A stretch of DNA of 64,000 nucleotides from Chitinivibrionales bacterium (lineage in GTDB: Bacteria > Fibrobacterota > Chitinivibrionia > Chitinivibrionales > WJKA01): contig WJLZ01000117.1 of assembly GCA_014728215.1 (NCBI GenBank), positions 1 through 64,000 of the forward strand, read 5' to 3'. A program made the position numbers and the translations under genes. Position 1 is the stretch's first letter, and each line of letters starts with the position of its first letter. Of this stretch, positions 1 through 64,000 are shown in pieces. A model generated the notes under the pieces. The model had not been told where the DNA came from. It was given only the letters and a program-made list of their open reading frames with translations, and made no database searches.

Positions 1-1108
1 TAGCGGCAGGACGGGCGACGAGTGTATTGTCAAGGAATACCAGGTATTCTTTGACGGCATCGTTGTCGGATGATGCATTCCATTGCAGGGTTATGCTCAT
101 GGGCGTTATGGTACCGCTCTGCAGTCCCGATGGTATTAGGGGAGGGTGCGTATCGGTAATTGTCGCCGGTGCCCAACTGTTCTGCACGATAACATCGGCC
201 GCATTCTTTCCAAATTTAATCATTCCCAAGAGGTTATAATGAGAATGATCGTGCATGTATTTATCCCGGTCCATCGAAAAATCGGTGGGGATGACAGCAC
301 AATATTCGACCAGGTTGGGGAGATTTTCAATTTCGATAACAAGCTGGTTGGTATAATTCAAATTAACCGCATAGTCACCGTGAGAGTCCCGGTAATAGCC
401 TTTTCTGAATTGAGAAACCAGAAAAGGAGTATCCGGTAGCCCGGTTTGTTGGCGGATTTTATCGGCAATGAGCTGGATATCTCTAATAAAGTTATTGACG
501 CCGTCCATTGTGGAGGTCGGATTTGCCAGTTCTGCAATTATTCCTGCAATAGTAGCTGTGCCTTTGGCAGCATTGATTGCATCGACAACCTGATCCAGGA
601 AATTCGCCCCGCTGCCGGTAGAACGGTTGTAGGCGTAATCTCCGACCGAGGTGCCGCCGTCGGCGTTTTGAATAATTCCAAAATAATGGTTTGGATACCG
701 GGAGGCCATCTCTCTGACAACCGCCATTCCCATACCGCCGCCGACCGGTTTTTTGTCAGGGGTCTCGAAATTACGCTGGTCCCGGTGAACAGGTTCGGTT
801 GCCGGAATCCATTCATGATGCGGCGGACCCGAATAGTTATCCTGAATATGGAAGTTCCAGCATCGTGGATGGGCTATGAAAAAGAAGTCACGACAACTGT
901 CGGGCGTGGATCCCCGCCCAACCATGTTCGAATGGCCGATAAATACATAGACATGCATTTTTTCTTTGGGGACGGTGATCGAATTACCGCCGTCGGTCAA
1001 AACAACCTGAGCGTGTGCGCCGGATATCAAGAGAACAAAAATAAAAGCAGCAGAAATCAGATATTGTGAAGCGGCATGCGCAGCTCCGGAAAGTGGATGC
1101 TTCAGCAT
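1..1108 (-). CDS. SASA-domain (SGNH-like) carbohydrate esterase with fibronectin III domain, 3' part beyond window
   Basis: Reading the minus strand from an ATG at 1108 gives an uninterrupted frame of about 369 codons that runs off the left edge. A good ribosome site (AAAGGAG) precedes the ATG. The N-terminus is a signal peptide with a hydrophobic run near residues 16-30 ending in AHA. Two SASA/sialate O-acetylesterase blocks follow: FIGHSNMVGRG (GQSNM-like, nucleophile Ser) near residue 55, and DHSHYNLLG (Asp-His block) near residue 310. A glycine block (GGGMGMA) lies between them. Near residue 325 an FN3-like domain starts (PSGLQ, ITLQWNASSDND) and is cut by the edge. The product is probably a secreted deacetylase of polysaccharide side chains; the exact substrate is not visible. 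Plus-strand frames here are shadows. Confidence 0.82.
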   Translation of the reverse strand, partial: MLKHPLSGAAHAASQYLISAAFIFVLLISGAHAQVVLTDGGNSITVPKEKMHVYVFIGHSNMVGRGSTPDSCRDFFFIAHPRCWNFHIQDNYSGPPHHEWIPATEPVHRDQRNFETPDKKPVGGGMGMAVVREMASRYPNHYFGIIQNADGGTSVGDYAYNRSTGSGANFLDQVVDAINAAKGTATIAGIIAELANPTSTMDGVNNFIRDIQLIADKIRQQTGLPDTPFLVSQFRKGYYRDSHGDYAVNLNYTNQLVIEIENLPNLVEYCAVIPTDFSMDRDKYMHDHSHYNLLGMIKFGKNAADVIVQNSWAPATITDTHPPLIPSGLQSGTITPMSITLQWNASSDNDAVKEYLVFLDNTLVARPAA

Positions 1109-1347
1109 TGATAAACTCCTTTGAAAACCGGTGGTTGCTTAATCGCTTAAAATGCGAGTGTGTCTTTTTATGGATTAAGCCAGTAACAGCACCGGTTTCG
1201 ATTTATTTTAAATTCGCCTTCAAATGCCAGGTAGTGGAAGCGTTGAGCATCCGTTACGTTAATATAATGAATATTGATGCATAATGTCGGTTGTTTTTGG
1301 GTTATGGAGCCTCTTTTTTTTAATTTTCTAAGCCAGGGAATACAAAT

Positions 1348-1707
1348 GTGTATCTATGCAAAAGCGAGCCGGCAAAGTATATTCGTGCAGCAGTGAGAAA
1401 ACAGAAAAGCAAAAGTGTCTGGCATGTTTATATACTACGCACGTGGGACAACACTCTTTATACGGGTGTTACAACCGATGTACGGCGGCGATTTATCGAA
1501 CATTGTTCGGAAGGGCGCCGGCGGGCGAAATATCTGAAGGCCCATCCGCCCAGGGAAATAGCATTTTCCTGTGAGATCGGGAGCCGTTCGACGGCACTGA
1601 AAGTTGAATACCGGCTCAAGAAACTGACGCGATTGCAGAAAGAACGGATTATCGCGCAGGGTGAATTATCCTATCAACACGACAGTGGAAGGATATTGGT
1701 GAAATGA
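1348..1707 (+). CDS. GIY-YIG domain protein (UPF0213/YhbQ-like)
   Basis: The 119-residue product carries a complete single GIY-YIG domain from about residue 24: WHVYILR, then LYTGVTTDVRRRFIEH with the conserved Tyr and Arg, a KYLKAHPP stretch, and a C-terminal EYRLKKLTRLQKERII helix containing the catalytic-type Glu. This matches the small stand-alone UPF0213 family, whose cellular role is poorly defined (structure-selective DNA nuclease is the family expectation). The start is a GTG with a weak AGGGAA upstream. Residues 1-23 are outside the domain, so the true start is uncertain. The stop overlaps the next ATG by 4 bases, so the two are translationally coupled. Confidence 0.85.
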   Translation: MYLCKSEPAKYIRAAVRKQKSKSVWHVYILRTWDNTLYTGVTTDVRRRFIEHCSEGRRRAKYLKAHPPREIAFSCEIGSRSTALKVEYRLKKLTRLQKERIIAQGELSYQHDSGRILVK

Positions 1708-2057
1708 CCTCTGAATTAGTTTATTCTACAGAAACAGGCCGGATATGTCCCTCCTGCGGCAAACCGGCTCAACACTGCATCTGCAGCAGGAAAAAAGGAG
1801 TTGCACAATCAAAAGGTGACGGACGTGTGCGGGTGTCCCTGGAGAAAAAGGGGAGAAAAGGGAAAGGGGTGACGATTATCACCGGTCTGCCGCTCAATTC
1901 CGATGAGATGAAAGCATTGACAAAAGAACTCAAGCGGGGTCTGGGGACCGGCGGCACGGTTAAAAGTACCCACATAGAGATTCAGGGCGATCATCGTGAT
2001 GCACTGGTTGAAGAATTGAATAAGCGAGGGTATAAAGCCAAAAGGTCGGGTGGGTAA
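1704..2057 (+). CDS. yciH: SUI1/eIF1-family translation factor (YciH-like)
   Basis: The 117-residue protein starts inside the preceding stop (ATGA). An N-terminal zinc-ribbon-like segment (CPSCGKPAQHCIC, residues 15-27) precedes a basic linker and the SUI1 fold (residues 40-115). Recognisable elements are KKGRKGKGVTIITGLPL, LKRGLGTGGTVK (the conserved GxGG loop) and EIQGDHRDALVEEL. The bacterial family member YciH resembles eIF1 and is thought to influence initiation-complex fidelity; that role is family knowledge. The call is secure because the SUI1 core is complete. Confidence 0.93.
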   Translation: MTSELVYSTETGRICPSCGKPAQHCICSRKKGVAQSKGDGRVRVSLEKKGRKGKGVTIITGLPLNSDEMKALTKELKRGLGTGGTVKSTHIEIQGDHRDALVEELNKRGYKAKRSGG

Positions 2058-2179
2058 GCAGCATCATCGATAAGCCCGCTGTTTGCTTTCCATTGTGAGA
2101 ATTGTTTATCCAGAGAAAAGAAACAAAATGCCGCGCCTGTAAAAATACACAGGTCGTCGGCAGCAGCAGAGGAGGAAGT

Positions 2180-2953
2180 ATGCGCTATTTTTTATTTACG
2201 GTTATTGCAATCACAGCACTTGCCCATGCTGAGATCAAAACCGGCATGATCGAGTATTCGGTGGATACCGTACAGTTCAAAGGATTTTACGCCTTTGATT
2301 CCACCGTGCAAGGAGATCTGCCGGGCGTTTTAGTTGTCCATGAATGGTGGGGGCTCAACGATTTTGCCAGAGAGCAGGCAAAAAAACTTGCAGCGATGGG
2401 CTACTATGCTTTTGCGGCCGACATGTATGGCGGCGGCAAATCGACAAAAAAAAGAGAGCAGGCATCGCAATGGGCCTCGGAGGTGCGCGGGAATACAAAA
2501 TTGCTTCGCAAGCGTGTGCGCGCAGCCCTGCAGACCCTCGCCCGGCAGGAGCGGGTGGATTCGACAAAGCTTGCGGCAATCGGTTTCTGTTTCGGCGGCA
2601 CAACCGTACTTCACCTGGCATTTGGCGGCGTTCCGGTAGAAGGCGTTGCGAGCTTTCACGGGCATCTGCCAATTCCGTCCGAAAAAGAGCTGAAGCAGAC
2701 CAAAGCGTCGGTCCTGGTTCTTCACGGCGCCGATGACCCCTCAATCAAAAAAGCGGATATAGATACATTCATGGCAGCCTTGAAAAAATCATCGGTTGAC
2801 TGGCAGTTGATCTTTTTCGGCAACGCGGTGCACAGCTTTACTAATCCGAAATCAGGTTCGGATAAATCGAAGGGAGTTGCCTATAACGAGCGTGCGGCAA
2901 AAAGATCGTGGCGTTATCTGGAGGTGTTTCTGAGAGAGATCTTTCGGAAATGA
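2180..2953 (+). CDS. Secreted dienelactone hydrolase family protein
   Basis: The start is the ATG at 2180, preceded by AGGAGGAAG; a longer frame from 2102 lacks any support. The 257-residue product begins with a signal peptide (RYFLFTVIAITALAHA) and then an alpha/beta-hydrolase of the dienelactone hydrolase type. Visible elements are VVHEWWGLN (oxyanion and substrate Glu region), the nucleophile elbow GFCFGG with Cys, the Asp in LHGADDP, and the His in AVHSFTNP, which together give the Cys-Asp-His triad. Such enzymes open lactones or act as broad esterases; a periplasmic location follows from the signal peptide. It lies 122 bases after the SUI1 gene and may be transcribed with it. Confidence 0.92.
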   Translation: MRYFLFTVIAITALAHAEIKTGMIEYSVDTVQFKGFYAFDSTVQGDLPGVLVVHEWWGLNDFAREQAKKLAAMGYYAFAADMYGGGKSTKKREQASQWASEVRGNTKLLRKRVRAALQTLARQERVDSTKLAAIGFCFGGTTVLHLAFGGVPVEGVASFHGHLPIPSEKELKQTKASVLVLHGADDPSIKKADIDTFMAALKKSSVDWQLIFFGNAVHSFTNPKSGSDKSKGVAYNERAAKRSWRYLEVFLREIFRK

Positions 2954-3107
2954 GGATTTGATTTGGGGGAAAGATCGCTCGCAATACGTTTCTCAACGAG
3001 TCCGGAAAAAGAATAATATCTGTGACAAGGAGACCTCTCCCGGACTCGATCCGGAAACGACAACGATTTGCGAGCGCATCCATTTTTCCAATACCGTTTT
3101 TGCCCGG

Positions 3108-3737
3108 CTATCTCCCGAGACCGAAAACCAGGCCGCCGTTAAAATTCCAGTAGTTATTGGGTTGATCATCACGGGCCACATAATTCCATTGAGGATACAA
3201 ACGGAGCATAACCGGTGTTGCATGGCCGATTGTTACACCGCCGCCAACAGAAACACCGAAATGAGTACCGGTGCCTTCACCAAGTTCCCTTAAAATATGC
3301 TCGCCCCGCAGATTGATGGCATTTGCGGTAGTTTCGGAATGAATTACATACAGTCCTGCCCCTGTCTGAACAAAGAGATTAATGACATTTTTCTCAAAAA
3401 GTGTGGTCAGGCGGACCAGCGGAGCAATTTCCATACTCCAGATAGTGCCTTCAATATCGAGAATATAGAGGGAATCGTCAAGCTCCGGAAGCATTTCGTC
3501 CATTGACGGCGCCCAATCGGTATAGCTGTACCGTAAACCGATATGAAGAAAATCGAAAAGGGCATAGACACCATCGGTGGTGAATGAAAAACCGATCTGC
3601 AGGTTATCGATCCCCTCTCCCAGCGATTTTGCCGCTGCACCGTCGGCAGCAAGAAAAACCGATTGTCCTCGGGAGGCTGAATTTATCGCAACTACCATTA
3701 CGAAGAGATATATCATTTGTCGATTAAATATGAACAT
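3108..3737 (-). CDS. Outer-membrane beta-barrel protein (unassigned family)
   Basis: The start at 3737 has AAAGGAG six bases upstream, which is preferred over an extended frame to 3851. The 209-residue product has a signal peptide (MIYLFVMVVAINSASRG) followed by alternating amphipathic strands with aromatic girdles, such as HIGLRYSYTDW and PVMLRLYPQWNYVA, and ends FNGGLVFGLGR. This is the pattern of a small 8-10 strand outer-membrane barrel of the OmpA/OmpX-like fold class. I cannot name the family. It sits tail-to-tail with the hydrolase gene and has its own sigma-54-type promoter about 105 bases upstream. Confidence 0.75.
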   Translation of the reverse strand: MFIFNRQMIYLFVMVVAINSASRGQSVFLAADGAAAKSLGEGIDNLQIGFSFTTDGVYALFDFLHIGLRYSYTDWAPSMDEMLPELDDSLYILDIEGTIWSMEIAPLVRLTTLFEKNVINLFVQTGAGLYVIHSETTANAINLRGEHILRELGEGTGTHFGVSVGGGVTIGHATPVMLRLYPQWNYVARDDQPNNYWNFNGGLVFGLGR

Positions 3738-3842
3738 AGGTTTCTCCTTTCCCCCTTCCGAAGCGTAAGCCGGAGTGGTTTGTAAATCGTGTTTGTTGGC
3801 AGGATCGGGGGACTGATTGGACCTGCAGCTGTTGTATACATT

Positions 3843-3858
3843 TGCAAACATAATGCCA
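3843..3858 (-). promoter_or_regulatory. Sigma-54 (-24/-12) promoter
   Basis: The minus strand reads TGGCAT-TATGT-TTGCA, an exact fit to TGGCAY-N5-TTGC with GG and GC 12 bases apart. It lies about 105 bases upstream of the ATG at 3737 and points toward the barrel gene. Confidence 0.75.
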
Positions 3859-3956
3859 GATTCAGAGCAGTTTCCCTGTGATGTTGCCTGAAGTGGTGTA
3901 CGAATGGTAAAGGCCGGGGCAACGTGAATCAGGCGCCGTGAGGGGGCAGTATGCTG

Positions 3957-4378
3957 TCATAAAACGGTTATACGCCCTGAAACCGAGTGTCCGCCATAGG
4001 TAAACTTCGCGTAGAGTATGGTATGAGATGGGGGATTTCGGTTTAAGGTGAATGTTCCGGGGGCCTGGTATCGCTGTAGTTCAACGCATTCTTCTCCGGT
4101 AAGAAAGAGCCATGGAATGCCGTGGTCGACCGAACTATCTTTTCGGGGTTACCACTACCGGAACCGCCGGAGGTGATTCCGGTGCTCCGGTGAGGTGACG
4201 GTGATTGTTCCCTGCGCAGAATCGCCGGGGGAAGGTCCGCGATCGATATACTGATTTCCATTAATAGAAGCATATAATAGAAGCATAAACCCCTGAGGGT
4301 TTGCCGGTAACGGAAATTTCATTAAGGACCCCAGTTCTTTCGTTGGTGAACGGTATGTCAGGTGATATTATTGAGGAA
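3957..4378 (-). pseudogene. Remnant of an exported-protein gene, frame broken
   Basis: Protein-like sequence on the minus strand is spread over shifting frames. At 4378-4260 one frame gives PFTNERTGVLNEISVTGKPSG before a stop. An adjacent frame gives ASINGNQYIDRGPSPGDSAQ and TITVTSPE at about 4270-4180. Near 4110-3957 a third stretch gives APGTFTLNRNPPSH, KFTYGGHSVSGRITVL and a stop. These fragments have the small beta-strand flavour of an Ig-like or carboxypeptidase-regulatory-like extracellular domain. No intact frame joins them, so I read this as a decayed gene; the parent family is not recognisable. Confidence 0.35.
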
Positions 4379-4400
4379 CGTTTTCAAAAGTGACAATTTA

Positions 4401-4416
4401 TGGAACAACTTTTGCT
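4401..4416 (+). promoter_or_regulatory. Sigma-54-type promoter (variant)
   Basis: TGGAAC-AACTT-TTGCT has correct GG/GC spacing but AA in place of CA in the -24 box. It lies about 145 bases ahead of the barrel gene starting at 4562. The intervening DNA is AT-rich. Confidence 0.45.
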
Positions 4417-4561
4417 TTATTCAGGAATGTTCAAAAAGGTAATAATTATATTCATTGCCGCTCGTGAGTAGCTTCATATATTTTTCTTCTCAATTTTCCC
4501 CAATTTTTCCCATTTCCGGAAAAATCTGGATTGCAGCCCACTCTTTCAGGAGGTTCGTTAT

Positions 4562-5176
4562 ATGCATCTCAAAAAAATAATCCATTCTATCACCATCATT
4601 TCTATGTTGCTGATCTCTTTGATATCCCTTCCCCTGTCGGCCGAAAATAGTGGCATTTCACTGGGCCTCAATGTCATGCTGGGTGGTCGCTATGATGATC
4701 TTCGGATGTGTGTCGGCTCGCCTGAAGGAGTAAAAGGTGGTCCTATTGCAGATATCATGCTTATCACCCGTTACCACCTCAATGACCGGGCGGTGGTCGG
4801 TTTCAAGCTGCCGGTGATGCGTCCGATCCTCTTTGGCGTGGCCTTCGACATGCTGCAGTTCGAGCCCGAATTCATTTTCGAGTATTCGATCCCCGTAAAT
4901 GATGATATGGATTTGGTTGTCGGCCCGGGGCTGGGCGCCAGCTTTCACTATGGTCCCGATTACGAAACTCCCAAAGACGCCGAAAATCCCGAGGAATTTT
5001 TCGCTGCCGGCCCCTTTGTCAGTGCGCTTTTTGGATTGAATTTTCAGTCGGAAACCGGCAAAACCCGCATGATCGGGATCCGTCCTTTTTACACACCGCT
5101 TTTTACCGGGGACCGCGGGACCGGTACCGTTGTCGGTGCGGCGCTTGAAGGGCATTTCGGGTTATACCGGTGGTGA
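4562..5176 (+). CDS. Outer-membrane beta-barrel protein (unassigned family)
   Basis: A strong site (AGGAGG, six bases before the ATG) fixes the start. The 204-residue product has a signal peptide (residues 1-27, ending LPLSA) and then about eight alternating strands, for example AVVGFKLPVM, DLVVGPGLGASFHY and FVSALFGLNFQ. It ends GHFGLYRW, the aromatic last residue typical of BAM substrates. The family is not recognised. The protein resembles other small FCB-type outer-membrane barrels only in general character. A sigma-54-like element lies upstream. It is separate from the ABC operon that follows. Confidence 0.78.
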   Translation: MHLKKIIHSITIISMLLISLISLPLSAENSGISLGLNVMLGGRYDDLRMCVGSPEGVKGGPIADIMLITRYHLNDRAVVGFKLPVMRPILFGVAFDMLQFEPEFIFEYSIPVNDDMDLVVGPGLGASFHYGPDYETPKDAENPEEFFAAGPFVSALFGLNFQSETGKTRMIGIRPFYTPLFTGDRGTGTVVGAALEGHFGLYRW

Positions 5177-5516
5177 TCGACCGGCGTGGATGATCGGTTC
5201 TTCGGATATGCACATTTCAGCAGGAGGACCTTTGTGCAAAATTTCCGGGGTTCGTATGCAAAAACAGGCACCAAAAAATTGTCGATAATTGCACTATTTT
5301 ATCGATGCCGGTATACAACTGGAAATAGGCCGATTCTGAATATTTCAAGGAGTGCTTAAGCGGTTAGAAAATCCCAAAATTATATGGTCCGATCCGGAAT
5401 GGCGGTGAACCCGCGAGGGTGAAACAAGATGTATTTTTCTGAATCAGAAAATTACTTCATAATTAAAGCGAAGTATCCTCAGAGAAGCTCGTGGAATTAT
5501 CCGAAAACAGAATCCT
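5177..5516 (+). other. Intergenic stretch, no convincing gene
   Basis: This 340-base gap separates the barrel gene from the ABC operon. The only candidate is a 41-codon frame at 5234-5359 with a good AGGAGG and GTG start, but its product is basic and featureless, and I do not call it. No terminator with a T-run and no sigma-54 element was seen. Confidence 0.4.
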
Positions 5517-6506
5517 ATGCCGGCAATCGAAGTACAAAATCTCTGTAAAACCTTCAAAGTCCATCAAAAACAGCCCGGGCTTCGGGGATCGATTCGCTCT
5601 CTTTTCCGACGGGCGTGGACATACAAGCCGGCTTTGACCGATGTCTCCTTTACGATCAATCAGGGAGAAATTACCGGCCTGGTCGGCGCCAATGGTGCGG
5701 GCAAGACAACGCTTATAAAAATTCTTTCGGGTGTTATTTTTCGCGATCGGGGGACGGTCTCGGTGCTCGGCTACGATCCCTGGGAGCGAAAAAACGAATT
5801 CCGTTCAAAAATCGCCCTGATCATGGGCCAGAAAGCACAACTCTGGTGGGACCTTCCTGCAGCAGACTGTTTTTTACTGCTCAGAGAGATATACCGTATC
5901 CCCAAGGAAGAGTATCATATCCGGCTGGAGAACCTCGCGACGATTCTTGATGTTTCACATCTATTAACGACTCAGATACGCCGGCTTTCGCTTGGCGAAC
6001 GGATGAAAATGGAGTTGATCGCCGCGCTGCTGCATAATCCATCGGTCATCTATCTCGATGAACCGACTATCGGCCTCGATATAACCTCCCAGCGCGCAGT
6101 CCGCAATTTCCTTCTGGAATATAACCGTCGCCATAGTCCTGCAATGATTATCACTTCTCACTATATGGAAGATATCAAATCGCTCTGCGAACGGCTGATT
6201 ATTATCCGTAAAGGCACGATTGTTTATGACGGTCCCCTGACCCACATCGTAGGCGAACATGTGCGCTATAAAATTGTTACGGCCCATCTCCCCGAGGGTA
6301 TTAGGGTGTCGGAAATCGCCTCATCCTTACCGGAAACGATCGGTAGGGTGGTGCCCGGAACCGATAATATCCTCCGGGTGCAGGTGCAGCGGCGGTATGC
6401 GGTCGCTGCGGCACAGCATATCCTCAGCTCCTGGGATATCGCCGACCTTGCTATCGAAGAAGAAGATATCAGCACCATTATCGAATCGATCCAGAAAGAC
6501 GGATGA
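5517..6506 (+). CDS. ABC-2 type exporter, ATP-binding subunit (COG4586-like)
   Basis: The 329-residue protein has a full ABC ATPase: Walker A GANGAGKTT (about residues 58-66), the Q-loop region MGQKAQLWWDLP, signature LSLGERMKME, Walker B VIYLDEPTIGLD and the switch His in ITSHYMED. The signature replaces SGGQ with SLGE and the Q-loop carries the QLWWDLP motif, features shared with the NatA/COG4586 family. An accessory C-terminal domain of about 90 residues follows. The stop overlaps the next ATG (ATGA). With the two permeases it forms an importer-independent ABC-2 efflux system; the substrate cannot be read from sequence. Confidence 0.93.
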   Translation: MPAIEVQNLCKTFKVHQKQPGLRGSIRSLFRRAWTYKPALTDVSFTINQGEITGLVGANGAGKTTLIKILSGVIFRDRGTVSVLGYDPWERKNEFRSKIALIMGQKAQLWWDLPAADCFLLLREIYRIPKEEYHIRLENLATILDVSHLLTTQIRRLSLGERMKMELIAALLHNPSVIYLDEPTIGLDITSQRAVRNFLLEYNRRHSPAMIITSHYMEDIKSLCERLIIIRKGTIVYDGPLTHIVGEHVRYKIVTAHLPEGIRVSEIASSLPETIGRVVPGTDNILRVQVQRRYAVAAAQHILSSWDIADLAIEEEDISTIIESIQKDG

Positions 6507-7318
6507 ATATACTAATGCGACTTGTAATGCCCCAGGTCTTTTTTCAGGAGCTACGGAAAATTTTTGCCTACCGGGTCAATTTCTGGATACAGTTTGTTGT
6601 TTCCCTTCTCGCCCAATTCAGCATCGCTTATTTCCTGTGGAAAGCAGTGTTCGAAAGCTCCGGCGCGGAGAAAATCGGCGGCTACAGTTTCCGCTCAATG
6701 ATGATATATTATCTGCTGGTCCCGGTGATCGGCAGAGCAGTGCGGGGGATGCAGTTCGGCAACTTCTCCGAGGATATTTATCAGGGTGCATTGACAAAAT
6801 ACCTTGTCTATCCTGTTTCTGTTTTTGTCTATAAGTTTACCGCCAACCTGGCCCATTGCGTAGTATTTGCTGCCCAGAGTATTCTGATTATTATCCTCAG
6901 TTCATACATCGCCGATCCTTCGGAGCTGTCCCTGACACTTTCAGGAATTGTACAGGGGTTTCTGGCTGTTGCCGCGGCGTCGCTGCTTTTTTTTACCTTT
7001 AACAGTATGATAGAACTGATTGCATTCTGGGCCGACAATGTCTGGAGCCTGTTGGTGATCGCCCGGTTTATTACCGGCCTTCTGGGCGGCTCGATGTTAC
7101 CGCTGTCGCTCTTCCCCCAATGGATACAGCCGCTTCTTACAGCTCTTCCCTTTGCCTATTTTGCCAGCTTTCCGATCCGTTGTCTGATGGGAGAGGTTAC
7201 CTTTACTCAGCTCTTACAGGGGCTTGGAATTATGGCGCTCTGGAATGCCGTTTTTACCGCAGGATTTATGCTGATATGGTATCGGGGAAAGTATAAGTAT
7301 ACGGGGGTGGGGATTTAG
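6503..7318 (+). CDS. ABC-2 type exporter permease (COG4587-like)
   Basis: The 271-residue integral membrane protein has six predicted hydrophobic segments, near residues 25-47, 55-80 (weak), 110-135, 145-170, 180-205 and 235-260. It starts by 4-base overlap with the ATPase gene. The order ATPase then two distinct permeases is the usual layout of COG4586/4587/3694 transporters. The conserved N-terminal amphipathic stretch (FRVNFW-like, here AYRVNFWIQF) is present. It should form half of the transmembrane channel. Confidence 0.88.
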   Translation: MNILMRLVMPQVFFQELRKIFAYRVNFWIQFVVSLLAQFSIAYFLWKAVFESSGAEKIGGYSFRSMMIYYLLVPVIGRAVRGMQFGNFSEDIYQGALTKYLVYPVSVFVYKFTANLAHCVVFAAQSILIIILSSYIADPSELSLTLSGIVQGFLAVAAASLLFFTFNSMIELIAFWADNVWSLLVIARFITGLLGGSMLPLSLFPQWIQPLLTALPFAYFASFPIRCLMGEVTFTQLLQGLGIMALWNAVFTAGFMLIWYRGKYKYTGVGI

Positions 7319-7483
7319 AGAGAATGGAAAAAGTTGAAAGAGAAGAAGATAATAAACGAGGATAATGGATCAGGATGGTAGATTTTTCTTCCGCTCAAAT
7401 GCTTGTCCTTCTCCCGGTAGCACCCCGGGACAGGTCTTTTGTCTCAAATCGAAATCAACCTTAACCTTAGCCTTAGCCATAAT

Positions 7484-8272
7484 ATGTTACGCTATATTCG
7501 ATTATTCGGTTATTTTCTCAGGTTTTCCTTTTCAAAGGCCATGGAGTTCCGGCTCGATTTTTTCTTCCGGATTGTCATGGATACCATCTATTATGTGATA
7601 AACTTTATGTTTTTTGAAGTTGTTTTTTTGCATACGGATGTTCTTGGGGGGTGGACAGGGAATCAGATGCGGGTGTTTGTGGCCGGTTTTCTGGTTGTCG
7701 ATGCGTTGAGCATGACTCTTTTTTCGAATAACCTCTGGCATTTAAGTACCTATGTCAACCGGGGCGATCTGGATTATTATCTGATTCGTCCGGTATCATC
7801 ACTCTTCTTTGTCAGCCTTCGTGATTTTGCCGCCAATTCCTTTATGAACCTAATCATGGCTGCAGCCATAGGCGTCTGGGCTTTGAACAGCTATGATGGG
7901 ACGGTGAGTTTTGTGAAAGTGTTGCTGTTTGTAATATTTCTTGTCAACGGCGCCTATTTGCGTTATTGCGTTCGGATGATGACCATTATTCCGGTGTTCT
8001 GGCTCCATTCTTCCCAGGGCATGGAAGCCGTTTTTTTTCATCTCAACCGGTTTATCGAGCGGCCTGACAGAATTTTCACCGGCGTTACCCGGATCATTCT
8101 GACAACAATTTGCCCTTTTCTCCTGATGGCGTCCTATCCTGCCAGAATCGTGCTGGAGCCCTTCAACCCAGCTGTCCCGGTAACCATAATTGCGGTTACC
8201 CTTGCCTTTACTTTTATACTTGGACTTTTATGGAATGCCGGTTTGCGGGCCTACGCATCGGCGTCATCATGA
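7484..8272 (+). CDS. ABC-2 type exporter permease, second subunit (COG3694-like)
   Basis: The frame opens at 7439 (TTG), but the family-like N-terminus MLRYIRLFGYFLRFSF begins at the ATG at 7484, so I use that start even though no clear ribosome site is visible. The 262-residue product is strongly hydrophobic with about six membrane spans and shows the EFRLDFFFRI motif that parallels the RVNFW motif of its partner. A 165-base spacer separates it from the first permease; no terminator is visible there, so one transcript is likely. It would complete a heterodimeric ABC-2 channel. Confidence 0.85.
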   Translation: MLRYIRLFGYFLRFSFSKAMEFRLDFFFRIVMDTIYYVINFMFFEVVFLHTDVLGGWTGNQMRVFVAGFLVVDALSMTLFSNNLWHLSTYVNRGDLDYYLIRPVSSLFFVSLRDFAANSFMNLIMAAAIGVWALNSYDGTVSFVKVLLFVIFLVNGAYLRYCVRMMTIIPVFWLHSSQGMEAVFFHLNRFIERPDRIFTGVTRIILTTICPFLLMASYPARIVLEPFNPAVPVTIIAVTLAFTFILGLLWNAGLRAYASASS

Positions 8273-8317
8273 GATAAATGCATGAGCGTATACTACGGCG
8301 GAAACAGGTTGGGAGGA

Positions 8318-8779
8318 TCAGAACCGGTGACCGAAAAATGCGCCCACATCGAAGCGGCTGTATGCGGCTACCTGCTCGTAGGAGGCATGGCCGCGGAGAA
8401 GGACGAAAGCAAAATGAATTGCCATTATTCCGTTGTTACGTATCCGGCGTTCGTGGGCTGTTTCCCAGGTTTCGGTACGGCCTATCGTGTTGAGCATGAG
8501 TGCATTTCTGGTTTCCGATGAACAAATGACAAATGCAAATCCCATCCGCCGTTTTCCCGGACCCACATTATCGTAATAGATCCGTCGAGCCCCTATCTTG
8601 AGCGGTCCCAGATCGGGAAAAGTGACGGTCACCTCATGTGGTGTATCCTCATACATACGGGGGGAGATGCTGAAACCGGACAGGCTGATATCATTGGTAA
8701 GTGCCTGTAAGGAATATCCGTTGCCTTCGATTTTCACCGGTGTATCAGAGGTGACCTCCGGCAGATCGATATGATCCAC
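8318..8779 (-). CDS. PilZ-like domain protein
   Basis: The 153-residue product reads like a PilZ beta-barrel over residues 12-105, with the conserved TNDISLSGFSI (D-S-x-x-G) strand, VTVTFPDLGPLKIGARRIYY, and RRMGFAFV near the end. The RxxxR loop that binds cyclic di-GMP in typical PilZ domains is not visible. Either the gene is 5'-shortened (an in-frame stop lies just upstream of the GTG start) or the domain does not bind the nucleotide. The start lacks a strong ribosome site. It is tail-to-tail with the ABC operon. Confidence 0.55.
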   Translation of the reverse strand: MDHIDLPEVTSDTPVKIEGNGYSLQALTNDISLSGFSISPRMYEDTPHEVTVTFPDLGPLKIGARRIYYDNVGPGKRRMGFAFVICSSETRNALMLNTIGRTETWETAHERRIRNNGIMAIHFAFVLLRGHASYEQVAAYSRFDVGAFFGHRF

Positions 8780-9211
8780 ATTCCGGGTGAATCACCCTGT
8801 TGCGATTATTTTGAAAAGGTCGCCGACCGGATAAGCGAGGTAGTGATTCCGGAAACAAAAACGGCCATTCTCAGAATTAAGAACGCGCTTTCCCGATCAG
8901 GAGATTATTAGCTGGATGCCGTGAATGGAGCCGGCTTTTTGTCTGGGCAGGTCTGTACTAGCTTTTTGATGGCATTCTTTTTGCCTTCATTATTCAGGGA
9001 TATTTCTTTTGCAGTCAAAAAGGATGAAAAATTATGCGTTGCCCTACCTTGAAGACAAAGTTTTTTTGAAAAGGCCGGTTCTTTTCCCTCTCGAAATAAC
9101 TACTACAGAGGATACTGCAGATTTACCGGGATTTTTAAAGGAACTCTCTACCGAATTGCAGAATAAATGCTTTGTAGCGAAAACAGAAGAAGAGCTTTAA
9201 CCTTCAATTTC
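8780..9211. other. Intergenic stretch with weak small frames
   Basis: I see no secure gene here. Three short frames look faintly protein-like: plus 8771-8911 (46 codons, contains CCDYFEKVADRISE), plus 9024-9200 (58 codons from ATG, contains LPGFLKELSTELQNK), and a minus frame from about 9090 to 8935 (contains LNNEGKKNAIKKLVQ). None has a good start site, and two overlap on opposite strands. This may be decayed sequence. Confidence 0.3.
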
Positions 9212-10018
9212 TCATCTTGTCATTTCCGCAAGCATTATTTCCTTCACCCTTTGATCGGGTCCCGAAAAAGGTTCGACATCCATTGCTGTAGAAAGTGCGC
9301 TAAAGAGCATTTCATGCATGGTCCTGCAAGGGGGGAGGTGACTGCTCAGGATCATCGAGGGGCCCACGTGTCGGAGCGAATCGATTGCATGATCGACGAC
9401 ATACTTATCGGCGCACGAAAGCCAGGGAGAATCGGCGGTTGCCCAGGTGATGAGTCCTTTGTGAAGGTCATCCTGATCGATAACTTCGACCGCTGGGGCA
9501 GGCTTTTTAAGCACGGCCCCGAAGCAGTCGGAACTGAACAGATTACCTGTACGTTGATCAAGCACACCCGTGGTTTCCGGAGCATCGTAGGCCGGCGGTT
9601 TGATACAGAGCAGTTGACGGTCGCCGACATTCAGTGATTGTCCGGGATTAAGGAGATAACAGCGATCGACAGGATGCATCAGGAGCCCCATTTTCCCCAT
9701 TCCCACATAGGTGGTGATTATCTTAAGATGAGGCGCCAGTGCAAGGAGCGCACCCAGATTTCCGATATGGTCGGGATCAGTATGGGTCAGCCATATCCAG
9801 CGAAGGTCTTCCGGATCGATAAGTCCCCGCAAGGCCTGGATAAATTCCTTTCGGAGGAAGGCCAGTCCTGAATCGATCAGGACCGGCTCCTGTGCATAAA
9901 TCAAAAATGCGTTTGCCGGAAGAATTCCATATCCGGGAACGGGCAGATATGATTCAATCGCCCGCGTATCAGGGCCGAGCGTCTGGGGTTCGAAAAGTAT
10001 AGGTTTATCGATAATCAT
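9212..10018 (-). CDS. Metallo-beta-lactamase fold hydrolase
   Basis: The 268-residue protein has the MBL core: a strand region VLIDSG (metal-scaffold Asp), the metal motif THTDPDHIGN (HxDxDH variant, residues about 77-86), the bridging Asp in FSSDCFGA, and the C-terminal His in LSSHLPP. The expected mid-domain metal His (around residue 145, after DAPETTG) is not obvious, as in some flavodiiron-like ODP relatives, so metal occupancy is uncertain. There is no signal peptide; it is probably cytoplasmic. The substrate is unknown. A sigma-54 promoter lies upstream in the correct orientation. Confidence 0.87.
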   Translation of the reverse strand: MIIDKPILFEPQTLGPDTRAIESYLPVPGYGILPANAFLIYAQEPVLIDSGLAFLRKEFIQALRGLIDPEDLRWIWLTHTDPDHIGNLGALLALAPHLKIITTYVGMGKMGLLMHPVDRCYLLNPGQSLNVGDRQLLCIKPPAYDAPETTGVLDQRTGNLFSSDCFGAVLKKPAPAVEVIDQDDLHKGLITWATADSPWLSCADKYVVDHAIDSLRHVGPSMILSSHLPPCRTMHEMLFSALSTAMDVEPFSGPDQRVKEIMLAEMTR

Positions 10019-10142
10019 AGAGACTAATTCTATTTCGGTTCGACATTAACGTCAACGGTTGTCTGTTCCTGCATTATGCCCTCCTTTGGGAAGTTTGTGT
10101 TGATCTTTTGGTACCCAAACGAACAAGACGTCGAGAATAATT

Positions 10143-10158
10143 CGCAATTCTTGTGCCA
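10143..10158 (-). promoter_or_regulatory. Sigma-54 (-24/-12) promoter
   Basis: The minus strand reads TGGCAC-AAGAA-TTGCG, an exact core match, about 124 bases upstream of the MBL-fold gene start at 10018. Confidence 0.72.
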
Positions 10159-10316
10159 ATTGTTAAGGGCACATAATCGATGAAAGATCCTCTATCCTGC
10201 TGATCTGTCCTTCACCCTGGTACAGAGATTGCTTGCTTTTTGAATCCGGGGATATTGTCTTGTTCGGAATGAATATCAGAGTCGATTTTGGTGATCCAAT
10301 AAACTGGGAGGTTTCG

Positions 10317-10841
10317 ATGGCCAGATTTAGGATACCGACGGGATTTAATGATATGCAGTCATTCGGGCTTATAGACGCATTACTTGGCCGCCGGTCCCGC
10401 CGGTTTTTTATGGGTGCTGAAATTCCCGATGGTATATTCACCTATAAAAGTAACCATGCTCCTGTTCCCCTTTCCGATTTCGAGAAATTGCTGGTTGTAG
10501 CGGCTTGTGGTGCCAATACAGGCTGGAATAATTTGATTTATCGGGCACAGCGTTTTGCACCGCATCTCTCGAACTACGCCGGTGCTGCCGGCGGACGTGT
10601 TTTTCCCTCGGCCGCAGCTGTTCACGATGAAATCTTCAAGGAGTGTATCGCTCTTCAGGCCCAATATATCTACAACACCTTCGGCAAGTTTCCCGGTACT
10701 GTGCCGTCCATGATGGTTATTACCTATCTCCAGGCTCATCATCTGGATACCGGATTCTACGATACATTCTACACGCCGGGAGCGTATCTGAAAACCCATG
10801 CCGATCATTTCGGGCAGTGGCATTCTGAAGAATCGGAATAA
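10317..10841 (+). CDS. Nitroreductase-like protein, short form
   Basis: I start at the ATG at 10317 because GGGAGG sits six bases upstream; a longer frame reaches 10233. The 174-residue product begins like an NADH-dependent nitroreductase relative: LIDALLGRRSRRF, then a PLSDFEKLLVVAACGANTGWNN core helix. It ends with a conserved tail containing YLQAHHLDTGFYD and GAYLKTHADHFGQWH, which I associate with larger nitroreductase-like proteins. The expected middle (FMN-contact region) is short or absent, so this may be an internally shortened or inactive copy. The role is unknown. Confidence 0.6.
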   Translation: MARFRIPTGFNDMQSFGLIDALLGRRSRRFFMGAEIPDGIFTYKSNHAPVPLSDFEKLLVVAACGANTGWNNLIYRAQRFAPHLSNYAGAAGGRVFPSAAAVHDEIFKECIALQAQYIYNTFGKFPGTVPSMMVITYLQAHHLDTGFYDTFYTPGAYLKTHADHFGQWHSEESE

Positions 10842-10874
10842 ATCGGAATTACCGTCATATCAGGAGGTATCCCT

Positions 10875-11579
10875 ATGTACATTGGTGGACACAATGCAAT
10901 TTTTATTCTAACCGTGTTCAGCTTACTGCCGGCCGGGTGTTCCAGCAATGGTGCCGGTGAGAGTAACGACCATAGGGGGCAGCTTATCCGGGTGGATCGT
11001 TATACTCCGGCCGGTCGAAAGCATTTATTCAGAGACTATGCTGCGGTGGATTCTTCTGGAAATGTCAATGTCGTTGTTGAGATTCCCGCCGGGACCAATG
11101 AAAAGTGGGAGGTGGACAAATCGACAGGAGAGCTGAAATGGGATTTCAAGCGGGGAAAACCGAGAATTGTTTCTCATATAGGATATCCGGTGAACTACGG
11201 CATGATCCCCGGAACATTTCTTCCAGAGCAGATGGGGGGTGACGGCGATCCTCTTGATGTCATTATTATAGGACCCGCAATCGGGAGGGGAAGAGTGGTG
11301 GCGGTCCGCCTGGTCGGGGTTTTGAAAATACTCGACGATGGAGAAATCGACAATAAAATTATCGCCCTTCTTCCGGGATCATCACTGCACAAAATCTCCG
11401 GTATGAAGGAATTGAGAGATGAGTATAAATGGATAACGGATATAATCAAGATCTGGTTTTCTCATTATAAAGACCCCGAAAAAATGGTTTTACAGGGGTT
11501 TGGAGATGCCGCTGAGGCCCGCATAATGCTTGATACTGCAATTGCAGCTTACCATCGGTATTTCCTTCAGATGCAATAA
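10875..11579 (+). CDS. Lipoprotein inorganic pyrophosphatase (family I)
   Basis: The start has CAGGAGGT ten bases upstream. The 234-residue product opens with a lipoprotein signal whose lipobox is LPAGC (Cys22). A family I soluble pyrophosphatase follows: VVVEIPAGTNEKWEV, then GYPVNYGMIPGT, and the metal signature GDGDPLDVI (DxDPxD). Near the end is EYKWITDIIKIWFSHYKD, matching the family's C-terminal lysine-rich helix. Family I enzymes hydrolyse PPi to phosphate and are normally cytoplasmic; membrane-anchoring outside the inner membrane is unusual and suggests handling of PPi in the periplasm. It is well separated from neighbours and probably monocistronic. Confidence 0.92.
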   Translation: MYIGGHNAIFILTVFSLLPAGCSSNGAGESNDHRGQLIRVDRYTPAGRKHLFRDYAAVDSSGNVNVVVEIPAGTNEKWEVDKSTGELKWDFKRGKPRIVSHIGYPVNYGMIPGTFLPEQMGGDGDPLDVIIIGPAIGRGRVVAVRLVGVLKILDDGEIDNKIIALLPGSSLHKISGMKELRDEYKWITDIIKIWFSHYKDPEKMVLQGFGDAAEARIMLDTAIAAYHRYFLQMQ

Positions 11580-11709
11580 TATTTGACTATTCCGAGGGGA
11601 AGATCCGTAGTATGAGGGGCATGCTTTTTTGCGAATAAAATTTTATATCTGGTTGCAACGTCGTATTTTATAAGAGAATTTAAACGGTTATCCAAAAAGC
11701 GATAAAATC

Positions 11710-12624
11710 ATGAATATATTTCTGAAACCTCGTGCAGGATTGTTTTTTCTTATTCTTTTGGCGAGGATGTATTCGTCTGGGGCCGAGCAATTTTATTTCA
11801 ATATCGAAGATAAAATTAACACATCCCGCCATATCGACTGGCGCGAGGAAGAGATTCTGTTACGGAAAAAGCTTTATGTCTCCGCTTTCAAGGATTCGCT
11901 GCGTGACACGCTTGATGTCCCTAAAATACTGTCCTTGAGAGATATATCTCAGTGTCAATTCGAGGGTGTGGAGGAAAAGTTGACATTTGAGGTGAAATGG
12001 GGGTTTGTTTCGGCCGGATACGGCGTTTTGAGTGTTTCTCCGGGCCAAAACCCCGATTGTATCGAATTGACCGGTATGGCGGTTACTCACCGGTTTCTGG
12101 GCGCCTTGTACCGGGTTAAGGATTACAGCCGTTGTGAAATTGATACAGATGGTTTTTATCCTCTTTTTTTTGAGGAGCACATACGGGAGGGGCGATACCG
12201 GTCAAACCGCTGGCGTGTTTACGATCATGTTGGCGGCAAAGTACATGCATCAAATTCAAAGCATTGCTCAGATTCGGTTCCCCCCTTTGTTCAGACCTAT
12301 CTTTCGGCGTTTTATTATTTCCGTACCGTACCCTGGGATGTCGGGGATACGGTATTCGTCAATTCCTTTGTGCAGGGAAAAACCTATCCCATGTATTTCG
12401 CCTGTATCGAGCGCGATACGATTGATATCGAAGGCGCCGAATTTCCCTGTATCAGAGTCCGTCCTCATCTGAAAGAAAAGGCAATGGTTTTCGGTGCAGG
12501 CGATCGTGTCGATATCTGGCTCACCGATGATAAGTATCGTTTACCGGTTTTCGTTAAGGCAAAGATTCTCTTTGGAGCGATCAAATGCTCCCTGGTGTAT
12601 GGAAAACGGGTGAAGATTAAGTAG
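11710..12624 (+). CDS. DUF3108 domain protein, exported
   Basis: The 304-residue protein has a signal peptide (residues 1-25, ending SSGAEQ). Its body matches the DUF3108 pattern: EEKLTFEVKWGFVSAGYGVLSV, a KDYSRCEIDTDGFYPLFFEEHIREGRY strand pair spread over residues 138-163, then LSAFYYFRTVPWDVGDTVFV and a C-terminal VDIWLTDDKYRLPVFVKAK. DUF3108 proteins are periplasmic or outer-membrane-associated beta-rich proteins of unknown function. It lies upstream of the chimeric L,D-transpeptidase gene on the same strand, 77 bases apart, so cotranscription is possible. Confidence 0.85.
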   Translation: MNIFLKPRAGLFFLILLARMYSSGAEQFYFNIEDKINTSRHIDWREEEILLRKKLYVSAFKDSLRDTLDVPKILSLRDISQCQFEGVEEKLTFEVKWGFVSAGYGVLSVSPGQNPDCIELTGMAVTHRFLGALYRVKDYSRCEIDTDGFYPLFFEEHIREGRYRSNRWRVYDHVGGKVHASNSKHCSDSVPPFVQTYLSAFYYFRTVPWDVGDTVFVNSFVQGKTYPMYFACIERDTIDIEGAEFPCIRVRPHLKEKAMVFGAGDRVDIWLTDDKYRLPVFVKAKILFGAIKCSLVYGKRVKIK

Positions 12625-12701
12625 CGGTTATTTGGGAGTATATTGATCACGTCATTCTATCGATTTTTACTGATAATCGGACGAACCGGAATCGGGGAGT
12701 G

Positions 12702-12842
12702 ATGAAAAACAATTTCTCTTCAATCTCTTCGGGCCCGTTGCATGACCGATTATTCCGTTTTCGATTTTCAGCTTTTGCGTTTTTGATAATTTTCCCCTTG
12801 CACCTTTTGTCTGCCGATCTTGTTCCTCTATGGGGCAGTTGA
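12702..12842 (+). pseudogene. Signal-peptide 5' segment of the L,D-transpeptidase gene, cut off by frameshift
   Basis: An ATG at 12702 opens a 46-codon frame that reads as a signal peptide: charged RFRF, hydrophobic SAFAFLIIFPLHLLSA, then DLVPLWGS and a TGA at 12840. The next frame continues with QLISPFSPLTIIDY, which is the expected start of a YkuD_2 domain. Adding one G to the G4 run at 12832-12835 would join the two as PLWG-QLISP. I infer a single-base deletion or consensus error. Confidence 0.6.
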
Positions 12843-14323
12843 TTTCTCCCTTTTCACCTTTGACAATAATTGACTACCGGGAGCCATCAACCCGCAAGCG
12901 GCTTTTCGTGCTTGATCTGAAAGACCGCCGGCTTCTCCATACCGGCCTTGTTGCGCACGGAAGGAACTCAGGAACAAATTTTGCTACCTCCTTTTCAAAT
13001 AGACATGGATCACTCAAAAGTAGTCTCGGGTTTTTTATAACCGGTGATGTGTACTATGGCAAGCACGGATATTCGCTCAATTTGCATGGTATGGACAAAG
13101 GCTATAACGATAATCAGCCACATATCTTTTTTGCTAATCCGGTACAGGAACTCATTTATCAAAATGTTAAAACATTGCAGATCCCCCGGAAAAGGTATTT
13201 ACATGATGGATTTCCTTCTGTAACAGATGTTGTAATACAATTTTATGAAATTCGTGGGTTTACCGCTGCCTGGCGTGACGGAACAAAAGTACGGGAGCTG
13301 ACCCGGGCTATTGACAGTGTGCGGGCCGACGGTCTGGATCCCCGGGACTACAGGCAAAAGCAGGTCGGTTCATATCTTCAGAGTATCAAAGAATGGGAGT
13401 ATCTCGATCCTGCAGTCTTTGCAAAATGGGATATCCTGCTCACTACAGTACTGGCCTTAATGATATGGCATCTTCGATACGGCAAGACCAATCATGAAGA
13501 ATTTTATAAACATCTGCAAAGGGAATGTCCCGATAATATCATGGAAATTATCGCCTGTATGGAAACAGTCCTCGATGCGCCCTCGGTGTATATAGCAGTC
13601 GAACGGTGCAAAATCGGCCATCGTATCTACCGTGATCTTAAAAAAGGATACAAGCAGTACCGTTACATCGCCGCCCAGGGGGGCTGGCAGAGTATTCCCG
13701 GGTGGACCCAATTCGCACCGGGACACAGAGGCAAGGGTGTTGCACGAACCCGGCAGCGACTGGCCGCCGGTCACGACCTGGAAATAATAACCGATTCAGA
13801 ATTATTCGATTCCGTCCTTCAGGATGCCGCGAGAAAATTCCAAAGCTGTCATGGCTTACCACCCAATGGAATTGTAGTTAAGCATACCGTTGCAGCGATG
13901 AATGTGCCGGTAGAAAACAGACTTGCTCAGTTGGAAGTTAATCTGGAGCGTTGTCGCTGGTTTGGGAGGGATTTGCCCCGTCGTTTTCCTTATCCCTATT
14001 ATGTTTATGTCCATGGCACACCCTATTCATCTCTTTTTGAAAAGGGGGCCCGTACTTTCAGTTCGGGATGTATCCGGGTTGAAAAGTCGGAGGAGCTTGC
14101 AGAATTAGTTCTTGGCGATGATGAGAACAACGTCGCCATGCTTCACGAAGTCCTTGCCCGGGGGGAAACATGCACTATTAATCTTCCCGTACCACTTCCG
14201 GTCTTGGTACTCTATATGACTGCTATGGGTGATTCTGACGGCACAGTGTATTTTCGACCTGATATATATCAGAGAAATGATCGTGTCCTTTCAGCCTTGA
14301 GAAACATACGTGATGCCTTTTGA
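12830..14323 (+). CDS. Chimeric L,D-transpeptidase: truncated YkuD_2 joined to YcbB-like protein lacking its catalytic core
   Basis: Residues 9-95 match the first half of a YkuD_2 domain (LTIIDYREPSTRKR, VAHGRNSG, ATSFSN, SSLGFF, YGKHGYSL), but the family's HGA...SWGCPA catalytic end is missing. The sequence then becomes a YcbB/LdtD scaffold (from about residue 105), with a peptidoglycan-binding-like segment (LFDSVLQDAARKFQSCHGLPPNG) and NLERCRW. At that point the usual catalytic sheet of roughly 100 residues is absent. It resumes at YPYYVYVHGTP with His395 and SSGCIRVE with Cys414. YcbB-type enzymes make 3-3 peptidoglycan crosslinks. Whether this product is active, perhaps by combining both half-domains, or is a deletion derivative is open. 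Confidence 0.75.
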   Translation: MGQLISPFSPLTIIDYREPSTRKRLFVLDLKDRRLLHTGLVAHGRNSGTNFATSFSNRHGSLKSSLGFFITGDVYYGKHGYSLNLHGMDKGYNDNQPHIFFANPVQELIYQNVKTLQIPRKRYLHDGFPSVTDVVIQFYEIRGFTAAWRDGTKVRELTRAIDSVRADGLDPRDYRQKQVGSYLQSIKEWEYLDPAVFAKWDILLTTVLALMIWHLRYGKTNHEEFYKHLQRECPDNIMEIIACMETVLDAPSVYIAVERCKIGHRIYRDLKKGYKQYRYIAAQGGWQSIPGWTQFAPGHRGKGVARTRQRLAAGHDLEIITDSELFDSVLQDAARKFQSCHGLPPNGIVVKHTVAAMNVPVENRLAQLEVNLERCRWFGRDLPRRFPYPYYVYVHGTPYSSLFEKGARTFSSGCIRVEKSEELAELVLGDDENNVAMLHEVLARGETCTINLPVPLPVLVLYMTAMGDSDGTVYFRPDIYQRNDRVLSALRNIRDAF

Positions 14324-14373
14324 TTTGTTTTTTACTATCTTCTCTTTCCCAACCACCAAAAGGTGCAGTAACC

Positions 14374-14389
14374 CGGCATAATATTTGCT
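14374..14389 (+). promoter_or_regulatory. Sigma-54-type promoter (CGGCAT variant)
   Basis: CGGCAT-AATAT-TTGCT has the right GG/GC spacing with C instead of T at the first position. It lies 50 bases ahead of the debranching-enzyme start. Confidence 0.55.
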
Positions 14390-14439
14390 TCATAATGCTG
14401 CCGATTCAAAGAAAAATTTGAGGGAATTAATTCAGTACC

Positions 14440-16665
14440 GTGATAAACAATTATCTATCCCAAGCCCGAATTCGACCCGGCGATCTTTATGCCTGGAAAG
14501 GATCATCAATGCTTATTGCCGATTCCAGTGGTACGTGTGGTGATCACCGGTTTAACGGCTACTTTTTTTACGGCACCCGGTATTTAAAAAAGCTCTCGCT
14601 TCAAATAAATGGAGAAGCGCCCTATGTATGCTCTCACGGTATTTCGGGTAATAATATTCTTGAGTTTTCACTGATTTATCCGGAAGTTAAGACAGGAGGG
14701 ACAGGCGGGAGCGGATCGGGAATGATCAACAGGCAGAAGGGGATACTGGAGCGAAGTCTGACCTGCTTTGTACGATACACCATTCGCCCTGCCGGTTTTG
14801 ATATTGAATTAAGCATTACAAATACCTGGAATGAGCGTGCATCGGTAACCGTTGGGTGGCTGCTTGATGCCGATTTCGAGTCATTTGAAAATGTACAGAA
14901 CCGGAATTGCAAGGGGCGTGGAAAAGTTTCAATGGCGAAAGAGCCGAGGGATGTTCATTTCTGTCTTGAGAATGAAGCGTTGGGATTGCGTACAATCATT
15001 ACACCATCAGGCGCTGATTACCGGATAAAAACCGATACAAAAAGTCTGGAAACCGAGCTGGATCTTTTTAAAAAAGAAAGAGCATGTATTGGGTTAAGTG
15101 TACGAGCGGTTGACCCACAACATAAAATCACCGAAGATCAACAGCGGGAACGGGAGAATTATCTCTACAACTGGATCCGGCAATTAAGCAGGCTTGATGC
15201 TGCAGATAAACACCATTTCACCCGTATATTCAATGATTCAGTTGAACTGGTGGGCACCGCAGCGGGGCTTGACGGTTCCTCTGATGAATGGATGGCTCCC
15301 TATGCGGGATATCCTCTTTATCCCTTTCTATTCGGCCGGGATGCGTTGACTTCTACCTGGATGATCGCTCTCTACGACCATGGACGGTCGCTCGATCATA
15401 CATTGACAAAACTGGGGCGATTACAGGGATGCACCGATGATCCATGGCGGGATGAAGAGCCGGGGAGAATTATTCAGCAGGCACGGATGGATATACCTTC
15501 ACGCCTGGGAGAGAACCCTTTTCTGCGGTATTATGGAGATTTTGCGTCACCGCTTATGTATGTCATATCAATGGCCTATCTCTACGCATGCACGGGCAAT
15601 CTCGATCAAATTCGTAAACACTGGGACACCTGCTGTCGAATTCTCAACTGGGCCGAACGGATGGGCGATCCGGATGGTGACGGGTATCTGGAATATACTA
15701 CCCGTTCGCCGGACGGTCCACGGAATCAGGGATGGAAAGACAGTGAAAATGCGGTTGTCTACGAAGATGGTACCCTGGTAGAGCCGCCCATTGCCACATG
15801 TGAAATTCAGGGATATTACTACGCAGCGCTCCAGACAGCATATGTATTCTCTTTTGCACTTGGTGCAAAGCGGGATGCATTTGCATATTACACAAAAGCA
15901 GCTTCACTTAAAAAGAATTTTAATCGTGATTTCTGGGTGGAGGACGGTGGCTATATCGGATTCGGTCTTGATTCGCAGAAGCGACTTATACGGGGAAAAA
16001 CATCCAATATCGGTCATTGTCTTGCGGCAGGCATTATCGACAAAAAAAAGGTTCCCTTTGTTGTACGAAATCTTTTTACCAGGGATATGTTCTCGGGGTG
16101 GGGAATTCGAACACTTTCATCAAATCATGCAGCCTATAATCCTCTGAGTTACCATCTCGGCACTGTATGGCCGGTGGAAAACGCAACCATAGCTTTAGGT
16201 CTGCGAAGATACGGTTATACCCATGAGGCAATGCAACTTGTGGAAGCGAACTATGATCTGGCATCACTCTGGTATTGCAATCGGGTACCGGAGTGTATCG
16301 GCGGTTATGACCGGACGGAATATGGTCATCCCGGTTCATTTCCCAAGGCAAATGCGCCTCAGGTATGGAATGGAGCTGCGTTCGGGCTTTTTTTACAGGT
16401 GATGCTTGGTATGCAGCCGGTTGCGCCCTTTAAAACACTGTTTGTCGACCCGGCGCTGCCGGCCTGGCTCCCACAGCTAACGATCCGCTCACTGAGAATC
16501 GGCGATGCAACGGTGAGTATTGAATTCCGAAGGCGCAGATCGGGCAGGACAACATTCAAAATCCTGGAGAAAACCGGAACACTTCATGTGCTCCGGCAAC
16601 CGCCGGTGAATTCACTTTCGACATCCTTATGGGGACGCACTTGGGCACTTGTGAAGGGGCGTTAG
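14440..16665 (+). CDS. Amylo-alpha-1,6-glucosidase family (glycogen debranching) enzyme
   Basis: The GTG at 14440 follows GAGGGA. The 741-residue protein has an N-terminal beta-sandwich (about residues 10-240; GTRYLKKLSLQINGE, FVRYTIRPAGFDIELSI), as in the GDE_N_bis family. A six-hairpin alpha/alpha toroid from about 285 to 690 follows. It includes YPLFPFLFGRDALTSTWM-like sequence (here YPLYPFLFGRDALTSTWM), DGYLEYTTRSPDGPRNQGWKDS with acidic catalytic candidates, and PLSYHLGTVWPVENA. These proteins hydrolyse alpha-1,6 branch linkages in glycogen-like glucans. There is no signal peptide, so it is cytoplasmic. It is monocistronic, with a sigma-54-like element before it and a hairpin directly after it. 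Confidence 0.9.
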   Translation: MINNYLSQARIRPGDLYAWKGSSMLIADSSGTCGDHRFNGYFFYGTRYLKKLSLQINGEAPYVCSHGISGNNILEFSLIYPEVKTGGTGGSGSGMINRQKGILERSLTCFVRYTIRPAGFDIELSITNTWNERASVTVGWLLDADFESFENVQNRNCKGRGKVSMAKEPRDVHFCLENEALGLRTIITPSGADYRIKTDTKSLETELDLFKKERACIGLSVRAVDPQHKITEDQQRERENYLYNWIRQLSRLDAADKHHFTRIFNDSVELVGTAAGLDGSSDEWMAPYAGYPLYPFLFGRDALTSTWMIALYDHGRSLDHTLTKLGRLQGCTDDPWRDEEPGRIIQQARMDIPSRLGENPFLRYYGDFASPLMYVISMAYLYACTGNLDQIRKHWDTCCRILNWAERMGDPDGDGYLEYTTRSPDGPRNQGWKDSENAVVYEDGTLVEPPIATCEIQGYYYAALQTAYVFSFALGAKRDAFAYYTKAASLKKNFNRDFWVEDGGYIGFGLDSQKRLIRGKTSNIGHCLAAGIIDKKKVPFVVRNLFTRDMFSGWGIRTLSSNHAAYNPLSYHLGTVWPVENATIALGLRRYGYTHEAMQLVEANYDLASLWYCNRVPECIGGYDRTEYGHPGSFPKANAPQVWNGAAFGLFLQVMLGMQPVAPFKTLFVDPALPAWLPQLTIRSLRIGDATVSIEFRRRRSGRTTFKILEKTGTLHVLRQPPVNSLSTSLWGRTWALVKGR

Positions 16666-16692
16666 GGGAGAGGGTGTTTTTCTCCCTTTTGT
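16666..16692 (+). terminator. Rho-independent terminator after the debranching gene
   Basis: GGGAGA (16666-16671) pairs with TCTCCC (16681-16686) and is followed by TTTTGT. The hairpin begins one base after the stop codon. The stem is short, hence moderate confidence. Confidence 0.5.
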
Positions 16693-16784
16693 CCTCATCG
16701 CTCATCTCCGGTTGTCCCGAGATACTCATGTTATACATGAACATGTGTCGAAGGATCATTTGTATTCTTCCCAAAGCCTTATCA

Positions 16785-17591
16785 CTAAGGTTGATAATAT
16801 TTCATAGCTTCATCCATATTTTCTTTGAGAAGTTCGATTCGTTGCTCGTATGATGGATGGGTGCTGAGAAAAGCAGGGGGTTGACCGTTCTGCTGCTTTT
16901 CTTGCATGCGTTTCCAGAAGTCAATAGCTTCATTGGGATTGTAACCTGCCATGGCCATGAATATGATTCCCAGACGATCGGCTTCCTTTTCGTGAAGTCT
17001 GCTGTAGGGAAGAAGAACGCCGACCTGAGCGCCGAGGCCGTAGGCAGCCATGAAAAGCCGCCGGGTAAACTCAGGTTCTTCACTGAGTGCCACACTGAGT
17101 GCGCTAGCCCCAAGTTGCAACAGAAGAGCCTGGCTCATTCGTTCATTACCATGGTGAGCGATAACATGGGCAATTTCATGGCTGAGAATAACCGCCAAAC
17201 CGGTATCATCTTCGGCAATCTGCATTATGCCGGTAAAGACGGCTACTTTTCCTCCGGGCATTGCAAAGGCATTGGCCGAAGAGTCGTCAATAAGAGCAAA
17301 TTCCCATTCAAAATCGTCAATGCGATCGGTAAGACGTTCCCGGCGCATATAGGTTTCGACCGCCCTTTTAACCCGCCCCCCCACACGATTTACCATGCGG
17401 GCCTTACCGGTACCCCGTACAACATCGCTTTGATCAAGATATGCTGAATACGATTGAGCACCGAGTTGAATGAGTTGTTGATCCGATATGAGAACGAGCT
17501 GCTGCCGCTGGCTTAAGGGGACAGGTTGACACAGGCAAATGAGTGCACAGAACAGGGGCAACCATATACATTTTTTGATATTGAACATCAT
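16785..17591 (-). CDS. M48 family metalloprotease, exported
   Basis: The 268-residue protein has a signal peptide (IWLPLFCALICLC) and then a peptidase M48 domain: AFAMPGGKVAVFTGIM, the zinc motif HEIAHVIAHH (HExxH) and the third-ligand Glu in SRLHEKEADRLG. It ends with a STHPSYEQRIELL motif seen in BepA/LoiP/YggG-type periplasmic proteases. Those enzymes degrade or refold misassembled outer-membrane proteins, which suits the many barrel proteins around it. A Cys in the leader could be a lipidation site but the lipobox is poor. It is divergent from the barrel gene at 17975, with a sigma-54-like site of its own. Confidence 0.92.
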   Translation of the reverse strand: MMFNIKKCIWLPLFCALICLCQPVPLSQRQQLVLISDQQLIQLGAQSYSAYLDQSDVVRGTGKARMVNRVGGRVKRAVETYMRRERLTDRIDDFEWEFALIDDSSANAFAMPGGKVAVFTGIMQIAEDDTGLAVILSHEIAHVIAHHGNERMSQALLLQLGASALSVALSEEPEFTRRLFMAAYGLGAQVGVLLPYSRLHEKEADRLGIIFMAMAGYNPNEAIDFWKRMQEKQQNGQPPAFLSTHPSYEQRIELLKENMDEAMKYYQP

Positions 17592-17655
17592 AATCTTCTC
17601 CTTTCTGAAAAATATTTGTCCCTTTGGGCAAAAAGTAAGGTTTTTTCATTTAATA

Positions 17656-17671
17656 GGCAAATGATATGCCG
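17656..17671 (-). promoter_or_regulatory. Sigma-54-type promoter (variant) for the M48 protease
   Basis: The minus strand reads CGGCAT-ATCAT-TTGCC, with correct spacing, 64 bases upstream of the protease start. Two deviations from the consensus core lower confidence. Confidence 0.5.
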
Positions 17672-17698
17672 AATTCCCTGGAGACAAACCTGGTTCGG

Positions 17699-17714
17699 TG
17701 GCATAAAAATTGCT
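17699..17714 (+). promoter_or_regulatory. Sigma-54 (-24/-12) promoter, distal
   Basis: TGGCAT-AAAAA-TTGCT is an exact core match, about 260 bases upstream of the barrel gene at 17975 and ahead of a second copy at 17900. Confidence 0.65.
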
Positions 17715-17899
17715 GGTTTTCGGGGGGTATTTTATCAGGTCTGATAAATTGTATTGACTAAAATCAATAAATTATCATATTCGAAAAATTAATTTTTGAA
17801 AGCGGGAATATGGTGTGCACAATCAACTTTTTATCGCGAAAAAGCAAAAAATACAGAAGATCAATATTGATATACATTATGGCTTAATTTGGTTGTCAT

Positions 17900-17915
17900 T
17901 GGCATAAGAATTGCT
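17900..17915 (+). promoter_or_regulatory. Sigma-54 (-24/-12) promoter, proximal
   Basis: TGGCAT-AAGAA-TTGCT is an exact core match 59 bases before the ATG at 17975. The AT-rich DNA at 17715-17899 between the tandem elements could hold activator sites, but I see no clear inverted repeat there. Confidence 0.75.
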
Positions 17916-17974
17916 CCCTACCTTAGGCATAAATCGGACGCAAACTTTTACCCTTATCATTCAAGGAGGTTGCC

Positions 17975-18697
17975 ATGTGCAGGCGAAAAAAATTCCAGGC
18001 GGCTATGGCGATGACGGTTGCCGCTATTCTGAGTTTCTCTTTACCAACTTTTTCTGAAGGTGGAGTGTCTTTAGTCAAGTATGTGCTTGGAGGCGCGGGC
18101 AAATACGATATGGAAGACATCAATAATGAAATTAACGGTTTTGGCATTGATGGCTTTAATGACTGGGCAGGACAGTTTGGTGCAGGCGCACAGCTTGGTG
18201 TGGGTGATTACTTTATTTTCGGTCATCAGTTCACAGTCAACTGGTGGGAAGAGGCCGATGGTGAAAACAATCTCGATGGCGGTTTTCAGACCTTTAACTG
18301 GGTAGCATATAGCGGTGTCGATCTGATACCCTTTATGGCAAATATCCCGCTTCGGTTTTACCCACAGCTTGGCGTCGGTGGCGCCTTAACCCGTCTGAAA
18401 ATCAGCGACAGCTCCTTTGATTTCGATCAGGCTGTTGTAGAGACTGCGAGCAGAGATGCGCTTTATCAGGCCCATTTCATCATCGAAATTGCCGGAGTGG
18501 TCGATTATACTTTTTTGGTTCCGAATTGGAATAAAGGTATAATTGTTGGCGCCCGGGCCGGATTTTTATGGCAGCCATTTGTGAAGGACAACTGGAATCG
18601 GAGCGGTTCCAATTTTACCAATGGCCCCGAACATCATCTCAACAGCCTTCAACTTCAAGGATTTATCGGTTTGAACTGGCTATGCGAACGTAAATAA
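17975..18697 (+). CDS. Outer-membrane beta-barrel protein (unassigned family)
   Basis: AAGGAGG lies seven bases upstream of the ATG. The 240-residue product has a signal peptide (residues 1-27; MAMTVAAILSFSLPTFSEG) and then alternating strands with aromatic residues, such as QFGAGAQLGVGDYFIFGHQF, IPLRFYPQLGVGGAL and GIIVGARAGFLWQPF. This suggests an 8-10 strand outer-membrane barrel. The C-terminus GFIGLNWLCERK lacks the usual terminal aromatic residue by four positions. The function is unknown. Tandem sigma-54 promoters precede it and a strong terminator follows, so it is a single-gene unit. Confidence 0.78.
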   Translation: MCRRKKFQAAMAMTVAAILSFSLPTFSEGGVSLVKYVLGGAGKYDMEDINNEINGFGIDGFNDWAGQFGAGAQLGVGDYFIFGHQFTVNWWEEADGENNLDGGFQTFNWVAYSGVDLIPFMANIPLRFYPQLGVGGALTRLKISDSSFDFDQAVVETASRDALYQAHFIIEIAGVVDYTFLVPNWNKGIIVGARAGFLWQPFVKDNWNRSGSNFTNGPEHHLNSLQLQGFIGLNWLCERK

Positions 18698-18725
18698 TAC
18701 CTGCTGCGTGTACGCAGGCGGTAAA

Positions 18726-18764
18726 GCCGTAGGAAACAGGGGGCGTTTTCTGCGGCTATTTTTG
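18726..18764 (+). terminator. Rho-independent terminator
   Basis: GCCGTAGGAAA (18726-18736) pairs with TTTTCTGCGGC (18746-18756) through 11 pairs, two of them G-T, around a nine-base loop. TATTTTTG follows. It closes the barrel gene at 17975. Confidence 0.8.
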
Positions 18765-18926
18765 TATCCCGCACAATTACCCTCTGGTTATGCAAGCTGC
18801 AAAAACATATAAGGTCGGTTGCTCCTCCTCACTATAGTATAGTTGCGGTGCCTGCACCGGACCGTACCCCGTCTTTTCATTCCCCTTACATTCCCTCATA
18901 TCATGTAATCGGAGTACTGATATATC

Positions 18927-18942
18927 TGGCACTATTATTGCA
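18927..18942 (+). promoter_or_regulatory. Sigma-54 (-24/-12) promoter of the DUF4956-CotH operon
   Basis: TGGCAC-TATTA-TTGCA is an exact match to the full consensus. It lies 86 bases upstream of 19029 and after the terminator at 18764, so it is the likely start of the three-gene operon. Confidence 0.78.
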
Positions 18943-19028
18943 TTTACTATCACAGGAGATTGTTACGCTGGTGTGCAAAAGTAAACGTTGAATTACACGA
19001 TGGTTGAGCTTTCTCATTAAGCAGGGAA

Positions 19029-19724
19029 ATGGCTGGAGGATTCATGCTTGATTCGCTTTTCGATATTAACAGAGGAGGAGGGCTTTTCCCCAGGGTTCCG
19101 GCAGGAGACATTGTTCTCCGGATGCTGGTTTCCATAGGATTCGGGCTGCTGTTGTCGCTATTACACGGAATGGTCCATCGGCGGATGGGAACAAAATCAA
19201 AGTTTCAATGGGCCCTTGCAGTGCTGCCGCTTATATCGGCTACTGTTATTCTCGTTATCGGCAATAATCTTGTGCGGGCTTTCGGTTTGATCGGGGCCGT
19301 GGCTCTGGTGCGTTTCCGTACGGTGGTAAAAAACTCTCTTGATATGTCGTTCATCTTTTTGGCAATCGCGCTTGGTATCGCTGCAGGGACCCATCTTTTT
19401 ATGATGGGAACTGCGGCATTTGCCCTCTTCGGCATTCTGCTGATTTCCATGGATATTCTCGGCTATGGTATAAGGGATAAGCGCCATCATAAATATACGG
19501 TTTCAATAAAGACAGATGATATTCATGCTGCCGACGGCTGGCTGCATATGCGACTGGGAGATTTGGTCATGAATTCTGAATTCAAAACAATTAGAAAATC
19601 TAAAAATTATGACCTTGTATATCGAATGGTTTTCAAAAAGGGTGTTACCTATCGTGATGTTATGACAAGGATAGATACAATTGCCGAAGGAAATATCAAA
19701 AATATCACCGTTCGCCGTTTATAG
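19029..19724 (+). CDS. DUF4956 membrane protein
   Basis: The 231-residue protein shows about four membrane spans (residues 29-48, 62-80, 84-100 and 108-142) and a cytoplasmic C-terminal domain (about 150-231). The hallmark RAFGLIGAVALVRFRT stretch of DUF4956 is present near residues 80-96. An alternative ATG at 19044 has the better ribosome site (GGAGG, four bases away). As far as I recall, DUF4956 genes elsewhere neighbour VTC-type polyphosphate polymerase domains and CotH kinases. Here the polymerase is absent but CotH lies two genes downstream. The role is unknown, possibly linked to surface or exported phosphorylation. Confidence 0.88.
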   Translation: MAGGFMLDSLFDINRGGGLFPRVPAGDIVLRMLVSIGFGLLLSLLHGMVHRRMGTKSKFQWALAVLPLISATVILVIGNNLVRAFGLIGAVALVRFRTVVKNSLDMSFIFLAIALGIAAGTHLFMMGTAAFALFGILLISMDILGYGIRDKRHHKYTVSIKTDDIHAADGWLHMRLGDLVMNSEFKTIRKSKNYDLVYRMVFKKGVTYRDVMTRIDTIAEGNIKNITVRRL

Positions 19725-19751
19725 CGGTCTTTTTTAGAGAGAAAATTGCAA

Positions 19752-20807
19752 ATGGATAAAACGACCATAAAAGCAAATAATTGTCAATTAAGCGCTTTGT
19801 TGCTGGCATGGGTAATTACACTCAGCATGTGTATTGCAGCGGATCTTTCAATGGATGGGGCCGTACGGACCGGGTATGGGTATGAGAATGATGGTTATTT
19901 CGATTTAACAACAGGCAAGCAGGTTAAAGATGCTTCTACACTGTATATTGTTGTTGGGCAACTTGATATTGAAGCGGTCGTTACCGACGATATTCTCGCA
20001 TTTATGGAAATATACGGAGATATAAACGATCTGGGTTTTATCCTTCGTGAGGCCTGGATAGAGTTTGACGCAGGTAAAAAGAAAACACTTCGTATCGGGT
20101 CGCAAAAAAAGGATTTCAGCCTCGAAGAACGTTCCAGTCGCCATGATCTGCGCACCATCGAACGTTCATTGTCCCATCGCTATATGGATTCATTTCATGT
20201 GCTGGGTTACGATTGGGATATACGATTTAAAAGAGAACGTGAACGTAGCGAAAATATGGAGCGGGATCTCTATGTGAGTATGGGCATTGATGGTGATATC
20301 AGATTTTTTCTTCTTGGAACCCTCGAATGGGAATGGCCGAAACGGAAAGTGGTCGTTTCTCTAATGCCTTTTCTTCACAACCGGCATCTGCCCTATGGAT
20401 TTGCCGGCTCGGCATTACAGTTTTTTAATAAGCGGTTCTATTTTACCTCCGAGCTTTTTGTCGGGATCGATCCCCACGCTACAAGGCTTTCGGGGATAAT
20501 AGAAGAAGAACGGTTCGTATATTTTATCACTCCCCGCGTGCTTGGGGCATATACGAAGTGGGCAAAATTTTTGAGAGTTTTTGAAGGGATAGAATTTGTT
20601 CTGGGACTCAGCGTTCTTTTCGATGATGCAGGGTATTCGCAAGATGCTAAAATGCAGGCTGTCCCGGGTGTGACACTCCTTTTTGATCAGGGGCGGGATG
20701 CGGTCTGGAAAACCAATGTCGATCTGGTATTCTCCAATGAACGTCCCGACCATGTTCTTGTCAATCAGAGTTTGTGGGTTCATACACAACTGCAGGTGGA
20801 ATGGTGA
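19752..20807 (+). CDS. Porin-like outer-membrane protein of the CotH operon
   Basis: The ATG at 19752 follows AGAGAG; a TTG two codons earlier is less likely. The 351-residue product has a signal peptide (about residues 1-32; LLAWVITLSMCIAADL). A large barrel-like body follows, rich in alternating strands (MDGAVRTGYGYENDGYFD, VVVSLMPFLHN, RFYFTSELFVGID), ending WVHTQLQVEW with a terminal aromatic residue. The mid-region AWIEFDAGKKKTLRIGSQKKDF resembles the phosphate-selective-porin style repeats, but I cannot assign a family. Its position between DUF4956 and CotH suggests it serves the same surface process. Confidence 0.75.
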   Translation: MDKTTIKANNCQLSALLLAWVITLSMCIAADLSMDGAVRTGYGYENDGYFDLTTGKQVKDASTLYIVVGQLDIEAVVTDDILAFMEIYGDINDLGFILREAWIEFDAGKKKTLRIGSQKKDFSLEERSSRHDLRTIERSLSHRYMDSFHVLGYDWDIRFKRERERSENMERDLYVSMGIDGDIRFFLLGTLEWEWPKRKVVVSLMPFLHNRHLPYGFAGSALQFFNKRFYFTSELFVGIDPHATRLSGIIEEERFVYFITPRVLGAYTKWAKFLRVFEGIEFVLGLSVLFDDAGYSQDAKMQAVPGVTLLFDQGRDAVWKTNVDLVFSNERPDHVLVNQSLWVHTQLQVEW

Positions 20808-21931
20808 TTATGCATGGCAGAACATTGCGACATTTACGTGTGGTTATTTTACTTGTTATAATAAATCTGGCTTGGGAAGGTTGTCTGGTCTTTGAACCAT
20901 GGGACAATGAAAACGATCCCGTTATGTATCTGCATTGTACGATGACCGAGGAAAACTACCACCAGTTGTTTAAATCGACCTATTATAATTCGTGGTTTGG
21001 AATTAACATATGTGAAGGCGATTCGGTTGTTGATGCCCGATTGCGTATTCATGGTAATGTTACAAGGAAAATGTTTAAAAAATCATTTCAGTATCGCACA
21101 TTCTCGCATTCTGTGCCCAGAAAAAAGATTAGGAGTACGGTACTTTCTGCATTCAGAGAAAACTCCTGTTCCCATTATCGCTATGCTGTATATTTCTTTT
21201 CCAAAACATCACTGCTTATTACCGACCATCAACCGGTGCGGTTGTATATCAACCAAAAAGACCATGGTCTGTACCTGAAGCTCGAAAAAATTGACGAACA
21301 CTTTTTCAGCCGCCGTAATTTACCCCTTTCCAGCCTCTATAAAATGAATGCCCGATCATATTTTGGCTTTCGCTACGGTACGGTCCAGCAGAATTTTGAT
21401 AAGAAAATACCCGATGATGATTGGAGTTTTGATGATTTGATCCAATTGAATCGAATCATTGAAGAGGGTATCACTGAAGAACGCCTGGAGTTTCTCTGGC
21501 ATTGGCTTGACAGCAGTAGTGCCCTGGACTATTATGCAATAAGCCGTCTGATCTATAACTGGGATGGTATCAACAATAATGTTTACTTATATTATAACAG
21601 CAGAATCAATAAATTCCAGTTTATTCCCTGGGACCTTGGCCATACTTTTGAGGGAAGCACGTTTTTTGTCGATGTCGAAAATGGCCTGGTCGAACAATTA
21701 CTCGAAATTCCTCATATAAGAAGTTCTGTTGAAAATCGGATGGCGCACTATTTTGATTATCCGCGGGATTCGGTAGCGCTCGATTCAATATTCTTTCATA
21801 CATACGATCATTGCCAGCACGATATCTTTGCCGACAGTACAAACAATGACTGTATCGAAGCACTCTACTCAATGCGCAGCTATATTAAAGGAGTCCGGGA
21901 CCGGCTCAGGGAGATGGGGTATAAGGAATAG
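20801..21931 (+). CDS. CotH kinase family protein, probable lipoprotein
   Basis: The frame overlaps the preceding stop; ATGs at 20801 and 20810 both fit, and the second sits better behind AGGTGG. The 376-residue product has an N-terminal hydrophobic leader ending WEGC (Cys28, probable lipidation). CotH features are GLYLKLEKIDEHFF (about 157-169), YNWDGINNNVYLYYN (252-266, catalytic-loop analogue) and FQFIPWDLGHTF (272-283, metal Asp). The usual PWDLD is PWDLG here. CotH proteins are atypical kinases; the spore-coat member phosphorylates CotB and CotG. An outer-membrane or periplasmic kinase role is inferred. It is a paralogue of the gene at 58805. Confidence 0.9.
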   Translation: MVIMHGRTLRHLRVVILLVIINLAWEGCLVFEPWDNENDPVMYLHCTMTEENYHQLFKSTYYNSWFGINICEGDSVVDARLRIHGNVTRKMFKKSFQYRTFSHSVPRKKIRSTVLSAFRENSCSHYRYAVYFFSKTSLLITDHQPVRLYINQKDHGLYLKLEKIDEHFFSRRNLPLSSLYKMNARSYFGFRYGTVQQNFDKKIPDDDWSFDDLIQLNRIIEEGITEERLEFLWHWLDSSSALDYYAISRLIYNWDGINNNVYLYYNSRINKFQFIPWDLGHTFEGSTFFVDVENGLVEQLLEIPHIRSSVENRMAHYFDYPRDSVALDSIFFHTYDHCQHDIFADSTNNDCIEALYSMRSYIKGVRDRLREMGYKE

Positions 21932-22164
21932 GATAACGGTAAGTCGCTCAACCGCTCGGAGCGATGTGTACCCAGCTGCGTCGAAGTAAGCGGAAGTCCC
22001 GACCTGAGTCGGAACTCCCTTTCCTCATATTCGTTCAGCGGTGGGCAATTATGGAAAATCAGTCTTTTTTTGACTCTTCGTGGCGATTCCTGAAAGCGAA
22101 AAAGAGATTCTTACTTTCTGTAATTGATTGGAACAGGCGATAATCGGACGTGCTGTTGGACATA
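21932..22164. other. Convergent intergenic region with imperfect hairpin
   Basis: The CotH gene and the lipocalin gene end facing each other here. An imperfect hairpin (21995-22003 with 22008-22016, one mismatch) precedes CCCTTTCCTC and might act as a weak terminator. No gene was seen. Confidence 0.3.
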
Positions 22165-22773
22165 TTAACTATCACCGAAAGGTACTTTCTTTTCTGGATT
22201 TGACTGCTCAACCAGTGCGGTGCCTCGATGAGGAGTCCTGATCAATTTGTTCGTTTTATATCCTTTATTTTGTGCACTCTGGATCATGCGGGTTAATGTT
22301 CTGGGATAAATATCGGGTTTCCTTGCGAACAACCAGAGGCAATCGCCTTTATCATCCGAGGCTATGAATGTGTGATAATTGACCGTATCAATATCAATAA
22401 TGGAAAAATCCAGTGAAACGAAGGGGAAGACTTTAAGTTCCAGTTGAGCGGGTTTTCTTTTGTCCGGCAGGCATCCTCTGGCTTTGAATGAAACCGATTC
22501 ACCACCAAAATGGTGTTTGTTTCCTTTTGTTGTAATACTGATTTTTCTTTTTTTGTTATCGATTGCAATGTTTATCGTTACGTTCACCATGTTTTTTTCG
22601 TGTTCGTTGGGAAACCGGGCTATCTCATACCAGGTCCCCGATAATTTTGAAAAGTCGATTTCTTTGACGGCCTTGGTACTGGGCGCCGAAGAAATCGGAG
22701 ATATCATGGTGAAACAGAACAGGGGGAGAAAAAAAGAGAAAGAGTATGACGGCGTTTTCATGCAAGGATGCAT
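22165..22773 (-). CDS. blc: Lipocalin (Blc-like)
   Basis: GGAGG lies four bases before the ATG at 22773. The 202-residue product has a signal peptide (SFSFFLPLFCFTMISPISSA) and the lipocalin signature FSKLSGTWYEIARFP (residues about 41-55) with GxWY. FIASDDKGDCLWLFARKPDIYP corresponds to the second and third Blc conserved regions. Bacterial Blc proteins bind lysophospholipids or fatty acids and are often outer-membrane lipoproteins. This one lacks an evident lipobox and may be soluble in the periplasm. The core segments are intact. Confidence 0.85.
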   Translation of the reverse strand: MHPCMKTPSYSFSFFLPLFCFTMISPISSAPSTKAVKEIDFSKLSGTWYEIARFPNEHEKNMVNVTINIAIDNKKRKISITTKGNKHHFGGESVSFKARGCLPDKRKPAQLELKVFPFVSLDFSIIDIDTVNYHTFIASDDKGDCLWLFARKPDIYPRTLTRMIQSAQNKGYKTNKLIRTPHRGTALVEQSNPEKKVPFGDS

Positions 22774-22975
22774 AGAACCTCCGGTAAATAAGAGTACAAC
22801 AGATTGCCTGAAGTAAACAGACGGTGTTCAATGTTGAAGTAATATACGGATTACCACCGGAGTTATTGCCTCCCTGCGAACAGGAAAATTGAGTATGCAA
22901 GGGAGTCTCATGCAAGGAATCCGCTCAGTTTTTGCAGCCGGCAGGAACGTATTTATGAGACAGGTTTTGCTCCGC
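22774..22975. other. Short intergenic stretch
   Basis: Nothing beyond the lipocalin ribosome site is visible. It separates the lipocalin from the upstream nucleotide-carrier operon, and no terminator was found, so readthrough is possible. Confidence 0.3.
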
Positions 22976-24355
22976 TTAAGAACGATGGTGTGGGTGGGGG
23001 GGATGCCAGATGTTTTTGAATGCCTTGCCGAAATGGTCTGTTTTCCGCTCGGGATACTTCTTTCCGACATTAAGTGCTGCCCTGCTCCAGAAAATGGCGA
23101 TGGCAATGGTTATAAACGAAAGCCATCGAAGGGTTGAAAAATCGGTAAATATCAGGGTGATAATCAGACTGACACCAATGGCCAGAACTTTTGCAAAACG
23201 CTGAACAAACATGTCGATAAATGCTTTGGCCTTATATTTTTCTTCTACAGTTACCGATACATAGAGAGCTTCTTTGGCCGACTGATTGATTGAATAGGCA
23301 AAGCCATTATCTGCGGTATTCAAAAAACTTCCCACCCAGAGAAGGGGGAAAAGCAAAAAAGCGGTTGACCCCGAGACCATTGCAATCGGCAGCACCAGAA
23401 GTGCGACGGTAATATTGTAATGGGTCATTATGAAGCCGGTTAAAAAGATCTGCACGAGCATGGAAACCCAGTTGGTTATCATATAAATAGTCGAGAACTG
23501 ACGTCCGATTTCCTTTCCACTCAAATAATATTCGATTGTGGCGGTAAACTGGAAATCCATAATGGTGGAAGCTATCTCGTAAAATGCAACAATCGCAATA
23601 ATAGAAAGAAGATATCTCGATTTGAAAACCAGCTTTGCTCCTGCTAACGCCGGATTGCTTTTTGTAGACGATGCAGGGGGCATCTGGTCTTCATGTTCAT
23701 CTCCATTTTCGGGAAGTTTTTTCAGCCATTGTCCTGCAAAGAAAGCAAGAATGATAATTATTCCGCTCATGGTAAAACAGATCCACATCCATTGGCTCCG
23801 ATCTATAACCTCGAGCCATGATCTGAGAATTGTGGCGCCGAATACGCCTCCCGCAACCCCTCCCAGACCTACGGGACCATAAATTCGTTTCGCCCGTTTT
23901 GGGGAGACGCTGTCATTGAGGAAGGCGAAGAATGTTGCTACCATAATTGTACTGAAAAGGTCTCCGACCAGATAAAATGTCCAGACGGAGATATGCGATG
24001 GAGTGCGAATGGTATAGCTGAAGATAACAAAGCAGGCCATGAAAAAAAGAGCAAAGGTGAAGGTCATTTTTTGACGGCGGAACCATCGGGACAGGAGGCT
24101 GAAGACCGTTACCGCACCGGCAGCGACAACCATATTCAATATCTTTGCAAGCAGTTCCGCCTGCGAACCCCACATCTGAAATGTCAAAAAATTGAATCCG
24201 CCGATCCGGTCGTAAAAGGTTATAAACAGCGATTTTTTTAAGGGTTTTAAAATCCAGAAAGTGCTGATAACCAGAAAAAAATAGAAAAACATTGCAAGAG
24301 CAAAGGGCAATTCATTTTTATGGATATCCATGAATGGTTTAATTATATTGCGCAT
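22976..24355 (-). CDS. TLC/Npt-type nucleotide carrier-like MFS protein
   Basis: The 459-residue polytopic protein has about 12 membrane spans. It shows features of the ATP/ADP-carrier (TLC, Npt1/Npt2-like) family. These are the N-terminal FYFFLVISTFWILKPLKKSLFI (LKPLKK motif, residues about 24-46), then GFLNDS-type loop FAFLNDSVSPKRAKRIYGPVGLGG, and ALYVSVTVEEKYKAKAFIDMFVQRFAK near residue 385. Family members exchange ATP for ADP or move other nucleotides; many free-living bacteria carry uncharacterised members. It starts 17 bases after the stop of the kinase-like gene, so the two are one operon. Confidence 0.85.
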   Translation of the reverse strand: MRNIIKPFMDIHKNELPFALAMFFYFFLVISTFWILKPLKKSLFITFYDRIGGFNFLTFQMWGSQAELLAKILNMVVAAGAVTVFSLLSRWFRRQKMTFTFALFFMACFVIFSYTIRTPSHISVWTFYLVGDLFSTIMVATFFAFLNDSVSPKRAKRIYGPVGLGGVAGGVFGATILRSWLEVIDRSQWMWICFTMSGIIIILAFFAGQWLKKLPENGDEHEDQMPPASSTKSNPALAGAKLVFKSRYLLSIIAIVAFYEIASTIMDFQFTATIEYYLSGKEIGRQFSTIYMITNWVSMLVQIFLTGFIMTHYNITVALLVLPIAMVSGSTAFLLFPLLWVGSFLNTADNGFAYSINQSAKEALYVSVTVEEKYKAKAFIDMFVQRFAKVLAIGVSLIITLIFTDFSTLRWLSFITIAIAIFWSRAALNVGKKYPERKTDHFGKAFKNIWHPPHPHHRS

Positions 24356-24372
24356 AAATGGAATACTCTCTT

Positions 24373-26055
24373 TTAGCGCTCCACTCCGGTCAGTACCGGA
24401 GGGGCATGGGTTTCTTTGTTAACATATACCTTGATTTCTTCACCCGATTTTTCACCATCCCGAATTGTAATTATATGAACCGCTTCACACATACTTTTTT
24501 CTGTGGCAGCCTGAACCGGCAGGCAAGGTTTTTCGGCTAGTTGCCATTCTGATTTGCGGGAGGGGCCGGAAACCGGCTTGATGCGATACCGGTACTGAGT
24601 TGCCCTTTTATCGGTAAATCCTGCTTTTACCGCCAGATCTTCGAAACAAAGATGATACGCTCCTTGCGCAGGTTCCTCGATACGAAATTTATCGAGCGGG
24701 TTGACCTCCTCATAAAATTCTCTCCCGATTTTATCTCTTCTCTTTTTCAATATATCGGCAATATAGCGTGCGGCATCGGGATTGGAATACTGCGCTGTTC
24801 CAACAATCGCGTCGATCTGCTGGTCGGTAAAAGACATGACAGTGCGTGCGGCCCAGAATCCATCCTGAGGGCTCATATTTGCAAAGGCTTTGTTGGGCAG
24901 AAGATAGCGAAACCGGTGAGGGCGCAACGTACGGGCTTCCCATGCTCCCACACTCGGTAACGGGATCGTATCCCACCGGTCATACAGAGGGGTATACAAG
25001 CCCAGGGTAATAAACCGCAATGCAATGATCGGAATATCGAAATAGTATTCGTGACCGTGTATTCTCGACATCGGACCTTGAGATGAGGCACCCAGTGTGC
25101 CGCCGAAATCCAGAAGATAATGGAGCACGTAGCCTTTGCCATTTTGGGTTATATAGGTGTCGAAGGTGTTGGCAACGGTAAGATCGTAATGATTGATCCA
25201 TGAGCCGATAACATACAGTGCCCGTAGTTCCCTCCGGTGCTGGTGGGGGATAAAATCATTGGGATCATCCTTTCGGGTACCTCTGAAACGCCAGGCGCTA
25301 AGGGGTTCTCCGGTGATATATTTGCTTGCCAGGCCGCGAACAAGGCCTTCTTCGGTTCGCTCTACAACTGCCAGGATCTTCTCGAGATGGTACCGGCTCA
25401 TCTCCCGGGTGCGCCCCTGTTCATCGATGATCGTTACTCCGCTGTCGATATCTATCCTGCGGGGATCGAAATAGACGATATAATTTTCGGGTACGCGGTA
25501 ACCCGCTGCATAAAGAATTTTGGTGGAAATCATTTCCGCGCCGCTGGTCAGCTCAGGATATCCCGGAGGATCCAGTTTGATGACATAGCGGTCTCCCCGT
25601 ACATCTTTGATATGGAACCCGGCCGATTTTCCGACATCCTTTGCACGAAAGATAAGCCACCGGTTGCTCATATCCGGACCACCGGTTGTATTGGGGCCCC
25701 TGACAATTTCATCAAGGCTCATTGTTCCCCCGGTCTTCCGGTTGACATACCAGCTCGAATTGGGTACTTCGCCAAATGCATTGATATTCATTGCAGGATA
25801 ATACCTCCCGGTGAGTTTCCTGATCTGACGGACCGGGTCGAGAGGATAGATGAATGAAGCCCGGGTTATGTTCATGATCCCGATACTGACAAAATTTCTA
25901 TCCTTTGTTTCAGGCATGGGTATATACTGCATATCGGGAGGAAAGGGCTCGGGGATTACACAGGGGTTTTCGTTTTCAGATCCCCCTATCACCATCCCTG
26001 CAAAGAGCATGACAAAGTATTTTAAAAGATGCTGTTGTGTTATTCTTCCTGCCAT
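24373..26055 (-). CDS. Secreted protein with kinase-like motifs, unnamed family
   Basis: The start at 26055 overlaps the preceding gene by 16 bases; a GTG three codons upstream is possible. The 560-residue product has a signal-peptide-like leader (KYFVMLFAGMVIGG, residues 12-25). No family name came to mind, but kinase-fold landmarks appear in order. They are RYVIKLDPPG (Lys160), SGAEMISTKIL (Glu174), HYDLTVANTF (Asp291, Asn296; catalytic-loop-like) and HYLLDFGGTLG (Asp316 in DFG). This order resembles HipA, Fam20 and CotH atypical kinases. The C-terminal part (about 440-560) is unassigned. Its exported location and neighbours suggest envelope phosphorylation; this is inference from motifs. 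Confidence 0.7.
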   Translation of the reverse strand: MAGRITQQHLLKYFVMLFAGMVIGGSENENPCVIPEPFPPDMQYIPMPETKDRNFVSIGIMNITRASFIYPLDPVRQIRKLTGRYYPAMNINAFGEVPNSSWYVNRKTGGTMSLDEIVRGPNTTGGPDMSNRWLIFRAKDVGKSAGFHIKDVRGDRYVIKLDPPGYPELTSGAEMISTKILYAAGYRVPENYIVYFDPRRIDIDSGVTIIDEQGRTREMSRYHLEKILAVVERTEEGLVRGLASKYITGEPLSAWRFRGTRKDDPNDFIPHQHRRELRALYVIGSWINHYDLTVANTFDTYITQNGKGYVLHYLLDFGGTLGASSQGPMSRIHGHEYYFDIPIIALRFITLGLYTPLYDRWDTIPLPSVGAWEARTLRPHRFRYLLPNKAFANMSPQDGFWAARTVMSFTDQQIDAIVGTAQYSNPDAARYIADILKKRRDKIGREFYEEVNPLDKFRIEEPAQGAYHLCFEDLAVKAGFTDKRATQYRYRIKPVSGPSRKSEWQLAEKPCLPVQAATEKSMCEAVHIITIRDGEKSGEEIKVYVNKETHAPPVLTGVER

Positions 26056-27443
26056 ACCCACCACGACTCCACTCCAAAGTTTAAATAGGCCCGAATATTT
26101 TCTTTGCTGAATGCCAGGTCAAAATCGAAAAGCAGCGTTGAACCGACATGAACACTGAGCCCGCCGCCGTAGCCGAATCTCAGATTGTCGGTGGTAAAAT
26201 TTTGAAAGATATCATCGGATACTTCACCGGCATCGATAAAGGCTTGAAAAATTATCCTGCGTTCGAAAAATTTCCAGATTGCGAAATGATATTCACCCGA
26301 AAAAAGAACAAAATCTTCGGCAATAAAGCGGCCGGCGTCATACCCCCGAACCGCGTCAGGACCTCCAATGTTGTTGAGCAGATAAAAAGGGATTTCCCTG
26401 TTTTCAAAGGGTTTTTTGAAGTTTCCTGCAACTCTGAATATGAAAAGGCGATCGGAAAGGCGCGGAATTTCCAGATAGGTTTTAAGGTCGACGAATGCAG
26501 TCATGAACCCGAAATCATCAACATTCACTTCATTGTGCACCCCACCGCCGATTTCGGCCCGTACGCCATTTACCGGAGGTATTTTTTCCCTTCGGGTATC
26601 AAGAATTACTCCGCCCCGTACTCCCAGAAAAAAAGGATCGCTTCTGAGGCCGGGAATTGAAGGGGCAAAGAAAAGCTCCTCTATCTCAGGCGCCTCATCT
26701 CCCCGTCCCTCGGATATAAACCAGGCATCGCCAAGGATGCCTGCCCAGGGAAAAATAATCCGATGCAACGGATACCGCATCGAGAGAATCAACTCGATGT
26801 TTCGTTGACCATAGATGCTTTCATTGCTTTCTCGGGTATCCGGTCCAATACCAAAAAATTCTTCATCTGGAATATAGCGATAGTTGATAGAGGTCCCAAA
26901 ATCAATATCACTATCGAGTATATCATATTTAATGAGTGTCAGATCTATACCATGGCGGTCAAGAGAGCCGTATCTGAGCATTCCCGATATCTGGAGTGAT
27001 GGGTCAAAGTTGTCCGTTGTGCTGAAATGTATTCCGAAACCGTCTCTGGGGAGATATGACGGCACAATAACAAAGGCCCGTCTTCCGAATAAAATGCCCA
27101 GAAGAACCTGGGCGATATTCCGTTCCTCCACAAAGTTGGCGACACCTGCACCGGCACGGGCCATCAAATAGATTGGAAGTGTCGGCATTCTTCCGAGCAA
27201 TGATACCGGATACTCCCATGCCGGGCGAGAGGGCCTTTTTTCAGGAAATGCTCCGGAATCGGCAAGGGTATCGGTTTCATCGTCTGTCCCACACATGCCT
27301 GCAGAAAGAAAACAGAGGATAAAAAAGGGGGCCAGAAACAGTCGTGGTGATTTCTTGTGTAAAGGGAGCGGTTTTTCGCACAAATGAGTATATATGTGTC
27401 GAAAATGGGAAATGATGAATATTGTACCATGTAATTGTTGCAT
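26040..27443 (-). CDS. Omp85/BamA-family outer-membrane barrel without POTRA domains
   Basis: The 467-residue product has a hydrophobic leader (about residues 35-50; LFLAPFFILCFLSAG) after an unusually long basic N-terminus, so the true start may be a later TTG. No POTRA repeats are visible. From about residue 120 the sequence is beta-barrel and includes the Omp85 lid-lock signature GGPDAVRGYDAGRF (about 365-378). The C-terminus is SWWVWQEE. Such short members are annotated as BamA/TamA-family or D15 surface antigens. First gene of a three-gene operon with the kinase-like and nucleotide-carrier genes, overlapping the former. Confidence 0.85.
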   Translation of the reverse strand: MQQLHGTIFIISHFRHIYTHLCEKPLPLHKKSPRLFLAPFFILCFLSAGMCGTDDETDTLADSGAFPEKRPSRPAWEYPVSLLGRMPTLPIYLMARAGAGVANFVEERNIAQVLLGILFGRRAFVIVPSYLPRDGFGIHFSTTDNFDPSLQISGMLRYGSLDRHGIDLTLIKYDILDSDIDFGTSINYRYIPDEEFFGIGPDTRESNESIYGQRNIELILSMRYPLHRIIFPWAGILGDAWFISEGRGDEAPEIEELFFAPSIPGLRSDPFFLGVRGGVILDTRREKIPPVNGVRAEIGGGVHNEVNVDDFGFMTAFVDLKTYLEIPRLSDRLFIFRVAGNFKKPFENREIPFYLLNNIGGPDAVRGYDAGRFIAEDFVLFSGEYHFAIWKFFERRIIFQAFIDAGEVSDDIFQNFTTDNLRFGYGGGLSVHVGSTLLFDFDLAFSKENIRAYLNFGVESWWVWQEE

Positions 27444-27685
27444 GATCCGCCCATTTCAAATTAACGGTATATTGTAAAGTGGTTAATACAGGGAACAGGT
27501 GCATATCAATTCACGAGAGAAAAGAATATGCCTCCACCGGATTAAGTAAAGAGCGTGTTATTGACCGTTTATCAAAAAGAAAAGAACTGCACCAGTTTTC
27601 CATAGAATAAAGCAAATAGCATACCATTGTTAACCTCGAAATGCGATCATGCAGAGCGGGGCGAAAGGATGTTGCTTTGAGTATG

Positions 27686-28627
27686 TCAGGGGTTTTTGAT
27701 TGGAACGGTGATCGTGAGGTTGACCCGTTCGGGTGAAAAATGGACATTTAATGCATTGAGCGGCAAGGGTGTTTGGGGAATGAGAAGATTGGTAAGGAGG
27801 GTGGCGCAGAAATTACCGAGGGATGCTCCAAAAAGGACATCGGAAGGATAGTGCTTCCGGGCCTCGACTCTTGCCCATGCTGTTGCGGCGGTGAGCAGGG
27901 AGAAGCCGACGGTGCTCAGGGTTTTGGCTACGGGGGCGATATCCATTCGGCGAACCATCTGTGCACCGACAGCGGCATGGACTGACGCGGTGGAAGTATG
28001 TCCCGAAGGAAAACTGTAGTCATCAGATTTGTCGGGACGAATACGATCGGTTTTTCGTTTCATGTGACGGGTAATCATACGATTGGCTTCAACCGCGCCC
28101 AATCCGGCGCCGACTCCTGTTATAACCGGCAAAACCCGGAGATCGGAATTCCCGAGTGTATACTTGAGAATCACGGCGGACTTGGCGCTGATTTGTGCTG
28201 CTTCAAGAAAACGATCGCTCGCCCGGCCTGCACGATCTGGTGAACCGAAAATCGGATTGGTTGAAGAAGCCCAATCGCTTATTGTCTTATCACCATTGAA
28301 CAAATATATCAAACCGGCTGCGGTGGCAGGTATCCAAAAGGAGGGAGAAGATGCGGCCTCAGTAACCGCTGAACTCACGTGCCTGACACCGGAATGTATC
28401 ATCGGAACACCATCGCGGGAGCCAATCCGATATGATGAACAACCGGTAAGAGAAAACAAAAAGATTCCTGCGGTAAGAAGAATAACTGATTGTGAAATGG
28501 AGCACATGCACAGGAATGATCTTGATAAAAATGACCCTGGCGATTTTTTGGAGCAGGAATTGGTTAAGCGTTTAAATTGCGATTTCAATGTGAATCTCTC
28601 CTGTTTTTCGGATTTTTGGGTTTCCAT
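27686..28627 (-). CDS. PAP2-family phosphatase, probable lipoprotein
   Basis: AAGGG precedes the ATG at 28627. That start leaves a 40-residue basic region before a hydrophobic signal and the lipobox SLTGC; an ATG at 28507 would give a standard 23-residue lipoprotein leader but lacks a ribosome site. The PAP2 motifs are complete: KRKTDRIRP (KxxxxxxRP), YSFPSGHTS (PSGH) and ARVEARKHYPSD (SRxxxxxHxxxD-like). Only one or two membrane segments are seen, so it is an exported phosphatase acting on lipid phosphates or undecaprenyl pyrophosphate-like substrates. Single gene. Confidence 0.87.
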   Translation of the reverse strand: METQKSEKQERFTLKSQFKRLTNSCSKKSPGSFLSRSFLCMCSISQSVILLTAGIFLFSLTGCSSYRIGSRDGVPMIHSGVRHVSSAVTEAASSPSFWIPATAAGLIYLFNGDKTISDWASSTNPIFGSPDRAGRASDRFLEAAQISAKSAVILKYTLGNSDLRVLPVITGVGAGLGAVEANRMITRHMKRKTDRIRPDKSDDYSFPSGHTSTASVHAAVGAQMVRRMDIAPVAKTLSTVGFSLLTAATAWARVEARKHYPSDVLFGASLGNFCATLLTNLLIPQTPLPLNALNVHFSPERVNLTITVPIKNP

Positions 28628-28818
28628 GAATCCCTTGTAAAACTGCAGACGTTTCTGATTTACCTGGTTTGTCGTATCTATAAAATAAATTAATGTATTA
28701 GAGAGAATCCGGTTGACAGGGATATGCGAAAAGTGGCCGGATATACCGGCCACTCCGCCTGCGGTCACTCATTTGTGCGATTTAAATGGATATTGCTGGA
28801 ACTTTGCGTTTTGCTCCA

Positions 28819-29145
28819 TTATTTTTGAATGGTTTCCTGTAAGATATTTTCTGCTTTTTCTGCAGCCTGTTGAGCTTCCCTGGCAGCCTCTTCAGCACGA
28901 TTCGCCGCCTCCTGAGCATTTTCAGATGCTTCCTGGGCATTTTCAGCAGCATCTTCAGCATCAGCTACACCGTCCGCCATGCCGTCCGCCATGCCGTCAA
29001 CCTGATCCTGCTGGACGCCATTTGCTACTGCATCTTCTTGCATGCACATTCTGGACGCCATCAAACTGCAACCATTCTGAAAAATCACCATTCCAAGAAC
29101 AAGGGCCGAGAGAGCGATCCTTTTTACCATCTGTGTCGCTTTCAT
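28819..29145 (-). CDS. Small Ala-rich coiled-coil lipoprotein
   Basis: AAGGAGTG precedes the ATG. The 108-residue product has a lipoprotein leader with FQNGC (Cys26). Two repeats follow: GMADGMADGVADAEDA, then heptad-like copies of AENAQEA, SENAQEA, ANRAEEA, AREAQQA and AEKAENI to the C-terminus. The heptads predict a long amphipathic helix, probably a trimeric or dimeric coil, reminiscent of Braun-lipoprotein-type spacer proteins, though the C-terminal Lys is followed by nothing that marks covalent attachment to peptidoglycan (it ends IQK). A sigma-54 promoter lies upstream. Confidence 0.82.
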   Translation of the reverse strand: MKATQMVKRIALSALVLGMVIFQNGCSLMASRMCMQEDAVANGVQQDQVDGMADGMADGVADAEDAAENAQEASENAQEAANRAEEAAREAQQAAEKAENILQETIQK

Positions 29146-29252
29146 TGTGTCACTCCTTTCCTTTTATAAAAAGTACATAGGCACGGTACACCACTTCTCA
29201 AGTTTTTACTTTAAGTAAATGTTGCATCGGGTAGTCCTCCACTTTTACATTC

Positions 29253-29268
29253 AGCAATTCTTATGCCA
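29253..29268 (-). promoter_or_regulatory. Sigma-54 (-24/-12) promoter
   Basis: The minus strand reads TGGCAT-AAGAA-TTGCT, identical over all 16 bases to the element at 17900. It lies 107 bases upstream of the lipoprotein start. The rest of the 29146-29443 gap is AT-rich with no gene. Confidence 0.75.
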
Positions 29269-29443
29269 TTTTATCTCTTTGCTGTTCCCTTTTTTAAAGA
29301 TTATGTCTGGCCCTGTAATTGCTAAATATTAGGGTGTGAACAATAAGGATTTGCTTATGCATAAATATTAACAAAGAAAGCGGTTTTTGTCATAATGATA
29401 AAATATTCGCTGGATCACCTGCGGTATAACAGGAATAGCTATA

Positions 29444-30355
29444 ATGTATATAATTATTATTATGCTGCTCTATATATTTTCCCTCGGATGTGTATCGGCG
29501 CCCGAAAGTAACCGAAACAAATCTTTATACAACTCGGTTTATTATGCTCAGCAAGCAGGGAGCATCATCGGGAAACCGGGAAAGCACATCGTGCAGGATC
29601 GGGAAACGTTTGCCCAGATAGCAAGAAAATATAATATCGGATTCAACGAGCTTACCGATCTCTATCCTGCAATCGATCCCTGGATCCCACCTGAAGGCAA
29701 GGAACTGCTTATTCCTACCCAGTGGATTCTTCCCGGAATCGAGAAACGAGGAATTGTAATCAATATAGCAGAAATGCGGCTTTACGATTTTGGAGACAGC
29801 GGCGCAACCATTTATACCTATCCCGTTGGAATAGGCGACAATACCTGGGAGACCCCGCAGGGTTCATTTAAAATCGTGACAAAAACAGAAGATCCCACCT
29901 GGTTTGTTCCCAAATCTCTCCAGAAAAAGTACGGGGTTAAAAAGATCGCTCCCGGACCACGGAATCCGCTGGGAAAACATTGGCTCGGGTTGGATAAGGA
30001 CGGGTATGGCATACATGGTACCAATTTTCCTCTTTCAATCGGACGGCGGGTTACTCACGGTTGTATCAGGCTCTATCCCGACGATATTAAGGAGCTTTAC
30101 GAGCGAACCGAAGAAGGTACGAATGTTACCATACTCTACGAACCGATAAAAATAGGGATGTTGAACGGAAGAATTTATGTAGAAGCTCATCATGATATTT
30201 ATAATAATATCGACGATTATTTTCTTCATGGTCTGGATTTACTTACCCGGTCAAACCTTACCTGGAATGTAAATATGAAAAAATTCCGGCTGACACTGGA
30301 ACGTAAATGCGGCTTTCCGGTTGATGTTACCGCTGAAGAATTCCCCGCCAGTTGA
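29444..30355 (+). CDS. LysM-type L,D-transpeptidase lipoprotein (ErfK/YbiS family)
   Basis: The 303-residue protein has a short lipoprotein leader with SLGC (Cys16), a LysM-like domain (residues 48-92; KHIVQDRETFAQIARKYNI, ELLIPTQWILP) and a YkuD domain (about 100-235). Its catalytic motif GIHGTNFPLSIGRRVTHGC has His and Cys in place. These enzymes crosslink peptidoglycan 3-3 or attach lipoproteins to it. The product appears complete and active, in contrast to the chimera at 12830. No strong ribosome site is visible (the upstream DNA is AT-rich). It is convergent with tamA. Confidence 0.92.
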   Translation: MYIIIIMLLYIFSLGCVSAPESNRNKSLYNSVYYAQQAGSIIGKPGKHIVQDRETFAQIARKYNIGFNELTDLYPAIDPWIPPEGKELLIPTQWILPGIEKRGIVINIAEMRLYDFGDSGATIYTYPVGIGDNTWETPQGSFKIVTKTEDPTWFVPKSLQKKYGVKKIAPGPRNPLGKHWLGLDKDGYGIHGTNFPLSIGRRVTHGCIRLYPDDIKELYERTEEGTNVTILYEPIKIGMLNGRIYVEAHHDIYNNIDDYFLHGLDLLTRSNLTWNVNMKKFRLTLERKCGFPVDVTAEEFPAS

Positions 30356-30408
30356 AGGTCTTTTCTTCTCGAATATGAGAACCGTAGTTTGTGTTTTTGG
30401 AAAAATTT

Positions 30409-32226
30409 TCAGAAGGGCATACCGAAATCAAAATACAATTCGACAAGTGATTGGTCTTCTTCCTTATCGAGCTTGAACCCGACATCGAAACGAAACATCC
30501 CGACCGGCGTTACCAGCCGAAGACCGGGTCCTGCACCGTATTTAATATCAGTCAAGTCGACAATCTCAGTATCCTGCCATACAAAGCCGGCGTCAAGGAA
30601 GCCTGCACCATAAAACCACCAGAAAAGAGGAAACCGGATATCGATAACATGAAAGACAAGCTGAACATTGCCACCCACCGGTTCGCCGGTTTCGTTGGTC
30701 ACTAGATTGTTGAGTTCATATCCTCGTACAGAGCGTGGTCCTCCGGCAAAGAATTGCTCTTGAGGGGGAACGATTTCACTTTCACCCCAGGGTTTTGCCC
30801 ACCCGGCCTCCACTCCCGTCGCAAAATATAGAATTTCACGCCAATGGGTATAGCCACTCACCAGAGCGGTGGTCTTTACAAACTGATTTGTTTCTCCTCC
30901 CCCCAGTATGCCTGCCACTTCGCTGGTTGCAAGAGCATATATGCCCTTGGTGGGAAGGAAAATGTCATTGCGCCGGTCATAGGTGAGGTCCACACCGATA
31001 CTCCGGGTGTCCCTGTTGGAAACATCTTCGGGAAGGGTGTCCAGCGATGCTGCTGAGACGCGGAGTACCTTCTCATACATGAGCCAGAAACGGTAGGCGA
31101 AATGGAAATCGGTCTGTCGACCAAGTGCGGCTTCAATACCGGCGAATTCACCGCTGAAACCGAGCGGGACTTCAAAGAAAAGTGTATCGATTCGCCTGTA
31201 GAAGGCGCTGAGACTGGTTTGCAGGGGGAAAATAAAAAGCCATGGGGTAGCGTATCGAAGGGCTGCTCGCTGCTCGATACCCGACAGTTCGCCTTCCAGC
31301 GTTATCCGGTGCCCCCTCGAAAGAAAATTTGCATAGGAGAGTTCCAGAGAGGTTCTGACCCGCTCGGTCGAGCTGTAGCCGATACCCGCTTCGAGGGTAT
31401 AGTAATCGGTTTGATCGATTGTAATAACAACCGGCACGGCCGTATCGATGACCGTAAGCGTTTCGGCCGAATCGGGAATGAGCGGTTCAATACGCACAAA
31501 TCGAAACAGGCCGGTGCGATATAACCGTCGCTGGGATTTGCGAATTCTTTTTGACGTGAGTGTATCTCCCGGTTCAAATTTCAGCTCTCTTCTTACCACC
31601 AGAGGTTTAACCGTTGTAAGGCCCTCAATGCGGATGTTTTCCACCATAATTCCAGGCCCCTCCGTTATCTCAAACCGGACGTCGGCCAGATACTGGTTTG
31701 AATCAATATCGACCCTCGGTTCAACCTTTGCCTCAAGAAAACCTGCCGCCTGTAAAATGTCCTCTAAGGTATCGGCATCATCATTAACATAGGCCATATT
31801 GAGTGGAGAATCGACTTCTGTTTTAAGAAATTCTGCGGCCGGGGAGTCGGTAATTACCGGATTAGGAGCAAGGGACAGAGAATCGACAACTACCCGCTTG
31901 CCTTCATTAATGTCGAACTTTACATCAACCCTGTCTTCTCCATCATCTTTAATTGTCCAGGATTCAACGGAAACATCAATAAAACCTTTGCTCCGGTGGA
32001 AACGCTCAAGCGCTCTGACATCCATATCCATCATGAATTCGGAAAAATCCGTTTTGCGGAAAAAACCCGCCGGCTGAAGATTCGTAATCTGCAGCAGTAT
32101 GTCCCGTGGGAATGTCTCATTGCCGGCAAAGATAACATCATCCACAACCGGCTTGGCCCGTCCAAACACAACGTCGACAGGGATACCAATGAGAATGATG
32201 CAAAGTAGTAATGCGCATTTGTCCAT
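30409..32226 (-). CDS. tamA: TamA-like Omp85 protein with POTRA domains
   Basis: The 605-residue product has a signal peptide (MDKCALLLCIILIGIPVDVVFG), then three POTRA repeats (about residues 25-105, 105-190 and 190-265; for example VVDDVIFAGNETFPRDILL and VENIRIEGLTTVKPLVVRRELKFEPGD as paired strands). The 16-strand barrel follows, with the signature FFAGGPRSVRGYELNNL and FDFGMPF at the C-terminus. It starts 24 bases after the tamB stop, so the pair is one operon in the order YIP1-tamB-tamA. TamA and TamB act in outer-membrane protein insertion and lipid transport to the outer membrane. Confidence 0.93.
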   Translation of the reverse strand: MDKCALLLCIILIGIPVDVVFGRAKPVVDDVIFAGNETFPRDILLQITNLQPAGFFRKTDFSEFMMDMDVRALERFHRSKGFIDVSVESWTIKDDGEDRVDVKFDINEGKRVVVDSLSLAPNPVITDSPAAEFLKTEVDSPLNMAYVNDDADTLEDILQAAGFLEAKVEPRVDIDSNQYLADVRFEITEGPGIMVENIRIEGLTTVKPLVVRRELKFEPGDTLTSKRIRKSQRRLYRTGLFRFVRIEPLIPDSAETLTVIDTAVPVVITIDQTDYYTLEAGIGYSSTERVRTSLELSYANFLSRGHRITLEGELSGIEQRAALRYATPWLFIFPLQTSLSAFYRRIDTLFFEVPLGFSGEFAGIEAALGRQTDFHFAYRFWLMYEKVLRVSAASLDTLPEDVSNRDTRSIGVDLTYDRRNDIFLPTKGIYALATSEVAGILGGGETNQFVKTTALVSGYTHWREILYFATGVEAGWAKPWGESEIVPPQEQFFAGGPRSVRGYELNNLVTNETGEPVGGNVQLVFHVIDIRFPLFWWFYGAGFLDAGFVWQDTEIVDLTDIKYGAGPGLRLVTPVGMFRFDVGFKLDKEEDQSLVELYFDFGMPF

Positions 32227-32250
32227 AAAGCTTCTCCTGTCTTTGTAATT

Positions 32251-35200
32251 TTACCAACTGAGCCTTACTTTAAGATCGATACTGGTATTTCCCTCCTGAC
32301 CGGCCCTTCCTACTAAAAAGAGCCATCCTGTTAAACGATAGACTGCGGTGACAATCTGATTTCCCAGCGCCGACAGTGCGGTGCCATAGGTAAGGGTCAA
32401 GCGCTCTGAAATTCTCTTGGTCAGCGAAACCTGCGCTTCGGTGCCCGTGCCAAAAACATCGCCGGTAATCGTGATGTCCTGCAATCCAAGCAACTGTTCG
32501 AGCCTTCGAGTGCCGAATCCGATCAACTGGTTTGCAGCCAGGCTTTGAATGCGGTCGGCCAGTTCACCGCTGACACCGCCCAGGGTTGTACCCAGCGTGA
32601 GGACACTGACAATATCAGGTTGACTGAGCGGCGGTTCGGAGTTAAGAATAACTTCCGGATTTTCCAGCGTGCCGGTAACGATGAGCGTAATCGTATAGGT
32701 CTCGGATTCGGGAACCTCGGTTCCCGGTGAAGGCGAGACTGTTACAACGTCGGTTGTTGCGGTTATAGAAAGCGATGGGTTAAGCTCCCGGGGATCATAA
32801 AACCGGACAAAGCCTTCGGTAATATCAAATCGCCGGTCAAGATAGAATATATCACCTTCAACGACCTCGACAAAACCGGTAATTCCCGGTTGAGCAGCAG
32901 TTCCGGTGATTGTTACCGACCCGGTAAGCTGCGTCTCGGCAAGATTCATATCAATATAGAGATTCCGCTCCAATCCAACGTTGACCCGAAGGTCCAGCTG
33001 CTGCAAAAATTCATTCGGTTCTGCAGGAGCGCCGGGACGTGGACGGGCGAGTTCGATGAGCTGGGGAACCCAGATCTCCTGAATAATCCGGGTCTCGCCC
33101 ATGTCAAGGTTTCCTTTCAAAAGGTATCGATTATCCCGTGATACCATACTCAGGTCGGCGGATTCGACACGGACAAGAGCCAGGTTTTCCATTTCCAGCG
33201 AAGCATCATCGGCATCAACGTTAATATTCATATAGGGAAGTCCTCCACCGGGACGCAAAGCGATCCATCCATTTATATCTATGCTGCCATCACCTAATTC
33301 AGTTTCCATCGATTGAATGACCATGGTATCCCCGGCTAATTTTATTCTTCCTTCGACCGGTCCGATTTCCGTATCGATGCCTTCAAAGGCAAATACACCG
33401 TTTTCCAGTCGCAGGGATCCGGTAGAGTAAAACCTGCCGTCCTTGAGTGTTATAGTGCCACCGCCTTGCAAAACACCTTTTTCAATCTCCAGACCGGGGA
33501 TGAACTGCTCGATAATCGATATCGGAACATCGGTAAACTCGAACTGGAGATCAGGATCGCCTCCCGACAATATTTTGTTTACCTCACTGAGTGGTATCAT
33601 GCCGCTGACTTTCAGAGAACCCCCCTGTTCGAAATAGGCATACCCGGTATCCAGTTGTACCGTATCACCATGCAATGTGCCTTTCCATTTCGATCGGATA
33701 ATTGTCTGGTCTGATAGTTCGATATTATCCGTTGAGAGCAAAAAGGTAAGAAGTGGTGTATTCAGCGTTCCTTCCAATGATGATGCGAGTTTAATTCCTG
33801 AAGCCGAAAGGTTCCATGGTTCATAGGTAATGGTGGTGGTTTTGATACCAATGTCGCCGTCAATCAACCATGCCGCGGCATTACGGCGCAGGCTTACATC
33901 GATACGTGCCGGCCCTCCCGAAGCATTGAGGCTGTCACCCATCATGCCGTCCAGTTCCTCGAGCCGGATTGAATCGCCCCGTACGGTTATATAAAAAGGC
34001 GATGCTCCGCTGGTGTCGATTTCGAAAGTGCCCGGGGAAGCAAATGGAATTCGGCCGTCAACGGCAATGTCGGGCACCGAATCGTACAGCAGCAGGTCGG
34101 CATGGGCCCACACAAAGGTGTCCCGGAGCGATGCGCTGCCGTCAATAGCTCCCAGAGCAATGCCCTGATAGGCGGTGTTGTCCAGACGAAAGTGCATCTC
34201 GCCGGTCATACCGGCGGGAGTACGGGCAATATCTGCCGTCGCATTGAGAACGCCCCCTGCCTCCATTTCAACGGGCGCCCATAGGAGAGCTGTTCCGATT
34301 CTGATCTTTTCAAGTCGCACTATGCCCTCAAAGCGCCCCTTTTGTATGATTCCCGATGCTATAATATCGCCACCGGGTTCTTGCTCTTTTCCTTTCAGGT
34401 CCACAAGACGGGTTCTGAGCTGCACTTCCTGTGAATCTTCGTGCATGATATAATACCCATTGCTGATAAGTGAACTTTTTGCTTTCTCCAGACGAAGATC
34501 CTGCCACCTGAGTTTATTGAGACTGTCCAGACTTACCTTTCCTTGAGCGCTCTGGAGAGTAAACTGTTCATAATACAGATTGTTACCGTTCAGTTCTGCT
34601 GTTACCGAGGGATTTGTCAGTGTCCCCGATGCATTGGCTTCGATTGTCACGGTTCCCCCCGCGTTGGGGATATCGAAAACATCGAGCGCGCTGTCAAGTC
34701 TTCCCGAAATGACGGCATAGGCATTTTCAATCTCAAGGGTGCTTCCGGGAATTTCTGCCGATGCGTACAGAGTATCAATGTTCATATTGAGCCAGGTTAG
34801 CTTTGGTGATGACACATTCATTTGAATGCGAGGGCTTAAAAGAGGCCCTGTCATATCTGCCTGTGCATACAATGCTCCTTCTATTGTATAACCGGTGAAA
34901 GATTTCGAGATAAGCGAAGGCTCGAGGATTTGCGCTGCGAGATTTCCTGTGATGGTTTCATTGGCGACAATGCGTCCGTTGCCGGTAATCCGGTTTCTGT
35001 CCCAATCGAAATCCAGATTCCACTGGGCGGTATCGAGAAGAAAACTGAGTCTGGCAGGACCGGAAACCAGCTCAGGACCGGCAAGACGAGCTTTGATATC
35101 TGCATATGCTGGAAGCGTTTCCAGGCCTGTGCCGGAGATCCGGGCACGCATGTCAACCTGCGCATCGGCCATAATCTCCCCGGTAGCTTCGGGGATTTGC

Positions 35201-36330
35201 ATACGGGAGATATCCAGGTTGTCGATTCGGGCATCCAGAGCATAGCGTTCTATTCGAAATGAATCGGCAGGTAGCGGGATAACGGCATATCCGTCCAGGC
35301 GGGCGTTCCCTCCGATCCCCCGGGTGAAAGCCCTGATGCTTGCGGTGTCCGATTGATCATAGGTCGCCCTCAGCCGTAAGGAGTCGACCGAATATCCTGC
35401 ATAGCCGATATCCGCGGCATGAACCATGGTCTGGATATGGGGTTGGGCAAAATCTCCCCGGGCAGATGCGTCGATAGATATTTCTCCGGTTCGGGCAAGC
35501 TGCGGTGCCATATCCCGCAGAAAGAGTAGCGTTCCTATATCTCCCTGCACCTGTGCCGATGCGTCCCAGTTGACTTCGCTGGAAAAGGGGATTGTTCCCT
35601 TCCCGGTTATTTTCATGCCGCCGGTAAGTGCGGCAAGCGTATCGAGAGTCAGCTTATTTTCGCCGGTACTTCCCCGAATCATGATTTTTTCCACCGGCCC
35701 TTTCCACCATTGTGACCGGAGCGCAGCTTGAGAAACCAGAAGGTCAAAGTCGATAGAGTCGAGTTGCGGCAAAGCGCCGGTTAGTGATGCTTCGGATACA
35801 AAGGCGAACACCTCGGTCTGGTAATCGCGATACAGGCATTGAATATGATCGATTTGAATTGATGAAATCGTAATTTTCCAGGGAGATTCTTCCGGTGGTT
35901 CAACCTGCGGCTCTACAGGTTCGGGCATGACCGGAAGGATCAACGCTCCCTCTTCGGTACGGGTAATCAGACCCGAAAGAACATCCGTCCTGATTGATCC
36001 GATCTGTACCTTATTCCATAAAAGAGCGGGAAGAAAGAAGGAGATCCGAAGATCCTTAATTGCAATCGAATCGGGGCGAGACGAAGATGACCGTACGATA
36101 AGAGTGGATACCGAGAGTGCGGTCAGAACATTGGTGCCGATGCCGTTTACAGAAACATCGCCGACAAACAGAGGATCCAAAAGCTTCTCTACCCGTGCCT
36201 CTGCGAACCGTTGCACTGGAGGCATCTCCAGAGCAACGATTGCTGCAATGCTGAGTAGAAGCGGCAGCCCGACAAGCAGTGCTGCCGCTATAATTACAAT
36301 CCAGAGGCCGGCTTTTCGTGGTTTCATCAT
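32251..36330 (-). CDS. tamB: TamB-like inter-membrane protein (DUF490, AsmA-like)
   Basis: The start is one of two tandem ATGs (36330 or 36327) overlapping the YIP1 stop. The frame upstream of this belongs to YIP1 in another register. The roughly 1359-residue product has one N-terminal membrane anchor (WIVIIAAALLVGLPLLLSIAAI in part, residues 8-30), a very long beta-taco repeat region, and a C-terminal DUF490 domain. That domain includes YLDRRFDITEGFVRFYDP, NPSLSITATTDV, PPLSQPDIVSVLTLG and DVFGTGTEAQVSLTKRI. TamB-type proteins bridge the periplasm as a hydrophobic groove for phospholipid movement. Confidence 0.93.
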   Translation of the reverse strand: MMKPRKAGLWIVIIAAALLVGLPLLLSIAAIVALEMPPVQRFAEARVEKLLDPLFVGDVSVNGIGTNVLTALSVSTLIVRSSSSRPDSIAIKDLRISFFLPALLWNKVQIGSIRTDVLSGLITRTEEGALILPVMPEPVEPQVEPPEESPWKITISSIQIDHIQCLYRDYQTEVFAFVSEASLTGALPQLDSIDFDLLVSQAALRSQWWKGPVEKIMIRGSTGENKLTLDTLAALTGGMKITGKGTIPFSSEVNWDASAQVQGDIGTLLFLRDMAPQLARTGEISIDASARGDFAQPHIQTMVHAADIGYAGYSVDSLRLRATYDQSDTASIRAFTRGIGGNARLDGYAVIPLPADSFRIERYALDARIDNLDISRMQIPEATGEIMADAQVDMRARISGTGLETLPAYADIKARLAGPELVSGPARLSFLLDTAQWNLDFDWDRNRITGNGRIVANETITGNLAAQILEPSLISKSFTGYTIEGALYAQADMTGPLLSPRIQMNVSSPKLTWLNMNIDTLYASAEIPGSTLEIENAYAVISGRLDSALDVFDIPNAGGTVTIEANASGTLTNPSVTAELNGNNLYYEQFTLQSAQGKVSLDSLNKLRWQDLRLEKAKSSLISNGYYIMHEDSQEVQLRTRLVDLKGKEQEPGGDIIASGIIQKGRFEGIVRLEKIRIGTALLWAPVEMEAGGVLNATADIARTPAGMTGEMHFRLDNTAYQGIALGAIDGSASLRDTFVWAHADLLLYDSVPDIAVDGRIPFASPGTFEIDTSGASPFYITVRGDSIRLEELDGMMGDSLNASGGPARIDVSLRRNAAAWLIDGDIGIKTTTITYEPWNLSASGIKLASSLEGTLNTPLLTFLLSTDNIELSDQTIIRSKWKGTLHGDTVQLDTGYAYFEQGGSLKVSGMIPLSEVNKILSGGDPDLQFEFTDVPISIIEQFIPGLEIEKGVLQGGGTITLKDGRFYSTGSLRLENGVFAFEGIDTEIGPVEGRIKLAGDTMVIQSMETELGDGSIDINGWIALRPGGGLPYMNINVDADDASLEMENLALVRVESADLSMVSRDNRYLLKGNLDMGETRIIQEIWVPQLIELARPRPGAPAEPNEFLQQLDLRVNVGLERNLYIDMNLAETQLTGSVTITGTAAQPGITGFVEVVEGDIFYLDRRFDITEGFVRFYDPRELNPSLSITATTDVVTVSPSPGTEVPESETYTITLIVTGTLENPEVILNSEPPLSQPDIVSVLTLGTTLGGVSGELADRIQSLAANQLIGFGTRRLEQLLGLQDITITGDVFGTGTEAQVSLTKRISERLTLTYGTALSALGNQIVTAVYRLTGWLFLVGRAGQEGNTSIDLKVRLSW

Positions 36331-36869
36331 GCAGGTTGTTGAACGCCTCCCAGACCACCGGTTACGGCCAGTACCACGGCCAGAATAACTGCCTGAATAA
36401 CCCATCCGATAAGGCAAACTCCTATGGCACGCCAGGTGCTTTTGTAGTCGAGTGCTTGACGAACAGCTATTACCATGGCGGCCAGCATCCATATCGCGGC
36501 AACAAAAAAGGCGATTGCGCCGAGAAGGGGGATCAGGCCTAAAATCCGGATAAGACCGGGTGCACTGGAAAAACCGGTCGTGCGGAGAAGCTCGCCATAG
36601 GTTGCCTCCGTTGTTGGTTCGGGCAGGAGCCGGGTACCAATTAAATAGGTCAGATAAGCCCAGATAAACCACCCGGCCAAGGCACCGACTGTTCCCCATA
36701 TAATTCCTGCAGCACCGCCGGTCCGTACTGAACCGATACCGGCTGCCAGACTCGATAAGACCACTACCGCCAAGGCCTGACCCGTAGCATGTTTATCAGC
36801 TTCAACATCTTCGTAAACACCCGAATCGAGCCATGCTGCATGAGTTAACCGAAAAGCAAAATCTGCCAT
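36327..36869 (-). CDS. YIP1-family membrane protein
   Basis: CAAGGAGG lies a few bases before the ATG at 36869. The 180-residue protein has about five hydrophobic segments (residues 33-48, 52-78, 100-120, 122-137 and 147-172) and begins with a soluble helix, as YIP1-domain proteins do. It overlaps tamB by 4 bases (ATGA), so it heads the tamBA operon. The function of bacterial YIP1 proteins is unknown; this coupling hints at a role in envelope lipid or protein traffic. Confidence 0.8.
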   Translation of the reverse strand: MADFAFRLTHAAWLDSGVYEDVEADKHATGQALAVVVLSSLAAGIGSVRTGGAAGIIWGTVGALAGWFIWAYLTYLIGTRLLPEPTTEATYGELLRTTGFSSAPGLIRILGLIPLLGAIAFFVAAIWMLAAMVIAVRQALDYKSTWRAIGVCLIGWVIQAVILAVVLAVTGGLGGVQQPA

Positions 36870-36904
36870 AGGACCTCCTTGAGGGAAATTCGAAATAAAA
36901 AGGT

Positions 36905-36960
36905 AATGAATTGCAAACTCGAAATTCGATCCCGTCGAAGCGGGACGAAATATGAAAATG
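36905..36960 (-). repeat. TTCGAA-rich hairpin between OmpA and YIP1 genes
   Basis: The minus strand forms TTCG-TCCCG, a CTTCGA loop, then CGGGA-T-CGAA, about nine pairs with one bulge. It is flanked by AATTCGAAA-type words. Related AATTCGAAATT words recur at 63090-63140. It may be a small dispersed repeat or a weak terminator for OmpA; there is no T-run. Confidence 0.3.
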
Positions 36961-36967
36961 GGCAGAT

Positions 36968-37642
36968 TCAGTTGATCTGCCCTTCTTCTGCCCGTTCTTT
37001 CAGTTCTTCGTCGGCAAAGATTGCGATTTCAACCCGACGGTTTTTCTGACGGCCTTCCGGGGTGGCATTGGTTGCAACAGGATCTGCGGCGCCCATGCCC
37101 ACGGTTGATATTCGTACACCCGAAATGCCCTGCAGTTTCAGGTAATCGGAAACCGCTTCAGCCCGCTGTTCGGAAATCTCCTTCTGATCTTCTTTCGTAC
37201 CGGTCGAGTCGGTATGGCCGACGATCAAAATATTGGTATCTTCATATTTCTGCATGACTTCAGCCATCTCCTCCAGATTGTCCTTTGCTTCCTGGTCCAG
37301 ATCCGCAGAACCCTTATCGAAGAGGACATCCGAATCGAATGTTACTTTGATTCCTTCACCAACCCGTTCGACCTCGGCCTTTTCCAGTTCTTCATCCAGT
37401 TCATCGGCCTGGTTATCCATATAATTTCCGATTGCTGCTCCTGCTGCACCGCCGACGACGGCGCCGATTATTGCTCCGGCAGCCGTATTACCCGCCTGCC
37501 TCCCTGCTATCGCACCAACCGTGCCACCGAGCACCGCACCGAGACCGCCTCCCTTGGCAGTCTTGCCGCCATTGCAATTGAGTACCAATGCCGCAACAAG
37601 AACCATAATGCCAAGTGTTTTATGTAGTATGCTCATTTTCAT
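36968..37642 (-). CDS. OmpA-family peptidoglycan-binding lipoprotein
   Basis: AGGAGG lies six bases before the ATG. The 224-residue product has a lipoprotein-type leader (LVAALVLNCNGG, Cys23 likely), a glycine-zipper segment (GGLGAVLGGTVGAIAGRQAG onward, residues 32-73), a short acidic helix, and an OmpA C-terminal domain (about 95-210). The OmpA domain shows VLFDKGSADLD, LIVGHTDSTGTKEDQKEISEQRA split across residues 139-161, and NRRVEIAI. It resembles the YiaD/glycine-zipper plus OmpA architecture. It should tether the outer membrane to peptidoglycan. A sigma-54 promoter precedes it. Confidence 0.92.
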   Translation of the reverse strand: MKMSILHKTLGIMVLVAALVLNCNGGKTAKGGGLGAVLGGTVGAIAGRQAGNTAAGAIIGAVVGGAAGAAIGNYMDNQADELDEELEKAEVERVGEGIKVTFDSDVLFDKGSADLDQEAKDNLEEMAEVMQKYEDTNILIVGHTDSTGTKEDQKEISEQRAEAVSDYLKLQGISGVRISTVGMGAADPVATNATPEGRQKNRRVEIAIFADEELKERAEEGQIN

Positions 37643-37755
37643 TGTATACCTCCTGTAATCTTTATTGAGTCCTATTCCGGAAATAGAATTTCATTGCCGG
37701 AATAGGTTTAATGTGTCAATATGCCTGCGTTGGAAAGGTTGCATGAATGGTAAAA

Positions 37756-37771
37756 AGCAATTCGTGTGCCA
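37756..37771 (-). promoter_or_regulatory. Sigma-54 (-24/-12) promoter for OmpA lipoprotein
   Basis: The minus strand reads TGGCAC-ACGAA-TTGCT, an exact consensus match 113 bases upstream of the OmpA-family start. Confidence 0.75.
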
Positions 37772-37853
37772 TGGGAAAAAAATGCCGCCAGGTACCGATA
37801 AAGCATCAGGAACGTGGGGGGACGGGCAAAACTGAACCGTAAGAATGTACTTC

Positions 37854-37869
37854 TGGCATAGTAATTGCA
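37854..37869 (+). promoter_or_regulatory. Sigma-54 (-24/-12) promoter
   Basis: TGGCAT-AGTAA-TTGCA is an exact consensus match pointing rightward. It is about 250 bases from the NAD-kinase-like start, so a long leader or an unseen small gene is implied. Confidence 0.65.
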
Positions 37870-38120
37870 ACCGCTCTTAAAGAGATATATTAAGCCGTTA
37901 CAATCGACTTTTACAACGTTATACCGCCCGGGAATGAAGCTCATTATTGTACCGCAGATACATTTCCGCTCTTATCGTTGTGAAAGATGCTTATACAGAA
38001 CGAATCGGATTAAATGAATCAGTATCGTCTTTATATAAAAATCAAACATTAAAAGAATACCACATCAGACAGACTGAGAGGGTATAGTGAGTAGAAAAAG
38101 CAAATGACCGGAGACAAGAA

Positions 38121-38837
38121 ATGAGAACATTTTCCATATGTGCAAAAAATCCGGAGAGCATTCCTGCTATTGAAAAAATCGCCTCCCAAAAAGGTTTTGT
38201 TTATGATAAGGGCAATCCCGATTTTATCATTTCACTTGGTGGTGACGGCACTATTCTTATGTGCGAGAGAAAATTTCCCGGTATTGCAAAACTTCCGGTG
38301 CGCGAAAGTCTTATCTGTTATAAATGCCATGATGAACCACTCGACCGGATGTTCGATCTAATCAGAGATGGGTTGGGAGAAATTATTGAATTTCCGAAAC
38401 TTGCAGTTCAATGCCGGAGCGTACGGCTTGTGGGAACCAATGAGGTCGTGGTGCGCAACGCAGATCAGCGACGAGCCCTTCGTTTCACTCTGAGATTCGA
38501 TGGAAACGCCGGAAAGGAGATATTTATTGGTGACGGCATTGTGGCGGCAACTCCCTTTGGTTCGACCGGGTATTATCACTCGGTAACCGGGACACGTTTC
38601 GGTAAGGGAATCGGACTTGCGTTCAATAACTGCACGATATCCCACGATCCGGTTATTCTGAATGAGAAGTGCAGCGTCGAACTGGTGGTTGAGCGCTCAA
38701 GGGCTTGCGTGACAGTCGACAACGCACCCGAAATAATCACGGTCACTCCCCGTGATTCGATAAGCATAACACAGGCAGAGGAATCAACACGGCTTCTCTC
38801 CCATCGGCAAATACCGCAAGGAGCAGAGCCGAAATAG
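38121..38837 (+). CDS. ATP-NAD kinase family protein, short form
   Basis: The 238-residue protein has the NAD kinase motifs: SLGGDGTIL (GGDG, about residues 39-47), GTNEVVVRN (NE/D loop) and DGIVAATPFGSTGYYHSVTG (nucleotide-binding turn). It is shorter than typical NadK (about 290) because the N-terminal segment before GGDG is small, as in archaeal-like members. It would phosphorylate NAD to NADP. It lies 24 bases before the VTT-DUF547 gene, likely the same transcript. I assign nadK function with moderate confidence because substrate choice within the family varies. Confidence 0.82.
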   Translation: MRTFSICAKNPESIPAIEKIASQKGFVYDKGNPDFIISLGGDGTILMCERKFPGIAKLPVRESLICYKCHDEPLDRMFDLIRDGLGEIIEFPKLAVQCRSVRLVGTNEVVVRNADQRRALRFTLRFDGNAGKEIFIGDGIVAATPFGSTGYYHSVTGTRFGKGIGLAFNNCTISHDPVILNEKCSVELVVERSRACVTVDNAPEIITVTPRDSISITQAEESTRLLSHRQIPQGAEPK

Positions 38838-38861
38838 AAACAACAGCTAAGGACAGGGTTT

Positions 38862-40493
38862 ATGTATGTCAAATTAGACGATTATGCAATATGGATTAAA
38901 TGGGTGTCGATTGTTTGCGGCGTGATCAGCCTTTTCATCATTATGCTACATCTTCCGATGCGCACAATCAGCGAACGTCTCGGAGATTTTGTTCAAGGCC
39001 TCGGCATATGGGGCATGATCATTTTTGTAGTGGTATACATTGGCGCCACGGTCATGCTTGCTCCCGGTTCGGCCCTTACGCTTGCGGGCGGTCTTATATA
39101 CGGGCTTGTATGGGGAACCATCCTTGTATCCATTGCTTCCACAACAGCCGCGGCCGTCGCTTTTCTTATTGCACGGTATGCAGCGCGGGACCGGGTCGTC
39201 CGCATGGCCCAACAACATCCCCGGTTTGCCGCAATCGACAAGGCAATTAATGATGGCGGCTGGAAAATTGTTGCCCTTTTACGTCTTTCACCGGCCATCC
39301 CCTTTAATCTTCAGAACTATCTCTACGGATTGACTCCAATCGATTTTAAAACATGTATCGCCACAAGCTGGTTGTTTATGCTTCCGGGTACATTCATGTA
39401 TGTATATCTCGGCTATCTTGCCCGCGCCGGCGTAGCGGCAACTGCTGAAGGCAGAACGGCAGGGGCGGGCATATGGGCATTGCGCATTGCGGGATTTATC
39501 GCTACCGTCGCAGTGACCGTATATATTACCCGTCTGGCCGGAAAAGCGCTTGCCGGAAAGACGGAAATTCAAAAAAGTGAACAATCCAAAGCACATCCAC
39601 CGGCTGTAAAAAAAACACCGCATTGGAAATTACTGTTCTACGCTGTTCCAGCGCTTATTCTCATGCTGTTTGCAGGCATTACGCTCGCGGAGCCATCCGT
39701 TGTCCGCGGTCCGGTTAAATGGTTGGTCTCGCTCTTTGGTCCTCCCGACGTTACAATGAAAGAGGCCTATGCGCCCAAACCACAGGGGCCATCGTTCGAT
39801 CATTCACTCTTCGATTCGCTGCTTCAGGTGCATGTTGACAAAAAAGGGCTTGTCGATTATCAGGCCCTTGCACAACAGCCCGAACCGCTGAGGCGCTATA
39901 TTAGGCAGATTGGAGAGGCTCCCTTTGATGCCATGGGACGGAACGAAAAACTTGCCCTGCTTATCAATGCCTACAATGCCTTTACCCTCCAACTCATACT
40001 CGAGTATTTACCTCTCGAATCGATTCGTGATATACCGCAGGACAAGCGATGGAAAGATCAGCGATGGCGTATCGGTTCCCATACCTGGAGCCTGGATCAG
40101 ATCGAGCATGAGCAGATCAGGCCAAAATTCAAAGAGCCGCGTATCCATTTTGCACTGGTGTGTGCTGCAATCGGGTGTCCCATTCTCCGCCAGGAGGCAT
40201 ATCGTGCATCGCGGATCGATGATCAGCTTGAAGCTCAGGCGGTGTATACCCACAATCATCCACGATGGTTCCGGTATCCGTCAGACGATGAATCTGTTTT
40301 TCTTACAAAGTTATACCAGTGGTATGAAGGCGATTTTGAACAGATCGCCGGTTCGGCATTGCAGTACGCAGCCCGGTATTCACGCAAATTGAAACAGTCC
40401 CTGAAAAAAGGAAAAACACCCGATATACAGTGGCTTGAGTATGACTGGCGTCTGAATTCCCGGCAAAACAAGAATTTACTTGAAAAACAGTAA
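38862..40493 (+). CDS. VTT-domain (TVP38/DedA-like) membrane protein fused to DUF547
   Basis: The 543-residue protein is a two-part fusion. Residues 1-225 form a VTT/TVP38 domain with spans near 12-30, 50-70, 75-105, 155-185 and 200-220, plus the motifs LAPGSALTLAGG and LLRLSPAIPFNLQNYLYG. After a linker and another span (about 250-270), residues 300-530 form a DUF547 domain with LINAYNAFTLQLI and FALVCAAIGCPIL (conserved Cys). VTT proteins are lipid scramblase or flippase-like. DUF547 is of unknown, possibly thiol-based, function. It is coupled to the sensor kinase five bases downstream. Confidence 0.88.
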   Translation: MYVKLDDYAIWIKWVSIVCGVISLFIIMLHLPMRTISERLGDFVQGLGIWGMIIFVVVYIGATVMLAPGSALTLAGGLIYGLVWGTILVSIASTTAAAVAFLIARYAARDRVVRMAQQHPRFAAIDKAINDGGWKIVALLRLSPAIPFNLQNYLYGLTPIDFKTCIATSWLFMLPGTFMYVYLGYLARAGVAATAEGRTAGAGIWALRIAGFIATVAVTVYITRLAGKALAGKTEIQKSEQSKAHPPAVKKTPHWKLLFYAVPALILMLFAGITLAEPSVVRGPVKWLVSLFGPPDVTMKEAYAPKPQGPSFDHSLFDSLLQVHVDKKGLVDYQALAQQPEPLRRYIRQIGEAPFDAMGRNEKLALLINAYNAFTLQLILEYLPLESIRDIPQDKRWKDQRWRIGSHTWSLDQIEHEQIRPKFKEPRIHFALVCAAIGCPILRQEAYRASRIDDQLEAQAVYTHNHPRWFRYPSDDESVFLTKLYQWYEGDFEQIAGSALQYAARYSRKLKQSLKKGKTPDIQWLEYDWRLNSRQNKNLLEKQ

Positions 40494-40498
40494 CTCCT

Positions 40499-42661
40499 AT
40501 GAAAAAAGTAACCGATATTCGTGGTGTACTGATACCGTTGGTGTTGTGCACTATTTTACCGGCTTGCGCAACCGCTGAAACCGCTCCTGCGCCGGAATCT
40601 TTCGCCAGGCGAAATCCGAGGGTTCTTGTTCTTCATTCATATCACTATGGATTTACCTGGTCGGAAAATATCAGTGAAGGCATACGAGCGGTTTTCGACA
40701 GCCTTGCGCCGGGCGTGGAAATCATTACCGAATATATGGATGTAAAGCGGATCTATGGCGAAGAATATTTTGGTGTACTCAAACAATTTTTACTATTGAA
40801 ATATGGAAGGTATCCCATTGATGTTATCATTGCCGCCGACGACTGGGCGGTTGAGTTTCTGCTTGGTATTGGAAGTGAAATCCTGCCGGGAACACCGCTT
40901 GTATTCTGCGGGTTGAACGACTATGATCCCGAGCGGCATAAGGGAAATGGCCGGGATATTACCGGTGTGGTTGAGGATATCGATATTAAATCTACGCTTG
41001 AAGTTGCGCTGTCGCTTCATCAATCGGTGACCGATGTCGCTTATATTTCCGATCCCACGATAACCGGGAGCGCATTGAAACGGAATGCCGAAAGGGTTTT
41101 TGATGAGTACCGCGACACTATAAATTTTCATTATATCGAGCACAGGTCAATGGGGCAGCTACAGCAAAGAGTTAAAGACCTTCCCGATACATCCGTCGTA
41201 ATCGCCTTTATCTTTACCCATGACCGCTATGGCCGCATCTGGTCTCATGAATACAATCTCGAACGTCTGGTGTCGAAATGCCCGTACCCGATTTACAGTG
41301 TGTGGGAGTTTTATCTGGGGCACGGTATTGTGGGCGGCATGCTTACCAGCGGTATGGAACAGGGCAAGACCGCCGCCCTGCTGGCGTACCGCATACTTGA
41401 TGGAGAGAATGCAGCTGATATCCCTATTGTAACAAAAAGTCCCAATGTTTACAAGTTCGATTATGTCTATCTTGAGCATTTCGGTATCGATCTCGACGAT
41501 TTACCGGAGAACAGCATCGTTATCAACGAGCCATTCTCCGTGTACCAGGAATATAAATATGTTATCTGGAGTTCGATCGCCCTTTTTCTGCTCCTGATCA
41601 TTGTTGTTGTTCTGCTTGTTGGGAATACGGTTTTACGCCGCAGATCACAGCTCGCTCAGAAGATCAGTGAGGAACGGTTTCGTTCCTTTATGGACCATGT
41701 TCCCGGACTCGTTTTTATCAAGGAACCCTCGGGCAAAATTATATTTGCCAACCAGGGATTTTATTCATATCTGGATCTTAAACCTGAAACAATTGTAGAC
41801 AAAAACGATGAGGGGGTTTTTCCTCCGGAGCTTTCCCGCAAGCTTGGTTTTGATGATCGACAGGTGCTGGAATCAGGCCGGAGTGAGGAGGTCGAAGTTT
41901 CTTTTGCGGGTCGAATATGGTCGATACACAAGCTGACCATAAGCCAAACGAACGGCCCTGCACTGCTCGGAAGTATCGCCCTTGATATTACCGAACGGAA
42001 GCACGCCGAAGAGAGGCTCAAGACCTCATTGCAGGAAAAGGACACCCTTCTGCACGAATTATATCACCGCACAAAAAATAACATGCAGGTGATATCGGCT
42101 TTTCTCGAATTGCAGGCGATATCATCGGGTAACGAAGAAGTCGAAAGGATAATCCGGGAAAGCCAGTTTCGAATGCAGACCATGGCCCTGGCTCATGATA
42201 AGCTTTACCGGTCTCAGGACCTTTCCCGTATCGATATGGAGCGGTATTGTATCGATCTTGCCCGGATGCTCATGTCAATATACGACATTCCTCCTCACAA
42301 GATTGATATCCGCTTTGATATCCAGAATATCAAATTGCTTATCGATCTTGCCATACCCTGTGGATTGATAATCAACGAACTGCTCTCCAATAGCTTCAAG
42401 TATGCCTTTCCTCAGGGCCGGAAGGGACGGATCACTATCGGCTTGCACAGAATCAACGCTCATCAACTGGTACTGAGCATTACCGACAACGGCATCGGCC
42501 TTCCTCCTGATTTCGATGTCATGAAGAGCGAGACACTGGGAGTACAGATAGTTCATCAGATTGTAGAACACCAGCTTCATGGTTCAATAAATGTTGCGAG
42601 TGATCGTGGGCTTAAGTGGCGCATTACATTTAGAGACGATCTCTATTCGGAAAGGGTATGA
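40499..42661 (+). CDS. Sensor histidine kinase with periplasmic ABC-binding-like domain, PAS and HisKA_2
   Basis: The 720-residue protein has a signal-like leader, then a periplasmic-binding-like sensor (about residues 38-345; RVLVLHSYHYGFTWSENIS, VVIAFIFTHDRYG), one membrane span (357-378) and a PAS domain (395-505). A HisKA_2 dimerisation and phosphoacceptor region follows, with LLHELYHRTKNNMQVISAF (the His in YHR). It ends with a HATPase domain containing NELLSNSFKYAFP (N box) and DNGIGLP (G1). The ABC-substrate-binding-type sensor suggests detection of a small solute. The stop overlaps the receiver gene by 4 bases. Confidence 0.93.
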   Translation: MKKVTDIRGVLIPLVLCTILPACATAETAPAPESFARRNPRVLVLHSYHYGFTWSENISEGIRAVFDSLAPGVEIITEYMDVKRIYGEEYFGVLKQFLLLKYGRYPIDVIIAADDWAVEFLLGIGSEILPGTPLVFCGLNDYDPERHKGNGRDITGVVEDIDIKSTLEVALSLHQSVTDVAYISDPTITGSALKRNAERVFDEYRDTINFHYIEHRSMGQLQQRVKDLPDTSVVIAFIFTHDRYGRIWSHEYNLERLVSKCPYPIYSVWEFYLGHGIVGGMLTSGMEQGKTAALLAYRILDGENAADIPIVTKSPNVYKFDYVYLEHFGIDLDDLPENSIVINEPFSVYQEYKYVIWSSIALFLLLIIVVVLLVGNTVLRRRSQLAQKISEERFRSFMDHVPGLVFIKEPSGKIIFANQGFYSYLDLKPETIVDKNDEGVFPPELSRKLGFDDRQVLESGRSEEVEVSFAGRIWSIHKLTISQTNGPALLGSIALDITERKHAEERLKTSLQEKDTLLHELYHRTKNNMQVISAFLELQAISSGNEEVERIIRESQFRMQTMALAHDKLYRSQDLSRIDMERYCIDLARMLMSIYDIPPHKIDIRFDIQNIKLLIDLAIPCGLIINELLSNSFKYAFPQGRKGRITIGLHRINAHQLVLSITDNGIGLPPDFDVMKSETLGVQIVHQIVEHQLHGSINVASDRGLKWRITFRDDLYSERV

Positions 42662-43029
42662 CAATGAGAGCATCACCATCAGTACTAATTGTTGAGGATG
42701 AAGCGGCTATGGTAATGGCGCTGAAAGCACGACTCAGAGCCGATGGGTTTTCGGTATGCGGAACAGTTTCAACCAGGGAAAAAGCGGTATCTTCGGCAAT
42801 CGAGAATTCTCCGGATTTTATTGTAATGGACATTCGTCTGAGCGGTAGAAGTGACGGTATCGAAGCGGCGAAGGAAATTACTGATAAGATACATACGAGT
42901 ATCATCTTTGTAACCGGTTATTCGGAGGGAAGCATCAAACGCAAAGCCATGCGGGTAAATCCGGTGGCCTACATGGTAAAGCCTTTTCCAATATCCGAAC
43001 TCATATCAATCATGAACCGGTGCCGCTGA
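42658..43029 (+). CDS. Stand-alone response-regulator receiver
   Basis: The 123-residue product is a receiver with VEDEAAMV acidic pocket, the phosphoacceptor Asp in FIVMDIRLSG (about residue 60), TGYSEG with Thr, and YMVKPFP with Lys. It has no output domain. Its start overlaps the kinase stop (ATGACAATG; the second ATG is equally possible). It most likely relays phosphate from the kinase to a further partner. It is paralogous to the receiver at 45903 with nearly the same N-terminal sequence. Confidence 0.93.
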   Translation: MTMRASPSVLIVEDEAAMVMALKARLRADGFSVCGTVSTREKAVSSAIENSPDFIVMDIRLSGRSDGIEAAKEITDKIHTSIIFVTGYSEGSIKRKAMRVNPVAYMVKPFPISELISIMNRCR

Positions 43030-43043
43030 TGGACCCGCACCAG

Positions 43044-43059
43044 TGGCATGATCCTTGCG
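43044..43059 (+). promoter_or_regulatory. Sigma-54 (-24/-12) promoter before the second kinase
   Basis: TGGCAT-GATCC-TTGCG is an exact core match, 15 bases after the first receiver's stop and about 90-120 bases ahead of the second kinase gene. Confidence 0.7.
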
Positions 43060-43178
43060 AATCCAAATTTTGATGGGGGAAAGCCGGAAATTTTTTCGAT
43101 TACAACATAATTTAACGTTGCTTATGGAATACGCATGCAGCGGAGGAGTATGTTCGACGAAAAAAACCCCACCAGAAA

Positions 43179-45095
43179 GTGCAAAGGGTGTCCTCAATCC
43201 GGGATGGTATTGTGTGCAAAGTGGCATCAAAAGAAAAAATCGGCGTTTTCGTCGGCAACACCAAACATCGCATGGTGCTCCAACGGATGCTGGGGAAATG
43301 CTGTCAGATAGAATCCGGTTCTCCGGAAGAGATTTTTCCCCGGGGGCTCGATTTCTGCATTATCGACCGTCGCTGCCTGAAGAAATATGAAAATCTCATC
43401 GCTGCGCAAAGGGAGCAGGCAAAACCGTTGATGTTCCCGGTTCTCGGGCTGATCTCCAGAACCGGTGTGAACAGCGTGAGCCGGTATCTGCATACATGTA
43501 TCGATGATCTTATCCTGACGCCGCTTATTCCGGAAGAACTCATGACCAGAATCGAAAATCTCATGCGCCTGAGAAAATGGTCGATTAATAGAGAACGACC
43601 GGGTGGTATACACCGTAAACATCAATCGGTTTCCGGACCGGTTCCTGTATCCGATCGTGGCGGAGCGTCGGAGAAGGATAGGGATGAGGAGTTGGACTCG
43701 AGCGGAGGCCGGTATCGTAGGGTGGTTGAAGATCAAACCGATTTTATTGTCCGATGGAAGCCCGGATTTATTCGGACCTTTGTCAATACCGCCTATTGTC
43801 GGGCATTCGGGATAAGCAAAGAGGATGCGCTGGGAACCTCATTCATATCCCTTGTTGCACCCGAACACCGTCAACAAATTATTCAAAAGATTGATCGTCT
43901 CAGCCAGGAACATCCGTGCGAAACCGACGAGCACCGCTCATTTCTTTCCGACGGCAGCATTGAATGGCAAGAGTGGACCGACCGGGCTCTGTTCGATGAT
44001 TCGGGACAGATCGTCGAGTATCAGTCGGTAGGAAGAGATATCACCGGGCGAAAGCAGATCGAAGAAGCGCTTCGGCGGAGCGAGGAGCGGTATCGACTGG
44101 CCCAGCAGCTTTCCCGTATCGGAACATGGGAGTGGAACATAATAACCAGTGAGGTATTCTGGTCGGATGAAACGCTTGCAATGTGGGGTCTTAAACCGGA
44201 AGATTTTCACGGCTCGGTTGATGATGTCCTCGAGCGCATCCATCCCGACGATGTCGAGCAGTGGCGTAAAAATGTGCGTGCCTGTGTGGAAAAGGGGGGG
44301 AAGCACAGCGTTGATTTCCGGATCGTTAAACCTGATGGGGAAATACGCTGGATTGCCGGGTATGGCGATACCGAACGGGATGAAGAGGGGAACCCGCTCC
44401 GGATGATGGGGGTGGGGATGGATATCACCGAGCGCAAGGAGGAAGAGCTGAAGCGTAAGATCGGTGAAGAACGGTTCCGGTCGTTGATGGAACATACCGC
44501 CGAGGGATTTTACCTTCTCGAATTACCGGAGCCGATGGCAACCGATTTGCCCCTGCAACAACAACTCTCTATTCTCTATCGAAGTGCAATTGTCGAATGC
44601 AATAATGCCCAGGCACGAATGTATGGGTATACAAAAGCCGAAGAGGTAATTGGAAAGCAGGTATATGAACTCCATGGGGGGATTATCAAGTTGGAAAATA
44701 TTGCTTTTGTCACCGCATGGATCGAACGCGGTTATCATATCACCGGTGCCCAGTCGGTCGAATTTGACCGATACGGCAATACTGTCTGGTTTTCCAATAA
44801 CGTGACGGGAATTATCGAAGATAAACGGCTCGTTCGTATCTGGGGGACACAGACCGATATAACCGAAATGAAACGGGCCGAGGAAGCTGTAGTCCGTGAG
44901 CGGAATGTTTCTAATACCATCGTGGAAAATCTGCCGGGGATTTTTTATTTATTCGATGAGCAGGGGCATTTTCTCCGCTTTAACAAGGTTACTGAAAAAA
45001 TTACCGGTTATTCTATTGAAGAACTCCGGAGTATCCGTCCGGCGGAATTGTTTACAGGAGAGAGCCGAAAAAAAAATCGAAGAAGGTATTCTTAA
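43179..45095 (+). CDS. Multi-PAS sensor histidine kinase, N-terminal part, frameshifted at an A9 run
   Basis: The frame gives 638 residues. Residues 20-125 resemble a degenerate receiver (GVFVGNTKHRMVLQRML, CIIDRRCL, LILTPLIPEELMTRIENLMRLRKW). Four PAS domains follow (about 175-300, 305-425, 430-580 and 590 onward), each ending in a DITGRK, DITERK or DITEMK motif. No membrane span is seen, so it is cytoplasmic. The frame ends in FTGESRKKNRRRYS because of a nine-A run at 45068-45076; with eight As it continues into the kinase core at 45070-45900. The start is unsure: GTG at 43179 lacks a ribosome site, while ATG 43150 in another frame has GGAGGAG. Confidence 0.8.
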   Translation: MQRVSSIRDGIVCKVASKEKIGVFVGNTKHRMVLQRMLGKCCQIESGSPEEIFPRGLDFCIIDRRCLKKYENLIAAQREQAKPLMFPVLGLISRTGVNSVSRYLHTCIDDLILTPLIPEELMTRIENLMRLRKWSINRERPGGIHRKHQSVSGPVPVSDRGGASEKDRDEELDSSGGRYRRVVEDQTDFIVRWKPGFIRTFVNTAYCRAFGISKEDALGTSFISLVAPEHRQQIIQKIDRLSQEHPCETDEHRSFLSDGSIEWQEWTDRALFDDSGQIVEYQSVGRDITGRKQIEEALRRSEERYRLAQQLSRIGTWEWNIITSEVFWSDETLAMWGLKPEDFHGSVDDVLERIHPDDVEQWRKNVRACVEKGGKHSVDFRIVKPDGEIRWIAGYGDTERDEEGNPLRMMGVGMDITERKEEELKRKIGEERFRSLMEHTAEGFYLLELPEPMATDLPLQQQLSILYRSAIVECNNAQARMYGYTKAEEVIGKQVYELHGGIIKLENIAFVTAWIERGYHITGAQSVEFDRYGNTVWFSNNVTGIIEDKRLVRIWGTQTDITEMKRAEEAVVRERNVSNTIVENLPGIFYLFDEQGHFLRFNKVTEKITGYSIEELRSIRPAELFTGESRKKNRRRYS

Positions 45096-45900
45096 AGCTT
45101 TTGAAACAGGAGAGGCGGATGTTGAAGCCGAACTTGTTGCAAGGGACGGCAGGAAAAAACCTCATTATTTTACCGGAAGGCGTATCGAATATGAGGGACG
45201 CTCCTGTCTTATCGGCATGGGAATCGATGTTTCCAAACGCAAGCAGGCGGAAGAAGAACTGAAAGCATCTTTGCAGGAAAAAAACACCTTACTCCAGGAG
45301 TTGTATCACCGCACAAAAAACAACATGCAGGTGATTTCAGCACTTCTGGAATTACAGGCGGCATCATCCAACAATGAAGACGTTGAGAGAATTATCAGAG
45401 AAAGTCAATTTCGCATGCAGACAATGGCGCTGGCTCACGAAAAACTATACAAATCAAAAGAGCTGTCCCGTATCGATATGGAACCGTACCTTATCGATTT
45501 AACCCGGTTCCTTATGACTATTTACGACATTTCGCCGGAGAAAGTCGGTGTCCGGTTTAAAGTCGATAATATAAAACTATTGATCGATCTTGCCATCCCC
45601 TGCGGGTTGATCATCAATGAATTACTCTCCAATAGTTTTAAGTATGCATTTCCGGGTGATCGGGAAGGCCGGATCTATATAGAAATGCACAGAGAAGAAA
45701 AAACCATCCAGTTGAGTGTAAGCGATAACGGCACAGGATTACCCCATGGGTTTGACATCACGAAGAGCGAAACACTCGGAATACAGCTTGTTTATCAGAT
45801 CGTCGAGCACCAGTTGCATGGTTCGGTAAGTGCTAAAAGCAATGGCGGACTCCGGTGGCATATCCGGTTTCGTGAGGACCTTTACTCAGAAAGGGTATAA
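44896..45900 (+). CDS. Multi-PAS sensor histidine kinase, C-terminal HisKA_2/HATPase part after frameshift
   Basis: The open frame reaches back to 44896, but only about 45070 onward is meaningful; the preceding part shadows the PAS domain in the other frame. From there it reads AEKKIEEGILKAFETGEADV, completes the fourth PAS (ending DVSKRK), and gives a HisKA_2 core with LLQELYHRTKNNMQVISAL (His). A HATPase follows with NELLSNSFKYAFP and DNGTGLP. The core is nearly identical in many stretches to that of the kinase at 40499, so one arose by duplication. It joins the upstream frame by removing one A. Confidence 0.82.
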   Translation: MSGMFLIPSWKICRGFFIYSMSRGIFSALTRLLKKLPVILLKNSGVSVRRNCLQERAEKKIEEGILKAFETGEADVEAELVARDGRKKPHYFTGRRIEYEGRSCLIGMGIDVSKRKQAEEELKASLQEKNTLLQELYHRTKNNMQVISALLELQAASSNNEDVERIIRESQFRMQTMALAHEKLYKSKELSRIDMEPYLIDLTRFLMTIYDISPEKVGVRFKVDNIKLLIDLAIPCGLIINELLSNSFKYAFPGDREGRIYIEMHREEKTIQLSVSDNGTGLPHGFDITKSETLGIQLVYQIVEHQLHGSVSAKSNGGLRWHIRFREDLYSERV

Positions 45901-45902
45901 CA

Positions 45903-46277
45903 ATGAAAACATCGCCATCAGTACTGATTGTTGAAGATGAAGCTGCTATGGTAATGGCGCTCAAAGCACGATTCAAGGCCGGTGGATTTTCGGTTATCGG
46001 ATCAGCTTCATCAAAGGAAGAAGCTGTTTCGCTGGCTCTTGAAAAATCGCCGGATTACATAATAATGGATATACGCCTGAGCGGTGAGAGTGATGGTATA
46101 GAAGCCGCGCAGGAAATCGCCGATAAACTGAACACCCATATCATTTTCATAACCGGTTATTCGGAAGGAGACACCCGGCGAAGGGCCATGCAGGTGAAGC
46201 CGGTAGCCTACTTGGTAAAGCCCTTTGCAATATCGGAACTTATCTCGATAATGAGCCATGACGGGGGTGGACGGTGA
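45903..46277 (+). CDS. Stand-alone response-regulator receiver, second copy
   Basis: The 124-residue receiver starts two bases after the kinase stop. Motifs are VEDEAAMVMALKARF, the phosphoacceptor Asp in YIIMDIRLSG, FITGYSEG and YLVKPFA. There is no output domain. It is closely similar to the receiver at 42658, which supports duplication of the kinase-receiver pair. The pairs may share partners or have diverged in sensing only. Confidence 0.93.
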   Translation: MKTSPSVLIVEDEAAMVMALKARFKAGGFSVIGSASSKEEAVSLALEKSPDYIIMDIRLSGESDGIEAAQEIADKLNTHIIFITGYSEGDTRRRAMQVKPVAYLVKPFAISELISIMSHDGGGR

Positions 46278-46282
46278 AATGG

Positions 46283-46298
46283 TGGCATAGTATTTGCT
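46283..46298 (+). promoter_or_regulatory. Sigma-54 (-24/-12) promoter before the copper ATPase
   Basis: TGGCAT-AGTAT-TTGCT is an exact core match 86 bases upstream of the P-type ATPase start. Confidence 0.75.
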
Positions 46299-46384
46299 TT
46301 TTCCTCCAGATAAACACAAATAGAACCATACAGGTATAAAAAGGTTTGGAGTTTTCATGAGCAAAGAAAAGGGTCCATGATACT

Positions 46385-48442
46385 ATGGCTCACGAAAAGC
46401 ATTCTTCCGGTCCCAAGGGACACAACGGCGGTGGGAATCATGATTCCCATGGGGGCTCACAGAATCATCAGGGCCACCATAAACACATGGTGGAGGATTT
46501 CAAACACCGTTTCTGGATATCCCTTGCACTGACCGTCCCGGTTTTAGCCCTGTCTCCCCTGATTCAGGGATTTATCGGTGTGCGGGAGGCGTGGCGGTTT
46601 CCGGGTGATAGTTTTCTGCTTTTCGGTTTTTCCTCCCTTATTTTCGTTTATGGCGGTTGGCCTTTTGTTAAGGGGTTGTACAATGAAATGAAAAAGCTGC
46701 AGCCGGGGATGATGACCCTGATCGGGTTGGCGATTACGGTTGCTTATGGCTACAGCGCCCTGGTCACCTTCGGTCTTGAGGGTAAAGTATTCTACTGGGA
46801 GCTTGCGACACTTATCGATGTTATGCTTTTAGGGCACTGGATCGAAATGCGTTCCATTATGGGAGCGTCGCAGGCGGTCGAATCGCTGGTAAAGCTTCTG
46901 CCGTCTCAGGCGCACAAGATTGTTTCCGGGGGTGATACGGAGGATGTCCCCATCAGTGAGCTTAGTATGGAAGACAAGGTGCTTGTCAAGCCTGGGGAAA
47001 AAATACCTGTTGACGGCACAATCGTGGAGGGTGAGACGTCGGTTAATGAATCGATGCTGACCGGGGAATCGAAACCGGTGCATAAAAGGGATGGTGAAAA
47101 AGTAGTCGGCGGTTCGGTGAATGGTGAAGGCTCCATAAAGGTGAGTGTGGAAAAGACCGGCGAAGATTCCTATTTATCGCAGGTCATCACCATGGTGCGG
47201 AATGCACAGCAGGGGAAAAGCCGCACTCAGAACCTGGCCGACAAAGCGGCCGCCTGGCTGGCCGGTATCGCCATTACCGCAGGAATTATAACGCTTATAA
47301 TATGGCTCGTGGGGTTTGGCGCCGAATTTGTGTTTGCTCTCGAACGGACCGTAACGGTCATGGTAATTACCTGCCCTCATGCCCTTGGGCTTGCCATCCC
47401 GCTTGTTGTAGCTATGTCAACCTCACTCAGCGCTTCTCACGGTCTCCTGATCAGGCAGCGAAGCGCATTTGAGCATGCCCGCAATCTTCAGGCGATCATA
47501 TTCGATAAAACGGGAACATTAACACGGGGAACATTCGGTGTTACTGAAGTCAAGCCATTGTCGAAAGGCATGGATAAGCAAAAAATCCTATCCTATGCCG
47601 CCGCAGTTGAAGCCCAGTCGGAACATCCCCTGGCAAAGGCGATTGTAGAGAACGCCGGCGATAAACGGCCACAGGTGAGTGGTTTCAAGTCGATAACCGG
47701 ACGGGGTGCGCAGGGAACGGTGGATGGCACAGAGGTCAAGGTGGTCAGCCCTGGCTATGTGAATGAAAATAATATCGAATACGATAAAGATGCTCTTACC
47801 ACTATGCAAAAAGGCGGCAATACCGTCGTATTCGTTGTATTTGATAAAAAGGCTGCAGGATTGATCGCGCTTTCGGATATTGTCCGTGAAGAATCTAAAG
47901 AAGCGGTAGCATCCCTGAAAGAGATGGGGATACGGACCATGATGGTAACCGGTGACAATGAAGCGGTGGCCGAATCGGTTGCGAAAGAAATCGGTCTCGA
48001 TGAATACTTTGCACAGGTGCTTCCGGAAAAGAAAGTAGACAAAATCAAAGAGGTACAATCGCGGGGAATAATTACGGCGATGGTTGGTGATGGTATCAAT
48101 GATGCTCCGGCGCTCGCTCAGGCCGATATCGGCATTGCAATCGGTGCGGGTACCGATGTTGCCGCCGAAACTGCGGATATCATCCTGGTCCGCAGTAATC
48201 CCATGGATGTGGTATCGATTACTGCTCTGGCAAAGGCTACCTACCGCAAAATGCTCCAGAATCTTGCCTGGGCCACCGGCTATAATGTTATCGCAATCCC
48301 CCTTGCCGCAGGTGTCCTCTACAATTGGGGAATTATCCTCAGCCCGGCAGCCGGTGCGATCTTAATGTCGGCCAGCACGGTAATCGTGGCCGTTAATGCC
48401 CGGTTTTTGAAGGTCCCGCAGTATCAGGAAAAGAAAACCTGA
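46385..48442 (+). CDS. copB: CopB-type copper/silver P1B ATPase
   Basis: The 685-residue P-type ATPase has a His-rich N-terminus (about eleven His in residues 3-34) instead of a CxxC metal-binding domain. It has the TGES actuator motif, the CPH metal motif ([13 protein letters not shown]) that marks CopB/P1B-3 pumps, the phosphorylated Asp in DKTGTLTRG, an SEHPLAKAI His-Pro motif and the hinge [16 protein letters not shown]. Eight membrane spans are expected. P1B-3 pumps export Cu(II) or Ag(I) from the cytoplasm. It is a single-gene unit with a sigma-54 promoter. The CPH motif separates it from CopA (CPC). Confidence 0.94.
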
Positions 48443-48552
48443 TCCTTTTCAGGATTTGAGAAGCCAAATTCGCAGATTTGGGAATACGAAGGAAGGTCAA
48501 AAGCCGAAGGCATTAGATCCCAAAACTCAAACAACATTTTAAAAATTTAAGG

Positions 48553-51228
48553 TCACCCCTGACGAACCATCATCTCCTCCATAACCGACTTAAGTCCCTC
48601 CACATACCGTCGTCCGTCTTCACGGCCATCTTCGGGATGAGCTTTATCTTGGAGTGCATCGGGTAAAATCGGCTTTCCGAAGGTTACTTTGATGGTGGTC
48701 GGCCGGGGGATTGCCCGTCCTATCGGCATTGCGCGTTCGGTTCCTTTGATAATGACCGGCACTATCGGAAGGGGGCGGTGTTCCAGCACAAGTCCCAGAC
48801 CGGGGCGGAAGGGAAGGAATTCACGTGATGTTTCCCGCCGTCCTTCGGGATACCAGATAAGGTTACGTTTACGATCGATTGCTGCTGCAGCAAGGGCCAT
48901 ATCTTTGCGTGCATTTCTGCCGTGCTCGATCGGTAGCGCGTAGGCGAGACGGCTGACAAATCTGAACAGCGGATTGCGAAAGGCAACTTCAACCCCCGCA
49001 GCCCAGGCACATCCTTTAAGATAATCGTATGGAAGTATTGCGGCAATCACAAAGGAATCGATATAGCTGATATGGTTAGGGGTGATAATGCACTGTCCGG
49101 CCTCATACAGGTTGTCGATACCCTCTGTGCGCATACTGAAAAGAGCGCGCATCAGTGTTCTGTTAAAGAGATAGAGCCCGTGGGCGCAAGCCTCCGTTGC
49201 CGGGGTGTGGGGCCTGAGCCAGTGCCGTTCAGTAGCATTCAAAAGCTGCTCCGGGGCTCGGAATGGATCGCCACCCTGCTGGGCACCGCTCCGGGTCTGA
49301 CCGGCGATCTCGCGGAGGAGGTCACGAACCGTTTCGATTCGTCCGATAGCCTGCTCATCGATTTCCACCCCTGTTTTCTCGCTGATGTCAAGGGTTATTT
49401 CGAGCCATCCGAGAGAATCGATTCCCAGATCGATTTGAGGTGATGTGTCGGGTGTGAGGGGGAAGTCGCTGAAACGACGGGCCAGGATTTCCCATGCTGT
49501 GTGAGACGCGGGATTTTCGAGCAAAGCTTTGTCATCGGAACTCATTTCTTCGATGGGGATCGGGCCTGCGTGCGGCAGTGGAGACTCCCGGCTTTTCTCT
49601 GCGCGGCTATAGTGCTCATCAAGCAGATGACGCCGTATTTTACCCAACCGGGTCCGGGGGAGATTTTCACGAGATATCACATACTGTGCGATACGTTTAT
49701 AGGTGGGCAGGTTTTTGCTTTGTTCTTCCATAGCCTCTCTGATCGCTTCACCGGCAGGCATGCCGTGGCCGGTGATTGCACCGATATCGGGTACCACAAC
49801 CGCAGAGAGTTTCCCCTCGCGCATCAGTACCCCTGCCTCTTCGATAAAGCGATGCTTTTCGTACCACTCTTCGATCTCATCGGGCTGAATGTTTTCGCCG
49901 CTTTCGGTTACCATCACTGTCGATATTCTTCCGGTGATAAAGAGAAATCCATGGTTGTCGACATATCCCAGATCACCGGTGCGAAACCAGCCATCGGGGG
50001 TAAATGCTTTTTTTGTTTCTTCATCGAGGTTTCGATAGCCTTTGAAAACATTCGGCCCCTGTACCTGTATTTCTCCCTGGCCGGTAACACTTTCGGGTGA
50101 ATTTGACTTATGGATACGCAGCCCGACCTTATCGATTATCCGTCCGGCGCTTCCAGGCTTTGCCATGCTCGGAAGGTTGAGGGTGAGCAGGGGTGATGTT
50201 TCGGTGAGTCCATAACCGGCGGCAACGGTGAATCCGAGGGATTCCAGTTTCAAGAAAAGCTCTTTGGAAAGAGCGGAACCGCCTGAGGCGGTCACCCGGA
50301 GATGGGGACCGATACGGCGCCGAAGCGGCTGTAAGAAAATTGCACCGATTCCGGTGTTAAACCGCTTCCTGAGCACCATTGACACCTTCAACCCTGTCCG
50401 CAGAGCAATACCCGCCGGCCCCTTGTATTCTTGCAGTGAATGTTCGATGTTTTCATAGAACGCGCGATAAAGGCGGGGGACGCCGATGATAACCCTTGCA
50501 TCACCCTCCTTTATAGCGCGCATAAGGTGCGGGCCGGTAATGGTATGGGGAAAAATCACACAGACACCCAGCGAGAGCGGTGCAAAAAGACCGATAAAAA
50601 GTGGATATACATGATGTAACGGAAGCGGCAACAGAACTCGGTCGTCCCGGTTTATCAGTTTTGCATTGGCAACCGTTTCGAGTTGAAAGGCGATATTCTG
50701 AGCGCTCAGTGGTACGCCCTTTGACGGACCGGTTGTTCCTGATGTGTAAAACAGCACTGCAACATCATCCGGTTCAAGGGACGGCAATTCTCCGGTGGGG
50801 TGGCGATAGGTGTCGGTTTCATCAAGCCGGATCAGTTCGGGCGTGGATTTGAGAGAGAGCTGCTCGATCTTTTCAAAAGAAGAGTCATCGGCAATAATAA
50901 GCCGCAAAGCGGCATCGTCGATTATATGCTCAAGCGAATCATCGTCAAGCTGCCGGTCAATAGGGACAAGGACTGCACCGGCCCTGATCAGCGCAAGGGC
51001 AATGGTTGTCGTTTGTATTGAAGGCCGTGCGATAAGCCCCACCCGGTCGCCTTTTTGAATCATTCCGGCGCCAATTCCCCGGGCAAGGGAATTCATGTGT
51101 GAAGAAAGCTCTTCGAAAGTACATCGATAAATGGTGTCACTTTCCCCGAATTCGATGATTGCGGTTTTTGAACCGTATTGCTTGAGCACATCGGTAAGAC
51201 GGTGAAGAGTATTGGTAAGGGCGCTCAT
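48553..51228 (-). CDS. Fused acyl-AMP ligase, acyl carrier and PlsC-type acyltransferase
   Basis: The ATG at 51228 has GGAG nine bases upstream; a longer frame to 51285 lacks one. The 891-residue product has three parts. An AMP-forming acyl ligase (about residues 10-560) has FYTSGTTGPSKGVPLS (P-loop), GYGLTETSP and GWFRTGDLG. A carrier-like segment (about 585-660) has DLGIDSLGW (phosphopantetheine Ser). A PlsC acyltransferase (about 690-885) has NHISYID (HX4D) and WYPEGRRE. The set would activate a fatty acid, load it on the internal carrier and transfer it to a lysophospholipid or glycerol-type acceptor, similar in logic to Aas but with an added carrier domain. Confidence 0.9.
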   Translation of the reverse strand: MSALTNTLHRLTDVLKQYGSKTAIIEFGESDTIYRCTFEELSSHMNSLARGIGAGMIQKGDRVGLIARPSIQTTTIALALIRAGAVLVPIDRQLDDDSLEHIIDDAALRLIIADDSSFEKIEQLSLKSTPELIRLDETDTYRHPTGELPSLEPDDVAVLFYTSGTTGPSKGVPLSAQNIAFQLETVANAKLINRDDRVLLPLPLHHVYPLFIGLFAPLSLGVCVIFPHTITGPHLMRAIKEGDARVIIGVPRLYRAFYENIEHSLQEYKGPAGIALRTGLKVSMVLRKRFNTGIGAIFLQPLRRRIGPHLRVTASGGSALSKELFLKLESLGFTVAAGYGLTETSPLLTLNLPSMAKPGSAGRIIDKVGLRIHKSNSPESVTGQGEIQVQGPNVFKGYRNLDEETKKAFTPDGWFRTGDLGYVDNHGFLFITGRISTVMVTESGENIQPDEIEEWYEKHRFIEEAGVLMREGKLSAVVVPDIGAITGHGMPAGEAIREAMEEQSKNLPTYKRIAQYVISRENLPRTRLGKIRRHLLDEHYSRAEKSRESPLPHAGPIPIEEMSSDDKALLENPASHTAWEILARRFSDFPLTPDTSPQIDLGIDSLGWLEITLDISEKTGVEIDEQAIGRIETVRDLLREIAGQTRSGAQQGGDPFRAPEQLLNATERHWLRPHTPATEACAHGLYLFNRTLMRALFSMRTEGIDNLYEAGQCIITPNHISYIDSFVIAAILPYDYLKGCAWAAGVEVAFRNPLFRFVSRLAYALPIEHGRNARKDMALAAAAIDRKRNLIWYPEGRRETSREFLPFRPGLGLVLEHRPLPIVPVIIKGTERAMPIGRAIPRPTTIKVTFGKPILPDALQDKAHPEDGREDGRRYVEGLKSVMEEMMVRQG

Positions 51229-51321
51229 AAGTTTACTCCGAGGTTCCCATAATGGATATCGCAGCAATTCCGATTTCCATAACACCCAAAAAATTTTTTA
51301 GTTTATGCTTTCTGTTGAATT

Positions 51322-51355
51322 AAAAAGGCCCTTGCCTTATCCGGCGAGAGGGCCC
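51322..51355 (-). terminator. Rho-independent terminator after the SPW gene
   Basis: On the minus strand GGCCCTctcGCC pairs with GGCaAGGGCC around GGATAA, followed by TTTTTAATT. It ends the SPW transcript before the ligase gene. Confidence 0.8.
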
Positions 51356-51444
51356 AATCGACATTCATGTGAATACGAATTACTTTTCAAGGTATGGAAT
51401 TTTGTCTCCAGCGTTTTTAGCGGTTACCGGAAAGGATGCGCACA

Positions 51445-51768
51445 TCATGCATGACCTCCGGTTGGAGCATGACGGCCTGCGCGCGTGCCGGTTTCCAATG
51501 CCCGCCATAGCGCCAAAGCAGCTACAACGATTCCAACTACCAGAAAATTAATTGCCGTCTGCAGCGCGGGTACGAATGACGAAATGATAAGCCATACTCC
51601 CAGGGCGCCATTGACATACCCCTGCCATTTGTGCTTTGGAGTCCAGAATCCAAATACAGCAATAACAGCTCCGGTAATCAAAAAATTCGTAGTAGTAAAA
51701 AGGGGAGCCGATGTGCTTGATATAATGGCCCAGATCCCCGCGATAACATTTATCCATGCTTGCCACAT
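51445..51768 (-). CDS. SPW-repeat membrane protein
   Basis: AAGGAGG lies before the ATG. The 107-residue protein has two SPW-type repeats, each an amphipathic Trp-containing start followed by a membrane hairpin: WQAWINVIAGIWAIISS (residues 2-18) and WQGYVNGALGVWLIISSF (48-65), with further hydrophobic spans near 27-43 and 70-88. SPW proteins are small integral membrane proteins of unknown function. A sigma-54 promoter 58 bases upstream and a terminator downstream make it a single-gene unit. Confidence 0.88.
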   Translation of the reverse strand: MWQAWINVIAGIWAIISSTSAPLFTTTNFLITGAVIAVFGFWTPKHKWQGYVNGALGVWLIISSFVPALQTAINFLVVGIVVAALALWRALETGTRAGRHAPTGGHA

Positions 51769-51826
51769 ATATTCCTCCTTGTTTTACATATTTATGAATA
51801 CAGATAGTAAATGCAATTTAATAAAT

Positions 51827-51842
51827 TGCAAATACTGTGCCA
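51827..51842 (-). promoter_or_regulatory. Sigma-54 (-24/-12) promoter for the SPW gene
   Basis: The minus strand reads TGGCAC-AGTAT-TTGCA, a full consensus match 58 bases upstream of the SPW start. Confidence 0.78.
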
Positions 51843-51862
51843 TTAGGCAAGGGTCCGGTTTA

Positions 51863-52525
51863 TCATTCGCCACTTTGCCGCCTGAGTTTACCACATGCCA
51901 CCGGCAAAGTCACATGTGCCGGGACATTGGGAAGCGACTGGACTGATCCGGGAAGTTGCATGTCGGGTGCTACTCCGTGGATGTAGACGATTCGGTGGTC
52001 AAGGAGCAGCGAATCGATGCCGTACTTCTGCTTCATGGCATCCTGCAGTGTGCCGATCATTACCGTATCCCTGTAACTGATCGTTCCCTGGCTGTCGGCT
52101 ACGGGATACGTTTGAGTGGTGATCTCCAATGCAGCGGGGTCGGCATTGAAAGGGACAAGGGTAATACCGGAAACCGCCTGTGTTTCGACCAGGTCGATGA
52201 TGCTGTCGTTATTGGTATCCTGGGCCATTTCCGCACAGTCGGCATCTTTTCCATCTTCAAAGCCGTGATAATGTTGAAGGTGCATAATACCGGGTACGAG
52301 ACCGGTCGCTTCAACCGAGATAAAAAGTGAATCACCTTTCCGGGTTAATGTGGCGGTTCCGGATGCTTCTCGACCGGTTACCGAGCTATTGAGAGACTTC
52401 AAATCCGCTTTATACACTACATTTTCCGCCTCTTTTTCCTCGCCGGTTTCCGGGGCGCAGCGGAAATGGGAAAGACTTAAACTTAAAAGCAAGCCTGTTA
52501 CAAGAATATGAGGGGTGATGTGCAT
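51863..52525 (-). CDS. CHRD-like exported protein, possible lipoprotein
   Basis: AAAGGAG precedes the ATG at 52525. The 220-residue product has a leader of about 22 residues ending HFRC, a weak lipobox. Its body follows the CHRD pattern: NVVYKADLKSLNSSVTG, ATLTRKGDSLFISVEATGL, MHLQHYHGFEDG (the His-rich strand), then a repeat-like second half. CHRD domains occur in secreted bacterial proteins of unclear role. The metal-looking HLQHYHG and Asp-rich DTNNDSIIDL could bind divalent ions (the latter resembles a dockerin/EF loop). A sigma-54-like element precedes it. Confidence 0.75.
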   Translation of the reverse strand: MHITPHILVTGLLLSLSLSHFRCAPETGEEKEAENVVYKADLKSLNSSVTGREASGTATLTRKGDSLFISVEATGLVPGIMHLQHYHGFEDGKDADCAEMAQDTNNDSIIDLVETQAVSGITLVPFNADPAALEITTQTYPVADSQGTISYRDTVMIGTLQDAMKQKYGIDSLLLDHRIVYIHGVAPDMQLPGSVQSLPNVPAHVTLPVACGKLRRQSGE

Positions 52526-52575
52526 CGCTTATCTCCTTTCGGAATAATGTGACCTGCATAATTGTGGGAATATCG

Positions 52576-52591
52576 GGCAATCAATATGCCG
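52576..52591 (-). promoter_or_regulatory. Sigma-54-type promoter (variant) for the CHRD gene
   Basis: The minus strand reads CGGCAT-ATTGA-TTGCC with correct spacing, 50 bases upstream of the start. Its -24 and -12 boxes are the same as in the variant ahead of the M48 protease. Confidence 0.5.
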
Positions 52592-52631
52592 AATGCCGAT
52601 TATTGTGAGCAGAGCATTTTTTGCGGCGGAA

Positions 52632-55022
52632 TTATTTCCCTCCTGCTTTTTTACCGCCGATACGCTCGATAACCCCGATAACACTGTCGGGATTGAGCGA
52701 GATCGTATCGATTTTATTATCCACAAGAAATTGCGCAAAATCGGGGTAATTACTTGGCGCTTCACCGCAGATCCCCACTTTACGTTTTGCCTTGTGCGCT
52801 TTCTTTATTACCATGGCGATCATCTCTCTGACTGCGTCGTTACGTTCATCGAAAAGCGCTTTCAGGATATCGGAATCCCGGTCGATTCCCAGAGTAAGCT
52901 GGGTGAGATCGTTCGAACCGATAGAAAAACCATCAAAGCGTTCGGCAAATTTATCGGCAAGAATCACGTTTGACGGGATTTCACACATGACATAGACTTC
53001 CAGACCCCCCTCTCCCCGTTTCAGCCCCTCGCTTTCCATGACCTCGAGCACCTTATCGGCTTCCTCGAGGGTGCGGCAGAAGGGAATCATAACCTTGACA
53101 TTTTCTAGTCCGATTGTATGTCTGACTTTACTGATTGCCCGGCATTCCAGAGCGAAGCCCTCACGATAGCGATCATTGTAATACCGTGAAGCGCCTCTAA
53201 AACCGAGCATGGGATTTGCTTCGCCGGGCTCAAACGATTTCCCGCCGATCAGATTGGCATATTCATTGGTTTTGAAATCGCTCATTCGTACGATCACCTG
53301 ATTCGGCCACTGCGATGCGGCGATACGGGCGATACCCCGCGCAAGATTATCGACAAAGTACTGCGTTTTATCCTCGTACCGTTGTGTCAAATCTTCGATC
53401 TGCCTGCGGTCGTCTTTGTCCTCCACCGCATCAAAATGGGTCAGCGCCATGGGGTGGATTTTTATTGCGTTATTGATAATGAATTCCATACGAGCCAGGC
53501 CGATCCCTTTGACGGGCAGGCGCCACCATCGGAATGCCGCATCGGGACTGGCGATATTTATCAATATATCAATCGGTGGTTTAGGCAATTTTTCGGTATC
53601 GATATCCCGCGCTTCAAAATCAAGCTTGCCTTCGTACACATTCCCCTGATGTCCTTCAGCGCAGGAGATCGTTACCTCGGAAGAGTCTTTGATTTGTTCG
53701 GTAGCATTCCCGGTCCCCACCACGGCGGGCATGCCGAGTTCGCGACTGACAATTGCCGCATGCGAGGTCCGGCCGCCGTGATCGGTGATGATTCCTGCGG
53801 CCTTTTTCATGATCGGCACCCAGTCGGGATCGGTCATGCCGGTAACCAGTATTGCTCCGTCTTCGAACTGGTCCTGCTGTTCCGGTGATGATATTATCTG
53901 GGCTTTGCCGGCGGCAATGCTTTCGCCCACAGCAATGCCTTCGGCGAGTTTATTCCCCTTTTCCTTGAGACTGTACGTTTTAAAGGACGTTGCCTGTTTC
54001 TGGGACTGGACAGTTTCGGGCCGGGCCTGAACAATGAACAGGTCGCCGCTGTCGCCGTCTTTTGCCCATTCCATGTCCATGGGCTTGCCATAATGTTTCT
54101 CGATAGCCGCGGCCCATTTCGCAAGCTGTACGATTTCATCTTCATTGAGCACAAAGGCCTGTCGTTCCTGTTCCGAGGTTTCGACATTTTTTGTGGCCTT
54201 GGATCCTCCTTTACTGTAAATCATCTTTTTGGCCTTGTTACCCAGCGACATGCTGACAATCGGTTTGAAGTCATTGTTATCGAGCAATGGTTTGAATACA
54301 ACGTATTCGTCGGGATTGATAGTACCCTGGACGATATTTTCTCCAAGGCCTAAACCGCCATTGATCACCACTGCATTGGGGAAACCGGTGTCGGTATCAA
54401 GCGAAAACATGACTCCCGAACCGGCATGGTCGGAGCGGACCATTTTCTGAATGCCCACCGACAGGTAGACTTTCATGTGATCGAAGCCTTTTTCGGTACG
54501 ATAGCTTATGGCCCGATCGGTAAAAAGAGAGGCAAAGCATTTTTTGCATGCATCCAATACATCATCCTCTCCTGATATATTCAGAAAAGTCTCCTGTTGT
54601 CCTGCAAAGCTTGCCGAAGGAAGGTCTTCTGCGGTAGCGCTGCTCCGGACAGCAACATCCGTCTCTTTCTTTTTATAACGTTTTGATAATTCATTATATG
54701 AATCGCGAATTTCCTGCGATATATCATCGGGAAAGTGCGATTTGAGAAAGAGCTGACGGATCGATTTGCCGACTTTTTCGAGCGATTTATCGCCCTTTTT
54801 CAGATCGTTGATCAGCGAGCGTATTTTCTGGTCGATCTCGTTTTCCTGCACAAATTTCTTATAGGCTCCAGCGGTCGAGGCAAATCCGTCGGGAATACGG
54901 ATCCCTTCAGCCTTGAGCGACCTGATCATTTCGCCCAGTGAAGCATTTTTGCCTCCCACCGTTGCGGTATCATCTGAACTGATTTCTTCAAACCATCGTA
55001 TAAACGTTGAATTCTTCGCCAT
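52632..55022 (-). CDS. ppsA: Phosphoenolpyruvate synthase (pyruvate, water dikinase)
   Basis: AGGTGG precedes the ATG at 55022. The 796-residue enzyme has the N-terminal ATP-grasp domain (GGKNASLGEM, VRSSATAEDLPSASFAGQQET), the phosphohistidine domain with GGRTSHAAIVSREL (His in TSHA), and the C-terminal PEP/pyruvate TIM barrel with GFRGASRYY, MIPFCRTLEEA, FSIGSNDLTQL and GICGEAPSN. It makes PEP from pyruvate and ATP for gluconeogenesis. It lies 76 bases after GAPDH on the same strand with no visible terminator, so the two glycolytic/gluconeogenic genes probably share a transcript. Confidence 0.97.
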   Translation of the reverse strand: MAKNSTFIRWFEEISSDDTATVGGKNASLGEMIRSLKAEGIRIPDGFASTAGAYKKFVQENEIDQKIRSLINDLKKGDKSLEKVGKSIRQLFLKSHFPDDISQEIRDSYNELSKRYKKKETDVAVRSSATAEDLPSASFAGQQETFLNISGEDDVLDACKKCFASLFTDRAISYRTEKGFDHMKVYLSVGIQKMVRSDHAGSGVMFSLDTDTGFPNAVVINGGLGLGENIVQGTINPDEYVVFKPLLDNNDFKPIVSMSLGNKAKKMIYSKGGSKATKNVETSEQERQAFVLNEDEIVQLAKWAAAIEKHYGKPMDMEWAKDGDSGDLFIVQARPETVQSQKQATSFKTYSLKEKGNKLAEGIAVGESIAAGKAQIISSPEQQDQFEDGAILVTGMTDPDWVPIMKKAAGIITDHGGRTSHAAIVSRELGMPAVVGTGNATEQIKDSSEVTISCAEGHQGNVYEGKLDFEARDIDTEKLPKPPIDILINIASPDAAFRWWRLPVKGIGLARMEFIINNAIKIHPMALTHFDAVEDKDDRRQIEDLTQRYEDKTQYFVDNLARGIARIAASQWPNQVIVRMSDFKTNEYANLIGGKSFEPGEANPMLGFRGASRYYNDRYREGFALECRAISKVRHTIGLENVKVMIPFCRTLEEADKVLEVMESEGLKRGEGGLEVYVMCEIPSNVILADKFAERFDGFSIGSNDLTQLTLGIDRDSDILKALFDERNDAVREMIAMVIKKAHKAKRKVGICGEAPSNYPDFAQFLVDNKIDTISLNPDSVIGVIERIGGKKAGGK

Positions 55023-55098
55023 AATTCCACCTTATCGGTCAAAAAGTTTCTGGATTACAAAAGAGATTGGACGGCAAAAGGAATGTCGCCCCTGTATG

Positions 55099-56100
55099 TC
55101 AACTGAGAAATTTTGCCACCTTGTTCGATTCACGCACCATCTGTGCAGCATAGCCCCATTCATTATCGTACCAGCTCATGATTTTCACCAGATCGCCGTC
55201 GATTACCTTCGTCATGGTAAGATCGACAATCGATCCCCGGGGATCCTGAACGATATCCGAAGAAACGATGTTCTCATCTGAAACACCGAGAATGTCTTTA
55301 TACCGTTCTGTTTCACTTTCTTCTCTGAAAGCATTGTTTATTTCATCGATACTTGTTGATTTTACGGTAATACAGACAATGTCGGAGATCGATCCGACAG
55401 GTATGGGGACACGGACGGCAACACCGTCGAACAATCCTTCGAGATCGGTTATGACTTTGGTGGTCGCCTTGGCCGCGCCTGTTGATGTGGGTACTAGATT
55501 GGTCGCAGCAGCTCTTCCCCGTCGGACCTTTTTGGAGGGGCCGTCAACAATCTGCTGCGTCGAGGTATAGGCATGAATGGTCGACATGATCGCTTTTTTC
55601 ACTCCAAAACGCCGTTTCATGATTTCGATTACCGGGGTGATGCAGTTGGTCGTGCAACTGGCGGTCGAGAACATGGTATCCGATTTTTCAGCATGATTAA
55701 CACCGGGAACAACGAATTTCATGCCGTCACCTTTGGAGGGTGCCGAAAGGATGGCGTATTTGGCGCCGGCCTTAAGATGTTTTTCGAGGCCTTCCTTGTT
55801 GGTAAAGTGTCCGGTGCACTCGAGTGCGACATCGATTTTCATGTCTTCCCACGGGAGCTCTGAAGGTTCTTTGCTGTTCAGCATCCTGATATTGGTATCG
55901 CCGACCTTCAGATGTTCGCCTTCGGCTTTTACCGGTTTATGGAACCGGCCGTATACGGAGTCGAATTTGAGAAGGTAGGCCAGATTTTCGGCGGGAAGGA
56001 GATCGTTGACAGCAACCACTTCCATATCGGGCATATCTGAAGCAATTTTCAGAACCGCACGGCCGATTCTTCCTAATCCGTTAATTGCGAGACGTGCCAT
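55099..56100 (-). CDS. gap: Glyceraldehyde-3-phosphate dehydrogenase
   Basis: AAAGGA lies six bases before the ATG. The 333-residue protein is a standard GAPDH: NGLGRIGR (Rossmann motif, residues 7-14), STASCTTNCITP with the catalytic Cys, the base His in STIHAYTSTQQ, and SWYDNEWGY near the C-terminus. The Asp in AVNDLL suggests NAD preference. It is upstream of ppsA in the same direction and has a full-consensus sigma-54 element 60 bases ahead, an unusual promoter type for a central-metabolism gene. Confidence 0.98.
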   Translation of the reverse strand: MARLAINGLGRIGRAVLKIASDMPDMEVVAVNDLLPAENLAYLLKFDSVYGRFHKPVKAEGEHLKVGDTNIRMLNSKEPSELPWEDMKIDVALECTGHFTNKEGLEKHLKAGAKYAILSAPSKGDGMKFVVPGVNHAEKSDTMFSTASCTTNCITPVIEIMKRRFGVKKAIMSTIHAYTSTQQIVDGPSKKVRRGRAAATNLVPTSTGAAKATTKVITDLEGLFDGVAVRVPIPVGSISDIVCITVKSTSIDEINNAFREESETERYKDILGVSDENIVSSDIVQDPRGSIVDLTMTKVIDGDLVKIMSWYDNEWGYAAQMVRESNKVAKFLS

Positions 56101-56160
56101 GGTATTTCCTTTCTCAGGAGGTGAGATGAGTATTCATCATTAAAATTGTAGTAAAGGATC

Positions 56161-56176
56161 TGCAATTCTGATGCCA
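56161..56176 (-). promoter_or_regulatory. Sigma-54 (-24/-12) promoter for gap-ppsA
   Basis: The minus strand reads TGGCAT-CAGAA-TTGCA, an exact core match 60 bases upstream of the GAPDH start. Confidence 0.75.
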
Positions 56177-56249
56177 ACCTCGAGTTTTGTGCGGCAAAAT
56201 CATTTGCAAACCGCCGGAAGGAGAAGTACCATGATCTGGCTATGGTTTT

Positions 56250-56639
56250 GTGACGATTCTCATAATCGACAAATGCATTCGCAAAAATAAGAGTCGGGGA
56301 CGGACGCTTCTCAAAATGGTTCCAGACGCACCCAGGGAGCTGGAGCAGGGGCTTGGCCTTCTTTTCGGTGCGTTGGGAATATTTTTAGCATCACCGCTTA
56401 CCGTATCGGTAATGGTTTTCATTCAACTGCTCTACGTACAGGATATTCTGGGTGATTCTATGCGAGCCTTTGGAGAGACGTGGCCTTTCTGGTCACCGGC
56501 GATGGTGATCGATTCTTTGGGCCATATTCGTCAGTGTGAAATCCATGCAAAGTCGGCTTTCTGTTTCGGTCCCACAACAAAGATTTTGGTCTGCAGTTTG
56601 CATGAATATATATCAAAAGAGATTGATGGTACGATATGA
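56250..56639 (+). pseudogene. Remnant of an AI-2E-family permease
   Basis: The 129-codon frame contains only the C-terminal signature of AI-2E (PF01594) transporters: LLFGALGIFLASPLTVSVMV and QLLYVQDILGD (about residues 37-67). The rest of the membrane protein, normally about 350 residues, is missing. The sequence before and after the signature does not fit the family. The start codon (GTG) has no ribosome site. I read it as a decayed 3' fragment. Its stop overlaps the DUF2254 ATG by 4 bases, so any translation could still couple to that gene. Confidence 0.6.
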
Positions 56640-57946
56640 AAGCACAAATATCTACTCTGTGGTACTGGCTGCAGAACAGTTTCTGGTTTGTTCCCGCGTG
56701 TATGATCCTGGCGGCAATAGTTACGGCAATAGGAAGTTTGTATTTCGATGCTGTTGCGGGGGATTATATACAAGAATGTTTGCCCTGGATTTATACCGGC
56801 AGTCAGGAGGGAGCGCGGCAGGTTATGGCAACGATTGCCGGATCGATTATCACCGTGGCAGGGGTGGTTTTTTCGATTACCATAGTCGCCCTTGCGCAGG
56901 CATCATCGCAATTCGGCCCCCGCGTTCTTCGTAATTTCATGCACGACAAGGGGAATCAGCTTTCACTGGGTATATTTGTTGCCACCTTCAGTTTCTGCAT
57001 AATCGTGCTTCGAAGCATTTTCGGGAATTTCGATCCGGCCGTGGTTCCGCAGATCTCGGTACTAATCGGCGTGGTACTGGGATTTGTCAGCATAGGGTTT
57101 TTTGTTTTTTTCGTTCACCATGTAGCGGAACAGCTTCAGGTCGACAACCTTATTGCAAATCTCGCATCCGAAATGAAACATGCGATTGCTTTTGAATACC
57201 CCGGCGACAAGAGGGTGAAAGATGATACCCAATCGGACTCCGGTACCGACAAATATACAGAGGGGACCGAAATACCATCGCTTCGCTCGGGATATATACA
57301 GGAGGTTGATATCGGCAAGCTGATCAGCTATGCCTCGAAGCTTGATTGCTGCTTTTATGCCAGGCTCCGCCCGGGCGACTTTTCTTCACCGGGAAAATCC
57401 CTTGGCACTCTTTTACCCAAAAAGAAGGTAAACGATCGTGATATCCATATAATTAACAGCCTGTATGTTCGGGGGTCTCATCGAATACCCCGTATGGATC
57501 CAGCCTATAACATAAATCTTATTGTCGAAATTGCGGTCCGGGCACTCTCTCCCGCAGTAAATTCACCCTCTACGGCCATGATATGTATCGACTGGCTCGG
57601 GGTTCTCCTTGGCATAATAGCACGACGTACTCCCAGGCAGACAGGGTTCGCCGATGACCGGGACGAGCAAAGGCTGGTCCTTCCCGTTATACCATTTGAA
57701 TCCTTTTTCAATAGTGCATTCGGTGAAATCGTCCACTTTGCAGCTTCACAACCACGGGTTATAATCCATCTGATCGATACCTTTCTCTATGTGGCCTCGC
57801 AAGTAAGACAGCGCGAAAAGTATGATATTATTCAGGCCTATGCCGACAGGATCCAACGGGCAACGAAAAAACTGAGCGAACCGCAGTCGGTAGATTTGAT
57901 CATGGAAGCCCATGGCCGATTGATGCATGCAGTTGGAATGCATTAA
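56636..57946 (+). CDS. DUF2254 membrane protein
   Basis: The 436-residue protein has four N-terminal membrane spans (about residues 15-38, 62-85, 105-125 and 135-158) and a large soluble C-terminal region. The DUF2254 landmarks are ITVAGVVFSITIVALAQASSQFGPRVLRNF (residues about 71-101, in part) and VEIAVRALSPAVNSPSTA (RALSP motif) near 300. The family is uncharacterised. The ATG lies within the stop of the permease remnant (ATGA). Confidence 0.9.
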   Translation: MKAQISTLWYWLQNSFWFVPACMILAAIVTAIGSLYFDAVAGDYIQECLPWIYTGSQEGARQVMATIAGSIITVAGVVFSITIVALAQASSQFGPRVLRNFMHDKGNQLSLGIFVATFSFCIIVLRSIFGNFDPAVVPQISVLIGVVLGFVSIGFFVFFVHHVAEQLQVDNLIANLASEMKHAIAFEYPGDKRVKDDTQSDSGTDKYTEGTEIPSLRSGYIQEVDIGKLISYASKLDCCFYARLRPGDFSSPGKSLGTLLPKKKVNDRDIHIINSLYVRGSHRIPRMDPAYNINLIVEIAVRALSPAVNSPSTAMICIDWLGVLLGIIARRTPRQTGFADDRDEQRLVLPVIPFESFFNSAFGEIVHFAASQPRVIIHLIDTFLYVASQVRQREKYDIIQAYADRIQRATKKLSEPQSVDLIMEAHGRLMHAVGMH

Positions 57947-58032
57947 TCCGGTAATGGGTTCTAACGCGTACCCAAATGGCATCAAAGAGGGAAAAATCTT
58001 TGCTTAAAAATAACTCAAGCCCCCTCAATCTC

Positions 58033-58048
58033 TGGCACATAGTTTGCA
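58033..58048 (+). promoter_or_regulatory. Sigma-54 (-24/-12) promoter, best match in the window
   Basis: CTGGCAC-ATAG-T-TTGCA fits the extended consensus (YTGGCAC, TTGCA) with GG/GC spacing exact. It lies 45 bases upstream of the lipoprotein start at 58094. Confidence 0.82.
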
Positions 58049-58093
58049 CATTTAACATTCACCTTTACCCACCCAAAATAAGGAGAATGCACA

Positions 58094-58642
58094 ATGACAT
58101 GCCGTTGGTTGATGTATAAAGAGCAAATAAAAAAGAATTCTTATTACCTTGTGATTTACTGCCTGGCTGTCGCATTAGCCGGTTGCGCTCCAGGCCCGGA
58201 CGTGAGTACACAGATGTATTCTCAGGCGATCGATTACCCGGCAACGGATCCTGAAACTGTCGAGGTTTTTAGGAAAGAACCAAAGAGCCGGGAGTTTGTC
58301 GAAATTGCGGAGATCGTTGTTGATGGAGTCCGGGAATGGGAACAGGCAGAAAAGATTTTGCGGATCAAGGGGGCCGAATTCGGCGCCGATGCTGTTTACG
58401 TCTACGAAACAATGGTACACGAACAGGAGACATATCCTTCACGATGCTATTCCCGATACTACTATGGATTCGGCCCCCCGCACTTTGGCGGTTTTCCCGG
58501 CGATCCCTATTTCCGGTACCGCAGTTACCCTCATCATTACTATTACTGCTACGGCGATCCGGCATTCAGAACCATAACCTATACAACAGTCGTAGGGATT
58601 GCGATAAAGTATAAGGAAACTCAAAACAACAATGATGAATGA
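58094..58642 (+). CDS. Lipoprotein with GADAV-type domain, unassigned
   Basis: AAGGAG lies several bases upstream of the ATG. The 182-residue product has a lipoprotein leader (YLVIYCLAVALAGC, Cys31). A domain follows (about 45-110) with DYPATDPETVEVFRKEP, EFVEIAEIVV and LRIKGAEFGADAVYVYE, a pattern of small lipoproteins in which a conserved GADAV segment ends the fold. The C-terminal third is rich in Tyr, His and Pro (YYYGFGPPHFGG, HHYYYCYGD), perhaps surface-exposed or metal-binding. The function is unknown. It precedes the second CotH gene by 162 bases. Confidence 0.78.
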   Translation: MTCRWLMYKEQIKKNSYYLVIYCLAVALAGCAPGPDVSTQMYSQAIDYPATDPETVEVFRKEPKSREFVEIAEIVVDGVREWEQAEKILRIKGAEFGADAVYVYETMVHEQETYPSRCYSRYYYGFGPPHFGGFPGDPYFRYRSYPHHYYYCYGDPAFRTITYTTVVGIAIKYKETQNNNDE

Positions 58643-58804
58643 ATCTTCTGCAGGCACGCGCCGTGAGCGTTCGGCCGAATGGTCCATTGTACAGCTCGTT
58701 TTAATAATTCATTCAGCCGGCCATGATTTCATTAACCGGGAAAGCTATATCCTTTCAACACAAATTCAGATGTCATTTTAAGATAACCCTGAAGGATGGC
58801 TGTT

Positions 58805-59929
58805 ATGATAACCCAAATCTTTATGCGGGCAACAGCATACAGCGTTCCAGTTGTGTGCATCCTGTGCGTTTCATGTGATGAGTATCCTCCTCGCCCCGAC
58901 AGAAACGGCTCACTGACGGTTGTTGAGCTTTTCATTGATGAATTCCGGTGGAGCGCTCTTTTGAAATCGAGCCATCTTGATGAATGGGAGGCGGTTTCGG
59001 TTGAAACCGACAGCGGTTTTTTTTATGGAAAAGTCCGTATGCATGGTGGGGTGTCCCGTCAGTATCCGAAAAAATCATTCAAGCTGGTCTGTTTCGACAG
59101 CGTTTACCGTGAGTGGGGAGATAAGGCAATGGTAATTTCCTCCCAGTTTTCCGATCGAAGTTTCTGTAAATATCGCCTTGCAAGTTATTTCTTTCGCAAA
59201 ACATCACTCCATGTACCCGATGACCGGCCTATGGAACTGTATGTCAATGGGCGCTATGTGGGGCTGTTTCTGGAACGTGAGCCGATCGATGAATATTTTT
59301 TGCATAAACGCGGATTATCCATAGCAAGTTTATACAAAACAAATTACGGCGCCCGATTTACATTCCGTCATGACATGCTTGCACAAAACGGCTGGCAAAA
59401 GAATGTTCCCGATGACGATATGACGTATATCGATCTGGAACGGCTTATTCTGACTTTAGATAAAGGGATTACCGAAGACCGGCTTGAAGAAATCGGCAGG
59501 ATTCTGGATATTCGCAATGTTCTCGAATACTATGCGGTAAGTCTTGTTATTGGTAACTGGGACGGCATAACAAAGAACTTCTATTTGTATTATAACCCGC
59601 TTGTCGGCCAATTCCAGTTTATCCCCTGGGATCTTGATCTGACTTTCCCCGGGAGGCCCGGGGAACTGCCGGAATATGAAAACGATCTATTCGAATATCT
59701 TGCCGAACTGCCGTCATGCAAGCCGATTCTCCATGATATTATGGCAGATATATTTGACCTCGATGAAGCCCTGAGAACGCTTCGTCGTTATGAGGAAGAG
59801 GTGAAGGATGCCTATTTCCGCGACCCGTATCTCGGTTCTTCTCCCGAAAAACAGTCCAGAAAGATCGAAGAAATCGAAGAATATCTTCGGGCCATGAATG
59901 CGGTGCTTGTGGAAATGGGTATTGAATGA
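58805..59929 (+). CDS. CotH kinase family lipoprotein, second copy
   Basis: The ATG at 58805 stands eight bases after GAAGGA; an ATG at 58796 overlaps the ribosome site. The 374-residue product has a leader ending LCVSC (probable lipid Cys). CotH features are GLFLEREPIDEYFL, GNWDGITKNFYLYYN and FQFIPWDLDLTFPG, here with the canonical PWDLD. It aligns along its length with the CotH at 20801, including KNVPDDDMTYIDL against KKIPDDDWSFDDL. Exported protein kinase activity is family knowledge, and the substrate is unknown. The Tyr-rich lipoprotein upstream is a candidate partner. Confidence 0.9.
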   Translation: MITQIFMRATAYSVPVVCILCVSCDEYPPRPDRNGSLTVVELFIDEFRWSALLKSSHLDEWEAVSVETDSGFFYGKVRMHGGVSRQYPKKSFKLVCFDSVYREWGDKAMVISSQFSDRSFCKYRLASYFFRKTSLHVPDDRPMELYVNGRYVGLFLEREPIDEYFLHKRGLSIASLYKTNYGARFTFRHDMLAQNGWQKNVPDDDMTYIDLERLILTLDKGITEDRLEEIGRILDIRNVLEYYAVSLVIGNWDGITKNFYLYYNPLVGQFQFIPWDLDLTFPGRPGELPEYENDLFEYLAELPSCKPILHDIMADIFDLDEALRTLRRYEEEVKDAYFRDPYLGSSPEKQSRKIEEIEEYLRAMNAVLVEMGIE

Positions 59930-60111
59930 TTATTGCCTACATAACCGCCTGCCGGAGAACCGAAACCCCCAATGCCCCAGCTTAGCTGTAAAGAAAATAT
60001 TTATGCGCCGCAGCATCCGTGAGCAATGGCGTTCTGAATCGAAATGATTCACTATGTATTTTATAGAGAGTATGGTTTATTAATTCTCATAGGCACAAAA
60101 AAGGGCACCCT

Positions 60112-61662
60112 TTGATCACACACGTTCATATAAAAAATTCGGTTGGCCGTGCTCCTGCTGCGAAAAAAGTGATTGCCGGAATTCTTGCAGAGGAGCGTAA
60201 AAAGCTCGACCGGCCGTTTCTTGTAGCAGTTGGAGGTCCCGGGGGAACGGGCAAAACAACCTTTTGCAAAGAGTTGGCACAGGTTCTTGATAACAGGATG
60301 GTTTTAACGCTGGATGATTACAAATTTTCCCGTTCTGAGCGACAGGGAAAAAATCTGTTCGGCGCACATCCCGACGCCAACAGAATCGCTTTGATCAAAG
60401 AACATCTGGGATTGTTGCGAAAAGGGGAAAGCATTCAGAAGCCGGTTTACGATGCGGTTTCGGGCAACTGCGATGCCTCAGAGCCGTTTATGCCCGGCGA
60501 CATAATTATTATCGATGGAGAAATATCCACCTACGAGATTTTCAAGGACCATATCGACCTGTCCATATTTATCGATTCCGACTGGAAGACACAACTGAAT
60601 ACCCGGGTAACGAGGGATATCGAAGAACGGGGCTATACAAAGGAAAAGGCGATTGCGACCTTTTTGCAGTCGAATCTGCGCGAGTTCGAAGAACATGGTG
60701 CACACAGCAAGGCCTGGGCAGATATTCATCTCTATTGCCGCGAAGACTACCGCCTGCTGCTGGAATCAATCAGTAACCGTCTGTATGATTCCTATAAAGC
60801 GCTGTTCACTGCAGAGTACGATACAGTCGATTTTGCCGGCCTTATTGTTGCCGTCCCGACTCCCTTTAAACAATCAACAGGAGAACTGGATGTTCGATCC
60901 CTTATTCTTCTCTGTGAATATCTGGCTGAAAAGGGAATGACCCGAATTCTGGTCAACGGGACAACCGGTGAGTTTTTCTCACTAACTCCTGATGAACGGC
61001 GGATTGTTCTGGAAACGACCCGCATGTATTTCCCGGGCCTGGTGCTGTATCATACCGGCGTTACCGGAGTGCAGAATAACAGGGATGGAGTCTCTATGGC
61101 CGAAGATATGGGTGCTGATGCCTGTGTTGTGCTGAGTCCCTGGTATCCTGCGAGGCTGAGTGAGCAAGGGCTTGTCGATTATTTTTGCGCCATAGAAGAA
61201 CAAAGCTCTCTACCCTTCTACATTTATAATTTTCCAAAAAACACATCAAATCCGATAACGCCGGAAATTGTAAAAAACATCCCGCACCATGGATTGAAGG
61301 ACTCGGGATGCGATTTCTCGTTGATAGCGCATACGCCGCGGTATTTTATCGGCGGTGATCGAAAAGCATCGGAGGCCCGTTCTCTGGGGGCCTGTGGTTT
61401 TGTTTCAGGAAGCGCACCGGTTGCGCCTGCGGTGTATACCCGTTTTGAAGAAGCGTTGTTAAAAAAAGATAAGGATGCATTACCTGAGCTTCAGGAAAAA
61501 GTAACGCAGGTCTCAGGCTTTGTGAGCCGATCGAATTCTATTGCCACGATAAAGAGATGCCTGGCATGCATTATTTCGGGCTTTCCTTCAGCAGTCCGTC
61601 CTCCGCTCGAGAATTCAACAATGAACGATGAGGAAATACAAAAGCTGTCGATATTATTTTAA
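60112..61662 (+). CDS. Fusion of uridine kinase-like P-loop kinase with DapA-family aldolase
   Basis: The TTG at 60112 follows AAGGG by seven bases. The 516-residue protein joins two domains. Residues 1-232 are a phosphoribulokinase/uridine kinase-type kinase: Walker A GGPGGTGKTT (41-50), TLDDYKFSR (66-74) and IIIIDGEIST (Walker B-like). Residues 236-516 are a DHDPS/N-acetylneuraminate lyase-type (beta/alpha)8 aldolase: LIVAVPTPF, NGTTGEFFS (282-290), YIYNFP with Tyr372, and LKDSGCD with Schiff-base Lys396. Both active sites look intact. The kinase domain suggests phosphorylation of a sugar or acid that the pyruvate-type aldolase makes or cleaves. The true substrate is not readable. I know of no described enzyme with this pairing. 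Confidence 0.9.
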   Translation: MITHVHIKNSVGRAPAAKKVIAGILAEERKKLDRPFLVAVGGPGGTGKTTFCKELAQVLDNRMVLTLDDYKFSRSERQGKNLFGAHPDANRIALIKEHLGLLRKGESIQKPVYDAVSGNCDASEPFMPGDIIIIDGEISTYEIFKDHIDLSIFIDSDWKTQLNTRVTRDIEERGYTKEKAIATFLQSNLREFEEHGAHSKAWADIHLYCREDYRLLLESISNRLYDSYKALFTAEYDTVDFAGLIVAVPTPFKQSTGELDVRSLILLCEYLAEKGMTRILVNGTTGEFFSLTPDERRIVLETTRMYFPGLVLYHTGVTGVQNNRDGVSMAEDMGADACVVLSPWYPARLSEQGLVDYFCAIEEQSSLPFYIYNFPKNTSNPITPEIVKNIPHHGLKDSGCDFSLIAHTPRYFIGGDRKASEARSLGACGFVSGSAPVAPAVYTRFEEALLKKDKDALPELQEKVTQVSGFVSRSNSIATIKRCLACIISGFPSAVRPPLENSTMNDEEIQKLSILF

Positions 61663-61682
61663 ACCCCGTTCAATGTGGAATA

Positions 61683-62072
61683 ATGAAGTCGAAAGAAAAA
61701 ATAGTAACCCTGTATCTTCTTGTTTCCGGTGGCGTGGGGCTGATATATATGGGGCTTTTGTATATTCTGGATTCGGTGGCTGGATATTCGCCTGCGGTTT
61801 CGGTAACCGGCGCCTATGTGACCGCCATGTCTTTCTATTTTATAATCAACAAACTTGTCATATTCGGGCGCTTTAAAAGCGGTAGATCCGGTCGCGAATT
61901 CCTTCAATTCGCCCTTGTTGTAACGGTCAATTATTTCGTAACCCGGTTTATCGTACAGGGCATTCATGCCCTGACGGGAGAAGTCTACTCCGGCTCTGTT
62001 CTGGCCGGGGTTATAACTATATCGCTTACCTACCTTGTATTTGACCGAATTGTGTTTAAAACGCGGGATTAA
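61683..62072 (+). CDS. GtrA-family membrane protein
   Basis: The 129-residue protein has four membrane spans (about residues 8-30, 38-60, 72-95 and 102-122), with the GtrA-like FYFIINKLVIFG (NKxWxF-type motif) between spans two and three. GtrA proteins move polyprenyl-linked sugars across the membrane for surface glycosylation. It starts 20 bases after the fusion-enzyme stop, so cotranscription is likely and hints that the kinase-aldolase may act on a surface-sugar precursor. The end overlaps the convergent hemerythrin gene by 17 bases. Confidence 0.87.
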   Translation: MKSKEKIVTLYLLVSGGVGLIYMGLLYILDSVAGYSPAVSVTGAYVTAMSFYFIINKLVIFGRFKSGRSGREFLQFALVVTVNYFVTRFIVQGIHALTGEVYSGSVLAGVITISLTYLVFDRIVFKTRD

Positions 62073-62613
62073 TCGTTGGTTTTTTTTCCTGTTCATCAAC
62101 AATTCCCGCATACTTTTCGTGAATCATTTTGCGGTCGAATTCCCGGAATCGGAAAAGCATGTCCTGCTCTTCCTTGTCTGAAAGATAGGTCCGTGCTGCC
62201 GGAAAGAATATTTTGTCTTCTTTCTCAATGTGTTGAGGATAGAAATCGATGAGTATCTGAATTTTTTCCGCCATAACCGGAAGAGCTGTTGTATCACCAG
62301 TGCGATAACGATTGTTTGCGTCGACCAGGGCTCCGGTTGTCTGGCGGGCAAATACATGCTCCCGGATCAACTCATTCATCATAACATTGTCCTTTTCGGT
62401 AAGGGAGCGAGAACCCAGATCCTTAAACAGAATATCTTCTTCTTTACCATGATGTGTTCTGTCGGCGTAGGTGCGCAGAAAATCAACGATCGTGTCGATA
62501 AAAAGGGGATCGGCCTGTTCGATTGAACGTATCCTGGCAAGTTCATTACGAGCTACAGAAATCATCCGCTCGATCAACCGGTGTTCTTTCATAAGCGGGC
62601 CACGTATCTGCAT
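62056..62613 (-). CDS. Hemerythrin-domain (HHE) protein
   Basis: The 185-residue protein is a four-helix hemerythrin: MKEHRLIERM (first His), THHGKEEDILF (HxxxE), a mid-helix REHVFAR His, and FYPQHIEKEDKIFFP (HxxxD/E). These ligands form a di-iron site for oxygen or NO sensing or storage. It has no signal peptide. It sits downstream of the truncated radical SAM gene on the same strand by 33 bases. Confidence 0.92.
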   Translation of the reverse strand: MQIRGPLMKEHRLIERMISVARNELARIRSIEQADPLFIDTIVDFLRTYADRTHHGKEEDILFKDLGSRSLTEKDNVMMNELIREHVFARQTTGALVDANNRYRTGDTTALPVMAEKIQILIDFYPQHIEKEDKIFFPAARTYLSDKEEQDMLFRFREFDRKMIHEKYAGIVDEQEKKPTINPAF

Positions 62614-62646
62614 GAGTTGACTCCCTATTTCGAAATCGGAATGGTA

Positions 62647-63063
62647 CTATTCTCCAGCATGCTTCATAGGATGCCTTGCGCTTTCACATCCTGCCTCCAA
62701 GGCACTGTCGACAATTTCCTGAGGAGTACATTTCATGCCCTGTTTAAACGTGCCTCCTGAACCGTGGATCTGGGAAATCTGCCAGTTCTGACAGAAATCG
62801 CAACGGAAATTGCACCCTATGGTCGCCACCGAATATGATGTGCTACCCGGAAGGACCTGATAAAACGGCTTCTTTTCTATCGGATCGACATGCTGAGCAA
62901 TCAGACGGCCGAAAGTGTGAGTATAGAGAACTCCATCAATATTTTCGCGTATACAGCAAAAACCTAGTTTGCCCGGTTTAATCCTGCATCGATGAGAACA
63001 CAGATAGCAATCGACAGCGTTGTCATCCCGTTTTTTGTAAAGCATCGCTTCCTTAGTTGACAT
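62647..63063 (-). pseudogene. Truncated AmmeMemoRadiSam-type radical SAM enzyme
   Basis: Starting at the ATG at 63063 gives 138 residues. Family features are the N-terminal CYLCSHRCRIKPGKLGFC (extra Cys pair), YSVATIGCNFRCDFCQNWQIS with the CxxxCxxC cluster motif, and CTPQEIVDSALEAGC. Full-length relatives have well over 300 residues and continue into an AYTYNEP segment. This frame instead ends ESARHPMKHAGE. The missing two thirds are not found downstream, since the hemerythrin gene begins at once, so a deletion is likely. It may be expressed but cannot form the complete barrel. Confidence 0.75.
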
Positions 63064-63150
63064 AAAAGCACCTATCGGTAATTTAGAAAATCGAAATTCG
63101 AAATGATATGGAAACAAATTTTGATGTTTGAAATTCGAAATTGATTACAA

Positions 63151-63480
63151 TTACTGTTCCTTGACTATAACTTCACCGACCATTCCTGCTTTCTCATGGG
63201 GAATGCAGAAATAGCGGTAGAGTCCGGCAGTGGTAAATGTATGCCTATATTCTTCACCCGGTTGCATAGTGCCCGAATCGAAGGGCTTGGCTCCTTTTGG
63301 GAGTGCAACATTTTTCGGATCATTGGCTTTTTCCAGATAGGACCAGAGCGAATCCGCGGTTGTGTCCGGCATGACTTCGTTCATACCCTGGGGGCTTTCT
63401 TTCTTACCTTCACACCCGCCCAGACCGAAAATTACAATGGCTGACAAAAATAATGATGAACATGCACATGGTCTGTACAT
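63151..63480 (-). CDS. Small cupredoxin-like lipoprotein
   Basis: GGAGGGTGT precedes the ATG at 63480; a longer frame to 63552 is unlikely. The 109-residue product has a lipobox LGGC (Cys23) and ends in a plastocyanin-like copper loop, YRYFCIPHEKAGMVGEVIV, giving Cys, His and Met ligands. The upstream His that completes the type 1 site, expected about 30-40 residues earlier in an HN pair, appears to be replaced (DPKNVALP). The protein may bind copper weakly or use another residue. It would act at the outer face of the inner membrane or in the outer membrane. Confidence 0.82.
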   Translation of the reverse strand: MYRPCACSSLFLSAIVIFGLGGCEGKKESPQGMNEVMPDTTADSLWSYLEKANDPKNVALPKGAKPFDSGTMQPGEEYRHTFTTAGLYRYFCIPHEKAGMVGEVIVKEQ

Positions 63481-63590
63481 ACACCCTCCTTCGTGTTTGG
63501 TAATGGCCACTATTCTTTTTAGTAATGTATCGATTTCCCGTAAAAAATTCATTTGATTGTCTCCTTATGATTACCGGTTTATGTATGGGC

Positions 63591-64000
63591 TCACACTGTC
63601 GCCCGCATTTCTTTCCACGATTCGACCATGACTCCTCTTGCATTGGGATCTCCTTTAACCATGGCTGACATCTATCCTTTTGCCTGCTCGAATGTAACAT
63701 GAGGAGGCCAGATAGGAACCTCAGGATCACAGTGAGCATCGATAACAAAGGGACGGTCGGCTCCGAATGCCTTGTCCACGGCAGGAGCGATAAATTCCGG
63801 CTTGTCTACTTCGATACCATAAAATCCCAGGCTTTCCGCATAGCCGGCATAGGAGAATTCGGGGATATCCTGCGATGCACTGAATTTGGGATTTCCTTCC
63901 ATAACCCTTTGTTCCCAGGTAACCTGGTTCAAATCTTTATTATTCAGCACGAGGATTATAAGCCGGGGATCGTCCCACCGTTTCCAGTACTTTTTGATTG
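63591..64000 (-). CDS. Thiamine-pyrophosphate enzyme (acetolactate synthase/pyruvate oxidase-like), 3' part, with in-frame amber codon
   Basis: The minus frame enters from beyond 64000 (IKKYWKRWDDPRLIILVLNN) and matches the C-terminal TPP-binding domain: SYAGYAESLGF, KPEFIAPAVDKAF, PFVIDAHCDPEVPIWPPH and TFEQAKG. At 63672-63674 a TAG interrupts it. The same frame then continues for 26 codons, MSAMVKGDPNARGVMVESW and so on, ending at TGA (63591-63593), which is how relatives of this enzyme usually end. So either the codon is read through or it is a recent nonsense mutation or consensus error. The reaction (pyruvate-type 2-keto acid decarboxylation) cannot be narrowed from this part. Confidence 0.82.

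Follow-up and report, generated by a model that had tools for sequence, protein, structure and literature searches.

An outer-membrane barrel, an exported HipA-like protein and a nucleotide carrier as a candidate unit for ATP-fuelled phosphorylation outside the bacterial cytoplasm

Background

The periplasm is generally regarded as a compartment without ATP. Kinases of the secretory pathway are served by luminal ATP/ADP exchange, and the NTT nucleotide carriers are antiporters. Each of the protein families closest to the locus described here has been surveyed elsewhere. A survey of the relatives of the HipA kinases names ten gene organisations (PMC8262856), and a search of its text for a signal peptide or the periplasm returned no mention of either. 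The Omp85 superfamily includes proteins lacking an N-terminal extension, termed "noNterm" (PMC4104836), while fusions of NTT carriers with HEAT repeats (NTT-HEAT) are widespread, of unknown function, and have cyclic-nucleotide-binding partners (Major et al. 2017, PMC5381601). ATP/ADP translocases (K03301) have been recorded in 20 of 36 Omnitrophia and 11 of 31 Aquiviventia, and a role in ATP scavenging during symbiosis has been suggested (Seymour et al. 2023, PMC10066038). The first-pass annotation of the present locus knew of no described system of its form, and our search of the open-access literature likewise found none.

Compared with these systems, the locus and its relatives (i) show the Lys, Glu, Asp..Asn and Asp landmarks of the HipA-like Ser/Thr kinases (HipA_C, HipA_2) in unchanged order and register, but encode proteins of 430-600 aa with extra domains that are exported or lipoproteins, are coupled to a carrier and a barrel, and were seen with no HipB/HTH antitoxin gene, (ii) resemble the CotH kinases in that these, too, are exported atypical kinases of bacteria, abundant in Fibrobacterota, but show no profile similarity to them beyond decoy level, and CotH kinases require no carrier, (iii) recall Fam20C and the Golgi casein kinase by functional analogy, as exported atypical kinases supplied by a membrane ATP/ADP exchanger, but are bacterial, belong to another kinase family and have an outer-membrane barrel as partner, (iv) contain carriers of the NTT/TLC type, mostly with HEAT repeats in Omnitrophota, which differ from the described NTT/TLC carriers, NTT-HEAT fusions included, in having an exported kinase-like protein as genetic partner, and (v) possess, as in the noNterm group, an Omp85 barrel alone, which is here always paired, wherever this could be tested, with one specific exported kinase-like protein.

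Results

The window analysed is a 64,000-nucleotide stretch of DNA from a Chitinivibrionales bacterium (Fibrobacterota), whose genome measures 5.0 Mb. The first-pass annotation had described three genes on one strand that overlap or lie 17 bases apart, an arrangement confirmed by the minus-strand open reading frames (Table 1). The second gene can also be read from an ATG at 26055, giving 560 instead of 563 aa and reducing its overlap with the barrel gene from 25 to 16 nt; residues are numbered here from the GTG, so that the Lys160 and Asp316 of the first-pass annotation, counted from the ATG, become K163 and D319. The AAGAGAG motif in the spacer before the carrier gene may be a ribosome-binding site. 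Promoter and terminator matches were about as frequent as expected from shuffled sequence. A PAP2-superfamily phosphatase gene (27686-28768, minus strand) lies 242 bp upstream of the barrel gene on the same strand; it was considered as a fourth member and rejected, as it is not conserved beside the trios of relatives.

Table 1. Features of the trio in the window (window coordinates), with examples of a neighbouring gene in related loci (locus coordinates)
Feature	Position	Strand	Residue kept in 65 homologues	Remarks
POTRA-less Omp85-superfamily barrel gene	26040..27443	-		first gene of the trio; 467 aa; signal peptide, V-R-G-Y motif
Putative exported HipA-like (atypical) kinase gene	24373..26064	-		second gene; 563 aa from GTG; HipA-like on the basis of relatives and hhalign
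TLC/NTT-type nucleotide carrier gene	22976..24355	-		third gene; 459 aa; without HEAT domain; about 10 hydrophobic segments
Barrel/kinase gene overlap	26040..26064	-		from ORF coordinates and sequence
Kinase-carrier spacer, 17 nt	24356..24372	-		from sequence; contains AAGAGAG
Glycine-rich-loop-like stretch, K142-G149	25618..25641	-		lies between model strands 1 and 2; from conservation
K163, putative beta3 ATP lysine	25576..25578	-	84%	aligns with HipA lysine
E177, putative helix-C glutamate	25534..25536	-	92%	within model helix 170-186
D294..N299, putative catalytic Asp and metal-binding Asn	25168..25185	-	D294 85%, N299 88%	aligns with HipA N-D-x-H-x-x-N motif
D319 of DFG, putative metal-binding Asp	25108..25110	-	D319 97%, F320 95%	
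DUF5329 gene, examples	L048 10208-10822; L050 5606-6208; L064 11455-12048			

The identity of the two outer genes of the trio agrees with the initial description. The product of the first, which has a signal-like N-terminus, matches Pfam Omp85 (PF01103) with E=1.5e-14; no Pfam POTRA match was found in it or in 26 homologues, and 26 of the 27 homologous neighbours gave an Omp85 match only. The carrier, for which a TLC/Npt-like nature had been proposed, matches Pfam TLC (PF03219) with E=1.9e-16 and 60.4 bits against a curated cut-off of 21, as did all eight members of its family that were scanned, and the family profile matches the solved ADP,ATP carriers 9j3n and 9j3j (E about 4e-31). With 47 bits against the 387.2 demanded by NCBIfam TIGR00769, it falls far below the cut-off for classical NTTs, and thus is assigned to a distant branch of the TLC/NTT nucleotide carriers.

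The middle protein, taken alone, matched no Pfam or NCBIfam family, and its family as a whole matched neither PADLOC nor NCBIfam. The Lys-Glu-(D..N)-DFG landmarks of an atypical kinase noted at first pass are indeed present (K163, E177, D294..N299, D319-F-G) and, being kept at 84-97% in 65 homologues, are not due to chance. In a Pfam scan of 57 individual members of the family, just two Pfam families were matched by more than two members: HipA_2 by 19 of them (best E=5e-4) and HipA_C by 7. A profile of the kinase family aligned by hhalign with 30 HipA proteins of the same phylum at a probability of 24 and E=8e-4 over 223 columns, as against E=0.06 for the best of about 20 unrelated profiles from the same loci used as decoys; in this alignment the Lys, the Glu, the Asp..Asn pair and the last Asp of the family fall on the corresponding HipA residues. 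Since the curated cut-offs of HipA_C and HipA_2 are not reached, either by the window protein, which gives no match, or by its best-scoring relative, we call the protein HipA-like in sequence features, and not a HipA.

Structure prediction gave models of low confidence. The AlphaFold model of the full-length protein is poor (pLDDT 52); it places strands at residues 136-142, 149-153 and 159-164 followed by a helix at 170-186, which is the order of a kinase N-lobe. The 50 best PDB matches of the central-domain model (pLDDT 46) were all kinase-fold entries, none with E<1e-3, and were headed by the Golgi casein kinase 4kqa (E=2.8e-3 with the trimmed model) and an amicoumacin kinase. The full-length model mainly retrieved fibronectin-like domains aligned to the C-terminal region, which was uninformative. 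A Rheb-like stretch from the single-sequence PDB search (E 0.03) spans 45 residues only and was set aside, and armadillo-repeat matches of the family profile were dismissed as noise. CotH was rejected as the family of the protein, with no match to PF08757 and an hhalign probability of 2.4 (E=0.019), and no Fam20 chain appeared in PDB sequence searches with the protein or its family profile. The first-pass proposal of an atypical kinase, to be compared with HipA, Fam20 and CotH folds, is supported: the HipA resemblance comes out of the Pfam scan of family members and of the profile alignment against decoys, whereas the kinase-domain model is of low confidence, CotH drops out, and Fam20 is left with weak structural matches of low-confidence models. 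Judged by these sequence features, the middle protein is probably a HipA-like kinase.

Nearly all intact homologues, the window protein included, begin with a charged, a hydrophobic and a small-residue segment of the signal-peptide type, and a subfamily without barrel carries lipoboxes. Because our signal-peptide heuristic also flags cytosolic proteins (22 of 27 RnhB and 11 of 27 MurA), the call of export rests on the visible n-h-c pattern of the N-terminus and on the lipoboxes, and not on the heuristic count; on these grounds the middle protein is predicted to be exported by a signal peptide.

To what extent the three genes stay together was surveyed in two phyla. Kinase homologues were detected in 3 of the 168 genomes of Fibrobacterota and in 59 of the 384 of Omnitrophota, whereas plasmids and viral contigs yielded none at the sensitivity applied. 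A genome of another, distant Fibrobacterota family (G158, locus L010) carries carrier, kinase, barrel and carrier on one strand plus a divergent barrel-kinase pair, hence two barrel-kinase pairs and two carriers. The Omnitrophota operon often follows trmD-rplS-rnhB-yraN and reads carrier-barrel-kinase or barrel-kinase-carrier. Wherever a barrel-type locus is not truncated by the end of its contig, the barrel adjoins the kinase, while a second type of locus (eleven loci, L087-L097) consists of a carrier and a lipoprotein kinase and has no barrel. The carriers of this second type, like most Omnitrophota carriers, are NTT-HEAT fusions of about 800 aa. The association of carrier and kinase is a specific one, since 41 of the 50 TLC genes found in Omnitrophota have a kinase gene no more than 3.5 kb away. 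Five of the remaining nine, three of classical size and two NTT-HEAT genes, clearly lack this linkage; another three run into the end of a contig, and the last is a fragment. By genome, the kinase is present in 42 of the 47 Omnitrophota with a TLC gene (naive Fisher p=9e-36, kinship uncorrected) and in two of the three TLC-bearing genomes among the 168 Fibrobacterota (p=6e-4). The conservation of the trio, proposed as a check at first pass, thus extends to a second family of Fibrobacterota and to numerous Omnitrophota, and these gene orders indicate that the association is old. Three Omnitrophota genomes (L166, L167 and L168) possess NTT genes of classical size (about 470-490 aa) unlinked to a kinase, which may be true carriers of energy parasites.

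Further genes accompany the operon in Omnitrophota. In nine loci the gene immediately ahead of the barrel encodes an exported PTP/DSP-fold phosphatase bearing an HCxxGxERTG motif (e.g. L061, 10267-10989), and all nine are carrier-linked with a complete kinase ATP site. About twenty loci encode a small DUF5329 (PF17263) protein, which in several of them is a lipoprotein and which often neighbours the carrier. Neither gene was found beside the trio of the window. The window contains, in addition, two CotH-kinase genes (20774-21931 and 59033-59872, both on the plus strand), the first of which has as neighbours a DUF4956 gene (19029-19724) and one for a porin-like protein (19746-20807). CotH was detected in 46 of 61 Fibrobacterota genomes, with up to 13 matches each, even though TLC genes are confined to the three genomes above. 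Exported kinases of this phylum thus do not generally require a carrier, a point against the supply of the present kinase by its carrier neighbour.

The first-pass annotation had suggested that the carrier feeds the kinase. We compared five residues of the putative ATP site between carrier-linked kinases and unlinked ones for which 3.5 kb or more of flanking sequence was available in each direction. The site is complete in 40 of 42 carrier-linked and in 3 of 15 carrier-less kinases (naive Fisher p=5e-8). K163 is present in all 42 linked proteins and in 6 of the 15 others, and D319 is likewise present in 42 of 42. The largest drops in conservation among the carrier-less proteins affect K142, K163, G149, N299 and D294, each of which belongs to a putative nucleotide-binding element; K142 and G149, invariant in the linked set, fall to 33% and 47%. 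In contrast, of the 38 positions with a conservation of 93% or more among the linked kinases, about two thirds are kept in the carrier-less proteins, mostly at close to 100%. With decay concentrated in the nucleotide site and other positions kept, the carrier-less homologues look like pseudokinases with a retained fold.

Exceptions and shared descent qualify this pattern. Three carrier-less homologues (L003, L071 and L078) keep the full site, the genome of L078 having a carrier elsewhere, and one carrier-linked copy of L010 (4648-6273) has lost D294 and E177. On a tree from which the ATP-site columns were left out, there are 7 changes in carrier state and 6 in the state of the site, and 5-7 of the carrier changes count as independent. 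In 5 independent pairs the site follows the carrier in 1.7 on average and opposes it in 0.0 (sign test, median p 0.5); with so few pairs the test cannot reach significance, and the link is not significant by itself. Most of the signal comes from one nine-sequence carrier-less clade that has decayed in several different ways. The first-pass annotation had counted loss of the lysine or the DFG aspartate in homologues against its reading; such losses do occur, but chiefly where the carrier is missing, which speaks for the carrier feeding the kinase. That suggestion is thus supported by the residue counts, though without significance on the tree. A separate clade of the kinase family (L010 4648-6273, L085 1-1474, L086 6958-8544 and L098 54-1145) carries Gly at the position of the catalytic Asp (HQSGMRPDN type); its complete members are lipoproteins with a barrel, and one copy is carrier-linked.

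Discussion

Taken together, gene content and residue conservation make it fairly probable that the trio is a unit for ATP-fuelled phosphorylation outside the cytoplasm, in which the carrier swaps ATP and ADP, the exported kinase uses the ATP and the barrel is its partner. The TLC/NTT carrier of the inner membrane would exchange cytosolic ATP for periplasmic ADP, and the HipA-like kinase would spend that ATP and return ADP, driving further exchange. As ATP is high inside and ADP would be made outside by the kinase, the net exchange would be ATP out and ADP in; the cycle would be closed, with phosphate groups alone being spent. The POTRA-less barrel would be the fixed outer-membrane partner of the kinase, most likely as docking site, exit route or substrate. 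Since the barrel persists after loss of the ATP site and the carrier, and since the barrel-less kinases are lipoproteins, the simplest reading is that it holds or receives the kinase. In some Omnitrophota, the exported dual-specificity phosphatase would reverse the kinase reaction. We infer the catalytic activity, the direction of exchange, the substrate and the role of the barrel alike.

The exported protein might instead have a kinase fold that catalyses a different reaction with nucleotides, for example AMPylation or glutamylation, on ATP supplied by the carrier. We think this unlikely: the family is remote from any characterised kinase and SidJ, a kinase-fold glutamylase, is among its weak structure matches, but both the full K-E-D-N-D set of the carrier-linked members and the exported PTP/DSP phosphatase that accompanies some of them fit phosphotransfer better.

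It is a little less probable still that the carrier imports ATP from outside, as the carriers of Chlamydiae and Rickettsiae do, in energy parasitism or scavenging, with the barrel and the kinase being neighbours for another reason and the barrel perhaps admitting nucleotides. The Omnitrophota translocases have been read as symbiosis factors (PMC10066038), and some carriers of this phylum are of classical size and unlinked; yet most are kinase-linked, even without a barrel in L087-L097, the nucleotide site of the kinase decays mainly where the carrier is absent, and the genome of the window is not reduced.

That the kinase-like protein is chiefly a plug, chaperone or anchor for the barrel, with its nucleotide site a sensor or relic and the carrier meeting an unrelated local need, would suit a barrel-kinase pair that outlasts both carrier and ATP-site residues, but is very improbable given how strongly the ATP site is constrained in every carrier-linked line and that the barrel-less lipoprotein subfamily retains it.

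Returning to carrier-fed phosphorylation, the linkage of 41 of 50 TLC genes to a kinase makes it likely for most of the published Omnitrophota "ATP/ADP translocases" that they are the genes seen here; these translocases are probably, for the larger part, carriers of the kinase-linked system. The reading of such genes as signs of symbiosis or parasitism (PMC10066038) would then change, and the trio offers a role for the uncharacterised NTT-HEAT fusions of these lineages. More broadly, we consider it an evenly balanced question whether some bacteria keep a working periplasmic ATP pool, filled by a carrier that sends out ATP and takes in ADP, on which an exported kinase paired with a barrel and, in some lineages, an exported phosphatase would carry out reversible phosphorylation. 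If true, a carrier-fed periplasmic kinase would represent a novel way of powering the bacterial envelope and of signalling in it, with a logic similar to that by which kinases of the eukaryotic secretory pathway are supplied with ATP.
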